Assembly: GCA_963922205.1 (NCBI GenBank)
Contig: CAWUHX010000219.1
Coordinates: 1-64,000, forward strand
From: Romanomermis culicivorax
Taxonomy: Eukaryota; Nematoda; Enoplea; Mermithida; Mermithidae
Direction: 5' to 3'
Length of the DNA: 64,000 nt
The notes below the pieces were generated by a model. It did no database searches. It saw only the letters and a program-made list of their open reading frames with translations, and was not told where the DNA came from. Made by a program: the position numbers and the translations under genes. Shown here in pieces: positions 1 to 64,000 of this stretch. The stretch's first letter is position 1. Each line of letters starts with the position of its first letter.

Positions 1-942
1 ATTGTGACATGTTACATTAGACGTCCCATTATCTCGAAGATAATAACCACTTGAGGTAATTGCTGGTTAAGGTAACTGGATATTTGAGGTATTAGGATGT
101 TCAAGGTAACCAAACCACTCAATCAGGATTTAAGGTAATGGAATCATCAAGGAAATGGGAAATTGAAGGTAAGACTAGGTATGATTTAAAATCTTGGCTC
201 CTCCACATAAGACCAAAATGCTGTCTACTGAATTGAATTGATGCAAGGTGGATCCGGGATCAGCCATGCAAAAGTTTTACACATAAAACCTGGAGAATCT
301 ATGCCACATAAATTCATGAATAACCATAGCCATTGTACTACTTATGTCAAAAAGTGGCATAGGACACTCATTGATCCTAGGACTGCACTATACTGCAATT
401 CCACAAGATTCTGGACATTCGTTGCATTGTTGATGTAAATGTGATGTGTGACAAATTTTCTTCACTCAGAAAATTGAGGCATAATTTTTTTTTAAATGTT
501 CACTTTCTCCAATTTGCAATTCAAATCCTAAGTTACTGCTTCTCTTTATTGGCTAGGAAATTCTATCAATGAAACAAAGAAAACCATAGATTTTATCCCA
601 GATAGGTCATTCCAGGGTTTTATCAAACCTTTGACATGTTTACCTTTTTTGCTATCTGGAATTAGCATTCTGTGACCATCCATTCCAGATTTTTTGCTGT
701 GGATTCATGATAATAAATTGCCCATATTATCAGACATTATGTTACTGAAAATGATGGAATGATACTCATTGAGGTTGTTTCATGGGGGCTTATTTCTATC
801 ATTCCAAGTATTATATTTGATTATGTGGTGGGGATCAACCATTGGAGCTACCTAAAAAAATTTACCTATATCTGTATCAGCTGTCAATCAAACTTTTCAT
901 AATTTTCATGGTATTGTCTTGTAAATAATATACTTATTTCAG
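1..942 (+). other. Intron of protease copy A (between His and Asp exons), 5' part outside window
   Basis: No exon is visible here. The stretch from about 240 to 942 is recognisably the same intron as about 29270-29845 of copy B: both share a segment around GGCATAAGTTCATTAGTAACC in B and its diverged form near 305 in A, and both end in a TTATTTCAG acceptor. By comparison with copy B the His-containing exon should lie a few hundred bases left of position 1. The first 240 bases have no counterpart that I can see in B. Confidence 0.55.
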
Positions 943-1943
943 TAACCACAGTATAGCCATAGATCCAACTGTGCTTACTGCACGTTTTGGTGTACACAAT
1001 TCATATGATTATGAGGAATGGGTGGAACGCATTGTAGCAAAAACCGTCTTTGTTCATGAAAGCTACAAGCCTCAACCACTCAGCCATGATATTGCCATTA
1101 TACGATTAAGCAAAGCCATCAAATTTAGTGGGCTGGTTCAACCATTAAATATTACTTCACTCAGTCTTACCAGCGTTTCTAATTGCTCAATTTCTGGTTG
1201 GGGTGCTGACAAAAACAAGAAACGTAATTATGCATAGTAGATGTATGAAAAAAAATATATTTCTTTAGTTTTTAGTTGGCGTTGATGGTAATGGTATATT
1301 GGCCACAGTTAATTTGAAGGGCACTCCAGATTTGGTTTCAGAACGATTGCCATTTCTTTATGCATATGCTGAGGATGGCGCAAACACTACAACAGTATGA
1401 TGCACCTACTTATCAGAATGATGACATGGTATGAAATCACAGAAAATAAATCGATTGAATTTTTGAACCAGATAAACATATTATTGTCTCATGTTTCATA
1501 TCCTGGAATCAAAAATGTGGTTTTATGTTAATTTTTGTACAATCTCAAATTTTGTAAAGCAAAACTTGGTTTATTGGGTTTTTTGATATCTCATGAGGAA
1601 TCAGCATTTCTGTCAAGTGTCATATATGTTTTCCAAATGAAGACAAAAAAATCCAGTGGCTCTTCTTGTGTTCCATGAATTACCGTACTTTTTTTGTAAA
1701 TGTAAAATTATTTGAATAGTTGTTTACCTTTCAGAGACGCAACACATCAGCCTGTCAAAATACTTTTGTGTATCTTGTTATATCATATCCATTGTCAATT
1801 TATACTTGATTTCTATATTTGCAGTTGAAGTAGATAATTTTTCATTGTTTTTTTAATTTTGAGGGCGATTCAGGAAGTCCAGTGGTCTGCAAAAAAGATG
1901 GCAAGGTGTTTGCGCAGGGTATTCACAGTGGATTGAATGGCGA
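943..1943 (+). CDS. Copy A exons 2-5: Asp and Ser segments of the active trypsin domain
   Basis: Exon 943-1223 holds the Asp102 segment SHDIAIIRL and the SGWGAD segment typical of S1A peptidases. Exon 1276-1394 is a less conserved connecting piece. Mini-exon 1735-1767 encodes NTSACQNTF, where Cys191 is expected. Exon 1864-1943 encodes the nucleophile loop GDSGSPVVC followed by FAQGIHSG. Phases agree across all joins (1, 0, 0). If CQ is Cys191-Gln192, residue 189 is Ser, which in the family favours chymotrypsin-like rather than trypsin-like specificity; the three residues NTF before GDSG are unusual and make this uncertain. The short intron 1768-1863 ends in TTTTGAG, an atypical acceptor for a nematode. 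Confidence 0.75.
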
Positions 1944-2765
1944 GTAAGGTCCTATTTTGCATGGGAATTGTTTGTTCCTCAGGTGAATCAGCAGAGCAAA
2001 AGCATGGGCGAGAAGCTGGCTTGTTATCTGTCTGCATATGACTTGTAGAATGATTTGATCTCACATGAGAATCACTTTCAGGATGACAGGGGATTGTGTG
2101 CCCATATTTGAAATCGTAATTAGAAAATTATATATTTAGTACATCTACAGCCTATTAAATATCATATTTGCTCATAACAAAAAAAAATTCTCATGAAATT
2201 TTTAGGTAAGCTTGTAGCATTTTTTGTGGGCTTCTTGAAATTCAGTATAGGTAGGATGGAATGTCAAGTTCACTTATTATTATGCATTTCATTAAAGTTG
2301 TAATAGAATTGAGAGCCACAAATCGACTTTCAATGATAGGCATACTTCATTTTTATGTCTTTTGAAAGAGTCATTGCGCCAAATTTTTTTATTCATCAGA
2401 CTACTGCACCTATGCTGAAAAGTTCTATTAGAAAAATAGTCCACTAATGGAATGCTGAAGAAATCTTTGTAGGTGACATTTAAAGTGCTTGCAAGTTTCT
2501 TCATATGTGGTATGACTAAATTGCGCATTCTGCCAGCTCAATGCTGATGGTGAATTTGAGTCTAGAATACAAATAGGGATGCAGACACTGCATTCAAATC
2601 TGCATGGTTTTGGTGAGAGATGACTTGAATAAAATGTCTACATCCCCATCTGCATACAAGTCCACTGTTGACATTTGCAGGTCAGCTCGATCATTTAAAA
2701 TGCAGATCAGTAGAGTAACTTTCTGGCCTGATTCTCCTGATTGGATAATGTTACTTGCTTTTTAG

Positions 2766-3268
2766 GTCTGTAAGATACATCGACCTGTTTCATATCAAGT
2801 CTTGGCTTTTGTCGTCTATTGAGAAGATCTACAGCATGACAATGCACCATGCTGAACTGTACAATTATGTTCATTTTGGGGCCCGAAATCGTGACATAGT
2901 TTGGAGCAAGCTGAATAACTCACTGTGGAACCTTTTTGGGGATGTACCCAGAGAACTTCAAGTGGAGATAGAGAGTGAAGTTTTTGATTATGATGGCATG
3001 TGGACAGATGATAAAGTCGAGGAGCGGGTTTCACTGGATCATAATGTTTTTAATCCAATGAACATTGTGGGTTACAGTGAAGAAGGAGATGTGTTCCACT
3101 GTGTCAGTGCTTGTTTCATCAGAAACAGTCTCGGAGGTTGTAATTATTTACCGGTTTTGAAACGCTGCTACTACCTGAGCCAAAGAATACCATGTCGCAA
3201 TAGTAGAAAATGCATCCAATTGAATGAATCAGAATCAGTGCACATATACTTCAACAAAATATCCAAGG
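2766..3268 (+). CDS. Copy A exon 6: end of trypsin domain plus Cys-containing linker
   Basis: The exon opens after TTTTTAG with the C-terminal helix of the first trypsin domain (SWLLSSIEKIYSM) and continues with about 140 residues of no family I recognise, including FHCVSACF, LGGCNYLPVLKRCYY and CRNSRKC: six cysteines within about 50 residues, suggesting an extracellular disulphide-bonded module. The exon ends in AAGG followed by GTGAGG. Its copy B equivalent (31616-32118) is about 80% identical by eye and lacks indels, so the linker has been under constraint in at least part of its history. Confidence 0.7.
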
Positions 3269-4201
3269 GTGAGGATTTTTTATATATACTGCATTTCAAA
3301 AAGCAACTATGAACTCAGTTCGTTTTGTATCAAAATCCACAGATGCTATGGATTTCTTGTTTGTTGTTATGAACAAATAGAAGTTTCTTAAAGTCCTGAC
3401 CACCCAGTTATGGTTTTCATAAATAAATTTGAACACGCTGCAGTGCACTGACAAAGGAGAATTGAGTCAAAGTATGGGTAAATTCAACGAATTTGATTCC
3501 AAAGTGCAGTAAGTGGTAGCTTTCCACACTCAGCTACAGAATCTTTTCTCCTGACCTATGATGTTTCAGGTTCAAGTCAATACTTAATTTTAAGATTAGT
3601 TCTTTACTGACCATAAAATTTCTCATGGTACAAATCTTTAAATGGCACATAATGCCTACTATCACTGAAGATCTCTAAGTGTGCAGTCTGATTTTGTTGA
3701 GTCACAGCTAAAATTTATGCAACTAAGTCTTTTCAGCAAATTGACAATTTAATTCTTGCTTATGTAGCTCCCCAGTGAGAAATTTGCATGCAGAAACTTG
3801 GCTAATGTAAACCTCAGACTGCATCCCTCGAAAAATTTTCATATTTAGAATGACTGTCTTAGAGCAAACTTTTGAGAGATCCACATCAATGCATACTCTA
3901 GCGCAGTTTACAAACTGTATTTCCTTAAAAATAAATATTTAATCAATCTAGAGCCAAAATGGACGATTTTACAATAAAAAAGCAGAGAAAGATACATAAT
4001 TATGTTTTGCATCATCTATGAATCAAGATAGCAGATGAGAGATAGAACAGGATATGATGCAGGACTTTCACACATGTTGCTGTACAGATTACTAGACTTG
4101 CACTAGTGGATTGTTGAGCTTCTTTTGTCAGTTTTCTAGAAATTGGGCACTATGTGCAAAAAACATCAAATACATTTACTCAGCTGCACAAAGCTTGCTA
4201 G

Positions 4202-4801
4202 TGTTGAAATGAGACTTGGGATAGATTGAGGAATATAAAGAAAGGATTTGATACCAAAAATAGACCTAATCAGTCACTAGCTAATTCACCTAATCAGGCC
4301 GAAACCTTAGGTAGAATCAGGTGGCAACAGTTCAGTCAGTCTCAAGTTCAACAAAAATCTCCTGCTTTCGTCCCGAAGAACTGCAGAAGAAAAGATAACA
4401 CCCTGAGCTCAAGTAAATTCAAACCAGGGGCAAAATCAGGAGTCAGGCCGAGAACTGAGTTGTAAATGTAGACTTGCACGCTGGGTGGCTCTCCAGAGAT
4501 CCGGGGTCTAACCTGCGTTCCCTCCGCTGCGAGTAATCCAAAGGCGATCGGCCGAGGGTCGTTGTATTTTAGGCGGAAGTGCTCCACCACAAATAAAATA
4601 ACAAAATAATATAATATTATGCCCTACTGGGCCGCCGATATCTTCTTTCAATAAAAAACAAACAATAATCACTGAATGACCAAAAACATAGACGACCGGC
4701 ATATTTATGCACGGTGTCTATGCAAATCGGCGTCGGCGCAAAACGCGTCGACTTTGGCTATTTCTTCACAACCTGGAGATAGACTATGTCCATCCCTGAC
4801 A
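4202..4801. mobile_element. Solo LTR (600 bp) in copy A intron, 4-bp TSD CTAG
   Basis: The segment begins TGTTGAAATG and ends CCCTGACA, and is flanked by CTAG at 4198-4201 and 4802-4805. The paralogous intron of copy B (near 33850-33890) lacks it and runs straight through the empty site, which independently confirms the insertion. On the minus strand it begins TGTCAGGG like the LTRs at 24881 and 62257, so minus orientation is likely. It is much more GC-rich than the surrounding intron in its middle (about 4470-4580) and contains AATAAAA clusters near 4593. Confidence 0.8.
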
Positions 4802-5112
4802 CTAGGAGTCATTAAGGGCAAAGATTTAAGGCAACAGATATCATTTCATATCAGCAAGTATCCATTTTAGAAATCCATTCTGACAAGCTACACTTTATTA
4901 GAGATTGTTTGAATGGATAACTGATATGTAACCAAATTTTTCCAAAGAGTTCATATTTTTAGATGTTTAGCTTTTTTCTTTATCTTTTTGAAACTGCACA
5001 TCCCATCTGTAGAAGGAAAAATCACTGCAAAAACATTTTAATAATTTTTTTGGTAAGTCTAGCATGAGATTTGAAAATTGCACAGTAGGGTATTCAGATG
5101 GTAACTTTGTAT

Positions 5113-5818
5113 CTTAGATGGTCAATCCCTCTGACTTTTGGCTCCCTTATCATCTTTTCATATCAACAAGTCTCTGTCATGAAAGTACTTCCAGTTTTCA
5201 TTGAGTAAGCGTATATTTAAGTAAGATTTGTGTTAACATACATTTTTTGGTCTAACTCAATATTTTTTGTGGTCAAAGTTTTGCATAAGATTTTGTAGTT
5301 GATGTTTGGCCTTGTTGTGCCATTTTTGTTCATTCATATTTTTTCTATAATTGAGCATCAGTTTTTTGCCTACAGTGAAAGTTAGTCACTATCGATTTTA
5401 GTGTGGTGATGCACTCTACCTGCAGCATTTTTCTTCTCTCAACATTCATTCATTGCTTAGTGTTTTCAATTTACAACAGACACTTCTGTTGCCTGCCAGC
5501 CCTTGATCCTCTTTGATTTATTTTAGTTTTCTTGAGCTGTGGTAGAGTGCCTGGAACTAGGGTTGCTCAGTGAGGAGTATTCTTAACCTGTGTGTTCTGG
5601 ACTGATTGTTTTTTTGTTGTGCTTTGCTGCCTAACCCACATTGTGTTTTCCTTTTCAAATATAATCTCATTGTTTCTACATTCAGTTAGTGACATTCTCT
5701 GCTCTTTCCAATTGTATCTTGCCCAGTTAGCATCACAGTGAGGACCAAATAAGGAATCTCCCACAAAGTGAAATAGGGTTGCCAGGGTATAGGAGCTACA
5801 TATTGCAACATGTAAATG
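5113..5818. mobile_element. About 700-bp insertion in copy A intron, family not recognised
   Basis: Copy B reads directly from GTAACTTTGTAT (34148) into GCCCTGCTTCCAG, whereas copy A has about 700 extra bases between the two blocks. I see no convincing LTR, TIR or coding motif and the target duplication is unclear, so only the presence or absence comparison supports the call. Confidence 0.5.
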
Positions 5819-5959
5819 GCCTGCTTCCAGGTAAAGGTATGATTGGAGTGCACACTTTAAATTTCTATAGTTTTCGATTACTATTGTCTCACTCCTGTAA
5901 AAGATCGCAGACATAATAAAGGCCATAAGACTCACATTATATAATTCCATAGCGTCCAG

Positions 5960-6183
5960 GTAAAGTACAGTGAAAATTACAATGTTGATGCACCTGTTGC
6001 AGTTTATGTTAATCCATATATGGGTGGATATGAAATCGAACCTTCCACAAAGCCTTGGTTTGTGCTCGTACAAGGACAATCTGGAGAATTGTGCCAAGGT
6101 GTCTTTGTTGAAGACCGAGAATTGGAACAATGTACATCAGGACAATACTACTGCATTCTAACGTCAAGATTATGTTTTCTAAA
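5960..6183 (+). CDS. Copy A exon 8 (partial): start of the pseudotrypsin domain
   Basis: Encodes the segment with KPWFVLVQGQSGELCQGVF and ends in TSRLCFL. It aligns with the exon of the first domain that carries KPWMVFLDTAEGLCGGF and AAHC, so this is the N-terminal half of a second S1 fold in which the His57 position is Leu. There is no R/VV activation site equivalent. The 5' part present in copy B (34790-34940) is deleted here together with the preceding exon; a CAG next to GTAAAGTAC could serve as a substitute acceptor, but its phase does not match exon 6. Confidence 0.6.
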
Positions 6184-7801
6184 GTGAGTAATATTACTTA
6201 TTAGTTAGCTTCCAATGTTATCTGATCCAGGCTTTTGGGAAGAAATGTCTGTGAATGCAGCTGGAGAAACCTATTAATGATCAATGTAGACCCAGAAACA
6301 CTGACTGGAGCATATCTTCCAATGGAAAATCTGGATTTCAATTGAAAGGAATCTCAATGGGAAGACAGTATGATAATTAGTAACCTAGAATTATGTTTTA
6401 TTATTGGAATAGTCTGACAGTTTAATCCTAGTTGATGATGCAGGGGTCCAACTCTAACCTTGTTTTTTCTTTCCTCTTTTTTGAATTTATTGATGTCCTC
6501 GTGCAATGAAAAAGCATGTATTGACAGTAGCATGATTTTTTTGCTGAGCATGTTTAAAGTTTCTTCATCATCGAAAAAAGTAGATGAAGATCCAATCCTT
6601 ATTGCATTCATAAACAAGTGATAATCCAGCTAAATCAAAATGCTGTCTTTTCAAAAAAACATTTTAGGTTGTGAGGGATCATCTTTCAGCTCGATTTTCA
6701 TAAACTAAACCAATTTTTTGAAAACCGGACCTGTGATGATAACCTGAAAACATGGCAACTCATACACTTGAAAATGGTCAATGACATATCAGAGATTATG
6801 AAAGTTGTAGCCAGTGTGAAGCACTGGAAAAGTTTGACATTTTGAACTTTTAAAATGTGCCAAAATACATATTTTCTGTACCTCATGCCCAAAATTTTGT
6901 TTCTCAAATGGGGAAAGTGCCCTTTGTACAGGTTTAAATTACTATGTCAACTTCGTTTTCCCTTTGTCTCTGGCAAAAAATTTCCCTTCGTCTCTGGCAA
7001 AAAAACACTGACCAGGACCTATTTTCAGTAATAAAATTAATACATAGATTCATTTAAGTACTTTAATAGGAAATTGGCAAATTTCCACAGCAAAGAAGTA
7101 ACAAGCCAGCTCAGCAAAACCACGATCATCAATATAGGATCTTGACCATCATTTTTAAAGATCCTCCATAAGCATTGGGGTTGTGTGTGTTTTGGTCTTC
7201 AATCAGATCAAACCTAATTTTTGAAAGAAATTCTGCACGGTCTATGCTTACTTCATCATTGTTTGCAGTGCTGCCCCCAAGTCTCTATTCCAAACTTTTT
7301 TGCAATGCATCAGGTCATGTCACTCCATATTGCATTTAATGTCTCAATGATAGCCATCCATGTTACAGTAGACAGCATCGCCACAACCACCACTCTTGTG
7401 TACATGAAAATGAGTACAAGGCAGCCACTGGGTGAATTTTTGCACTGTCGATTTGTATCTTAAAAATACATTAATACAGTCAAAAGTATTTCACTCAAAC
7501 AGCAACCATAATATCTTTGAGAAATATGTTTGAAAATATGTTTTCCATATGCAATATAGAATTTTAGCATTTTTTTGCGTGCAAAGTTTTCCAATTTTTT
7601 TGTCTCCCAACTGTTAAACTAAGCACAAATAATTTTTCACACATGTTATTCTTCAACGAAAGTGCTGGCACTCAATTTGGCAGCCTGATGTGATGGAAGA
7701 CAAGTGTTTATTTTGGCATCCCTTAGACTCACTTCGGTAAGACTTTGCATAAATAAGCAATCTCCATTCATGTTTCACAGCATAATAGGATAATTTTTTA
7801 G
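6184..7801 (+). other. Intron 8 of copy A, no further feature seen
   Basis: Bounded by GTGAGT and TTTTTTAG. No reading frame with a recognisable motif and no element with target duplications was found. The matching copy B intron (35186-35484) is only about 300 bases, so most of this one is extra sequence of unknown origin. Confidence 0.4.
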
Positions 7802-9075
7802 GACCTGGAAGGCCAAGCCCAAGCTCAGATTTGGTGTCCACCTATCTATTATGCAAAGCCCCGATGAGCAGAGTGCGGATTTCATAAAGGGATATGAAAA
7901 TCCTGAGAACAATTTATATTTGATGATATTTCGAAGATCATTATCATTGAATGAACAAATACAGCCAATTTCTTTATCGTATGAAAAAATCATGGTTGGA
8001 AGCAGTTTGGAATGGTTGACTTATGGATGGAATATCAAATGTAAATTTTAATAATATGACACTAAACATTGATATTCAAATTCAATATTCATTTTACAGT
8101 CTGCAATGTTTTTTTCACCAGTCATTCTAGTTATAGTCACTTTAGCTCATTTCATATTGAAGAAGGGCACTATAGAGCATTTATTTAAAGAGGAGACTCA
8201 GAAGAGAGACCTGTTCTTTCACAGATAAAAAACTTGTAATGCAGAAGCACTTCTTTTACAAGTTTTTTGGCCCATGAGCTTCTAGCTATCCGAATTGCAA
8301 AAAATAAAACCACAAACTTAAGTTTTTTTTCTATTTGTATGCTATTTTTTTGCAAGTCACATACGAAAGAAATTACATAATGATAGAAAATGGTGTGGAA
8401 GCTGTTCGTTTGCAGGTTGTGAAAGTCAGAGAACAATCTTTTTGAGATAAAGCTGTGCCTCGAAAAGCAGCAACACAATGAGGAAATTTCTGGGACTTAT
8501 AGTATTTGTAAAATAATGCTTTCCATTTTGAAGAGTTAACTGCAGAAAACTAAAGAGCCTATGGTTTCTTATTAGTACCAAGATCATGCTGAAGCTTGCA
8601 CATCTTTTTGCTTTTACAATCCTTTCATTGCATCTGGTCTTGCCTATTTCTGAGAAGTGAAAGTTGATATTTAATGAATGGATTCACAGAGAAATATTAA
8701 TGAATGCTTCATTCCATTCATTTCAGGCCCTCATACAAAAACGTTGTATGAAATTCCAATTTCATCTGTTGAAGCAACATCAGTGGGTATTCTTCGAGTT
8801 AAGCCTCGAGAAAATTATGCAGTTGAATGCAATGGACAGGTGACTACCAGTTTATCAATCTATTTTAAATATCTAAAACTATTGCACACTTTTTGCAGAA
8901 TGACAATGCTGGTAGACCACTTGCGCTTTGTGTTATTGGAGAGGATAACTGTGTTCTATATGGTATCTCTACGAATGTTATCAAGGAACATGGCAAATTA
9001 TTTCAAAATGTAACAGTCCTATCGAGTTCCATGTCCTGGTTACAGGAGAAAACGAAGTCAACCTTGTTTGCATAA
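7802..9075 (+). CDS. Copy A exons 9-11: catalytically dead half of the pseudotrypsin domain
   Basis: Exons 7802-8040, 8727-8839 and 8899-9075. Exon 9 aligns with the Asp102 exon of the first domain: ENNLYLMIF replaces HDIAIIRL (Asp to Asn) and TYGWN replaces SGWGA. Exon 11 begins NDNAGRPLALC where GDSGSPVVC stands in the active domain, so Ser195 is Ala and Asp194 is Asn. The protein ends KSTLFA then TAA at 9073. All joins keep phase. Known families contain such pseudoprotease domains (for example clip-domain homologues), but the tandem arrangement with an active domain is what defines this family here. Confidence 0.75.
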
Positions 9076-9086
9076 GCTTATGGTCT

Positions 9087-9092
9087 AATAAA
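9087..9092 (+). promoter_or_regulatory. Polyadenylation signal AATAAA, copy A
   Basis: AATAAA lies 12 bases after the stop codon. The same spacing and context occur in copies B and C. Confidence 0.6.
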
Positions 9093-10505
9093 GATAATTT
9101 GAACAGAAATCAAATGTCTTTGTAATATAGGTCTTACCTTCTTTAGGATTGAAATTTTTTACTGTATTCCCATGGAAGTGAAAATCTATTGTGCTACAGT
9201 AGTCTCAAAATCATGACTTAGAGACTATTTTATCCAGTTAGGTACATTGTGTTTCACTAATATCAATTTTTTTGTGAAAATATGGCATCATGAATATTTG
9301 TCAGTTGGTAACCACATGACTCAACAGCAGTTCACACTAAATTCATCAGTGACATGTTTTGTTCTATCTTTGGAAAGATCACTGGAGTGAAAATTTTTGG
9401 CTCGATCGAATGCTGCAAATCTTAGAGTGCTCGTACACTATACCTGCAGAAGAGCCGCAGTTGTACTATTTAGTTCCTGGTAGTTTACCAGTTTGATGGT
9501 CCTTACTTCAAATTATTCCAGTCAAGAGACTTATAACTAGTTAAAAATGTACTCACAAAATTATAATTTTTTGATAAATAACTGTCTCAACCAAAAAAGT
9601 TTTCATGCAATCAGACAGAAATAAAATGATTAAAAATCAGCATATGGCAGCAATGAGTTTTCAATTTTGTTCAAACAATTGAATATGAAACAATTCAGTG
9701 AAACAGTGGCATTAAACTTTTGAAATTTTTAACTCTTTGGTCGTATTGTGAGATGAGAGATGGAATCAACTCGCCTCCATCTTATTTTGGATCTGGATAA
9801 TAAACTCGCCTTTATCCTGTTCTGGATATGGGTAATTGGAAATGAGTTTCACCAATCTGGAGCTGAGTAATCAGCTCAAGTTTATATGGATTTGGGTCCT
9901 TTTAGTAATAATCTATCATACAGCTGCGGTGATTATGTGGACATCTTAAATTATTTGTCTGAAAATGATTGTGTTGAAGTGTTTATCGGATGAGGAAGAT
10001 CTGCTGTGTAATCAGCTACTACACTACTTCAGGAATGTGAATTATTCTAGCAAATTGCATAGTGAAATCTTCAATTCTGAATCAATCAAACTTATATAAT
10101 GCAAAGTTGTGAAAATCGAAAAATCATCTTCATTCAAGTCTTATTTATATTTTGTTTTAATGAAAAACCATTCATTATAATTCCCACGGTTGTACTAGTA
10201 CAAATTAATAAAACAATGTAGACTTTGTATTTACAGCAATGGTATCCAATTATCATAGTTTTGTCTGGGAAAATTTTGAGAAACAGGGTGATAGTTATGC
10301 TCTTTTCAGAGCCTGGGAGGAAAATACTGTATAAAAATTGCAATTGCAGTTCACTCAAAATTGTACAGTGAAATAAAAAAGATGGATGCTGATGAAACTG
10401 ATGAAGGTAAATAAGCTTCAATAAAAACTTGTGGTGTCACATAACAAATGTAGCTCATCATTTTTTGGCAGTCCCAGCAACCAGCGTTCCTTCAGAGCAC
10501 TTGTC
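9093..10505 (+). repeat. 3' flank of copy A, inverted duplicate of 58240-56690
   Basis: No gene seen. The sequence continues to match the reverse complement of the copy C flank as far as GGCAGTCCCAGCAACCAGC (10470-10490) against the reverse complement of about 56700-56725. The block therefore belongs to a segmental inverted duplication that includes the last exons of the protease. Confidence 0.6.
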
Positions 10506-11110
10506 TCTCATGTAGACAGAAACAAAACTAAAAGCTTGGAGAGCAGTGATTAATACTGAATAAAAAACTCACACACACATCCACACCTACCAAATCTGAG
10601 ACCCACAGTAATTATCTGGGAATGATCTGCTACACTCAGTTGGAGGTGTGCCTGCAGATGCTTCTTGAAAATCGGCACAAAATTACAAAGTGCACTATAA
10701 TCACAGAATACACACTAGGACATCCCTCCATCATTGTGTTAGATCACCTTAAGTGACCATCACAACTGACAACATAGAAGGGGGATTACAACAGAAGTTC
10801 CTCCGCCCTTAATGGCTGTCATCCAGCCAAGCCAAAAATGCCTTATTGGCAGCATCCAGTGGGAGTGATGCAGTCATTGTAGTGGTTGAGGAGATTTGTT
10901 GAGAATGAATAGAGGGATACATCCAAACTCAGTTCACAATTAGTGAGGCTGATGATGCCCCATAGGCAAAGCCATGGCCAGAGTCGTCACTCCATTCACA
11001 TATGGAACCAAGCATTCCTTAGAAGGGCAACAGACAGGAATCCAAATGAGAACTAGTACCTCCCCCCACTCAGGATACATAACACTTCCAAACAAGTTAC
11101 CACTCGTTTT
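10506..11110. other. Unassigned, repeat-like sequence
   Basis: Higher GC than the protease introns, no supported gene. The style resembles the neighbouring dispersed repeats, but I found no matching pair of ends. Confidence 0.3.
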
Positions 11111-11112
11111 CA

Positions 11113-11185
11113 TGGCCCAATGGTAGCACTATAGACTCTGAATCAACAGACCAGGGTTCAATTCCCTCCATTTGTGAATTTTGTA
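11113..11185 (+). repeat. tRNA-like segment, closest in style to tRNA-Gln(CTG)
   Basis: ATGGCCCAATGGTAGCAC fits box A, ACTCTGAATC resembles the tRNA-Gln anticodon loop, and GGGTTCAATTCCC fits box B with a paired T arm; ATTTTG follows as a weak terminator. The acceptor stem does not pair, so this is not a working tRNA gene. It may be the head of a SINE or a solo copy of the tRNA-bearing LTRs described below, but I could not find its ends. Confidence 0.5.
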
Positions 11186-11339
11186 ACATAAGTTCATTGT
11201 GGCCTGAGGAATGTAGTTGGTAGATTGTGTGCCTACAGGCAGAATAAAAGCCTTATACAATTTTTGTTCAATTGTAAGGCCAAGAAATGGAGAATCATAA
11301 TGTTATACACCGATTGCAAACAAGCTTTCGCCAAATACC

Positions 11340-12225
11340 CCCTAAGCAAGTTTTCATCCCTAGTTTTCCCCCTAGTTACCAACAATACCTCTTCACTGAG
11401 GTCTGGTCAAAAAGGGTCTTCTGGTTCTCAATTGGGATCCCAATGCCTAGGTCATCTTACAAGTGGCCCTGTCCATCATTCATACTGACTGGACCAATAT
11501 TGTTCAGCCCTAACCAGGTGGCATTCACCCCTAGCCTTGTGGCACTACACTAGTAACCCCAGAGTAGCAACACAGTACCAATAGTTCGTTCTATAGCCAG
11601 CACTCAGGGGGTTAGGTCAAGTGGGAGTGGAGAAAGTGTTCACCTCAGCACCAGGCCCATGGCCCCATGGAAGGCGCCATGGCATCATGTTTTGGTGACA
11701 TTGCAAGAATATTTTCACTCACAGGTGAGACATTTCCAAAAATCAGTTTTCCACCTCCATGTTCATGTATTTACATTCTTCATTATATGATCCCTTTGAT
11801 GCTATGCCCTCATTTTGTTTTTGGCCCAAAAGTTTGTAACCTATTCTTCTGACACACCATCATTTGTCACCGTTTTCTCTCATATAGAAAACATTGTATG
11901 GTAAGAGTTTCGTCTATATTCTTTTCCTGCTTTATTTTCTTTCATCATCTTAAATTTACCTCAGCTAGTACATTATATTATTATTTTTCTTCACTCAAAA
12001 TAAAATTTGCATAATTATCCGAGTTTTCTAGCTGGGCCCAAAGAAAGGTTTGGATTTAGGGCAGTCCAGATTTGCACCATTTTTAGTTGTCCCAGGATAC
12101 TGAATACACACACACAAAACCAAGACTACACAAGTTGCAGAGCCTTGTCTGAAGGGTCGACTCTACCCAACACTAAGAGCTGAATGTAAGGCGCCTCTCC
12201 CTCTAGTTGTTGATGTCATGGACAG
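11340..12225. repeat. Dispersed repeat X, deleted relative of 16750-19310
   Basis: Three blocks match the longer copy to the right: 11340-11600 to about 16750-17050 (shared TCTGGT..., GTGGCATT... phrases), a few dozen bases at 11588 to 18417 (CTATAGCCAG), and 11980-12225 to 19068-19310 (GGCCCGAAAGAAAGGTTTGG-like). The section carrying the gag-like frame is missing here. Probably a retroelement derivative. Confidence 0.55.
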
Positions 12226-14189
12226 TGGCTCATGTGATATTACAGTATATGTTTAATCTTCTACAGTATGCTCACTTAATATTGTATTTGACCACTTTCA
12301 TTTTGGCAACTTTTTGTAACTATTTTTGTACTTGACAAGTGACTCCAGCAAAGGGAGTGGACATCCTCCAAAAGCCTCATTCCTGCATTCTCACAGGAAT
12401 GCACACACACTGGCCTCTTCTCTACTAGAAAGGCCAGCATGAACTATTTTTGACCTCCACCTCTACCAGCTTCTTCTCCTGCAAGGACCATCCATGAATA
12501 GAGTAGCTGTCTCCTCCTACCATACTCTGCAGCAGCCAACACACCCACTATGGCTGGTATAAATATTGAGTTCACTCTAATGCACTCATATTTCAATATT
12601 TCAGGATTCACCCCAATCGCCCCATCAATTGTTACGTTTTATCGTCTATTTTTATTATACAATAATCTGCCTTCATTATGTAATAAAAGAGATCAATTTG
12701 CATCTCCATTTGGTAAGTCTTCTCCATGCACTAGTAGTAAGTAGAATGCGCCCCTACACTCTCTCTATCTCTTTCTTAGAAGCTCTCCTCAGGGCCCACT
12801 CCAGGACTAGCATTGCTGACGTCTCTTCTACAACTCTCTTAAAATTCACAGGAATCACTCTTTGTGATAGGATCTGTGATGTTCAAGGTTAGGGTCAAAT
12901 TGTTATATTTGAAGAATTTGGATTGATCTTTGGGCAGCTCTGACCGATTTCTGGCCTCCTTGATCCGTGAGGTCCGAGTAAGGAGGTGAAATCAGTAAGA
13001 TGAATTGAAGTGCAGGAGAGATATCCAGGGATGGACCTTAATGCCAGTGCTTCCCTGTGCCTGCCCTAAACTTTTGAATGACTCCGCTCTCAAAGTCTAG
13101 AAGTCCAGCACAAGAATACAACCTGCCCAAGAAATGCCTGGCTAAAACTGGCCAGACAAGGTGACACACTTTTGAACACAAATAAAATACTTTCCTAACT
13201 AAGCATTTATTTATAATACTTACCTATAAATCGCCCCTTCCAATGTCTGACATCTTACTATTATAAAGTCAAGGGGAATAATGCACAAGGGAAGTACTAG
13301 TTATAATATAAAAGGCGAGGCCCAGGAGAATAATCAATAATATACACTAACTAATTCACAAAACTCGTCTTCTACATTAATTGTCGCGCTGGGCCAGGTC
13401 CAGCATGGTCAACATGTTGTACTTGCTGGTGTTTTTATGGAATTGACAAACTGTTAGAAAATCCTAGAAAATTGGTGGAAACACACTACAACAAAATAAT
13501 AGCATCTTTTCACCTAACAGCACCAGTGTGTCTATGACTCACATAGCACCTCTGCTGGCCCTCTTTCCTGAGGAACAGTCACCTCTCCCATCTCCTCCTC
13601 CTCTACACTACCCCCCCTAGTGTCACACATCCAATCAAACAAATATACAGTAACTTTGTAACAGCAATAGTATCGACATTGATATGAAAGGAATGGACAG
13701 ATTTTGATCTGAGGAATCATTGATTGACAATGGTACAATAACAGCAGGACTGTAAATAACGTTATTGATCCATTAAAAATTCGATCACTTTTCTCAATTG
13801 AATGAAAACTTGTTGATTCCTTGTAACACTTACACAGAATTGAACCAGGGACTTAATGCTTTTTTTTTGTTGAATGAAGAATGAAAAAACGCGAAAACAT
13901 ATGCTACAACATAATTATGATGATGTAAATTGACTTTAGACCAGTCAAAAACGGATCGAATTTTTTTTTGAGTTCAGCTTTGGAAACCGATTCTGATCGA
14001 TCCGGCATACTGGATTTCCTTAGCAAAAAAAAGAAAAAAACTCACAGGAAGTGAAAGATTTGCATAATTTAGGTAAAAAAAGAATTGTCTGTGATTTTAT
14101 CAGATGACTTGGTTATGATGGTTCCTGTTATAAAACCTTGATCGATTCATATGTTAGATGATATTTCAGAGCTTTTTGTGCATGATACT
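12226..14189. other. Unassigned, repeat-like sequence
   Basis: No gene supported on either strand. CT-rich and CA-rich tracts and short purine runs (around 13570-13615) are present. Nothing can be delimited by eye. Confidence 0.3.
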
Positions 14190-15270
14190 TGAAGTTTGTT
14201 GATCTGATGCAGAGCAGATCAAGTCGATCCGGGAGTAAAAAATTAGCAGATCAATGTTTGTTTTTGATGAAATTCGTTGGAGCAGTTGCTGGATGATATT
14301 TTCAGTGTGATCTGAGTTCTGCAATTTTTTATCTAGATCAGATCAAGTTGACTTGAAGTAAAAAATTAGTAGATTGATGGAATTCGATGCAGAGCATTGG
14401 CTGGCTATTGTTTCCAGTGTGATCTTATGTCCGAAAATTTTTAATCTGGATCAGATCGAGTTGATCCAGAAGTAAAAAACTTGCAGATCAACAGTTGTTT
14501 TTGATGAAATTCGATGCAGAGCAGTTGCTGAATATTGTTTTCAATGTGATCTAATGTCTGCAAATTTTTGATGTAGATCAGATCAAGTTGAACAGGAAGT
14601 AAAAAATTTGTAGGTCAACAGTTTTTTTTATGAAATTCGATGCAAATCAGTTGCTTGACATTTGATCTAATGTCTGCAAATATTTTTGATCCAGATCAGG
14701 TTAAGTTGATCAGGAAGTATAGAAATTAGCAGATGTTTTTGATGAAATTCGATGCAGAGCAGTTAGTGTGGTCTTATGTGGGAAAATTTTTTATCTGGAT
14801 CAGATCAAGTTGATCCAGAAATAGAAAATTAGTAGATCGACAGTTGTTTTTGATGAAATTTGCTGCAGAACCTTTACTGGGTATTGTTTTCAGTGTGATC
14901 TGATGTCTGCAAATTTTTGAACTAGATCAGATCAAGTTGAACAGGGAGTATAAAAATTAGCCAATCAATGGCTGCTTTTGATGAAATTGGATGACAATCA
15001 ATTGCCTGATGATATTTTAAGCATGGCCTGATGCCAACAAATTTTTGAGCTGAATCAGATCAACTTGATCTGGGAGTAGAAAAGATAGTAGATGAAAGGA
15101 AGCTTTTGGAGAAAATCGATGAGAATCAGTGGCATAATGCTGTTTGGAGCATGATCTGATGTACAAAAATTTGTCATCTGAGTAAGATCAACTTGGTCCA
15201 GAAGTAGACAAAGTAGTAGATCAATGAGTGTTTTTCATTAAAATTGATGAGGATGCTCCAAATATTAAAA
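14190..15270. repeat. Tandem satellite, about 9 degenerate units of roughly 105-130 bp
   Basis: The phrase AGATCAAGTTGATCCGGAAG and variants recurs near 14213, 14337, 14449, 14575, 14692, 14796, 14925, 15054 and 15182, each followed by a TAAAAAATTAG-like and a GATGAAATTCGATGCAGAGC-like segment. Units are diverged, so the array is old. It ends about ten bases before the left inverted repeat at 15280. Confidence 0.8.
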
Positions 15271-16144
15271 AATCAGATACCAGGAAAAAATGCCAAGGGC
15301 TGGCAAGCTAAACCCAATATGTTTGATGTGAGGCTTTCTCAAAAGTTGATATGATAATCTTTTTAAAACACAAGACAGAGACTAAAAAGTCAGATACAAG
15401 TAAAGTTCCACAAAAACTTCATCCAAGACATGCACTTAAAAAGCAGAGACAAGGTTTCATTTCTTCCACAAAAAATTTCCTTTTAAGAAAAACATATACA
15501 CGCCCCTGAATCCTTAAACAATTTCCAGCGACTACAACACTATAAAATATTTACAATTTTCTTCATTTAAACTTAGGTCTTAAGAGTAATGTTGGTCTGG
15601 TTTTTTGTTGTTCTGTTTGTATATAATGTTCTGTTGTTGTGTTTCCCAAAATTTGAGAGCAAAACAATAAGTTAGTCATAATTGAACTTACATCTCCTGT
15701 TGACATCAAATAGGAGATAAGACGGCCTTGTCCTGATTTCGCTCATGTTATGTCACATGCCACTCAATTTCCCCTACGTCATGTGATTCTCATCATGCTG
15801 ATACCTTATCTTTTGTCAATTTTTTGTTTTTACAATCATTTATTTTATGTTTGTTTCGTTTATTGTTTTCCACATGCATTTTTACGTTTTGTTTTATTGT
15901 ATTTTTGTGTATTTTGTTTCTTTTTATGCATGCAGGCTACAGTACGCCCTTTAGATAAAAGTTCCACCAAAACGTGCTTCACAGGCACATGGCTATTAGG
16001 TGCATTTCATGCTCCTCTTATCACCAAAATTAGTGACATTTTTGTTATGCAAAAACGACTAGCTAAGAAGTTTTGCTAAAGACGTTTGTGTGCTTAGCAT
16101 AGGCACTTCAAGTCAGCCTCAGTGCTAAATGCATGCAAATGAAA

Positions 16145-16360
16145 AAATGCCTATGTGCTCATAAGCATCTTCTGCATCACCTCTAGCTGCAGAAGTTAGC
16201 TCTATGTGCTCATAAGCATCTTCTGCATCTTCTATGTGCTCATAATGTGCTCATAATGCCTATTCTTCTATGTGCTCATAATGCCTATTCTTCTATGTGC
16301 TCATAATGCCTATGTGCTCATAAGCATCTTCTGCATCACCTCTAGCTGCAGAAGTTAGCT
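16145..16360. repeat. Interleaved short tandem repeats
   Basis: TATGTGCTCATAAGCATC, TATGTGCTCATAATGCC and a CTCTAGCTGCAGAAGTTAGC unit alternate and recur, with one ~50-base block present at both ends of the array. Confidence 0.75.
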
Positions 16361-17050
16361 CAGGCCTCGATAACTCTACCCAGGTCAGTGCTGTAGCCAT
16401 CTAAGTTCTTAAAAGGATATGTTTCTTTAGTTTTTCGCTCATTTTTTGGTTTATCCACTTTCGTGCATTTTTCTTTGGGCTTCGCGTCTAGGGCCCTTAT
16501 TTACATATTTTTTAATATATATACATCGCGTCTGCTGCCCCTAATTTAGATATTTCTACCCCCCCCCTCTTGTGCATGGTCACCGCCTGTACATTCTATT
16601 CAATAAAGAGAGTCACCGCTGGCCTCCATCATTGCCTTCAGTTGAGAAACTGAGTCCGTACATCTCCCACCCATTCACCAACTGAAATACCAACCAGGGA
16701 CCCCATTGCCCTTAGTCGAATTGTTTGAGAAACAGGACTAGGTGAGTCTTCTCACCGGGTTATTAATTGTAGTTGGATATATTTTGGGGAACCCTTCTTA
16801 AGTCCGTTCCCCCCCCCAGTTTCACCAAATAAGTAGGGCTCTCTCCCCTCAGATTCGGGTTGAAAAGGGACTTTCTGGTTCATAATCGGGTCCCAGAGCT
16901 TGGGTCATTTCATGGATGACCTCGTCCCAGTTCCCACTGAGCAGGACCCAGGGATTGTCACCTATAACCGAGTGGCATTGTCCATTATTCTACAGCATTA
17001 GCCTCAGAGCAACACTAGAGTACCTATGATTGTGCTTGTTCAGCATTCCT

Positions 17051-17881
17051 TTAACTCTCTGGTTCATGACTCCATACTTTGTCTCTAGTAGAATATCTAT
17101 CTCTATTCTCTCGAAATCCAACATAAACCTCTGATTGAACCTCTCTTTTAGGTTGACTAACTCTTTCTACTCTACTTTCTGCATAAGAAGACTCACTTAT
17201 ATTCTTTTATGGCTCCTTTTCATTGTCCTTTTTGTGATCCTGTGCACTTTCCAATACTTTTATCAATAGATCGACCTTTTTCTCCAAGGCATTAATTCAT
17301 TGGTCTCTCAGGTAGATTCGTTCCATTTGATCTTCCTGTTGTATCCAATTCCCCAATTCCGATTCATATCCCCTCAAATATGGATCATCAAATAATTCAG
17401 TCGGGGCATCGTCATAATAATTGTCCAAATTCATATCAACCAAGTTGGACTTCCACCCTGGTTTCGATTTCCCTCTAATCTCGTCCAGTGTTTCCATCAC
17501 CAGGTGCACAATTTTTGGAGGCGTCATCCACTTTTGCCTCTCTGAGGTCTGATGACCTTTGACATTTCTGGCTGCAGAAGCTTCGACTTCGGCTTTCTTA
17601 GCCATCTCGAAGCTAACCCTCATTAACTCCTCTTCCAATCTTGACAATTCAGCAGTTTTACTTTCCTGCCTCAATTCGGTCTCAGGCACCTGTGCTGTGT
17701 CCTACTATGAGTATTCTCCAGCAGAGTCGAAATTCGAAACACTAGGCTCATGTGACCTAGGAGGTGTTCCCAAAGTTTTTCCTAAAGGAGCACTCATTTT
17801 TCCTATCTTACCAGTGTGCAACTGCTTATAAAACCCTGGTGGTTTAGTTATCTTCCTGGTGGTTCTCTGGTTATCCATCAT
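17051..17881 (-). pseudogene. Gag-like protein remnant, four internal stops
   Basis: From ATGATGGATAAC at 17881 a single frame runs 277 codons to TAA at 17051-17053, broken only by TAG TAG (near 17705), TGA (17297) and one TAA, with no frameshift. The encoded protein is hydrophilic and acidic/basic, with a predicted coiled segment (LSRLEEELMRVSFEMAKKAE) and no zinc knuckle in the part seen. Every stop can arise from CAG, CGA or CAA by one C-to-T change. The family is not certain; retroelement gag is the best guess from length, composition and repeat context. Confidence 0.45.
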
Positions 17882-19067
17882 GAGAGGCCTTAAGAGTCGA
17901 CCACTTATTAGGCTACAGTGGGGTCAAGATGATGTAACTGACCTTTGGGTTTAAACAAAGGAGGCTGCAAGAGTTCTGACCACAGGCTAACAAAATATGA
18001 ACAGGCCAAAACTCTCTCACATGGATCACCAGATACACTCCAGTACTTCACCAAACCTCAGGCAGAACATCTCGGCATGTACCTCAGGAGCTCCTACACA
18101 AGTCCCCACTCCTATCCTTAAAAATACCTTCCACTACGCTCACAAAACAATGCAAATTACCACTTCAACTTGTATTCCGAAAACAAGGCAATGTCGTCAA
18201 TAAAATAATAAAACAAAATATATAATACGACCATAGATAGTGATGCTCCCATAACCATTTTCCAATAATAATAAAAAACCAAAAAACACGCGAAACAGTG
18301 GCAACATAAATCTATGTAAATTTATAATCTTTTCTCACCACTTTTTGCCGCGTCCATCGCCTGCATTCCAAGGCTGGAAGCTGAACACATGCACCCACAG
18401 TAACCCCGACAAATCTCCTATAGCCAGTACTAGCTGGGTTAAGTTCCTAAAAGAAGCAAAAGCCAACCCATTGGGGGGTCACAGCCTGTCACTCACTGTG
18501 ATAGGGTCAATCTGACATGGTACTTTCCATCAATGTGACCGGGAATAGCGTTTCATACCTAATGGGACCTCGCTTCTCCACTTAACGTGACACTATGTCT
18601 ATTCGTACAGCCAAAGTCGATGAGAGAAACAGAAAGTGGTGAAAGAATATGAATATGATGAAAAAATCAAAATTAGGAACAACAAAAATTAATTTTGCTA
18701 CAGTATATCTTCTGCATTACCAACAACGATCTTGTGAACTGTGCTGTTGGGGTGGGTGACATACTCATTTTTTTGCTAATCTACAATCTGCAGTTCTTTT
18801 CATTTTCTTCAAATTATGCTGAAAGTTTAAGTATTTTTTAAAATAAAATATGTTCTTCTTAGAAGGAAAGTTTTTGTGGAAGAAAGGAAACCTTGTCTCT
18901 GCTTTAAATGCCTGTCTCGGATGAACTTTTTGTGAAACATTTCTTGTGTCTGTTTTTTAAGCATCTGTCTTGTGTTTTGAAAAGATTATCATATCAACTC
19001 TTAAGAAAGCCTCACATCGAACTAATTCGGTTTAGCTTGCCAGCCCCTGGCATTTTTTTCTGGTTTG

Positions 19068-19310
19068 ATTATTTTTCGTCAGTCAAAATAAAATTCACAT
19101 AATTTTCAGAGTTTTCTAGTTGGGCCCGAAAGAAAGGTTTGGATTCAGAGCAGTCCAGATCTGCTCAATTTTTAGTCGTCTCACAATACCGAATACAGAT
19201 ACAAAACTAAGACCATGCAGGTTGTAGATCTCTGTCTGAGGCGTCGATTGTACCCCAACACTGAGAGGGAACATGCACGGCGCCTCTTTCTCTAGCAGTT
19301 GATGTCAAAC
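19068..19310. repeat. Dispersed repeat Y end, copy of 11980-12225
   Basis: Shares ATTATTTTTC, CAAAATAAAATT, GAGTTTTCTAG and GGCCCGAAAGAAAGGTTTGG-type phrases with the copy at 11980. The match begins immediately right of the inverted-repeat end at 19063, which places the boundary of the 3.8-kb element there. Confidence 0.6.
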
Positions 19311-19664
19311 TAACTGAAATAATCGACCACCATGTTGACAATTTGAAATTCTGAAAAAAATTCGAAAAACTGCACTGCTATAAAACATCCACTGCTGTCA
19401 TAATTTTTACAAAACGGCGAGCCAAGAACAATCAAAAAGTAAATTGACAGTTGAATAATAAACGACGTTTTACTACCAGTCGAAAAATTATGCAATGAAA
19501 AAGAGCAGAGACAAAAGATAAAAATGCAAAAAACATACATAAACGAAAACATAAACAACACTCAGAACGAAAGAAAAAACAAATACGCAACGAAATGTAT
19601 AAGGTAGGGAACGAAAATGTTAAAAAAGTGTTATCACATTCTCTATCGCTCTTTAGAATCAGCC

Positions 19665-20512
19665 AATTGGGAATTTAATCACTTGGGAATTCACTCACTT
19701 GGGAATTCACTCAGTTGCGAATCGCTCATTTGGGAATCGATCAAATGAGAATCACTCACTTGGAAGTCGCTCACATCTGAATCGCTCATTTTGTAATGGC
19801 TGACGTGGGAATCGCTCAATTGAGATCCACACAGTTGGAAATCGCTCACTTGGGAGTCGCTCAATTGAGAATCGCCCAGTTGAGAATCACTCACTAGGCA
19901 GTCGCTCACAGCGGAATCGCTCACTTGGGAATCGCTCAACTGATATTCAATCAGTTGGAAATCGCTCACTTGGGAGTCGCTCAACTGAGATTCGCTCAGT
20001 TGTAATTCGCTCAAATGAGAATCGCTGATTTAAGAATCGCTCAGTGGGCAATACCTCAATTGAGAATTGCTCAGTTGGGAATCGCTCACTTGGGAATCGG
20101 TCAATGGACAATCGCTCATTTGGGAATCACTCACTAGGCAGTCGCTCACATCGGAATTGCTCACTTAGGAATTGCTCATTTCGGAATCGCTCATTTGGGA
20201 ATCGCTCAACTGATATTCAATCAGTTGGAAATCGCTCACTTGGGAGTCGCTCAATTGAGAATCGCTCAGTTGAGAATCACTCACTAGGCAGTCGCTCACA
20301 TCGGAATCGCTCACTTAGGAATCGCTCATTTCGGAATCGCTCAACTGATATTCAATCAGTTGGAAATCGCTCTCTTGGGAGTCGCTCAACTGAGATTCGC
20401 TCAGTTGTAATTTGCTCAAATGAGAATCGCTGATTTAAGAATCGCTCAGTGGGCAATACCTCAATTGAGAATTGCTCAGTTGGGAATCGCTCAATTGGGA
20501 ATGGATCAATGA
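19665..20512. repeat. 15-bp minisatellite with higher-order structure
   Basis: About 55 units of GGGAATCGCTCACTT and variants. A longer cassette (CAACTGATATTCAATCAGTT plus neighbours) recurs at about 19940, 20205 and 20345, so the array has expanded in blocks. Because 15 is a multiple of 3, long frames stay open on both strands (Ser-Asp-Ser-Gln repeats on minus, Gly-Asn-Arg-Ser repeats on plus); I take these as by-products, not genes. A related array at 55440 shares the left flank (TTATCACAYTCTC), so the array travels inside a dispersed element. Confidence 0.85.
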
Positions 20513-20984
20513 AAAAGCACGTTGAAAATGATGTGCTTAAAAGTCAATGTATTGCTGCTATGCTTTTTCCATATGAGTTGCACGTACACTTTTTTCGTCT
20601 AACGGCTAAATTGAAAATTTCAAGCTTGCCTAGCAGTGAATGTAGCTACCTGTCACAATTTCAATAGGCAAAACAACTGAACTTCACGTCTCTTCAAACT
20701 TGCTATATTAATTTGATGGAGAAAAATCAGATTCATTAGTTGATTGAACGATTGACTGCCATTGAGCGAGCGGGCGAGCAGACGAAATGAATTATTTTAT
20801 TATTGGTGTTCTAGTTTACTGTTATTTTGCGATCAGTTTTTCGTTTGATGGATTGAATTCAGAGGTGAGCGAGCGACTGTAGAAAAATTTCATGCTTTTG
20901 CTATAGTGGCACGTTCAGCTGTTGATCACGAAGCCTGCCCTGCTGACACCACCAATTTCTGAACTATCCATGTGGCTCAGTTAG

Positions 20985-21062
20985 GCACTGGGTAGCACGT
21001 CTGCCTTGTAGGCAGAAGGTCGAGGGTTCGAACCACTCACCAGATGTTACTTTTCTGATGCC
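20985..21062 (+). repeat. tRNA-like segment (Thr-TGT-like anticodon loop)
   Basis: TGGCTCAGTTAGG (box A), a good anticodon stem CTGCCTTGTAGGCAG and GAGGGTTCGAACC (box B) followed by TTACTTTTC. The D-loop is enlarged and the acceptor ends do not pair, so a functional tRNA is unlikely. It may be another tRNA-bearing LTR or a SINE head; no ends or TSD could be fixed. Confidence 0.5.
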
Positions 21063-21149
21063 CCGATCACAAGGATTTGGACCTAGTGTAAGATTGTTCC
21101 AGGCTCTAATTAGTGGAAGAATCTGATCGAAAATAATTGGGCAATACAT

Positions 21150-23700
21150 GAAAAACTTCTAACCTGGCAACTTTCGGTCACTGATGGCATTTTTTTATAT
21201 AATTAAATCGAATCAAATAACAGAATTAAAATGAAGGTTATATAAGTGTGAGATAAAAGAATAAAAGAAACTATAGGTAGTGAGAACGAAATGATACCAT
21301 ATGCTCTAGGAAATGTTAAGATGAAGGAAAAGACGAAATTGATTAAGACTAAATTCACCCAAGAATGAAGACAACTCGTAAAAAGTGTGCTCCAATATTA
21401 GACTATGATATCTGGCAGAGTTTTGCTGGAAAAGAGGTTTGCTTGAGTTCATGGGTGCTTTTCTACACTAGGAGGTTGATGATTTTTGCAGAAAGATTTC
21501 TGGTAATTCTGACGCATATTTTGTGCATGCATGCGTTGAAGCTTTTTGTTTTGTGGTTGGTCCATTGGAGAATCGTATTTTTTGCTACTGAATGAAATAG
21601 GATGAACAAAAAACATAAATAATAATTATAATGATTAAAAACAATATTAAAAATGCCCAGTAATTTTCATCTTCTTCCTCAAAGTAGCCTCATGCACGCC
21701 ACTAGTACAATAAAGATTTAGGAACCATTTACATGGCCCAGTTAATGCAGTGCTAAGATGAACTTGACCATCAGATGAAATCGACCAAAAAAATTAAGAC
21801 GAGTTAAAAAAAGTGAACTTTTTTGCCAGATGTAAATCAAAGTTTGAGTTTGACCTCTACAAGGAGTTAATGCGAGTTAATCGATGATTTCTTACAGTGT
21901 GGAACGTACTGTTTTGTAGTTTGTTTCCTCGCAGAGCATATTATCATATTGGTAGAATGTAATATGATGCATGCATCATGATTAGAAATATAAATGCAGG
22001 ATATAGTGTGATTTTCCTCTTCTTCCAAACTGTTGGAAGCACCAAGTTTTTGCCCTAACCGCATATATTCGTTCAAACTAGTTTTTTATGTCAATACTAT
22101 AAGCATAAAAAAGCATTTCGGAACAGAGTGAAGATTCGTTATTTCTTTCTTGAAATTCTTACGAGGCTTAAGAGCTAGTTGAAAACCATTAGTCCACACA
22201 AGTGAACCCTGCCATTTTTGGATAAAAAATCGTATTGTAAAACCTTTTGTGAACGACCTTGAGACTGGTATTGTTTCATTTGCACCTTTCCAATTATGAA
22301 AACGTTTCAAAAATAGCTGAATAATACTCGGAAATCAGAAAAAAATATTCCGAATTCAAGGCATCAAAAGAATGATCCAACAAAATTCGAATTTTAGGTA
22401 GAAATTTCATCCATCTTGCACGTATAATTGCAAATATGGTGGGAAAAAGCATCCTTGGCCATCACTTTGAGCTTGCTTTGAAGAGTGGTCCTGCTCATCA
22501 TAAAAAATTGAACACATGAATTTTCGTTGTTATCACATTTTATAGCTGAGAAGAGTACACATAAAGTAATTTTTATTACAAACAGCTAATTAGAAGAGTC
22601 TAGAGCTGTGGTTGATTTTGAGTATTTGCATAAGGGTGAGATCAGTTTACCTGTCTCGCCAGTAGGCTTCAAGAAATTAACAAGTGAAAAGTACTCAAAA
22701 AATATTTAAATTGGTTGAATCGAACAGTCTCTGATAACATGTGTGACTAGTTTATTAGAAAATGCTCCTATGGGGCAGAAAAAAAGGTGAATATACTTGA
22801 TTGGATTGTTGCCGAGCTAGAAAAAATAGTGGACTAGATTTCTGAGAACTAGGGTTAAAGTTGGAAAAATTTCACTTTTTTAATATTGGATTTTCCATTC
22901 TTTCTCATTAAAAAAATGTCCATGTCTGCGAAAAAGTAGCATCGTGCTTTTTGTCCTTCCCCTGGCATCAACTACATTAAAATTTTTCGATATATGAAAA
23001 TTTTATGCAATGATGCTGATGGCAGACTTCACGCAAATGCATAGAAACTAAAAAAAACCTGATGTTGGATGCACTAACCCAACATGAGGATAATCTTCAG
23101 AATTGAATTTCGGATCCACAGTTTGAGCTAATTGCAATTTTGCCATTATTTTCTTCCAGTGCACGAAGAATACTCACTTCAGGATTGACTAAATCCTTGT
23201 TTGGAAATTGAAAATATTTTCATTTTTATTTACTGTAGAGATGAGAAAATTATGCGAAAATGTTAGTGCAATCCGACAGCTCAAGCTGACCATAATCTCG
23301 ACATTGAGCTCATTATAATCCTCATGATATTGTAATTATACCAAATTTGAGATCAGACTGAGCAGCCTTCTGTTCCAGATTATCTTGAGCTCGAGCTTAG
23401 ACCCTTTTAGTGGACTGGGTCTCGATTAATTGAGGACCATCTGCAAATGGGACAACAGGGTACAGCATACAAAAATTCTATTAAAAATCTCTTGATTCAA
23501 CTATGCCTATATTAGGGGTGTGCGGCGAATCCAGTTCCGGCTTTTGGCCACTCTACTTGCACTCCCACAACACCATGAAGGATTTTTTTGGAAGCAGGAT
23601 GGGAGCGATCTGGATGGGTGAAATTGTTGAATAACCCTCATCTGAAAACCACCAAAAACCAAAAGTTTTTCCACAAAAAAATTACGAAAAGACATTTGTT
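21150..23700. other. No gene or element identified
   Basis: AT-rich sequence without supported coding capacity. I see no paired ends and no match to other parts of the window. Confidence 0.35.
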
Positions 23701-23706
23701 TACACC

Positions 23707-24881
23707 TGTTGTAAATTGCTGGCATATACCCTCGGCTACCTGGATGCAGTTCTTGGGAGATCCAATATGGTACAGTCCCTGACGCTAACCCCGCAAGACC
23801 ACTCAGAGAACCTAGCTGCCTACAGTACCTAGCTAAAGGTGTCTTACAGAAAGAGATTGTTATTAGGAAAGAACAAATGAACAGTAACAAAATGTTAGGC
23901 GCAGATAGGAAATACAAAAAGCCACACAATCACTATCACCTCCACCTAGCCCTGCACACAGAGTAATGGGGATCTAGGGTATCCTACGCAAGCCCCACTT
24001 TGACTCGTCCCTGCGGGGAACTACTTCACTGAACTCCAATCAAGAACTTAGAGACAGATCTAGCTGCCTCTGGAAACACACACTCACTAAATCTACAAAC
24101 GAAAACGACCCAAACTTTCCTTCCACTGGCATGGGGCACCATCACACAATAATTCAAAACCAAAAACGTAATAAAACGTACAAGATAACTCCAAAAAATA
24201 AGTGACGCGACCTGTCTTCTTCTTTCCGACCACCATACATGCACAGTATAGAAATTCTGCCCGGGGTCAGCCAGGACAGGGGGTGGAATACAATTTTTTT
24301 TATTCTTGATAATGAAAAGAAAGGTCTCAGAAAGTCTTCTAACATCCAAACAGCACATTCTTCTACCAATGTTAGTCAGATATGTGAAACTATTTGCTTA
24401 GACAGCACTTTTTAAAGTTTCCATGTTACTTTTTTGGAATAAAGTATGATTTGTTTAGAAAAATTGTCAAACTACAAAATCATTTCCATTTCTATGACAA
24501 CTTTTTTTCTCTCTTGCTCATTTTCCTTCGTCATCTTCTCAATCATTGCTGGAAAAGTTAAATCTGCTGTGGATCAGCAAGAATCTGCTGGGGGTCAATA
24601 AAAATCTGCTGGGGATCAAAACCCCCCAAACCACCCCATGTGCATGTATGCCGACCACTCGTCAATAATATTTATAACAACGATGAAACATCGCACCGTG
24701 CAGTGTCAAACATTGACAAAAACGTCTATGCAAAACTCCACACCATCCATTTATTATTTTTGGTTTTGCCAGTTTTGTTTACTTAATAAAAAGTCAACTT
24801 ACTTTAACAACAAAGAACTCTTGTAAACGAAAAAGGGTAATAATTAGAGGACCAAAGGTCAGAGGAATTGACCCCCTGACA
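23707..24881 (-). mobile_element. Solo LTR (1175 bp), 4-bp TSD CACC
   Basis: Plus-strand ends are TGTTGTAAATTGC and CCCCCTGACA, flanked by CACC at 23703-23706 and 24882-24885. Both ends match the LTR at 61473-62257: CTTGGGAGATCCAAT and CCCTGACGCTAACCC on the left, and AGAGGACCAAAGGTCAGAGG on the right. Orientation is taken from that relative, whose polypurine tract shows that transcription runs on the minus strand. The copy is about 390 bp longer than its relative. Confidence 0.8.
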
Positions 24882-24885
24882 CACC

Positions 24886-26166
24886 AGAGATAATTTTTGT
24901 GTGTGTAAAGTAACCTCATCATTCAATCATCCTATGATCGAAAATCCCTCCCCCAAAAAATCACAGAAATACATTTGCTTACACTTGAGATAATTTTTTT
25001 GTGTATAGTGATCGCTGTCATTGAAAGGGATATTTTTTTATGTAAGTTAACTGCGATTTCGGTCGATTTTTCCCAAAAACCGCAGTCTCTCCTAAATCTT
25101 CGACCCATCGCCCAAAACATTATGGAAACCCTGTTACTCACGGACATTAACAGTTATGTTTTTCTGTACCTGAATGATGCACAATGTAAAATTGTCAAAG
25201 TCAGAAATTTCTGGGAATTTAGTCACTGATATATTTGGACCAAGACGATATTTTCAAAAAAATCTGGAAAATCATTGGAGAGGTCAGTTAGTAGATGTAC
25301 GCCCCAAAATAAAAAAATATAAATATAATAAAATGAGTGAAATATAAATAAAATAAGAAATAATAAAATATGAATAAGAAAAATGAGAACTTGGTCATCA
25401 AATACCCAACGTGGAACCCAGAGGACTTAATGCTCACAAAAGGCCGTCTTTTTCATATTTTTGGCGCCCCACCTGGCACCATTTGAATATAGGTTCCCAA
25501 CGATATTTGCCAACCCACAATTTTTGCACCTTGTAACCTAAGTTTGCACCTATGCCGGATATTATGGCTCTAGGGAATAGACTCTAAGGGGGTTCACGTA
25601 TATTATAAGTTGGCCCATTCACGCCACCTATAAGATAGAAACTTGAAACTACGACCAGATACTATAACCACAAACATACAGTGAGGTTAAACTATGGAGA
25701 GAGCATAGGAGCAGTACGAGTCACAAAAACATGAAACTGAGAGTTATGTTACGTCTAGGTCTCTGCTAAGGTCAAAGACGTGAGAGAAATACAACTAAAG
25801 CGATCTATGGCTTGTTCCCAACTAGTTACCGTAGGTCACTCAAAGGAGCTTCCTATAGGTAACCAGCCATACACAGTGCAACAGTTCTCTAGCAGTACTG
25901 AACACAATTTTCAGTCACGAATTAGTAACTGGGATGACAACTGCTTGCCCCAGATGCCTGCTGCAGACTAACACGAAAATACTAGAAACTCACCATAATA
26001 ATATCCAGGTGGGCTGGGGTCCTGGCTTTGTACTGGATGCAGTAATTTAGTACCCTCATCCACTTAATGTGCGAGACTTGATAATAAATAATTCCAATAA
26101 TATATTTTAATGCAAATCAGGCTTGTGCTGTCAATGCTCTGTGCATTGGGTGGCAATAGAACAAAT
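24886..26166. other. No gene identified
   Basis: Repeat-like; around 25465 the phrase TTTTTGGCGCCCCACCTGG looks like a tRNA primer-binding motif, but I found no LTR end beside it. Confidence 0.3.
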
Positions 26167-26213
26167 TGTTGAGGCAACCTTTTCTCACTACTTGGGGCTC
26201 CAGGAAAAGTTAG

Positions 26214-26286
26214 GCTCGATTGCAGACTTGAACCTGGGACCTTGCAGCTACAGTCGACACTCTCTAACCAACTGAACCAACCAAGC
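26214..26286 (-). repeat. tRNA-like Pol III cassette in TRIM-B 3' LTR
   Basis: 73 bases. Acceptor halves GCTTGGT and ATCGAGC pair 7/7 with two G-T wobbles. Box A reads TGGTTCAGTTGG and box B GGTTCAAGTC. A TTTT run follows just downstream on the minus strand. Confidence 0.7.
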
Positions 26287-26446
26287 AACCAGAATGGCGC
26301 TCTCTTTTTTGCAACAATTCATAGTTGAAGTAGTTGCTGTGAGCACTCTCAACATCCCTCCACCCTCGAATTTGAGGGACCATCAAGGGCCACCATCAGT
26401 GTTGAGACAACCTGTTCCCACTACTCGGAGCTTCAGTAAAAGTTAG

Positions 26447-26519
26447 GCTCAGTCTGGGACTTGAACTCGGGACCTTGCGGCTACCGTCCACATGCTATAA
26501 CCAACTGAGCCAACCGAGC
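26447..26519 (-). repeat. tRNA-like Pol III cassette in TRIM-B 5' LTR
   Basis: 73 bases. Acceptor halves GCTCGGT and ACTGAGC pair 7/7 with one wobble. Box A TGGCTCAGTTGG and box B GAGTTCAAGTCC fit consensus. A five-pair anticodon stem is possible, but the loop lacks the usual T33. TTTT follows at 26441-26438. Differences from the 3' LTR copy mostly preserve pairing. Confidence 0.75.
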
Positions 26520-26587
26520 AACGGGAAAGGCGCTCTCTTTTGCAACAATTCGTAGTTAAGGTGGTCGCTGTGAACACTCAACAAAAT

Positions 26588-28203
26588 AAAAAACTGTCGA
26601 CAGATGCAACTTGCATACAACCCAGAAAATTATAACAAATGATAAAATCATCCTTTTCTCGGCCGAATAGTGACTTTGCCTAATTCACCAATTTTGCATG
26701 GATGTGGAATATGTGCTACCTTAAGTACATCCTCAACAGCTATCGATATAAATTGCACCATAGCTACGATAAGCATCAAAAGAGTGATATGGAACTCAGC
26801 TGCTGAACAGTCAACCTATAAAATTCACGTTGAAGATGACAACAATTGAAGCAGAGTCTAGCAATTAATAGAAAATTCAGATATTCATGGTTTGATAACT
26901 CTGGGGCTTTTATTCTTCTATTGTCTTCTCGGTCTTTATGCCTGATAAGTTTTGGACTATTGTTTGCTGGTTCTCGACCATTAAGTGAATCAGTAAAATG
27001 GAAAATTTGCAAAAGTTTTTCGGGCATACTTTAGCTTTGAGTTTTCCAATATGATTACTGTAAGTCCCCTTTCAAACTTTCCATCATTTAGGGTTAGCCA
27101 GCCTATTAAAACGTGAAATGTGTACTTCATTTTTCCAACTCGGGATTTTCGCGACAAGGGCGACATATTTAGTAATGAGACCAGTGTATAAAAACAATAC
27201 CTCACTTGAACACTGAAAGGTCACATCGTTTTCAAGTGCCTAAGTGGGGAAATCGATGTGATTCGTATTATTCATCTAGTTTCTGCTCAAGTTTTGCTCA
27301 AAATTGAAAATTCAGAAAGATTTAGACATCGAAAATTTCAGTTTTTTTCCACAGTTCTACATATTACATGCACTTGAAGCTCATGCGTGGTGCCAAATTT
27401 TTTTAATATATTCAAATCAAATGACTCTACCTCATTGAGAGATGAATGACTTTTTGGACTCCAAATAACATGTTGTTCAAACTTTGTTTCATGAAATATT
27501 ATACCCGATATTCACAGTGCAATGTGAATCACTCTTGCCATGTTTCAGCATCACCATAGCTTCTGTTCGCTTTGCTGCTTATTTTGTACGACTGTTACTC
27601 AATCAAACTGGAAAAGATAATCAAGTTTTGGTGACTGTATGTGAAGACACAGAAAAAAGTGTGAATCCAATCAATTTCTGGAGCCTCTCTCAATGACTTC
27701 TCCGATCTGTTCAAAGAAATGTTTATCTGTGATGCAAACTGAGAAACCAAGTTTCATACCATATCTAGGACTTTACTAAACCCATAGAATGATATTTTCG
27801 AATCTACCAGAACACCATGCTATATTTTTTGAACATCGAGTAATTATCTGGTACTATTTGAACCACTTCTTGATGGAGATTATAAAACCATCTTTCCATC
27901 AGTATAAAATGTTTGACATTCCAGCAAAAAAATTTTTGATTCCGTTCGACAATGCTCAAAGTGGAAAACTTTCCTGTTACTGAGGGCAAAAAACAGCATA
28001 AAAAATATGACATGTTTGATTCCAAAGATGCAGGATGAGGTATATTTCAAATACCAGTATTTTGCTCTTACTCGATGTACTTCTCGAAGGCTTATAGTCA
28101 GCACCACAGCTAATTTTCAAAATTTGGTTTTAAAAATTCCATCTACCCTGTACAAACTTTCCAAGCCAATGTTTGCTGTAAAACAATTGATTCTTATTTT
28201 CAG
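26588..28203. other. Upstream region of protease copy B, no supported exon
   Basis: The signal-peptide exon(s) of copy B should lie here or further left, but no convincing hydrophobic leader with splice sites could be chosen. Confidence 0.35.
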
Positions 28204-30857
28204 GAATACGATTCTAATACTATCGAACACTATCAAAATATGGTTCGCTCAAAAAGAGTTGTCAGTAATGAAACTGAATTGGCACACTCTAAACCATGGA
28301 TGGTCTTTCTGGATACTGCAGAAGGGCTTTGTGGCGGATTTCTCATGGATCCTCACTTGTATGTGTCGTCAACCTTGCAGCCCCCCGAAAACACATCCGA
28401 CATTGTTGTAACTGCTGCACATTGTGTCACAAAAAGGTAAAGACTCTTCATTATGTATGCTTCTCATGAGTATCATCCCCTAGGGCAATTTTTGGTGTTG
28501 GTATGGTTGCACGAGTGAAGTTTCCTCCATACATTATGATTTGTGAAGTGCCTGCTACTATGAATTCAACTGTAAAAATATGGAGCTGACTTTAGAAGTC
28601 TGAGCCAGTATCAGTGCATCTCGTAGCCACCCATCTTGTTACGTGTGAATGCAAAAGGTACCTACAGAAATATGGGAATATGTGTGGGGTGCATAAATGG
28701 TATAATGTGCTTGCTAAACAATAGCCTAAGCCTAAGCCTAAGCCTAAGCCTGAGCCTAAGCCTGAGCCTAAGCCAAAGCCTAAGCCTAAGCCTGAGCCTA
28801 AGCCTAAGCCTAAGCCTAAGCCTAAGCCTAAGCCTAAGCCTAAGCCTAAGCCTAAGCCTAAGCCTAAGCCTAAGAATAAGCCTAAGCCTAAGCCTAAGCC
28901 TAAGCCTAAGCCTAAGCCTAAGCCTAAGCCTAAGCCAAAGCCTAAGCCTAAGCCCAAGCCCAAGCCCAAGCCCAAGTAAGCCTATGCAAAAGCTCAAGTC
29001 TCAGTCTGAATCAAAGTTTTTTTTCAAGCTATATTGAATTTTGGTATTTTAATTAGATAAGACCAGACATTGCTAGAGTTCAATATTTATATACAACTGC
29101 AAATATTCATTTGAGGTGTTTGAGGTGATAGGTCATGAGCCTATGATATTTTTATTTTAGCTCTTAACCATTGTTTGATATAATATGACACTTTGTAACA
29201 AGACAGCCTTTGATCATGGATGATGTCAACCTAGGGCATCCTCAATGTAACAGAGATATGCCTGAATCCCTGTGGCATAAGTTCATTAGTAACCAGAGTT
29301 GAGGTACTGTTGATGTCCAGAAGTTATATTGAACTTTGGATGATCCTTTGACTGTACCACATGGCATTTCCACAACATTTTGAATAGCAATTGCATCACT
29401 GTTTTAAATTGTGATACAAATTGCAACTTATTGCTCTCTGACTAATGCCGCCAAGGAGTTGATGTGAATGAAACGAATAAAATCGTAGATTTTATACCTG
29501 AGATAGGTCAGTGTTTTATCGAATTAATAGCGTGATTGCCCTTTTTGTCATTCTGCCTTATAACTCTCTAACCATCAATGCTTGATTCTTTGCTTCAGGT
29601 TCTCTTAATGACCATAAATTGTCGACAATATCAGACATTTTTTCCAGAAAATAATGAAGTGACATCAGCAGAAGATGTTTTATAGGGGCTTATTCCTATC
29701 TTTCAAAAGATGGTTTTCGATAAGCACATGGTGGGGCTCAATTATTGTAGCCATCTACGAAAAAAATTAATCTATATCTGTATCATCCGTGAAACGAGCT
29801 TCTTATAATTTTTGTAGTGTTGTAATTATAATATACTTATTTCAGGAACCACAGCATCGCCTGGGCAATAGATCCATCTTTGATTATTGCACGTTTTGGT
29901 GTGCACAATCCATATATTGAGGAGAACTGGGTTGAAAGCATAACAGCAAAATACATCTCCGTTCATGATAGCTACAACCCTGGCATATTCAGTCACGATA
30001 TTGCAATTATACGATTAAGCAAAGCTGTAAAATTTAGTAAACTTGTTCAACCATTAAATATTACTTCACTCAATGTTACCAACGTATCTAATTGCTCAAT
30101 TTCTGGTTGGGGTGCTGACCCAAAGAAGCCAGGTAATTATGCATAGGAAATGTAGGAAAAAGTATACTTTCTCAGTTTTTAGATGGCGTTGATGGTAATG
30201 GTGTATTGGCGACAGTTAATTTGTTGGACAGCCCACGTTTTGTTTCAATGGAGTGGGCATCTGTTTTTGTGCATCTTAAGGATGGTGCAACCACTATAGG
30301 GGTAGGATGAACTTGATTATCATAATATTGACAATGTCTGATATCATACAAAATGAATGAATCCAATGTAGGAACCAGATATCAATGTTGCTGTCTCATG
30401 TACTAAATCCAGGAATCGAAAAGGTGATTTCATGATGATTTTTTTACCATCTCAAATTTTGTAAAGCGAAACCTGTGATTGATGGCTTTTTTTGATAACT
30501 CATTATTAAATCAGCACTTTTTTTCTAGTATTGCATATGTTTTCCAAATCAAGACACAAAAAAATAAAGTGGCTCTTCTTGTGTTCCATGGATTGCTGTA
30601 CTTTTTTTGTAAATGCAAAATTATTTGAATAGTTGTTTACTTTTCAGAGAGGCAACACTTCAGCCTGTCAAAATACTTTTGTATATCTTGTTATATCATA
30701 TCCATTGTCAATTTATACTCGATTTCTATATTTCCAGTTGAGGTAGACAATTTTTCATTATGTTTTTTAATTTTGAGGGCGATTCAGGAAGTCCAGTGGT
30801 CTGCAAAAAAGATGGCAAGGTGTTTGCGCAGGGTATTCACAGTGGATCCAATGGCGA
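28204..30857 (+). CDS. Copy B exons 1-5: complete catalytic trypsin-like domain
   Basis: Exon 28204-28435 carries the zymogen cleavage site (RSKR before VVSNE), LCGGF and the His57 motif VVTAAHC. Exon 29846-30132 carries Asp102 in SHDIAIIRL and SGWGAD. Exon 30778-30857 carries Ser195 in GDSGSPVVC. Basic residues before VV suggest activation by a trypsin- or furin-like enzyme. N-glycosylation sequons NITS, NVTN and NCSI occur near the Asp exon end, in keeping with secretion. Intron 1 holds the telomere-type array 28725-28976. Confidence 0.8.
28725..28976 (-). repeat. Interstitial nematode-type telomeric array (TTAGGC)n
   Basis: About 42 tandem hexamers, GCCTAA on the plus strand, equal to TTAGGC on the minus strand, the telomere repeat known from Caenorhabditis and Ascaris. 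Variants (CCTGAG, CCAAAG, one AATAAG, a run of CCCAAG at the right end) sit mostly near the edges; the core about 28793-28872 is perfect. It lies in the intron between the His and Asp exons. Long Ser-Leu, Gly-Leu and Arg-Leu frames across it are repeat artefacts. Confidence 0.9.
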
Positions 30858-31615
30858 GTAAGGTCCTATTTTGCATGGGAATTGTTTGTTCCTCAGGTGA
30901 ATTAGAAGAGCAAGAACATGGGCGAGTAGCTGGCTTGTTATGTGCCTGCAAGTCACTTGTAGAATGGTTTCATCTCATAGGGACTGCTTTTGTGATCATT
31001 GCGGATTGTTTGCTAATAGTTGGAATCTTAGGCAGAATATTAGACATATAGTTCATTACATAAGAGAAACAATTTTCATGAAATTTTATCTGGAGCTCGT
31101 AGAATTTTTTTTGAGCTCTGTAACATTTAGAATAGGTTGGAATGAAATGTCCTGTCAATGTATTATTATGCAAATCGTTAAAGTGGAGAAGAACATTGAG
31201 AACCAATAATCAACATTCACAGTCATTACGTCTCATCTTTTTCATTCATTAGAGTTGTGCACCTGTGCTGAAAAGTTCAATTAGAAGGATGGAATCCTGA
31301 AGTAATCTTCGTAGGGGACACTGGAAGTGCTCAAAAAATTATTGGTATGTGGTATGAATATAGCGGGCATCCTGCCAGCTTAATGCTGATGGTGAATTGG
31401 AGTCTAAAATACAAATAGGGATGCATACATTGCATTCCAATCCATATGGCGTTGGTGAAGGATGATTTGAATACATTGTCTACATCCCCATCTGCATTTC
31501 AGACACAATTCTGCTGTTGACATTTGCGGGGAAAACACAATCATTTCACAAGCAGATCAGAAAAGTAAATTTCTTGCCTGATTCACCTGATTGGGAAATT
31601 TTACTTGTAACTCAG

Positions 31616-32118
31616 GTATAAAAGATACGCCAACCTGTTTCAAATGAGGTCCTGGCTCTTGTCGTCTATGGAAAAGATTTACAGCATGGTGATGCACCAT
31701 CCCAAACTGTACGATTATGTTCGTTTTGGAGCCGTAAATCATGAACTAGTTTGGAGCAAGCTGAATGATTTATTGTGGAATCTTTATGGCCATGTACCCA
31801 GGGAACTTCAAGTGGAGATTGAGAGTGAAGTTGTTGATTACCATCGGGTGTGGACAGATTATAAACTGGAAGAGCGGGTTTCACTGGATCATAATGTTTT
31901 TAATTCGATGAACATTGTGGGTTACAGTGAAGAAGAAGATGTGTTCCACTGTGTCAGTGCCTGTTTCATCGGAAACAGTCTTGGAGGTTGTAATTATGTG
32001 CCAGTTTTGAAACGCTGCTACTACCTGAGAAATACAGAACCTTGTGGCAATAGAGGAAAATGCATACGATTGGGTGATTATGAAACGGTGCACATATACT
32101 ACAATAAAGTGTTGAAGG
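31616..32118 (+). CDS. Copy B exon 6: end of trypsin domain plus Cys-containing linker
   Basis: Begins after CTCAG, encodes SWLLSSMEKIYSM (C-terminal helix of domain 1) and then the linker with FHCVSACFIGNSLGGC, RCYY and CGNRGKC. Ends AAGG/GTAAGT. No indels relative to copy A exon 2766-3268. Confidence 0.75.
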
Positions 32119-32136
32119 GTAAGTAATTTTTCATAT

Positions 32137-32980
32137 ACAGAGTGAGCCGACAAAAAGTGATCTTTCATAGCTCTCAAACAGGCGAAGCTTTTTCAATGTG
32201 GTTTCTTGCCATCTACAGACAATAAATCTGACAAAAAATGCAAAGATTTTGCCAGATTACTCGAATATTGACCAACTAGAATCAAAAGTACTAAACGTCG
32301 ATTTTCTGCTAATAAACGTTTAAAAAAAGGACAAAATCAACATGTTTTACAGCAAAAAAGTACAATAGATCCAATTATAAGATTTTGGCAGATTACTCGA
32401 ATATCAACCAACTAGAATCAAAAGTACTAAACGTCGATTTTCTGCTAATAAATGGTTAAAAAAGTGACAAAATCAACATGTTTTACAGCAAAAAAGTACA
32501 ATAGATCCAATTATAAGAACTGCACAGTAGCTGTGAACGAAAAGAGAGCCATTTTTGTGCATCATACTGTCTGTTTCGCCAAAAATTTTAACTGTTTCTC
32601 GATCTGGTCAATGACAGAATTGATTTTGCTTTTTTTCCATTTCTAAACAGAAGGTGTTGAATTCAGCTAAATTTTGCCCATATTGAAACAAAAGGTTAAA
32701 TTGGGGTGCTTTTCAAATTATTATTGTGTGTGAACAGCTTTAAGAGACTTTCTTTCAGGATAGGACAACTTTTACTTTGATTTTACAACTTTTACTGTTT
32801 GAAAAATGACCACTTTTACCAAATTTCTGTTAGTACAGTAACCATACCGACTATGAGGATAAAATTTAATCCTTGTTCAAAAGCAAACAAGCCATTCTGA
32901 TGCAGCAATCCGTATTATGAAAGGTTAATCATTCAGAAGGTACCCCATATACTATATTTCAAATAGCTAAATATTAATTC
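32137..32980. mobile_element. About 840-bp insertion in copy B intron, mariner-like left end
   Basis: Absent from the matching intron of copy A. It starts in a TA context with ACAGAGTGAGCCGACAAAAA, a style typical of mariner termini, and contains a 136-bp tandem duplication. I did not find the matching right terminus. Confidence 0.45.
32245..32517. repeat. 136-bp tandem duplication
   Basis: Two nearly identical copies beginning GATTTTGCCAGATTACTCG at 32245 and GATTTTGGCAGATTACTCG at 32381, both ending in CCAATTATAAGA. Confidence 0.85.
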
Positions 32981-34510
32981 AGTTTTTTATCATAAGTCTA
33001 CTGAGGCTGCCATTTTCTTCTTTGAAGCAATGAACAGCTGAATACAAATGTAAGTTTCTTGATAACCTGATAATCCAGTTCGAATTTTCATTGATAAATT
33101 TGAACATGTAAGACAGCAATGACGGACAAGAAGTACAGTTAAATCGAATGAATTTGATTTACCATAACTGGTAGCTTTCCACACTCAGCTATAGAATCTT
33201 CACTCGTGACCTATGATGCTTCGCGCTCAAGCCTATACTCAATTTTCAATTCAGTTCTTTACTGGCCATAAAATTTCTTATGGTTTGAATCTTGAAATAG
33301 AACATAATGCTTACTATCCCAAAAGATCTTTAAGTTTACACTCTGATTTTGTTTAGTAACACCAAAATTGTATGGAACTAAGTTATCTCAGCAATTTGAT
33401 TGATTCCATTCTTGCTCATGTAGCTTGCTGGTGAGAAATTTGCATGCAGAAGCTTGGCTAATGTAAACCTCACACTGCATTCCATGAAAAATTTGCATAT
33501 GTAGAACGGCTGTTTCAGAGCACATTTTGGAGATATCCACATTGAAGCGTACTCTAGCACATTTTTAAGACTCTAATTCCTTAAAAATAAATATCCAATC
33601 AATCTAGAGCGGAATTTGATAATTTTACAATGAAAAAGCAGAGAAAGATACATAATTACATTATGCATTTATTCTGAATCAAGATGGCAGATGAGACATA
33701 GGAAAGGATCTAATGGGGGACTTGCACACATGTTGCTGCAGAAACCACTAGACTTGCACAAATGATGCCTTGTGCTTCTTTAGTCATTTTTCCAGATGTG
33801 GGGTACAAAAAACATCAAGTAAATTTATGGGACTACTTAGCAGCACAAGCTTTGGGTTGAGCCATTAATGGAAAAGATTTGAAGCTATAGGTATCATAAT
33901 ATAAGTTATCCATTTTGGACATCCTTCCAAAAAGCTACCTTTTATTAGAGGTGATGCAAATAGATAACTGATATGAAACTAAATTTTTCCAAAGAGTTCA
34001 TATTTTTAGATCATTAACTTTTTTCTCTGACCTTTTTGGAACTGCACATTCCCTTTGTGGAACAAAAATCATCGAAAAACATTTCAATATATCTTTCTGT
34101 GTGTCTAGCATGAGATTCGAAAATTGCACAGTAGGGTATCCACATGGTAACTTTGTATATGCCCTGCTTCCAGAAAAAGTATGATTTGAGTGCACACTTC
34201 CAATTTCTATAGTTCAGAGGTTTTTTATTACTATAGATTCACTCCTGTCAAAGACCACAGGCATAATGAAGGTCATAATGACTTTTAATATGTAATATAA
34301 GAATAAATGACAAAATTTCAACTAATAATGGCCTATTTTATGCAGCTATAAAAGAACTGATCTTCATGTAGGGATGGCGTACTTTTTAGGGCATCAGCCA
34401 CCAGGTCTGCCTCACCAAGTTTTTCCTTGCCTAAACATCTCCAAGGTCTTTATAGAAACTGGAGGGTGGAATAACTATAATATTTTTAGCTAGTACATTA
34501 TCCCTTGTAG

Positions 34511-35185
34511 AATTGCCACATAGCCAAAAAAAACGTCAGCATAATAGGTATGATGTTTATGTATCCTACGACCATGAAGAAGGATACATCTGCCCAGCAA
34601 CAATAAAGAATAATTATCAAAATGACACAGTTTATGATGTTGCCACAATCAATGAAAGGTGCTTGCACAATTTGATTCATCCATATCTTTACTGGTAAGT
34701 AGTATTCTCTGTGGAAATGTTGACATTAGATGTCTCTACAGTATGGAGTCCATATAACACACAACTATATGTTACACTTTTTTCTGCAGGAACTTCAATT
34801 TGAACAACACTCTGCATATTAACATTATCTCCAAGTCAGCTGAACCTAGACAAATTGCTATATCAATGGATAAAGACAGTATTCAGACTTAAGGATATAA
34901 TACCCAAATCAATGTCATTGCTTTGAAATTATGGGAACAAATACCATTCCATAGTGTCCAAGTGAAGGACAGTGAAAATGACAGGGTCGATGCACCTGTT
35001 GCAGTTTACTTTAATCCATATGTCGGTGGATTTAAAATCGAACCTTCCTCAAAGCCTTGGTTTGTGCTGATGCAGGGTCAATCTGGAGAATTCTGCCAGG
35101 GTGTCTTTGTTCAAGACCAAAGATTGGAACAATGTACATCGGGACAGTACCACTGCATTCTAACCTCAAGATTATGTTCTCTCAA
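34511..35185 (+). CDS. Copy B exons 7-8: linker end and N-terminal half of pseudotrypsin domain
   Basis: Exons 34511-34694 and 34790-35185 join in phase 2 (TG/G, Trp). Exon 7 encodes YDVYVSYDHEEGYICPATIK and has no counterpart in copy A. Exon 8 contains TAA at 34890, then continues in frame with the segment KPWFVLMQGQSGEFCQGVF and TSRLC, where the His57 position is Leu. There is no activation-site equivalent before KPWFVL. Confidence 0.6.
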
Positions 35186-35484
35186 GTGAGTAATACTGCT
35201 TATTAATTTGCTTCGAATGGCACCTGATCTGGGTTTTTGAAAAGAAAGGTCTGTGAATGTGGCTGATGAAAAAACCTATCAATGACCAATTTGGATCCTG
35301 AAACATTCATAAAGACATATCTTTTCATGCAAATTCTCAATTTCAATCAAAAAGTATATCCTGATGACAGTATGGTTTTCTGTCAATTTATTTTCATGTT
35401 TCTTAGTTTTGCTTTGGTAAGCCTTTGCACAGATATATTATCTCTGTATTCACATTTTGCAGCCTAATAGAATAATTTTTTTAG

Positions 35485-36304
35485 GATGTGGAGGGTCAAG
35501 CCCAAATTCAGATTTGGTGTTTACCTATCAAATATGCAGAACACCATGGAGCAGAGTCTGGAGTTAGTTAATGGATATATGAATTATGATAACAATTTAT
35601 ATTTGATGACAGTTCGAAACTCACCTGCATTAAACAAACAGATAAGGCCAATTTCTTTGTCACATGAAAAAATCGAGATTGGAAGCAATTCGGAACTGTT
35701 GGCTTATGGATGGAACGTGATATGTAAATCTTAATAATATAGCATTAAACATTGATTTTCAGATTCGGTATTCATTGTGCAGTCTATCATGTTTTTGGTG
35801 CAGTCATTCTAGCTTGAAGAGTTAAAGCCTTTGTCAAGAAGACTGCAGAAAACTGAAGAGCCTACGATTACTTCAATTATTTGCATTAGCTTGATGATAT
35901 ATGAGCACAAAAATCATGCTGAAGTTTGCACAGCTTTTTACTTTTTGCTTCATTCTATTCATTCCAGGCCCTCATATGAAAACGTTGCATGAAATTCCGA
36001 TGTTGTTTGTTGAAACAACATCAGAGGGTATAATTCGTGTTAAGCCTCAAGCAGATTATGCCTTTGAATGCAATGGAGAGGTTAATCTAGTTTATAAATC
36101 TATGTTTAACATGCTAGAACCAGTTCACACTTTTTTCAGAACGACAATGCTGGTAGACCACTTGTGCATTGTGTTAGTGGAAAGGAGAACTGTGTCTTAT
36201 ATGGTATCTCTACGAATGTTATCGAGGAACATGGCAAATTATTCCAGAATGTAACGGTCATATCGGATTCAATGTCCTGGTTACAGGAGAAAACGAAAAG
36301 TTAA
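35485..36304 (+). CDS. Copy B exons 9-11: catalytically dead half of pseudotrypsin domain
   Basis: Exons 35485-35723, 35968-36080 and 36140-36304 (TAA). DNNLYLMTV stands where HDIAIIRL is expected (Asp to Asn), and NDNAGRPLVHC where GDSGSPVVC is expected (Ser to Ala, Asp194 to Asn). The NVT sequon in LFQNVTVIS is kept in all three copies. The protein ends KTKS, five residues shorter than copies A and C. Confidence 0.75.
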
Positions 36305-36329
36305 CATTGATTGACTAAGCTTGTGGTCT

Positions 36330-36335
36330 AATAAA
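36330..36335 (+). promoter_or_regulatory. Polyadenylation signal AATAAA, copy B
   Basis: AATAAA 26 bases after the stop codon, in the same TCTAATAAAGAT context as copies A and C. Confidence 0.6.
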
Positions 36336-38054
36336 GATTGTTTGAACAAGAAACAATGTGTTTTTGTAATGAAAGTCTTTCATACTGTAAGATCGAAATT
36401 TTCTTCTGTATTCCAGTCAAAGTGGAAATTCATTGAGCTACAGTATTCTCAAAATCAAGATTTAAAGATTATTTTCTCTTTTTTGGTGCATTGTCATTCA
36501 TTATATATCAATCCTTCCTGGAGAAATAGCTTTGTGTGTCTTAGTCAGATAGTAGTCATATGACTCAGCAACAGTTCAGCGTAAATTCATCAGCCAAATG
36601 TTTCATGCTGTCTTTGGACAGATCACTAAAGTAGACATTTTTTGGGTAAAAAATGATGATACTTTTGGATGAGATGCCTTAAATATTAGAGTGGTCAAAG
36701 ACTATACTTTCAGAACAGCTGCAGTTGTACCATTTGGGATACAGTAGTTTAGGAGTATGGTGACCCTGTCACGAGAAGTGAAATGTTGTTTTTTTCCAAA
36801 TAATGTATAATCTTTTTGCTTCCCTTAAGTACAAAATTTTAGTTTATATTTTCTTTGTTTTCTACCAGGATACTCCATCTTTCTTCATTCCTCAGATATG
36901 TAAGTAATGCTTTATTTCTTCCTGTCATGCCTTCACTTTTCCCCATTCTCATTCCCACGAACAGCCAATGTCTATACAAAACACATCTTATCAAACCTCA
37001 TGCAAATGCCCATTACACAAAATAATGAGCTACGCCTGCTCACACTTGACAAGTTACAATAAATCACACAATGTGGAACTTGTGAAGTGAAGGATGGTCC
37101 AGAAGAGTGACAAAGTCTGATTGGTTCCCTGACTTTGTGAATATGGATAGCCAACTTGAGGATCGAGGATATTCCTATTCTTACTCCGATTTTACATTTA
37201 CATTCTGCAGCTCCTAATGAGCAGTGTTTTCGGGACCAATTTTAAGACATAGGGATGATCATTACAACAACTCTAACTTTGTCTTTTTGCAGTGCTAGGG
37301 AGCCTGCCATACTGCCAACAAGGATTGAATCAATTCTTATCTACTCTTGGTTATGGCACAGTCTTAAAATTTTTATCAGCATTACATTTTGCTCATCTAA
37401 ATCAGAACGAGTATTTTTACTGTGTCGTTCGGGACACAATTTTACATAGTTGGGACACGTTTTTCGATGAATCCCTATGCTTAAGCATTGTTCTCTGGAC
37501 AAGTTTTCCATTTATTTGAGACACCACAAAGGGCATGGGAAATCGTGTCCCGAAAAAATCAAAAACGTGTCCCTAAAAATATTGCTCGAACATAGGTTAT
37601 CATCGAAAAAGTGCCCCAAATATGAAAAAATTGTGTAAAAATTATGTAAAAAACGAGGAAAACCAACAGATTGTTAGTTTTTTATTGCTGCAATTGGTCC
37701 TGCTCCTTCTCATACTTTTTTTCGTACTGTCTCTGTATCGATTATTATTCTCCCCATTTGTACAAAATTTTCCTCTTTTATCTTGTGTAGATATAATAGG
37801 AGAAAAGTCCTGCCATTGGAATAATGGATATTACTCAAATTGAGAAACGAAAGGTTTATCAATTTGAGTTAATAATCCTTGCATCCCTGAGTCAGTAACT
37901 ATTTTTTCATTGGGTAAGCATCGAGTCCGTAGAAAGCCCCTGCATTCAGGATGATTCCTGGCTATCTCTCCTGACGATTCTTGATCCTTTTCTGATTCAT
38001 GGACTAATCCAGTAACCAGACTGAGGGATCTTTACCCCATCATTAACTTTAAAA
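36336..38054. other. 3' flank of copy B, then unassigned sequence
   Basis: To about 36780 the sequence follows the 3' flank of copy A. Beyond that nothing is identified until the mariner remnant. Confidence 0.35.
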
Positions 38055-38136
38055 CAAAACCTTTGCGGAAGGTCAGTGCTCAATGGGCTCTGCGTCTTTA
38101 GGGGTCACAAAAGAAACAGGACCACATTGAGGCATG

Positions 38137-38711
38137 TGTTGTGGGGCGCCGATCGACTACAGTAAGCTCATCAGCTTTTCAAAATGATTCGCAAGGATGC
38201 ATCGTTTCCAAGCTCAAAGTTGTTCGAAGTTGTCCAAAGGTTTACAACATCAAAGATTACACTCGCAGCAAGTTTGTGATAAACTCAGTTGTTGTTTCAT
38301 TTGTCTTAGTGAGCAGTCCGTTTTGTGAGAGACTCTGAGCATCGCTAGTAAATCGAAAACCCAGTGTGTGTTCTAGGTTGAGTCAAACTATTTGGAAAAT
38401 AGTTTGAGTAAGCAGGTGAAACTCCTAGAGGTTAAGATAGCACTGCCCGAGTTTTCGGCATCCAAAAACTGTTGACGAGCTGAGCGAAGATCCCTGGATA
38501 AATTGACACAGCGCTCTCTAGGAGCCCATCAATCTCCTGCGTACAATTATCGTTGCGTTGAATTCGTCTTACACTCTGAGTGTTCTGTTTCTAGTGTTCC
38601 GCATGCTCTTCTACGTTCAGTACATCTCTTCTTAAAAGCGCACAATAAATAGTCAAGCTACACAGCTTAAAAGCATCTACTCATCGTCTATTCTTATTTT
38701 CATGCACGACA
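38137..38711 (+). repeat. 5' LTR (575 bp)
   Basis: Starts TGTTGTGGGGCGCC, ends TGCACGACA; equal in length to the 3' LTR, and the bulk of differences are transitions. Confidence 0.9.
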
Positions 38712-38714
38712 TTT

Positions 38715-38732
38715 TGGTGACCATACAAGCTC
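38715..38732 (+). promoter_or_regulatory. Primer-binding site candidate
   Basis: TGGTGACCATAC lies three bases after the 5' LTR; TGG would pair with the CCA end of a tRNA. The tRNA was not identified. Confidence 0.6.
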
Positions 38733-38741
38733 TTTTAAAGG

Positions 38742-41531
38742 TTGAGGAAACGCCAAAATTTGCGAAAAATCGAAAATCCAAAAAATGGAGGAAAACCGCA
38801 TGCGTGGCTCTACTGCGGTAGCTTAGAAAAAGGTTTCTACAAGAAACTAGCGAATCCCGATGATCAAGAAATCGAAAATTTCGACTGCGAAAACGCAAAT
38901 CTAACACTTTTCTACGAAGCAGATAAGCCTAGTTTTGATTTACCAGAAACGTCCACTCCGCTAAAAACGCGAAAAACTTCACAATCTCTATCCCCGAAAA
39001 TCGTCGAACATCAAAAATTGAACTTTCTAAAACCGAAACGGAAGGAGATCGATGCTCAAAAAATCTAGGATAATGACGCATATATCGACCTAATGCAAAA
39101 ATGTGATGCTGAAATGATAAATTTTCGTGGCCACGCTACTAACACGTTAAGCAAAATGGTTACGATAGCGACTCAGCATCGAAAAATTCTTGAAGACTAC
39201 AAAGCCGAAATCAAAGGGATGAGAGCTCAGGAAGAAGAGCTATCGAAACCGAACATTCCTGAAATCAAAAATATCGCAAGACCTACGAGCTCTTATGCTC
39301 AGTCTCTAAAATTGAATAAACCGAAAAATGCCATCAGCAATCAAAAAAGTCAACTTAGTTTTTGAGGTATAATCGATGATGATGATGATCTAATCATCCC
39401 GACACAAATGTTTGACAGCTCTAACCCGCTAAATGTGCTAAACTCTCAGATAAATTTTCCGTCTATCCCACCTTCTCAGGTGCATAGATCTTTCCCTGAT
39501 GATCAAACGAGAGTAAAGACTATCTGTAAAAAGATAGCCCCGCAAAAACTAGATAATTCAACCCCAAATCAACAAGTGTTGAAATTCTTCTTTGTGATGC
39601 TCGAAAACGAGTTTGGCCTTGATGCCTCTGAACATGTGAAACTTCACATGTTGCCTCGCTTGACTTGCGATGGTGCCCTGAACACCATACGAGATGTTCG
39701 ATCCTATGATGAAGCGAAACAGATTTTATTGTGTATGAATGCACCAAATTGCGACCACGATACGCTCCAATGCGAGCTCCAATCCATCGTTCCTTTTGAA
39801 ACTGAAGATCCCTCAGCTTTTTTGAATCGAATCAGTACCTACATACATCTACTGTACTATGACAGAATCGCTCAGTATCGCCATAAAAAAGTTATCACAA
39901 CTTTTCTTTGGAAAATGCTGGAAATATACAGAGTCTCGATTGACATTTGTACTCTAGAAACGATTACTGACTTAGCTATAGCCGTCACGAAAGTTCAGAA
40001 AATCCAGCGAGCGAATAGACAGACAACTGTGAGAGTAGAACAACCTATACTGGTTAATAAATTCAAAAATCTGTCCGAAGAGCAACTAGCTCAATCACGT
40101 TTCAGAGGTGATTCAAAACCTCGTTTCAGAGATAACTCTCAATCCCAAAATAGAGATGACTCTAGACAGCGAAATAGCGTGAGGTTTCAAGAAAATTTGA
40201 CTCTAATGAAGACGAAAGAATTGGTAGAAAGCATAAAACGAGTCCTAGAAAAGTTCGGAATCTGAGAAAATATGTGACACATTAATAATTTCGAAAATCA
40301 AAGATCCCGATTCAAACGAGGGATGAGTCCGAATTTCCGGAATAGAGAAAACATTCCTATACGGGATTTCTCTCAAAATCGAAACTTCCAACGAAATCAG
40401 TCTCCTGAACTACCTGGGAAATATTGCACCTATCATGGTCAGTGTAAACACGACAGCTCTGAATGCTATCAATTGAAACTACAGGCTCCTGAGCCTCGGC
40501 AACAGCAACCGAATCATCAATGGCAAAACCATAATTGGCGTCCTTGTTTCCAACAAAATAAGCATAACTGCACGCTCAATCAGAATTAAAATTTTGACGG
40601 AAACAACCGATTTTTCAATCGCCATAATTGAAACTATCAGAGAGATGTTGCAAACATTTCTCTCTGCGATTCCGAATCCCGACAAGAAAAGATAATGGAA
40701 AAGCATTACTACTATCTGATGAACAATTCACAGTCTGTACAGACTCAGCTAACTTCTCCAAAATCTTCGCAACAAGTTTAGTCATCAGAAACCAAAACGT
40801 TGTTTAACTCACCTAAACCTTTTGTTCGGATGAAGCCGACAACTAGTACAGCTAATATGCTTGAACCCACAGATAGGTCTAACGCTACAAATTTTTTCGT
40901 GGCTCCTGGAATCACAGATTTCACCATTCAAAAACCCACTGAACCATGGATCGCGAGATCTAGCGTGTGTCGAATCCAAGAATGTTCACAAAAAGACATC
41001 AAACTTCTGAGCTTATACACTCCTACTCGAGCTTTTCATATTGATGCTGAATTCGGAAAAACTAAAACGAAAGCGTTGATCGATACCGGTGCTCAATGTT
41101 CAGTCATTTCCTCATGTCTAGCTCAACGATCTTTGGGGATTGACAATGATATGTTAGAATCATCTGCGTAGATAAAAGTAGCCAATGGTGCTATCATGGA
41201 TGCCCGAGGTCCGATAATCTTCAAAATCAATTCATCTTTCAGAATGCATCTAGTATGATGCTGGATTCTACCTACGGCAGGAGAGCAATGCCTCTTAGGA
41301 ACTAATTTGAGCATTCGAGCAGTAATAAACTTCCGCGAAAATTTCATCAGAATTGGGGACGTTCAGCAAGAAATAAATCCCGTTTTGAAACGGATCGAAA
41401 AAGCACCCTATGATGAAGTATTTTCAAATACTTCTATGGGACAAAGTCAAACGCAAATCCTGAAAATCTCAGAAAGTCTCGCTTTCGTGAATAAAACCAT
41501 ATATGCCTCGAACGGCATTCAAATTTTTTAA
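38742..41531 (+). pseudogene. Gag-protease polyprotein remnant of the LTR retrotransposon
   Basis: One frame stays open for about 930 codons except for stops at 39066 (TAG), 39363 and 40263 (TGA), 40272 (TGA), 40587 (TAA), about 40629 (TGA), about 40779 (TAG), 41169 (TAG), about 41256 (TGA) and 41529 (TAA). A long capsid-like region covers 39408-40265. A Cys/His nucleocapsid motif CTYHGQCKHDSSEC lies at about 40425. The aspartic protease signature ALIDTGAQCSVISS lies at about 41075. There are no frameshifts. All stops are reachable from CAA, CAG, CGA or TGG by one transition. Confidence 0.8.
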
Positions 41532-42040
41532 GGCGCAAGTCAGTGGTCCTCCACAACTAACTAGTCATGCGCTACTGCATTGAGAGTGAATTTTGTATCA
41601 TTTGTAAAATATTTATTTTCTACTTCAAAATCGATTCGTTTTTTATATATTCCGTTTTCCATTTCATCTTCACCATTTTGATCATTTTGAACTAACCTAT
41701 AACAGTCTTTCACAGACTAAAGGTAGCATATGGTTGATTTGCGAGCTGCGATAAAAACTTCGTTTGGAAACATGCTTTTGCATTATCTACTGGGTGGCAA
41801 AGAAACCAGGACATCATAAACATTTCAAATTTTTCTACGTCTCATCTGTATCCCCGAAATTTCTTCTACAGTTTGGTATTGATCCCCTCAATACCTTTCG
41901 AATTTCGAGTTTCAAAGACTTCGCCAGAAGCTTTATATACATTTCTCTACGAAACTTAAAGCTTGCATCCACAGCAAACTTTCCGATCTAACGCCTCCGT
42001 GGCTAAAGATTCTATTCTAAAACACTGACACCTCCGCGGC

Positions 42041-42117
42041 TAAAGACTCCGGTCATCAGAATAAAGACTCCGGTCATCAGAATAAAGACTCCGGTCATCA
42101 AAATAAAGACTCTGGTC
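42041..42117 (+). repeat. 21-bp tandem repeat, about 3.6 units
   Basis: Unit AATAAAGACTCCGGTCATCA with one more base, inside the deleted pol region just upstream of the 3' LTR. Confidence 0.85.
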
Positions 42118-42327
42118 CTTCCGCTCGAAATCCAGCCTTGGTGATACGTTCTGTAGAAAAAATTTTGTTCCATATCCAAAAAAGTGCCACCATTGTTTCA
42201 AAGTATCTGATCGCTGCGGAAGTCGAATGAAATAGTCCGCCAAAGAAAGAAAGATCCTCTGCATCTGAAGAAAAAAACGCTCCTTCCCGAAGAGAGAAAA
42301 TTCGAATCGCTTGAGGTGATTTGCATC

Positions 42328-42340
42328 AAATGGGGAGGAG
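42328..42340 (+). promoter_or_regulatory. Polypurine tract
   Basis: AAATGGGGAGGAG abuts the TG of the 3' LTR, as expected for the plus-strand primer. Confidence 0.8.
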
Positions 42341-42915
42341 TGTTGTGGGGCGCCGATTGACTACAGTAAGCCCATCAGCTTTTCAAAGTGATTCGCAAGA
42401 ATGCATCGTTTCCAAGCTCAAAGTTGTTCTAAGTTGTCCAAAGGTTTACAACATCAAAGATTACACTCGCAGCAAGTTTGTGATAAAGTCAGTTGTTGTT
42501 TCCTTTGTCTTAGTGAGCAGTCAGTTTTGTGAGAGGCTCTGAGCATCGCTAGTAAATTGAAAACCCAGTGTGTGTTCTAGGTTGAGTCAAACTATTTGGA
42601 CAATAGTTTGAGTAAGCAGGTGAAACTCCTAGAGGTTAAGATAGCACAGCCCGAGTTTTCAGCATCCGAAAACCGTTGACGACCTGAGCGAAGATCCCTG
42701 GATTAATTGACACAGTGCTCTCTACGAGCCGATCAATCTCCTGCATATGATTATCGTTGCGTTGAATTCGTCTAACACTAAGAGTGTTCCATTTCTAGCT
42801 TTCTGCACGCTCTTCTACGTTCGGTACGTCTCTTCTTAAAAGCATGTGATAAATCTTCAAGCTACACAGCTTAAAAGTGTCTACTCGTGGTCTATTCTTA
42901 TTTTCACGCACGACA
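42341..42915 (+). repeat. 3' LTR (575 bp)
   Basis: Starts TGTTGTGGGGCGCC, ends CACGCACGACA; followed by the CATG target duplication. Confidence 0.9.
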
Positions 42916-43208
42916 CATGCCAGCTCCTCCAAGAGACCATCAATGATTTGGGAGGAAGATTCTCATATTTTCGTTATCTGTTGACGAAACTCCTTTGCCC
43001 TACTATAATCCTGAGATCAAATCTCAAGTTATGCAATGATGCCACAAGTTTCGGAGATGTTCCAGGCAAGGCCCAAACTACAGCTTCAGGGGGCGCCATC
43101 TTCAGTGGGCCCGGGCCTCCATCTGAAGAAAAAGAAGCCACCACATGCCGAACATTGCAATAATGTACTCCCTGGGCTGAGCAAGGCATTGGATGGAAAA
43201 CGCCATTA

Positions 43209-43940
43209 AGGCGGATTCATACTTCATCCAGCATCTGGCATCCTGCAAGTTATTTTCAGCTTCCAGCATTCAGTGTCCAGCATCCGGCAATTTGGCTTCT
43301 GGCAAGTTGCCAGATGGGATGGCAATTCATATTTCTTCTGGCATAAGAAATGCCGGATGTTGCTTTTACTATGTTAAAATACTTTGAAATCTGTGCAATA
43401 TTTTATTTCAGGAGAAATGGAAAATATATATAATATTATTTTCCAGGTCTACTCCTAACTATTGCAATGTCAGACGAAGAAAACATGCTTGATCTAGCAA
43501 TTTCGTACTTTTTATTGGAGAGAAATTTGTCAAATTTGTCAAAGTCTTCCATAGGCGTAAAATAATATATGACTAAACCATAATAACGCCTAGAAAAAAG
43601 TCTTTATATGACTACCCTGCACATATATATGCTTTCAAGAACGAAAAAAACATACAAAATACTCAGAAATCAAATATTAAACGAACGCCGTGATTAAAAA
43701 CACAAAATTTTGCCTCAACTAAAAAAATCGATATCTCTGCCATACATTGTATATGCAAAAAAATCAAACACACGCTTCAATTGAAATTACACATAAAATA
43801 TGCTTTCCAGCATCCGAAAAAGTACAAACTGTTTCTACTCTTCCCGTCCGGCAAAATTCCAGTCTTCTGGCAAAAAAATTGATGGCAGCATGGGAAAAGG
43901 AAAAAAATGGCCCGATGCTGGATGTAGTATGAATCCGCCT
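43209..43940. mobile_element. PIF/Harbinger-like MITE (732 bp), TSD TTA
   Basis: Ends AGGCGGATTCATACTTCATC and the reverse complement of GATGTAGTATGAATCCGCCT form an inverted repeat of about 27 bases. TTA flanks both sides (43206-43208, 43941-43943), the 3-bp target of PIF/Harbinger. It contains no transposase. Inside, GCATCCGGCA/TTCTGGCA-type phrases recur near both ends. It interrupts the mariner remnant between codons that otherwise belong together. Confidence 0.85.
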
Positions 43941-44041
43941 TTAGTTGCAAGCCCATTGCTGCTACATAATAACGTGAGACCCCACACTGCTGTATTCACC
44001 CGTGCTACTATTGCTGACCCCTAATGGCAGTTGCTGCCATA

Positions 44042-44503
44042 TGTGACGATTCGCAAAAGGTGCCATCGTGCATTTTCCTCTGAACCTGTAGACTTGATGT
44101 TGCTCATCCAGGTAACACGCCCAGACCTGAATTTTTGTGAGGGGCACTTCTGCAGTCGCAACAGGCCATGCAGGGCTGTGCAGTTGGTGGTAGAGAAGCT
44201 ACCACACAGTGTGCGAGAACCGTTATATACATGGTGACTGTACCAGGGGGCCCCTTGCCTGCCTCAGCAGGGGTAGGGATGTTGTGAGGAGGGCGTCACA
44301 CTTCCCTAGGAGGAGAATGTGACGATGGGCAAAAGGTGTCATCGTGCATTTTCCTCTGAACCCCTAGACTTGATGTTGCTCACCCAAGTCATGGGTCCAG
44401 ACCTGGATTTTTGTGACGGGCACTGCTGCGGTCGCAACAGGCGATGGAGGGATGTGCAGTCGGTGGTAGACAAACTACCATCCAGTGTGCGAGAACTGTT
44501 ACA
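44042..44503 (+). mobile_element. Miniature LTR element TRIM-C, without tRNA cassette
   Basis: LTRs 44042-44231 and 44318-44503 (TGTGACGAT...TTACA) enclose 86 bases that start with TGGTGACTGTACC (primer-binding candidate) and end with AGGAGGAGAA (polypurine tract). Flanks CATA and CATG differ by one base, probably a mutated 4-bp duplication. A third LTR copy stands alone at 46198-46383. No box A/B pair was found on either strand of its LTR. Confidence 0.8.
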
Positions 44504-44722
44504 CATGTCCAGCTTATTCATCAGATTTGGCACCCAGCCACCGCCACCTGTTTTCAGAATGAGGAGAAGCACCTGTGTGGAAGTAATTTTGAAACCATAC
44601 ATGCATTGAAAGAGGCTGTGAATGAGTGGATTAGCGTAAGCCCCAAAGAGTTCTTGGACTCAAGCCTTAAGCTTCAAGAACAGTGATCAAAATGTACAGA
44701 AAGAGCGGGTGATTATGATTAG

Positions 44723-46197
44723 TTTGATGTATTGGACTCATGAATAAAATGGGAGGGACATTTTGGAAGCCCCTTCATATATTCTCATTCGAAACTAGTT
44801 TCAAAACTGAACCATAAAACAAAATTTTGTCAGTCTTTTATTTCTAGCAGGTCAAAAAACTATGGCGATATATAATTTGGAAATTTTTGTGCTAAATTTC
44901 ATCAAACACACTTCATACTTACAGTACTTGCTTTCAACGCTTTTCAGAAAGGTTGAATTTGGAAGTAAAACAGAGTGGAAGCAGCAAAAATCTCATGTCT
45001 AGAGTGAAGGTTTTGTATAAATGATTTTTGAGTCTGACTTGTATCTTTTTACTTCTTCTATGAGTAGGTCAATTGATAAAGTGAAGTCGAAGCACTTTTG
45101 TATTGTGCTGATCAACTTCGATCTAGATTTTAATTATATTCTTCATAATGACGTCAGTGATACATATGTGATCTCAAGCTTTGCCTCGCAGTAGCAATCG
45201 GATGTCATGCATATTAATTAGTCTAAATTGATTATACCTAAGATTATTATTCCATGTGTATAATCATCAGTTTATACCTTGCGGATATGTATAATAAGCA
45301 GAAAAATCGGAGTCACTATGACCATGGTGTTATGTCACATGCATCTAATATAGTTTTATGTATTTTGATCAGCTTTAGTAGCAAATTCAGTGAAATGCTG
45401 GTCGATTTATTAGTAATCAGATTTCGACTCGAACTAACCGTCGAGTTAAGAATCATGGCTGTTAAAAACTGAAAAATGTTTCTCCCATGCTAAAATTAAT
45501 GTCATATTATTTTTTGATACGACCTTCCTAATCTCATGTAGTCATTGCAAAGTTGAAATTCAATAGAGTTTCTCTTGATTATTTTGTCTATTTGCCTAAC
45601 GTTTCGATGCAAAAAACTGCAGAAGTTCTGTCATATGGTCCGATTATTTAAGGACTTAATTAGTCAGAAAGTTTGCTTGCATCTACATCTTTGCTCATGA
45701 ATTACAGTAATAGTCCATGAGTTCAAGAGTGTAGAGAAGTCGACCCAGGAAAACGTGTTTACTCCCGAAATCATGTGAATCAAACTCATTCATGAGTCTT
45801 TCTTTCCTCTAGAAAAAAAGCTGATTATACCAGTTATCTAGGAATTCAGGAAAGATGAAAATTTTATGATTCAATTTTCCATGACTTGTCTAGATTTTGC
45901 TACCTTATCCCTTGAATTTTTTAATTATTCATATAGAATAGAATCGAACAAAATGGTGGACAATTCTTGGGTGCATAAACTTGATAATATAGGGTCTGGC
46001 ATTTTGTGCGTTACAGCATTCATTCACATTGTGTGGTAGAGGGGTGAACCCTTTCATCTGAGACCTGGACACCACCCCTAACCAAAAAAACTCGTTAAAC
46101 GCCCCTTGGAAATTTTCGAAAACAATTTTTTCATGGTTTTTATGCATTTTTTGTAGGAAAAACATACTTGTGGAACTTTTTCGTTCTTTCGCTCACC
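44723..46197. other. No gene or element identified
   Basis: AT-rich sequence; no supported frame or paired repeat ends. Confidence 0.35.
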
Positions 46198-46383
46198 TGT
46201 GATGATGTGCAAAAGGTGAAGTCGTGCATTTTCCGCTGAAGCCGTAGACTTGATGTTGCTCATCCAAGTCAGGAGCCCAGACCTGGATTTTTGTGACGGG
46301 CACTGCTGCAGTCGCAACAGGCGATGCAGGGCTGTGCAGTCGGTGGTAGAGAAGCTACCACCCAGTGTGCAAGAACCGTTACA
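46198..46383 (+). mobile_element. Solo LTR of the TRIM-C family, TSD CACC
   Basis: 186 bases, TGTGATGATGTGC...CCGTTACA, about 85% identical to the TRIM-C LTRs; CACC at 46194-46197 and 46384-46387. A solo LTR of so short an element shows that LTR-LTR recombination acts on this size class. Confidence 0.85.
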
Positions 46384-46985
46384 CACCCACCAACCATCCC
46401 CTCGATAAATAGTCCGACGACCTTCTACCCCTGAAAAGTTCTTGCCATGCATGTCTGTGTTAAGACTAATGGTAGACTGTGAAGCTTCCAAGTAATCTTT
46501 CTTCTGACACCTGCTGCATATTCTTGACGAACTTTGTGTAATACTGAGCATTGATCCACCAGAATACAATGAACATAACTGTTCTGATTGATGATGCCTT
46601 AACTAGAGCCCTATCATCCTTTTGTCGCCACTTCATGGATGAAGTCTTAACCCTGGCATATAGTAGAGTAACATTATCTCATCAATGCACTGCATCTATG
46701 CCCAACAACAACTTGCACGAATCGAGCATGTTCTTCGATTCTGCTCCCAGTCCAGGCATTCACCATGTGAAAACCAGGCTGAAATAAAAGTTCTCATGTA
46801 ATGTTTTGTGAGGGCTATGTTGTGCCTTTCTTTTTTTATGTTGTGACTTTCTTTTTTAAGGTGTAACATCCATAATGAATTCAGGCATGAAATAATTTAT
46901 CAACTAGCAACAATCATCTTAACAGTGTTATTGCTCCTCGAAGGAGGCAGTATTATGATATTAATTGTGTGTGAAAGTCTGAGCA

Positions 46986-49900
46986 ATGAACACTACTTCA
47001 ATCGAAAATTTCACTGTAACTGGAGATAAAGTCTGGCTTCGATATACAATTCTGACGTCTTTGGATACTGTATTTATAACATTGTACACAACTTTTCTGG
47101 CATTATTGATACGAAACAGGAAACGAAAATTTTCCACGTCTTATTATGTACTGGTCATTGGATTAGGTTTTGCCGACATATTCATTTTGTTTAGCTTGTA
47201 TTTTTTCTATTCCTTCGACATTTGGCAGTTTAACGAGTGAGTTGATCTTTCCTCGAACAATTAAATCTGGTAAACATAGCCAATAAAAATGTGAAACAGG
47301 CCCTCATTAACAATATGACAATTTTCGAAAATGCGTAAATTAAACCAAATAATTTAAACATAACATTTTGTCTGTTGGAACTGAAAATTCAGGGTTTATC
47401 TACCCAATGACCTATCCAGCTCTTAGCCTAAAAATTTAGACTGAAAGGTATGCAAAAATGTATTTCAAATTTCAAAAAAAAATTCAAAAGAAAATTTTTC
47501 TCAAATTGAGTAATCATTTTCAATTGTGTAGGGTTTAATTTTGATTCTCTCTGGAAAAACACTTCAAGTGAACTGACTCCAGGTGGGTTATTTTGGATTT
47601 TTCTGGAATAAGGTTGGATTTTTATGACACTCTGCTTCCTGTCTCAATGCATTGTATGTTTGACAGATTCCTCTTCAGGGCCAAATCTAATGATTTACAA
47701 AAAAAATGTGATTTATATTTATAACATCAAAAGTCTCTGTTCGCACATTAAGGCCCACCCAGTGTGACATCGATTTCATTCAGACCAACTGTATCAAGCT
47801 GATCCCTTTAATTATTTGATGACGTTTTCAAAAATTTGCAAGAGGTCTAGAGACTACTAATTCTATATTCAAAATCAAAATTTCGCTCATCTGATCTTTC
47901 AGCCAAATGAAATTGGTGATCAATTTCGTATCGAACTCAATCGGTTATTTTCCCAGTTTGTATTTGAATGCTTTTATCGCCATCAACAGATTTTTTGCCA
48001 TCGTCACTTTCAATCGTTTCCCAGAATTATTCTCATTAGAAAGATGCGTTCGAGTAGTGGCATGCACATTTTTCATGGGTTTCGTGGCTATGTCGATTTA
48101 TCAATTTTTGCCAACTGGTCGTAAGTTGTAGTTGATCAGGTTTCTTCCTTGGAAACAGCATCTTGGAAAATAAAGGTGTACACATGAGTTGATTAATTTA
48201 AAAACAAAATTAATTACATTCTGTCATCAAATGGTCGAGACGCGAAAATCTCTATGATGCTCTGAATCAATTTTCGAAAATAGTCCAGTTGCTCTGAAAA
48301 ATACATTTCCTGAGAAAAATTTAGCCAAGTCCTGAGGTTCATTCATACTTGCCTTTCTTAGGGATAGGTCGGGTATTCAGGTCAGGATCCCCGGATATTC
48401 ACCTAAATTTTTCAGACCCAGATTTGAGTCCGATCCACTGAAGCAAAGCTTTTTGGATCAGATTCTGATCCATATCTGCCGAACCCTGATCCAGATCTGC
48501 TGCTGTGAAGATTAAGATATGATCATAATCGGATGTTTATTCATTTCAGTTTGCAGTAAGTTCCACGAACATTTAATGTTAATGATAGCTAAATTATACT
48601 TGACAGACCGGAATTTTTCAACAGTGTCACCCTTCAAAGGATTGGTGGTAGGATTATTATGATAAATTTGATCAGCACAACTGATTATTATCACTGGGCA
48701 GACACACGCTATTTTGCTATCAATGGCAGGTTCGGTAGAGAAGATTGATTCAGATGTAGGAATTCTTTTAGAGTGAAATTCTTTTCATCTTGATATATAT
48801 TTCGATTTCCCATCAATTCTACAAGAAGGATGATTTAACAAGCAGACAATACAAAAAATACTTTAATCACTATATTTATATCTTCTGGTTCAAATTGACT
48901 TTCTCCATCATTAGCTACTGACTACAAAGTAATTGAATGAACCATATTCACGCTCATTCTCAATTTTTTGATCTAGCTTGTGTTGGAATTGGAATTATGA
49001 TCTGGTTTTGATCATTAAATTATTAGGTTTCCAATGTCTCAACTGTAATTGACGTTGTTCCAGATTTTTCGACAAATTATTGTCTATATCTGAGATCAAT
49101 AAAAGTAGAAGAATAAAAATTGAAAATTAATGCTCAGATTATATAATACCGTTTTCATTTCAGAATTAGTCTATAGTTTAGAGATTTACAAATTTGAGTT
49201 CAATGTTTATCTGTAATGCTTCAACAAATGAACCGATTCCTCTCGTGTCAAAATTTTTCAGCATATTTTTTAACATATCATAAATAATTTATTAACACCG
49301 AAAAAATACAAATTCACGTAACATTATTTTAGAATAATTAAACATGATACATATGAGCGAATAAACATTAATATTGTGTCATGTAGAATCCACATCTGAT
49401 TCGGATCTGATTGGATGTTGATTTCAAGATCAGGATCTATACCCAAATTCACTGAACACAAATATTCTTGGATTTGAACATGGATGCAAATCCATTTTTT
49501 CCAAAAAAAGGAATGTGGCCCAACCCTAGCCATTTTCGGAACATACATTTGGAGAGGTGTGCAGATGATGGAACGAATTTTGGTTGGAGGTTACCGTCTG
49601 TCGTTTTCCTCAAAATTTCAGTTATCCTTTCCGAGATGCATTGCTTTCCATTCCGTTGGAATAGGCGCAGGACATTCCTCTATAGAGGCTGTTGAAACAC
49701 ATTCCCACACAAAAAATCCGATCATTCATCCATCAAAATCTATTGCAGTACATTATTCAGCTCTGCATGAAACAAGGCAAACTGTGTAACTTTCTGATCA
49801 ATACTTGCAAATTGACAGGTTCTGAAATTTTCTTTATATATGTTAATTGATGCATTTTTTACAATCACACTTTCATTTCAGATTATGCATTCTACAGCAG

Positions 49901-50282
49901 TGTTATTGCCACTTTGTGCATAATTTTCGTGTCCTATACATCATGCATTGTTGCTTGTTATGTACAATTGAGAGATCAGGCACTTTCGACCAATCAACGG
50001 AGACAGTACCACACCGAAATGAAATTCATGTTCCAAGCTATGACGCTGGCTTGCATTATTGTCGTGGAAGAATCTTCCTATCATCTGACCAATGGGGGAT
50101 TGGTCTATCAAGTTTTGTATATGGTGTATGGTGGATTAGCACCAATCGTACATTTAGTGACCAACAGCGAAATTCGGAACTTATTAAAGAATTTGATTTG
50201 CAAGCATTTATTGAGACGAAATAATGTAGTCAGTCAAGTTACAGTAATTTTGCCCATGTCAAAGAACACGCAAAGATTTTGA
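46986..50282 (+). CDS. Seven-transmembrane receptor, nematode serpentine chemoreceptor-like (Srx/Srt style)
   Basis: Supported exons: 46986-47236 (ATG, glycosylation sites NTT and NFT, TM1-TM2), 47903-48120 (TM3 ending AINRFFAIV, then TM4), and 49881-50282 (TM5, TM6, TM7 and tail; TGA at 50280). AINRF after TM3 takes the place of the DRY motif, as in nematode srx-type receptors, and TM7 ends PIVHLVTNSEIR, close to the NPxxY-like end followed by a basic tail. The second extracellular loop exon is uncertain; an AG acceptor at 48549 opens a frame with LCSKFHEHLM, but I could not choose its donor. Likely a chemosensory receptor in the plasma membrane. It could still be a peptide GPCR of another class. 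Confidence 0.7.
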
Positions 50283-51214
50283 TAATTGACTGAAAAAAAC
50301 GCTTGAATTGGGAATAGTTTTTGAATATAGAATATTATTCATTAGTAAAAAATTGGTGGTAGCTGAAGCTACTGTTACTCATTAATACACTGCCAGGGGA
50401 AACTAACCGTCTATGCTGGTCGTGTCCAGGATGCTTCCGGAACGCGTCCTGGATGCACCCAGGTCGCGATCAGCACACTATACCGACAATAAAATTGACA
50501 ATCCATGTGCTTGTGTCACGCAAAGGCAAAGAATTTTGCTGATGCTTCTTTCTTACCTCCCTAAAGAAAGCACACATTATTTACCAGATATGAACGAAAG
50601 GTTAACTGTTGTCATACTGTAGGTCAAAACAAAGTGCATATCCACTACACACAGTGTTGCCAAGTTAGGGATTTTTCTCCAAATCTAAAGGTTTTTTGAG
50701 GAGTGAATAAGTGAAAAAAACGACTTTGGGAAATATGAAAAAAATTTTGCTCAGCGTAGAAAAAAATCGCTGAGTATGGATTAGAATTAGGATTAGGAGG
50801 CTTATAAGTTAGAGATTTTATGTTGTATTTGTACAAGCACTGCAAGCTGAGTCTTAGGCTTCATTTAAGAAGCTTCCAACTAAATTTGTGAATCTTTTCA
50901 GAGTTAAAACATACATTTTTAATCTATAGTCAGTTTTTTATAAAAAGCTTTTGAAACGAAAAATGACACAAATATTAGATGACTTGAAAATCCTGTACAT
51001 GAAGCTTTTACTGTAGATTTTTTACTCAAAAAATTTTGATTTTTTGTCAGTTGAGTGTCGTCACAAAATTTTAGTTCTACCTGATGTACGGCTGGACAAA
51101 AAATGCTGAAAATATAAAATGGTACTTGCTTCCCAGATTCATTATTTGGAAGCATTTCATGAAAAACAGACTATAGTTTGATCTCTGAAGTTTGGAACTC
51201 ACAATTTTCTGACA

Positions 51215-51406
51215 GTGTTGTCGGACAGTATTCTATGTGTGCGATATGGCTTGGCTTTAAGCAATAAAAGTTGTAACTTTTTTACTGTAACAAAACCTAT
51301 GTTGAAAAAATTTATGTCAGGCATGTATGATCATTTAAACAGTTTGGTGCAGCAATCAGCAGAATATGATGATGAAGATGAAATTCTACAGCTAGCCGCT
51401 GAATAA
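51215..51406 (+). pseudogene. Possible hAT transposase C-terminal fragment
   Basis: About 63 codons containing VRYGLALSNKSCNFF and FMSGMYDHL, then an acidic end (YDDEDEILQLAAE) and TAA. The wording resembles C-terminal regions of hAT-derived proteins known to me, but I cannot align it here. It sits inside the hAT ends, which supports the call. Confidence 0.4.
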
Positions 51407-51525
51407 AGTTGTTGATTCTTAATAAACTTATGTTTGATTTATTTTTTTTACCTATGAATTAAGTTTATTCCATGTGTCACGTGTCGCACGGCCGTATATC
51501 ACCCCTTCGTAGCAATCGCAACACT

Positions 51526-51596
51526 GGCTCGATAGTTCAATCGGAAGAATGCTGCACTATAGTCACAGAGACCTGGGTTCGAATCCTGGTCGAGCA
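51526..51596 (+). repeat. tRNA-like Pol III cassette in TRIM-A 5' LTR
   Basis: Acceptor halves GCTCGAT and GTCGAGC pair 7/7 with one wobble. Box A TAGTTCAATCGG (51533-51544) and box B GGTTCGAATCC (51576-51586) match consensus. The loop CTATAGT would give anticodon ATA, and the anticodon stem has two mismatches, so it is unlikely to be a working tRNA. TTTTT at 51600-51604 would stop Pol III right after it. Confidence 0.8.
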
Positions 51597-51799
51597 TTAT
51601 TTTTCGAACAGTAATAGGCGATGGTTAGGAGGGCAAGGCGTTTACCCATTACATGTCATGGCCAGGCTTGGATTGGTCCCACAATGGTGGGCTGCAGAAC
51701 CTGCATCTTCAAAGGACGAGGTCGTCCTTCTTTCAAGGGGGGGGGGAATGTCACCTGTCGCAGGGCCGTACATCACCCCTTCGTAGCAATCGCAACACA

Positions 51800-51870
51800 G
51801 GCTTGGTAGTTCAATCGGAAGAACGCTGCACTATAGTCACAGAGACCCGAGTTCCAATCCCGGTGGAGCA
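51800..51870 (+). repeat. tRNA-like Pol III cassette in TRIM-A 3' LTR
   Basis: Same unit as in the 5' LTR with substitutions; box A unchanged, box B now GAGTTCCAATCC with one off-consensus base; a TTTTT run follows. Confidence 0.75.
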
Positions 51871-52223
51871 TTATTTTTCGAACAGTGTTTGGCGATGGTT
51901 ACGGTGGCAACGCGTTTACCAATTACGTGTCACATGTTTTCAAAAATGGGTAGTTTTCTAGGGATTTTCAAAAGTTTTTGGGGTTTTATGGGTTGCTTTA
52001 ACGATTGAGGTATTTTTAGGTTTTTTGGGGTAAAATTGGGGTTTTTGAAGGCAACTACTTGGCAACACTGACTACACATTATGAAAAAGCTATGATTGAC
52101 AGTTATTGCATGAATGTCAATTATTAAGAAAGATGAAAGTTTTCTTCCTGCTGCCCAAAAAGACGCGTTCCAGATGCCACCTGGATGCATCCAGTTTGAG
52201 GGTTAGTTTCGCCCGGTAGTGTA

Positions 52224-55200
52224 CTAGAAATTAAAATTTATGAAACTGTTTCTGGAGGGAATAAGAATGCAATCAAGAAAGATAACTGTTGTAGTGTGTT
52301 CGATTTTGTTGGATTTCATAATTTCTTGTCATTTTTGAAGAAGCACCCACAGGCACATCTTTGACCAAATGGAGTGAACCATTCTAGGCTGTTTACTGTA
52401 AGTTTCAGATGTTTGTTTTTATTATTATTCCTAACTGCTCCCCATGCCTTTAGTTTTGTGTTCATCTGCATGGGAGTATTATTCATTGGCCACACCCATA
52501 GCGCGTCTTATATTTTGTAGTAGTCATTATTGCATAATTGCCTCTTTATAGTGAGTGTGTGTTATTAGATTAGGTAAAATTACAAGGAGAGACTTACTCC
52601 TTTTCTAAGATAGCATTCAGTTTGGACTCAAATTGGGAAACCTAAGGTTAACCAATTTGGGCTATTATTTGTGGGTTTGAGTACTTCTCCAGGAAAAGTT
52701 CTCCTCTTCGTTTTTTTCGAGTAGTCCTCCTTTTCGTCCATCTTGGGTTGGTGTGGAACAGTTGGAAGCTCGTGCATTAAGGTCAATCCCTGGCTATCTC
52801 TCCTGCCAACTCTTTTTCAAATATAATATAACAACATATTGGTAAAAAGATTGCAGACATTTCCTTCAGAGAAAACGAAATAAGATTTCACCTGAAAATA
52901 GCCTAACAAAATATTCTTCTGGCACAAATAGATTCTAAACATATGTGTCATATATGAAGAATGAGACTTTTGTTTCTTTAGTGATCCATCAAAAGTAACA
53001 GATTTTTAAACCAAGAGTTATTTAGCAAGATTTGGATTCCAAGATGTTCTGGCCTTGATGAGAAAATTTTTACCTAGTGTTAATTGAAAAAAAGTGGCTG
53101 TGAAATATTGATGAAAAATCGAAAACAGTTGAAAAACGTGTAGGGGATGGACATAGTCTACCCTTCAGGTTATGCAAATCAGCTTGAAAGTTGATGCCAT
53201 CGGCATAATGCCAAGTTGCATGGACATCATGCATAAAATTCCCTTGTCTTGATGTCTTTGGTCAGTGTTGTTTTGCTTATTGTGAAAGAAGGTGGTGGGA
53301 CCAGTCGATTTGTATTTTGTTATTGTTTTATTATATTTTGTCGAATTAGTTACTAAGGAAATACAACATCCCCCTGCTCTTCAGATTTTATCGATTTTTC
53401 ATAGCAGAGAGAATGCAGCATAGAATCTGGATCTCAGAAGTACCACCCTATGTGCAAATTTACCTCAACAACTCATCTTCTTGACTTCTCTGTTTTACTC
53501 AGTGATTGGAAGTTCTCTGAGCTCAGTATCTTGTTGGATCATCTGCAGATCAGGTGAACAAAAGCAGGTGATCAAGGGTCAAGATTTGGACAGACTGAAC
53601 TGTTGCACACTATTTATACCTAAGGATCTGTGTTGAGTAGGTGAAGTAACACAGTCGAGTAGCTGATAAGGTCCTTCATTCTCTAAATTCGACAAACAAG
53701 ACATCCAGAAATACAAAAAATTGTAATGAAATCAAACTGCAGAAGGCAATCCAGTTGGGCAGATCTAAGAATTATCGAACTGGGTTACACAAAGCAAACA
53801 AAGTCAAATGCTCTTGTGCTTTTTTGCTTATGGAGGTATTAATTGGTTGGCCTCATGGGCTTAAGTCAGGAGAAAAGATGGATGTAGAAAATGATAACAA
53901 ATCACAATGTTGCAGAGCATTCAAAAACACTAAAAAAACAAAAAAACAACTGAACTACAGTGAACTGGCTGGAATGTTTCATGCATGCCATATTATGGAG
54001 GAGGGCATGTATCAGTGGGTGTTATTTGCAAGAAGTTGTGAACAGACTATGAGATGCATAAAAGTATGCACAGTGGATGTTTTTTGGGTATTTTGCCTAG
54101 GCAAACCTTAATATAACCTTGCAATGCCTGGAGCAATCTTGGCTTCCTTTGCCTAGCATATGAAAAATTGGTGACAGGGATGTTTTATTCCCTAAAGTTG
54201 GTTCCCAATGCTTTAATTAACATTAGCGACAATCAGTGACAAACTTGTATGGCAAGAATTTTCCAAGAGGATGGTCCTCAGACTTTTTATCCAGGGGGTA
54301 AGGGGGATTGGTGAGAAGAAGAACAAAAAAAGTTCTGCAAGCTTGTTCTTCAAACAAAATATGCATAAAAATCATCAAAAAAGCTGTCTTCAGAAATAAT
54401 CAGGAGGAGTGCTTCATGACTTTTCTTGGGCCAAAGCGTGCCCAGGACCTCAGGTAGTAGAGTTGGCCCCATATCCCTCCTTTGTGCATGTACGATCAGT
54501 GATGAAAATCCTAGTTTTGTTATTTGAAAATTTTTTGTGAGTAAACCTACCACTTTTCTTATAGCTGGGAAGGAAAACTTCATAGGACTATACCATCCCA
54601 TAAGTGCCTATCTTATATGAGGGTTCCTCTTTTGGGTGCCTTTTATTGCATAATGGAGTCTAGATTCCACACGCTGACATCTGCCTAACCAGCAGGTCTT
54701 GTTCAGCTACCTATCTCATATGGTATAGGTTCACTTCCTCATTTGCTTCAGCATTCCTAATGTGCTAACTGGGCTGAGTAGACCCTGGCAAGCAGTTTTC
54801 TATGCTTGCCTACACAATCTGTCTTCCCTAACAGGGTGAATAGATGTGTCTGTCTGTGCTAGCTACTAAGATTCAGTTTTAGGTTACACCAGGAATCAAA
54901 TCTGGTTCTTTAAGTCATTAGTCATAGGTGATGATCACTTGACCAAGGCAGCCATTAGATTTTTTCATTTGTAAGTGTGAGGTCAACCCTGTACTGGGAT
55001 TGGGAAAAGAATAAAAAAGAAATTATTTTTTTTATTATACGTTTCCAATCAAGAAATTGACGATTTTCAATACAGAGCATCTATGAGTTAGCGAAACTAG
55101 TTTTTTATGGATGGCTACATTAACAGCCTGATTTGATTCCAGAGCCTGAGACATTGAAAAAAAAATTCGTTTCTCTTGCACTGAAAAGTCCTTAAATCAC

Positions 55201-55430
55201 TTCAGAAGGTTATAAAAAACTAAAAAAATGACAAAGAGCTCAAAAAACTTTTAAGACCAATTTTTAATATTCTGGAAATAAGATTTTTTTAAAAATTTTG
55301 ACATTTTTGACAGTTTTCCAACAATAACTAATCCTGCCAAAACATTTACAAAACATTCTGAAATTTTCTATGTTTTCTATCAGGAAAATATAAGGTAAAG
55401 AAAGAAAATATGATCAAAGAATTATCACAC
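52224..55430. other. No gene identified
   Basis: Short frames only, none with recognisable motifs. GGCTATCTCTCCTG occurs near 52795 and near 37965, hinting at a shared dispersed repeat. Confidence 0.35.
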
Positions 55431-55434
55431 TCTC

Positions 55435-55648
55435 AATTGCTTGTTCCAAATTGCCCATTGGGAATCCACTTACTTGGGAATTCACCAAATTGGGAATCAC
55501 TCATATGGGAGGCCCTCAGTTTTGAATTCACTCACTTGGGAATTCCATGAATTGGGAATCACTCACATGGGAGTCATTCAATTGCGAATTTGCTCATTTG
55601 GGAAATCACAGAATTGGGAAATGCTCGTTTGGGAATCGCTCACATGAG
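55435..55648. repeat. Second, shorter 15-bp minisatellite array
   Basis: Units such as TTGGGAATCACTCACA match the array at 19665, as does the left flank (ATTATCACACTCTC). About 14 units, more irregular. Confidence 0.75.
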
Positions 55649-55649
55649 G

Positions 55650-56690
55650 CCATGCTGGTTCTTTTAATGCCTTTAAAAGATATTCATTTAAAGACGAAAT
55701 TGTGTTGCAGCCTAAGCTAATGCTTTACTTAAGATTGAAAAAATTCTGGAATAAACTAATGTATGTATTGCAGGAATGATAAATCAATATCATTTTTTTG
55801 AAGGTGACAATGCCCAGTATGATGAATTCCAGAAGATTGTTACAACAGCCAGAATTTTATTAATTTTGTAGTTAAAAGTGTTGAGTGTTTGCAGGCACAC
55901 ATCCTGCAAATAAAAATATCCATGCAAACCTTCCCTCTGAATTTTGGTAAATTTTTAACTCAAAATTATCATAGGGGATGTTGGAGATGAAATTGTAATG
56001 TACTATCTAGGTTTAGTGGTTACTGTCTCCAACTACTGGTCTCAGGAACCAGATTCAATCTCATTTGTAACCAGCTTTTTTCTGGTATTTTGGTTTGGAT
56101 ATACACTGCCTTTCATTCATTCTGGGTAGATGAATTGTGCAGATAAGCTTGGAGTGCTTCTTGCAAGCAACCACTCAGCCCACTTTGCACGTATTTCATT
56201 TATGGGTCTACTTTGACAACCAGAAGCTATCCCGTGGAACACAGCCTTCACAAGGCTGCAAAATCACCCCAAGATCATCTCTCATTTAGAATAGGTACTT
56301 GTTAGAGATGAAAAAGGTCCCTGAATCTGGATGTGTGATACCCAGAAACTTACAGGATTCAGATCTGGATACAGAAAAAGCATTTTCAATTACCCAGATC
56401 TCCAAAAATCCTTCTCAACTACCCGCCGTTTCTAAATGCAGTCTAGACATAATTGATACTAATTAAATGGGAGTGTACTCACAGACACTAAGTATATATT
56501 AATATTAAGACAATGTTATAAGGTAAGGTAACAATGATTTACATGATGAATTTAATTATAGCAGTCTTAATAGTTATTTAAAATTGATTTCTGGTAAACT
56601 ATTTCAAACAAAAAGTTTTTCAACAGTTTTACCACATAATCTTTTTTTGGTGAATAAATGATGCGGGCACCACTGAACAAGTGGTCTGGA
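55650..56690. other. No gene identified
   Basis: Repeat-like, no supported frame, no paired ends found. Confidence 0.3.
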
Positions 56691-58240
56691 GGAACACTGG
56701 TTGCTGTGACTGCCAAAAAGGGTTGAGCTACTTGCATTGTGTAAGATCACAAGTTTCTATTAAAGCTTCCTTACCTTCACCAGTTTTATCAGCATCTGTT
56801 TTTATTTTTATTTCACTATGCAAGTTTGAATGAATTTCTTTCAGATGCTTGTTTAAAGCCCCAGTGCTTCTTTTTGTATCTAAAATTGCAATTTTTAACT
56901 AGTATTTTCCCTGCAAGCTCTGCAAAGAGCCTTATCCTTGTTCTGGTTTTCAAAATATTCTCAAATAGGACAATGAGTTTTGAAAGGCATTGCTGTGAAC
57001 ATATACTCTAAATTGTTATATCAATTTGTATTAGTATAACCATAGGAATTATAAATCATGGTTTTTCATGAAGACAAAATTTAAATTAGACTTCAATGGG
57101 GATAACAGATTTTTCAATTTTCACAACTCTGCGTTACATAAGTGCAATTGATTCATAATTGAAGATTCCATTGTGCAACATGCTGTAGTAATGTGCATTC
57201 CAGAAGTTTTGTAGTAGCTAATTGCAGAGCAGATCTTACTCATCTGATAAACACTCCAACAGATTTATTTGGAGACAAATGAAATAAAATGTGTCCATAA
57301 TCACAGCAGCTGTATAATAAATCAAGGCTACCCATATCCACGTCCTAGTCTAAATTGGCTGATTACATGGATCCAAATCCATGGAACTCATTAACAAGTG
57401 CCCAGATCGAGAATGGGGTAGAGGCAAGTTGATTACTTGGATATTGATATGGAAGATTGAAAATCTTTGACCCATATCATCTCTAACACTTATATATTCA
57501 CATAGTCTGAGCCTGCCTGTCCAGCAATAGGAAAATAGGAACAAGTGTACCTGTAAAAATTGAAGAAGTTTAATGTCACTGTTCTACTGATTGTTTTCAA
57601 ACTCAGTTGTTTGCAGGAACTTGAAAACCAAGAAAACCAATCTATGATCTAAGTCACCATCATATGCTATATATTTCCCTCTGATTGCCTTGAAAGGTGT
57701 TCGGTTGAGATGGTGATTCACAAAAGGTCATCAGTTTGGAGGTACATTTTCAACTAGTTATTAGTCTTTTAAATGGAATAGTTTGAAATAAGGGCCATCA
57801 AACTTATAAACTACTGGATCCTAAACAGTACAACTGCAGCTTTTCTGAAAGTATAGTCTTTGAGCATTCCGAGGTTTATAGTACCTGACTAAAAGGTACT
57901 ATGACTTTGGGCCAAAAAAAAGTGTCCACCTTAGTGAACTTTCCAAGGATAGCACCAAACATGGTGCTAATGATTTTAGTGTTAACTGCTGCTGAGTCAA
58001 GTGAGAAATATCTGACAAAAATTCAAGAAGCTATCTTCTCACAAACAAATTGGTGTTTAATGATAGACAATGCATCAAAAAAGACAGAATAATCTTTAAA
58101 TCCTGATTTCGAGACTACTGTAGCACAATGAATTTTCACTTTCACGGTGATACAGTAGAAAATTTCAATCCTAAAAAATAAAGACTTTAATTACAAAAAC
58201 ATTTGCTTCCTGTTCAAACAATCTTTATTAGACCACAAGC
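56690..58240 (-). repeat. 3' flank of copy C, inverted duplicate of 9076-10505
   Basis: Reads as the reverse complement of the copy A flank, including GGCAGTCACAGCAACC and the TGTTTGAACAG stretch after the polyadenylation signal. Confidence 0.6.
58224..58229 (-). promoter_or_regulatory. Polyadenylation signal AATAAA, copy C
   Basis: TTTATT on the plus strand, 12 bases downstream of the stop, same context as copy A. Confidence 0.6.
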
Positions 58241-61200
58241 TTATGCAAACAATGTTAACTTTATTTTCTCCTGTAACCAGGACATCGAATCCGATATGAC
58301 CGTTACATTTTGGAATAAATTACCATGTTCCTTGATAACATTTGTAGATATACCATATAGAACACAGTTCTCCTCTCCAACAACACAAAGCACGAGTGGT
58401 CTACCAGCATTGTCATTCTGCAAAAAGTGTGCAATGGTTTTCGATATTTAAACATAGATCGATGAACTGATAGTTACTTCTCCATTGCATTCAATTGCAT
58501 ACTTTTCTTGAGGCTTAACACGAAGAATACCCACTGATGTTGCTTCAACGGATGAAACGGGGATTTCATGCAGTGTTTTTGTATGAGGGCCTGTAATGAA
58601 TGAGATGAAGCATTAACAAATCTTTCTCTGTGAATCAATTCGTTAACTGTCAACTTTCACTTCTCAGGAATAGGCAAGATGTTGTGCAATGAAAGAATTG
58701 GAAAAATAGAAAGATGTGCAAGCTTTGGCGTGATCTTGGTACTCATATATTATCAGGCAAATGCGAAAAATATGAGTAATCATAGGCTCTTTAGTTTTCT
58801 GAAGTCTTCTTCACCAAGACTTCAACTCTTCAAAATTGAAAGCATCATTTTACAAAGGCTGAAAGTTCCAGAAATTTCCTCATTATGTTTTTTGCTATTA
58901 GAGGCGCAGCTTTATCTCGAAAAGATTGTTGTCTGACTTCCATTGTGCGCGCACCAATTGCTCACTTGCTTCAAAATCCTAAATCAAAACAAAATAAAAA
59001 AATTCATAGATTTGGCTATAGTTTGGATACAAGATTTAACAATTTAAGGTAGTTGCTAATTTTGAAAAAATAAAATGAGAATCAGGGTAAAAATTTGATT
59101 TTTGTTTCTTGATTTTTGATTTCTAAAAAAGAAAACAAGAATCAAGTTTATGTTTTGATTTTTGAATCTTGTTTCTTGATTTTTCCCAAGCAAACTAGAA
59201 TCAAGAAAAATGCCTTGATGTTTGTTTTTTGATTTCGAAACATTAATCGAAATAAAAATGTGAATTTTGATTCTTGATTCTTGATAACAAAATAAAAATC
59301 AAGATCACACGTTTGATTCTTGGTCCTCCCATATTAAAGATGCGTATACGTACAAAGTAAAAAAAGTTCTGCAAAGCAGTGCATGCGCAACGCAATGCAG
59401 CAACGTCCAAGAAATTTAGAACCAGTAGAAAATATTTTGTAATCGTGCCAAGCTAGAAAAAATGATAACCAATCAAAAAACCTAAGATCATAAAGTAAAA
59501 AAAAATATAGCATATGCAAAAAAGTCGAACTGTTGTGCTGACAGTCTTGCAGGCACTTTCTCAGTGAATTGATACTCTCATGAAAAATCAATGTCCAATG
59601 AATATAATAAGGAATATTGAATGATTTATTTCCTTATGCAATTTGGGATATACAAATCCACAAATACAAGATTCTAAAAGACATGCACATTTCTGAGTAT
59701 TCAAACTTTACGATAAAATAGGACCAATATGTGTAAGGTAGCATATAAAAACGAAATTTATAAAGTAATGCAGGAGTTTAGGCATGCAAACTTTCCTTAT
59801 CACATACGAAGAGAAATGTACTTGTCAAGCTAAAGAAGTCAAGTAGTTTTTTTGCCAAAAAAATTGAAATTATCAGTAAGTCATTGAGATGGATTTCTAA
59901 TAAAAATGTTGCTAGTTTTTAAAAGCTGAAAATAAAAAAAAAAGTTGTAGAAAAAGAAAAAGTAGTAAAAGTAAAGAAAAAGTTTAATGCGAGACTATAA
60001 AATCAAATAAGTATTACATGGCGTCTGAAAACACTGCATTGCAGCACTTTTTCCACTGCATTGCAGCACTTTTTTGCTTTTTATATAATGAGATGAAAAA
60101 GCATTGGTTCTTCACGAAAAAATCAATTTACTGAGAAAATGCCCACTAGGACGTGAGTACAACAGTATAAATTTTTTTCAGAGTATGCCATAAATTTTTT
60201 TAACTTTATGATCTTAGGTTTTCTGATTGGTTATCATTTCTTCCAGCTTACCATGATCACGAAATTTTTCTACTAGTTCCAAATTACTTGGACGATTTGG
60301 GGAATTTTTCATAAGCTAGCGCATTGACTTCACAATGAATGCAGACAGATCATTATGAAAAATTTCCTCGACACCAATAAAAGTTGATGTCTGGAATTTA
60401 TAACTGAAAAACATAGAATATATTTAAAAATGGCGAATAAAATATGGGCATATGTACCCCTTCGCAATGCTAACTTTGCCCTAATGGAATCATGAAAAAA
60501 GTGCTGGCTATCCGCAAATGCACTTTGCTGCAACATGTTGCGCATGCACTGCATTGCAGCACTTTTTTGCTCTGTATGTATATGTATATTTAATATGGGA
60601 CAAACAAGAATCAAATCTGTTTTCCTGATTTTTATTTTGTTACCAAATTTAAAGAAACAAAATTCGAATTTTTTATTTCAGTTAATATTTCGAAATCAAA
60701 ATACAAAAATCAAAAAATATCTTGATTTTGGTTTTGTTTTCAGAAATCAAAAAAACCAAAAATTAAGGCATTTTTCTTGATTCTGCTTTGCATACTAAAA
60801 ATCAAGAAACAAGATTCAAAAATCGAAATGTTTATTCAGAAATCAAAAATCAAAATTTTTACTCTGATTCTTATGCTACTTTTTCGAAATCAGTAACTAC
60901 ATTAAATTGTCGAATCTTGTATTATAACGATTCCAACTATGGAAAAATCTATGGAGTTTTTTTTGTTTAGATTCAGGATTTTAAAGCAAGTGACCAAATT
61001 GTGCATGCACACTAGAGCTAGAATGACTGGTGAAAAAACATTGCAGACTGTAAAATGAATATTGTATCTGATTATCAATGTTTAGTGCAATAATATTAAA
61101 ATTTACATTTCAGATTCCATCCATAGGCTAACCATTCCAAGCTGCTTCCAACCAAGATTTTTTCATACGATAAAGGAATTGGCTGTATTTGTTTGTTCAA

Positions 61201-61345
61201 AGATGACGATCTTTGAAATAGCATCAAATATAAATTGTTGCCAGGATTGTCATATCCCTTAACAAAATCCGCACTCTGCTCATTGAGGCTTTTCATATTA
61301 GATAGGTGGACGCCAAATCTGAGTTTGGGCTTGGCCTTCCACATC
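58241..61345 (-). pseudogene. Protease copy C: last three exons of the pseudotrypsin domain only
   Basis: Exons on the minus strand: 61345-61107, 58590-58478 and 58417-58241 (TAA). They encode GNNLYLMLF (Asp to Asn), AYGWN and NDNAGRPLVLC (Ser to Ala), ending KLTLFA. All frames and splice sites are intact. Upstream exons are not in the window: about 130 bases beyond exon 9 the sequence changes into an LTR (61473). The gene is therefore truncated, or continues beyond the retrotransposon outside the window. Its closest relative is copy A, not B, judged from the shared SADFIKGY-like stretch and the C terminus. Confidence 0.7.
58945..61010. mobile_element. Foldback element (2.07 kb) in copy C intron
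   Basis: Ends GTGCGCGCAC and GTGCATGCAC open arms of about 565 bases that are inverted copies of each other (58945-59510 against 61010-60195), with an extra ~230 bases in the right arm near 60300-60535. Large parts of the arms are diverged repeats of GATTCTTGATTTTTGATTTC. The copy A intron lacks it. No transposase and no clear target duplication. Confidence 0.75.
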
Positions 61346-61472
61346 CTTAAAGAATTATCCTATTAAGCTGTGAAACCTGAATGGATATGGCTTATTTATA
61401 CAAAGTCTTACCAAAGTGAAACTAAGATATGCCAAAATATGCACTCGTCTTCCATTATATCAGTCTGCCAAA

Positions 61473-62257
61473 TGTCGTACTAGGTGCTCGTATGCCCTTG
61501 GCTACCTAGCTGCGGTTCTTGGGAGATCCAATCTGGTACGGCCCCTGACGCTAACCCGGTGCTAGATACAATCCTACTGCAGGTCACAGAGACTTGAGAA
61601 ACAAAGATATTTATTTTGGAACTGACAAAAGTGCAAATACAATCGTGAGCAAGTGGTAAACAAAGATACAAAATGCCAAAATATGAATACGAACGCTGAT
61701 CTCCTCCCTAAGTCGCTGACCCTTCTTAAGTCCCTGTACACAGAGTCCCAGGGACCTTCGGGTATCTTAATCCACGACCTAAGCTGAAAGCCTGACAAAA
61801 TGGTCTATCTACCTGCTGAACAACCACTCACTCCTCTCCTCGATCAAGCTTGAACGTCGAAAATCTTCTCAGGTCGCGGGAGTTCCTCTAGACGAGTCCG
61901 CGACGCGAAATCGAAAACACACAACAATACGAACAATAAAATGCGTCCGCTATCCTTCCACAGTCGCCACGGGTCTTCTTCGAAGACGCAAAAGAAACGC
62001 GACCGGTTCACAATAAGACGTAATAATAATAATAATGGAACAAACTGCAACGCGTCTAGCATCGACTTGCCAGATGCATGCAAAACATTCACGTCACCAT
62101 TTATGTATTTTTTGAACCAAAAATGTATATGACACAAACCGTTTTACTGGGTTGTTTACCCAAGAATAAATGAAATCACTTTAACAACAAAGAGGCTTTA
62201 GAGAATAAAAGTGAGGTAGTTAGAGGACCAAAGGTCAGAGGAATTGACCCTCTGACA
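61473..62257 (-). mobile_element. 3' LTR (785 bp) of a minus-strand retrotransposon leaving the window
   Basis: Plus-strand ends TGTCGTACTAGG and CCCTCTGACA. The minus-strand start is preceded by a polypurine tract, so this is the 3' LTR and the body lies to the right. Both ends are homologous to the solo LTR at 23707-24881. The other LTR and the target duplication are outside the window. The insertion interrupts protease copy C. Confidence 0.8.
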
Positions 62258-62273
62258 TCCCTCCCCCCCAAAG
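62258..62273 (-). promoter_or_regulatory. Polypurine tract of the minus-strand retrotransposon
   Basis: Minus strand reads CTTTGGGGGGGAGGGA immediately before TGTCAGAGG of the LTR. Confidence 0.8.
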
Positions 62274-63436
62274 GGAAGACTTTTCCCGCCAGCGAAGGGA
62301 AAAGTCAGGAGGTCCCCCAAGGGCCCCAGACCCTCGACGCCGACGACCGACGCCTCCAAATGTTCCAAAAAGACGACGCTATGCGCTGTTGACGCAATTG
62401 TATACAATAAAAAATAAAATGTCCGTATCGAACGGTATCGCTACACTATGGGGCCAATGGCGCCGGGTGCTAGCCCCGATGCTAAAAAGGCTCACGAATA
62501 AGAATGCCCTGTGGGCCGGTTGTCCCCGAGTAATAAAACAAAGAATAAAATGTTCGAACGAATAGCGTTCGCGGCGCTCGGGCCGAATTTGATCGAATAA
62601 AAAATAAAATCGTTTGACCGGCGGCGACCCCCGCGGTGCCCGGGTTAAGTTGTGGGCTGCTCCCCACTGCCGTCAATGTGTATGTTATCGGCGGCTCCTC
62701 CTTCATCGATTTTGGCGTTCGTCTCCGTCCTCTCCGGAGGGGGGGTTATTGACTGTGGAGAGCCCGCAAGACTTTCGCACTTTCCGCCGCCATTGTTCCT
62801 CTGGCCCCTTGGCCGGACACTGGCCCCCCCAACGCCTTTGGTATTATCTGCCCCCAGGGAGAAAGGATGCCCGAAAACCAAATCCTCTGGCCCTTTGGCT
62901 GTCTAGATTTTGAATCAAAAATATTTATGGTATTTGCTGTTAAAGTGATTTTGCCTTATTAAAGGGTAAACTTAAACCAGTAACACGGTCTGTGCCACAA
63001 AAAGAATTTGAAGTGAAAATATGTTTTGGAAAAAGGTAAAGAAAAATGTAAAGATGGTTACGCGAAAGCTGCCTACACACTGCACGATGCTAGTTGGCAA
63101 CTGCATCGGAAGGAAAAGAATGGCCAAAATTTACGCAAATACGAGATTTGGATTATCATTTACAAGTTCACCGAAAATGAGGTACAAAATATGCTTGTGC
63201 AGGTTCGAATAAAATAAAACACAGACGAAAAGAAAAAATAAACGAAACAAACTACTGAGATTAGTACAAAAGGCAATTTTAAGGCAATTTTTAAAGTGGC
63301 ACAACCGGTTTTTCATTTTGTAATGCTAACACTTGGGAAAAAAAATAAGTGACCTATGCAATATCCGAAAAATTTACGTGAAATGATTATGCTTATAGTG
63401 ACCTCACAAAGAGCGGGGTCATTGTTAACAAATAAT
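62274..63436 (-). mobile_element. GC-rich internal region of the retrotransposon, no assigned protein
   Basis: GC content is strikingly higher than in the rest of the window between about 62260 and 62900. Three short A-rich islands with AATAAA clusters (about 62405, 62535, 62598) punctuate it. Overlapping short minus-strand frames exist, but none shows a known domain. From 62930 to 63430 the sequence is AT-rich again. Confidence 0.5.
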
Positions 63437-64000
63437 TTACTTTTGTCGATGACCGCTATGGTCCCACCCCGGCTGACCGATACCTTGATCCCTCTTCAGC
63501 AGCGATATATATTCGGGGTTTCCTATCGGCGGCGGTCCTTGCGGTGGTTGCATTCCCATCGACGTCCCCGGAATTTCCATCCTTTCTTCGCCTTGTACGC
63601 TACCCATCGGCGGAATTACTGACGGCGGCGGCATTTGTAGTCCGGGCGGAACCAGGAATTGGTGATAATATTGCTGTTGCCCGGGCTGGAATTGTAAGAC
63701 CGGGAATTGCGATACTTGAAATTGCTGTGGCGGAGGTATCATTGTGTTGGGCAATACTTGACCTGAAAAGAGAGGGCGATTCATACAGTCAACTCCTACC
63801 ATGGGCAATCCCGGATAATTCGGCGGCATATACGGTAATTGCTGATGCTGCGCTATCATCATTGCATTCGGGTCAGCCATCGAAACTCCCTGTTGACTTG
63901 CTTCATTGGCCCTAGGCCTATCCAGTGAAGCTGTTCGACTGGAATAGGACAGGTCCAATCGATCATCGTGTTGATAGTATCCGGGTGTCCTTTTTCGGCT
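63437..64000 (-). CDS. Pro/Gln/Met-rich protein, C-terminal part (runs off the window)
   Basis: The frame is open from the right edge to TGA/TAA at 63437, about 187 codons. It is rich in PPQ, QQ, PGL and MPP, with HQQLPYMPPNYPGLP and PPQGPPPIGNPEY, no predicted membrane segment and low complexity throughout. It has higher GC than the host exons and lies inside the retrotransposon body, so a structural or accessory retroelement protein is the simplest reading. A captured host fragment is possible. I do not recognise the family. Confidence 0.5.
   Translation of the reverse strand, partial: SRKRTPGYYQHDDRLDLSYSSRTASLDRPRANEASQQGVSMADPNAMMIAQHQQLPYMPPNYPGLPMVGVDCMNRPLFSGQVLPNTMIPPPQQFQVSQFPVLQFQPGQQQYYHQFLVPPGLQMPPPSVIPPMGSVQGEERMEIPGTSMGMQPPQGPPPIGNPEYISLLKRDQGIGQPGWDHSGHRQK

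What the first reader, a model, noticed from the sequence alone, without database searches (positions are those of the whole stretch)
51475..51932. TRIM-A: complete miniature LTR element whose LTRs contain a tRNA-like Pol III gene
Seen: equal 184-bp LTRs, TGG start of the core, ten-G polypurine tract, perfect CATG duplication, and in each LTR box A, box B, a fully pairing acceptor stem and a T5 terminator in the sense direction. Known: plant Cassandra TRIMs carry 5S rRNA promoters in their LTRs. Inference: this is an analogous animal design with a tRNA-derived promoter, possibly Pol III-transcribed or using the tRNA fold for packaging or priming. I am not aware of a described equivalent, but could not search.
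Basis: partly seen in the sequence, partly recalled or inferred. Interest (0 to 1): 0.9.

Follow-up and report, generated by a model that had tools for sequence, protein, structure and literature searches.

The report
Tiny retrotransposon with tRNA-like LTR promoter
It is a real 458-base mobile element whose end repeats carry a tRNA-like gene, one of many copies in this animal genome; elements of this kind were described in 2024 as "Helenus", so the design is known, but this appears to be a new family of it, probably in a nematode.

Summary
The element is real: two 184-bp LTRs (88.6% identical), a 90-bp core, PBS, G10 polypurine tract and CATG duplication at 51471-51936. Rfam finds a tRNA in the 5' LTR; the 3' unit has decayed below threshold. 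The 359-Mb host genome holds many copies: 39 fetched loci carry 84 LTRs, exact 4-bp TSDs at 28 of 39, and LTR pairs up to 99.5% identical. A search keyed on the tRNA unit alone found it inside this LTR at all 40 places scored (of 706 candidates), so no free SINE was seen. The PBS fits host tRNA-Arg(UCG). A Ty3/Gypsy element with similar LTR termini, PBS start and pre-PPT motif is the likely helper.
The design is known: it meets the main structural features of Helenus TRIMs (Kojima 2024, PMC10886601). That paper does not mention nematodes, the probable host phylum (TTAGGC-type array; not confirmed). A second Helenus-like family with a tRNA-Thr-like unit and a different likely helper lives in the same genome. 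Pol III transcription remains inferred.

The parts
51471..51474 (.). 5' target site duplication CATG
   Evidence: sequence; 4-bp TSDs at related loci
51475..51658 (+). 5' LTR (184 bp, TGTCAC...TGTCA)
51526..51597 (+). tRNA-like unit (ARAGORN Tyr-ATA; RF00005 37.5 bits)
51533..51544 (+). box A TAGTTCAATCGG
   Evidence: sequence; consensus motif recalled; motif exact in 63 of 86 LTRs
51576..51586 (+). box B GGTTCGAATCC
   Evidence: sequence; consensus motif recalled; motif exact in 66 of 86 LTRs
51600..51604 (+). T5 Pol III terminator-like run
   Evidence: run of 5 or more T in 82 of 86 LTRs
51659..51668 (+). primer binding site TGGCCAGGCT; commonest family form TGGCGAGGCT fits host tRNA-Arg(UCG)
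51714..51727 (+). GGACGAGGTCGTCC motif before the PPT, similar in the candidate Gypsy helper
51735..51748 (+). polypurine tract AAG10AA
   Evidence: G-tract before the 3' LTR in the aligned cores
51749..51932 (+). 3' LTR (184 bp)
51800..51871 (+). tRNA-like unit of the 3' LTR, decayed (25.7 bits, below cut-off)
51874..51878 (+). T5 run in the 3' LTR, proposed 3' end of the element RNA
   Evidence: sequence; role inferred
51933..51936 (.). 3' target site duplication CATG
   Evidence: sequence

Best explanation
This is one old copy of a Helenus-type TRIM (TRIMp3): a non-autonomous LTR retrotransposon whose LTRs contain a tRNA-derived unit. Shown: LTR structure, 4-bp TSDs, multicopy family, solo LTRs, a PBS that fits host tRNA-Arg(UCG), a PPT, and a tRNA unit recognisable in most copies examined. 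Inferred: box A and box B in the 5' LTR recruit RNA polymerase III; transcription starts at the tRNA-like unit, reads through the first T5 and stops at the T5 of the 3' LTR, so the unit plus its trailer acts as the repeated R region, as reported for Cassandra. The RNA is packaged by proteins of a Ty3/Gypsy element with similar LTR termini and the same primer tRNA, reverse transcribed from tRNA-Arg, and integrated by that element's integrase.
For: Structure; tRNA model hit; 41 of 44 LTR units in 20 of the 39 fetched loci pass Rfam's cut-off. T-run of 5 or more in 82 of 86 LTRs; exact box A motif in 63, exact box B in 66, all three in 44 of 86, including both LTRs of the young copy L013. Genome family; exact TSD at 28 of 39 loci and 20 of 31 further loci, with four solo LTRs with exact TSDs, L116, L117, L124, L125. 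The unit was inside the LTR at all 40 scored places and in 103 of 103 hits in the DNA held, duplicates included. PBS complementary to tRNA-Arg(UCG) over ten bases; L092 has a TRIM-A LTR followed by a 16-nt match. Candidate Gypsy helper: LTR start TGTCACGTGCCGC against TGTCACGTGTCGC, end GTGACA as in young TRIM copies, 4-bp TSDs, tRNA-Arg PBS, pre-PPT similarity reached by 0 of 2000 shuffles, Ty3 capsid, protease, RT/RNaseH and integrase domains. Published parallel: animal Helenus has 4-bp TSDs and Gypsy-like PBSs; Cassandra RNA starts and ends in the 5S units (passage in PMC10886601).
Against: No transcript data. A T5 in the 5' LTR should stop much Pol III before full-length RNA is made. Two anticodon-stem pairs are mismatched. 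Column divergence in the tRNA unit (0.036) is lower than upstream (0.058) but close to downstream (0.043), and boxes A and B (0.043, 0.041) are no more conserved than the rest, so selection on the promoter is not shown. Only 44 of 86 LTRs keep all three signals exactly. Box A reads TAGTT where the paper reports TRGCY for most Helenus. The primer match is only ten bases (nine in the window's copy), and just 16 tRNA units from a capped list were compared. The helper's LTR body is unrelated to this LTR and its PPT differs.
Confidence: 0.8

Rival explanations
1. Ordinary Pol II-driven TRIM in which the tRNA-like unit is a hitchhiking fossil from an old SINE or tRNA insertion into the LTR.
For: No transcription data; anticodon-stem mismatches; T5 in the 5' LTR; boxes not more conserved than the rest of the LTR; all three signals exact in only 44 of 86 LTRs.
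Against: 41 of 44 units pass the tRNA model; the young copy L013 (99.5% LTR identity) has exact boxes and T-run in both LTRs; a second family in the same genome has the same layout.
Confidence: 0.15
2. A tRNA-derived SINE, or a local tandem duplication of a tRNA-bearing segment, mistaken for an LTR element.
For: Tandem arrays of the element exist (L019, L026, L027, L037).
Against: All 40 places found by the unit alone lie in this LTR, in two loci with the LTR's first 29-40 bases missing; 4-bp TSDs; PBS and PPT; array members share LTRs and cores.
Confidence: 0.01
3. The unit is kept for its RNA product: a tRNA-like small RNA that primes reverse transcription or directs packaging.
For: The unit fits the tRNA model and has a terminator-like T-run.
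Against: The PBS fits host tRNA-Arg(UCG) rather than the 3' end of the element's unit; the paper also finds no such complementarity for other Helenus. Packaging could not be tested.
Confidence: 0.04

Closest known systems
Helenus TRIMs (Kojima 2024, PMC10886601)
   Same: LTRs with a tRNA-like unit, PBS for a tRNA 3' end, PPT, 4-bp TSD as in animal Helenus, Gypsy as likely helper, tandem arrays (reported for one zebrafish family), length within 311-1263 bp
   Different: Host probably a nematode, a phylum not in the paper's distribution table; unit reads Tyr(ATA) by ARAGORN; box A has TAGTT where most Helenus have TRGCY; identity to published Helenus consensuses not tested
Cassandra (plant TRIM)
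   Same: Pol III-type promoter in the LTR; RNA reported to start and end within the promoter unit (passage in PMC10886601)
   Different: Cassandra carries 5S rRNA sequence, is found in plants and has a methionine tRNA PBS (passages in PMC10853983)
ta-TRIM of Echinococcus (PMC4558846, passages)
   Same: Animal TRIM with LTRs of about 198 bp and a candidate helper sharing LTR start and PBS
   Different: The words Pol III and polymerase III do not occur in the paper's main text; leucine tRNA PBS
tRNA-derived SINEs (recalled, and PMC10886601)
   Same: tRNA-derived box A/box B
   Different: SINEs have no LTRs, PBS or PPT and are moved by non-LTR elements

Membership tests
Helenus | Short non-autonomous LTR element (TRIM) | tested here: met
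   458 bp, two 184-bp LTRs; no ORF of 120 aa or more overlaps it
[quoted passage not shown]
   RF00005 in the 5' LTR and 41 of 44 units in 20 related loci; the window's own 3' LTR is below cut-off
Helenus | Box A with TRGCY and YGG, box B with GGTTC (most families) | tested here: inconclusive
   CGG and GGTTC present, but TAGTT in place of TRGCY
Helenus | PBS complementary to a tRNA 3' end and a PPT | tested here: met
   tRNA-Arg(UCG), ten bases; PPT
Helenus | 4-bp TSD in animals | tested here: met
   28 of 39 loci exact, 4 more with 3 of 4
Helenus | PBS similarity to Gypsy elements (animals), taken as sign of mobilisation | tested here: met
   Ty3/Gypsy element with same PBS start, similar LTR termini and pre-PPT motif; mobilisation itself not testable
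Helenus | RNA polymerase III transcription | not testable with these tools
   the paper also leaves it unproven
Helenus | Sequence similarity to a published Helenus family | not tested
   consensus sequences are in supplements, not readable here; the paper says LTRs are not well conserved
Cassandra | 5S rRNA-derived unit in the LTR | tested here: not met
   only tRNA matched in Rfam
SINE | Unit with its own ends, outside an LTR | tested here: not met
   0 of 40 scored places, of 706 candidates

The most novel reading that the evidence does not exclude
One genome holds two tRNA-bearing TRIM families (Tyr-like TRIM-A and Thr-like TRIM-C) with unrelated LTRs, different primer sites and different likely Gypsy helpers, yet in several copies the same acceptor-stem start (GGCTC) and the same end and trailer (GAGCATTATTTTTC). 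This could be a portable Pol III cassette that was captured by, or exchanged between, TRIMs riding different Gypsy lineages.
Probability: 0.25. Interest if true: 0.5.

Novelty: new member of a known kind. Interest (0 to 1): 0.33.

Why it matters
It extends Helenus to a host that is probably a nematode and gives a case where the TRIM, its likely primer tRNA and a helper candidate are all in one genome, so that the unproven claim of Pol III-driven LTR elements in animals can be tested. It also warns that tRNA predictions in this genome include LTR copies.

Tried and rejected
Self-priming: the PBS shares a short word (GGCTTGG) with the acceptor region of the window's 3' LTR unit, which first suggested the element's own tRNA as primer; dropped when the commonest family PBS fitted tRNA-Arg(UCG). 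Not all host tRNAs were compared.

Source of the tRNA unit: identity to 37 other tRNA units of the genome (eight of them TRIM-C) is 0.60-0.72, with no clear parent (16 of the tRNA units first). Shared ancestry of the TRIM-A and TRIM-C cassettes: inconclusive, because a tRNA-Ala gene has a trailer at least as similar and the bodies are no closer than to other tRNAs.

TRIM-A LTR on a larger element: L112 has a TRIM-A LTR lacking its first 29 bases, followed by a tRNA-Arg PBS and, 159 bases on, sequence 89.5% identical to the internal region of L094. The locus also holds inverted L094-like pieces and no recognisable coding domain (three small frames scanned, none over a cut-off), so it is a rearranged locus, not a demonstrated chimera.

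Whole-genome copy counts of unit, LTR and core and the host's spliced-leader test (RF00198) did not complete (search machine busy). Host phylum rests on a TTAGGC-type array at 28723-28984; that this repeat is typical of nematode telomeres is recalled. Pfam on four window ORFs gave nothing over a cut-off.

Full report
What is there. The window holds a complete 458-bp LTR element at 51475-51932, flanked by CATG on both sides. The LTRs are 184 bp each and 88.6% identical without gaps. The core is 90 bp, begins TGG and ends in AAG10AA. Rfam's tRNA model matches the 5' LTR at 51526-51597 with 37.5 bits (cut-off 29); ARAGORN reads it as tRNA-Tyr(ATA). In the 3' LTR the same unit scores 25.7 bits, below the cut-off, because acceptor stem, T stem and box B have decayed. 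Two anticodon-stem pairs are mismatched in both.

It is a family. A search of the host genome (359 Mb, 595 contigs) gave 46 matches, the window's included, over nearly the whole element at 89-92% identity (100% for the window itself). Only 40 of 437 candidates were scored, so this is a lower bound. I fetched the 45 others as 39 loci, holding 84 LTRs; with the window's two, 86 were aligned. These copies were picked for likeness to the window's copy. LTR pairs within loci are 90.1% to 99.5% identical; cores are 86-94 bp. Exact 4-bp TSDs flank 28 of 39 loci and 4 more have 3 of 4; random re-pairing of flanks gives 0.9 on average and 6 at most in 2000 trials. The window's copy, with 88.6% LTR identity, is older than any of these by that measure. 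Arrays that share LTRs occur at four loci (L019, L026, L027, L037).

The tRNA unit belongs to the LTR. A search with only the unit and its T-run (79 bases) scored 40 of 706 candidates. Eight of these places lay in the window or in loci already held; I fetched the other 32 in 31 loci. All 31 show the TRIM-A LTR around the unit; in two of them (L112, L129) the first 29-40 bases are missing, and a few others have a truncated partner LTR. Twenty of 31 have exact 4-bp TSDs, including four solo LTRs, L116, L117, L124 and L125. L113 and L131 share TSD and core length and may be duplicates of one insertion.

The unit itself. In 20 of the 39 loci, 41 of 44 LTR units reach Rfam's cut-off. Of 86 LTRs, 63 keep an exact box A motif, 66 an exact box B motif, 82 a run of at least five T, and 44 all three, among them both LTRs of L013 and the window's 5' LTR but not its 3' LTR (motifs recalled). 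Mean column divergence is 0.036 in the unit, 0.058 upstream, 0.043 downstream, 0.043 in box A and 0.041 in box B, so selection on the promoter is not shown.

Primer and helper. The commonest start of the core is TGGCGAGGCTTG (25 of 46; the window has TGGCCAGGCTTG). Host tRNA-Arg(UCG) genes end in CAGCCTCG, so with CCA added they pair with the first ten bases of that form. Only 16 tRNA units from a capped list were compared, besides the pattern search. A pattern of LTR end plus a longer tRNA-Arg site has 43 places in the genome against 0 for the reversed control. Of the 10 fetched, one carries a TRIM-A LTR (L092), four are TRIM-B-like (L089, L091, L096, L097; L092 has an inverted TRIM-B LTR beside it), and L093 and L090 look autonomous. 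L093 encodes a Ty3-type capsid and, further down, protease, reverse transcriptase/RNase H and integrase domains in separate frames; L090's first frame had no Pfam match, but protease and reverse transcriptase lie downstream. The L093 LTRs (1468 bp) are 100% identical. It resembles the TRIM in LTR start (TGTCACGTGCCGC against TGTCACGTGTCGC), the end GTGACA (in young TRIM copies such as L013), 4-bp TSDs and the motif GGACGAGG before the PPT; the PPT itself differs. The similarity of the last 40 core bases was reached by 0 of 2000 shuffles, against 238 of 2000 for the other Gypsy element in the window and 34 of 2000 for TRIM-B. The LTR bodies are unrelated, as the paper reports for a fungal Helenus and a Copia relative.

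How it most likely works. Shown: LTR anatomy, a tRNA-Arg priming site, integration with 4-bp TSDs. Inferred: Pol III starts at the unit in the 5' LTR, passes the first T5 at some rate, and stops at the T5 in the 3' LTR, so unit and trailer form the R repeat needed for strand transfer. Cassandra RNA is reported to start and end within its 5S units (passage in PMC10886601). The Gypsy helper would supply capsid, RT and integrase.

What is known. Kojima 2024 (PMC10886601; I read the abstract, Methods, Results, Discussion, legends and tables, and passages of the rest) described Helenus, TRIMs with tRNA-like units in their LTRs, in fungi, animals and one plant; animal families have 4-bp TSDs and Gypsy-like PBSs. 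The tested structural features are met, except that box A has TAGTT where most Helenus have TRGCY. The paper's main text holds no word beginning 'nematod'. Searches for Helenus, TRIMp3, nematode TRIMs and tRNA-derived non-autonomous LTR elements listed no report of Helenus in nematodes (seen as listings, apart from PMC10886601 and passages of PMC12859917). One listed paper on a root-knot nematode uses the word TRIM and was not opened (PMC8685519). The host is probably a nematode because of a TTAGGC-type array; this was not confirmed. The finding is thus a new member of a known kind.

A second family. The genome also has a Thr-like family, here called TRIM-C, found through the tRNA search: LTRs of about 204 bp starting TGTTGTAG and ending in ACGACA or close variants, core about 49 bp, PBS TTGGTGACCATACC, five tRNA units in tandem at L104. 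Its termini and PBS resemble the Gypsy element in this window (38137-42915). Whether its cassette and TRIM-A's share a recent origin is open.

Noticed in passing
window 38137-42915: LTR element with 575-bp LTRs, CATG TSD, PBS TTTTGGTGACCATAC and a weak aspartyl protease match below Pfam's cut-off; likely helper type for TRIM-C.
   Followed up: partly
L103-L107, L109, L071, L074 and window about 20895-21090: Second tRNA-bearing TRIM family (Thr-like unit), tandem array of five units at L104, apparent solo LTR in L074 with TACT TSD, degraded LTR piece in the window (77% over 135 bases).
   Followed up: partly
window 44042-44231, 44318-44509 and 46198-46385: TRIM-B: a TRIM pair plus a solo LTR without a recognised tRNA unit; related copies elsewhere carry a tRNA-Arg PBS while the window copy has a TGGTGAC site, suggesting primer switching.
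   Followed up: partly
L093, L098, L101 (G000:C51 about 839400-852600): Gypsy-type element with identical LTRs in which a viral fusion glycoprotein domain (PF24664) lies upstream of the protease and RT domains, an order that looks unusual. Described only.
   Followed up: no
window 28723-28984: Interstitial TTAGGC-type array of about 44 units.
   Followed up: no
L112 and L142 (G000:C80 about 391800-394600): Truncated TRIM-A LTR next to a tRNA-Arg PBS and the internal region of a larger L094-like element, in a rearranged locus.
   Followed up: partly
window 26446-26519, minus strand: tRNA-Thr(GGT)-like gene or pseudogene by ARAGORN, not listed by Rfam at its cut-off.
   Followed up: no
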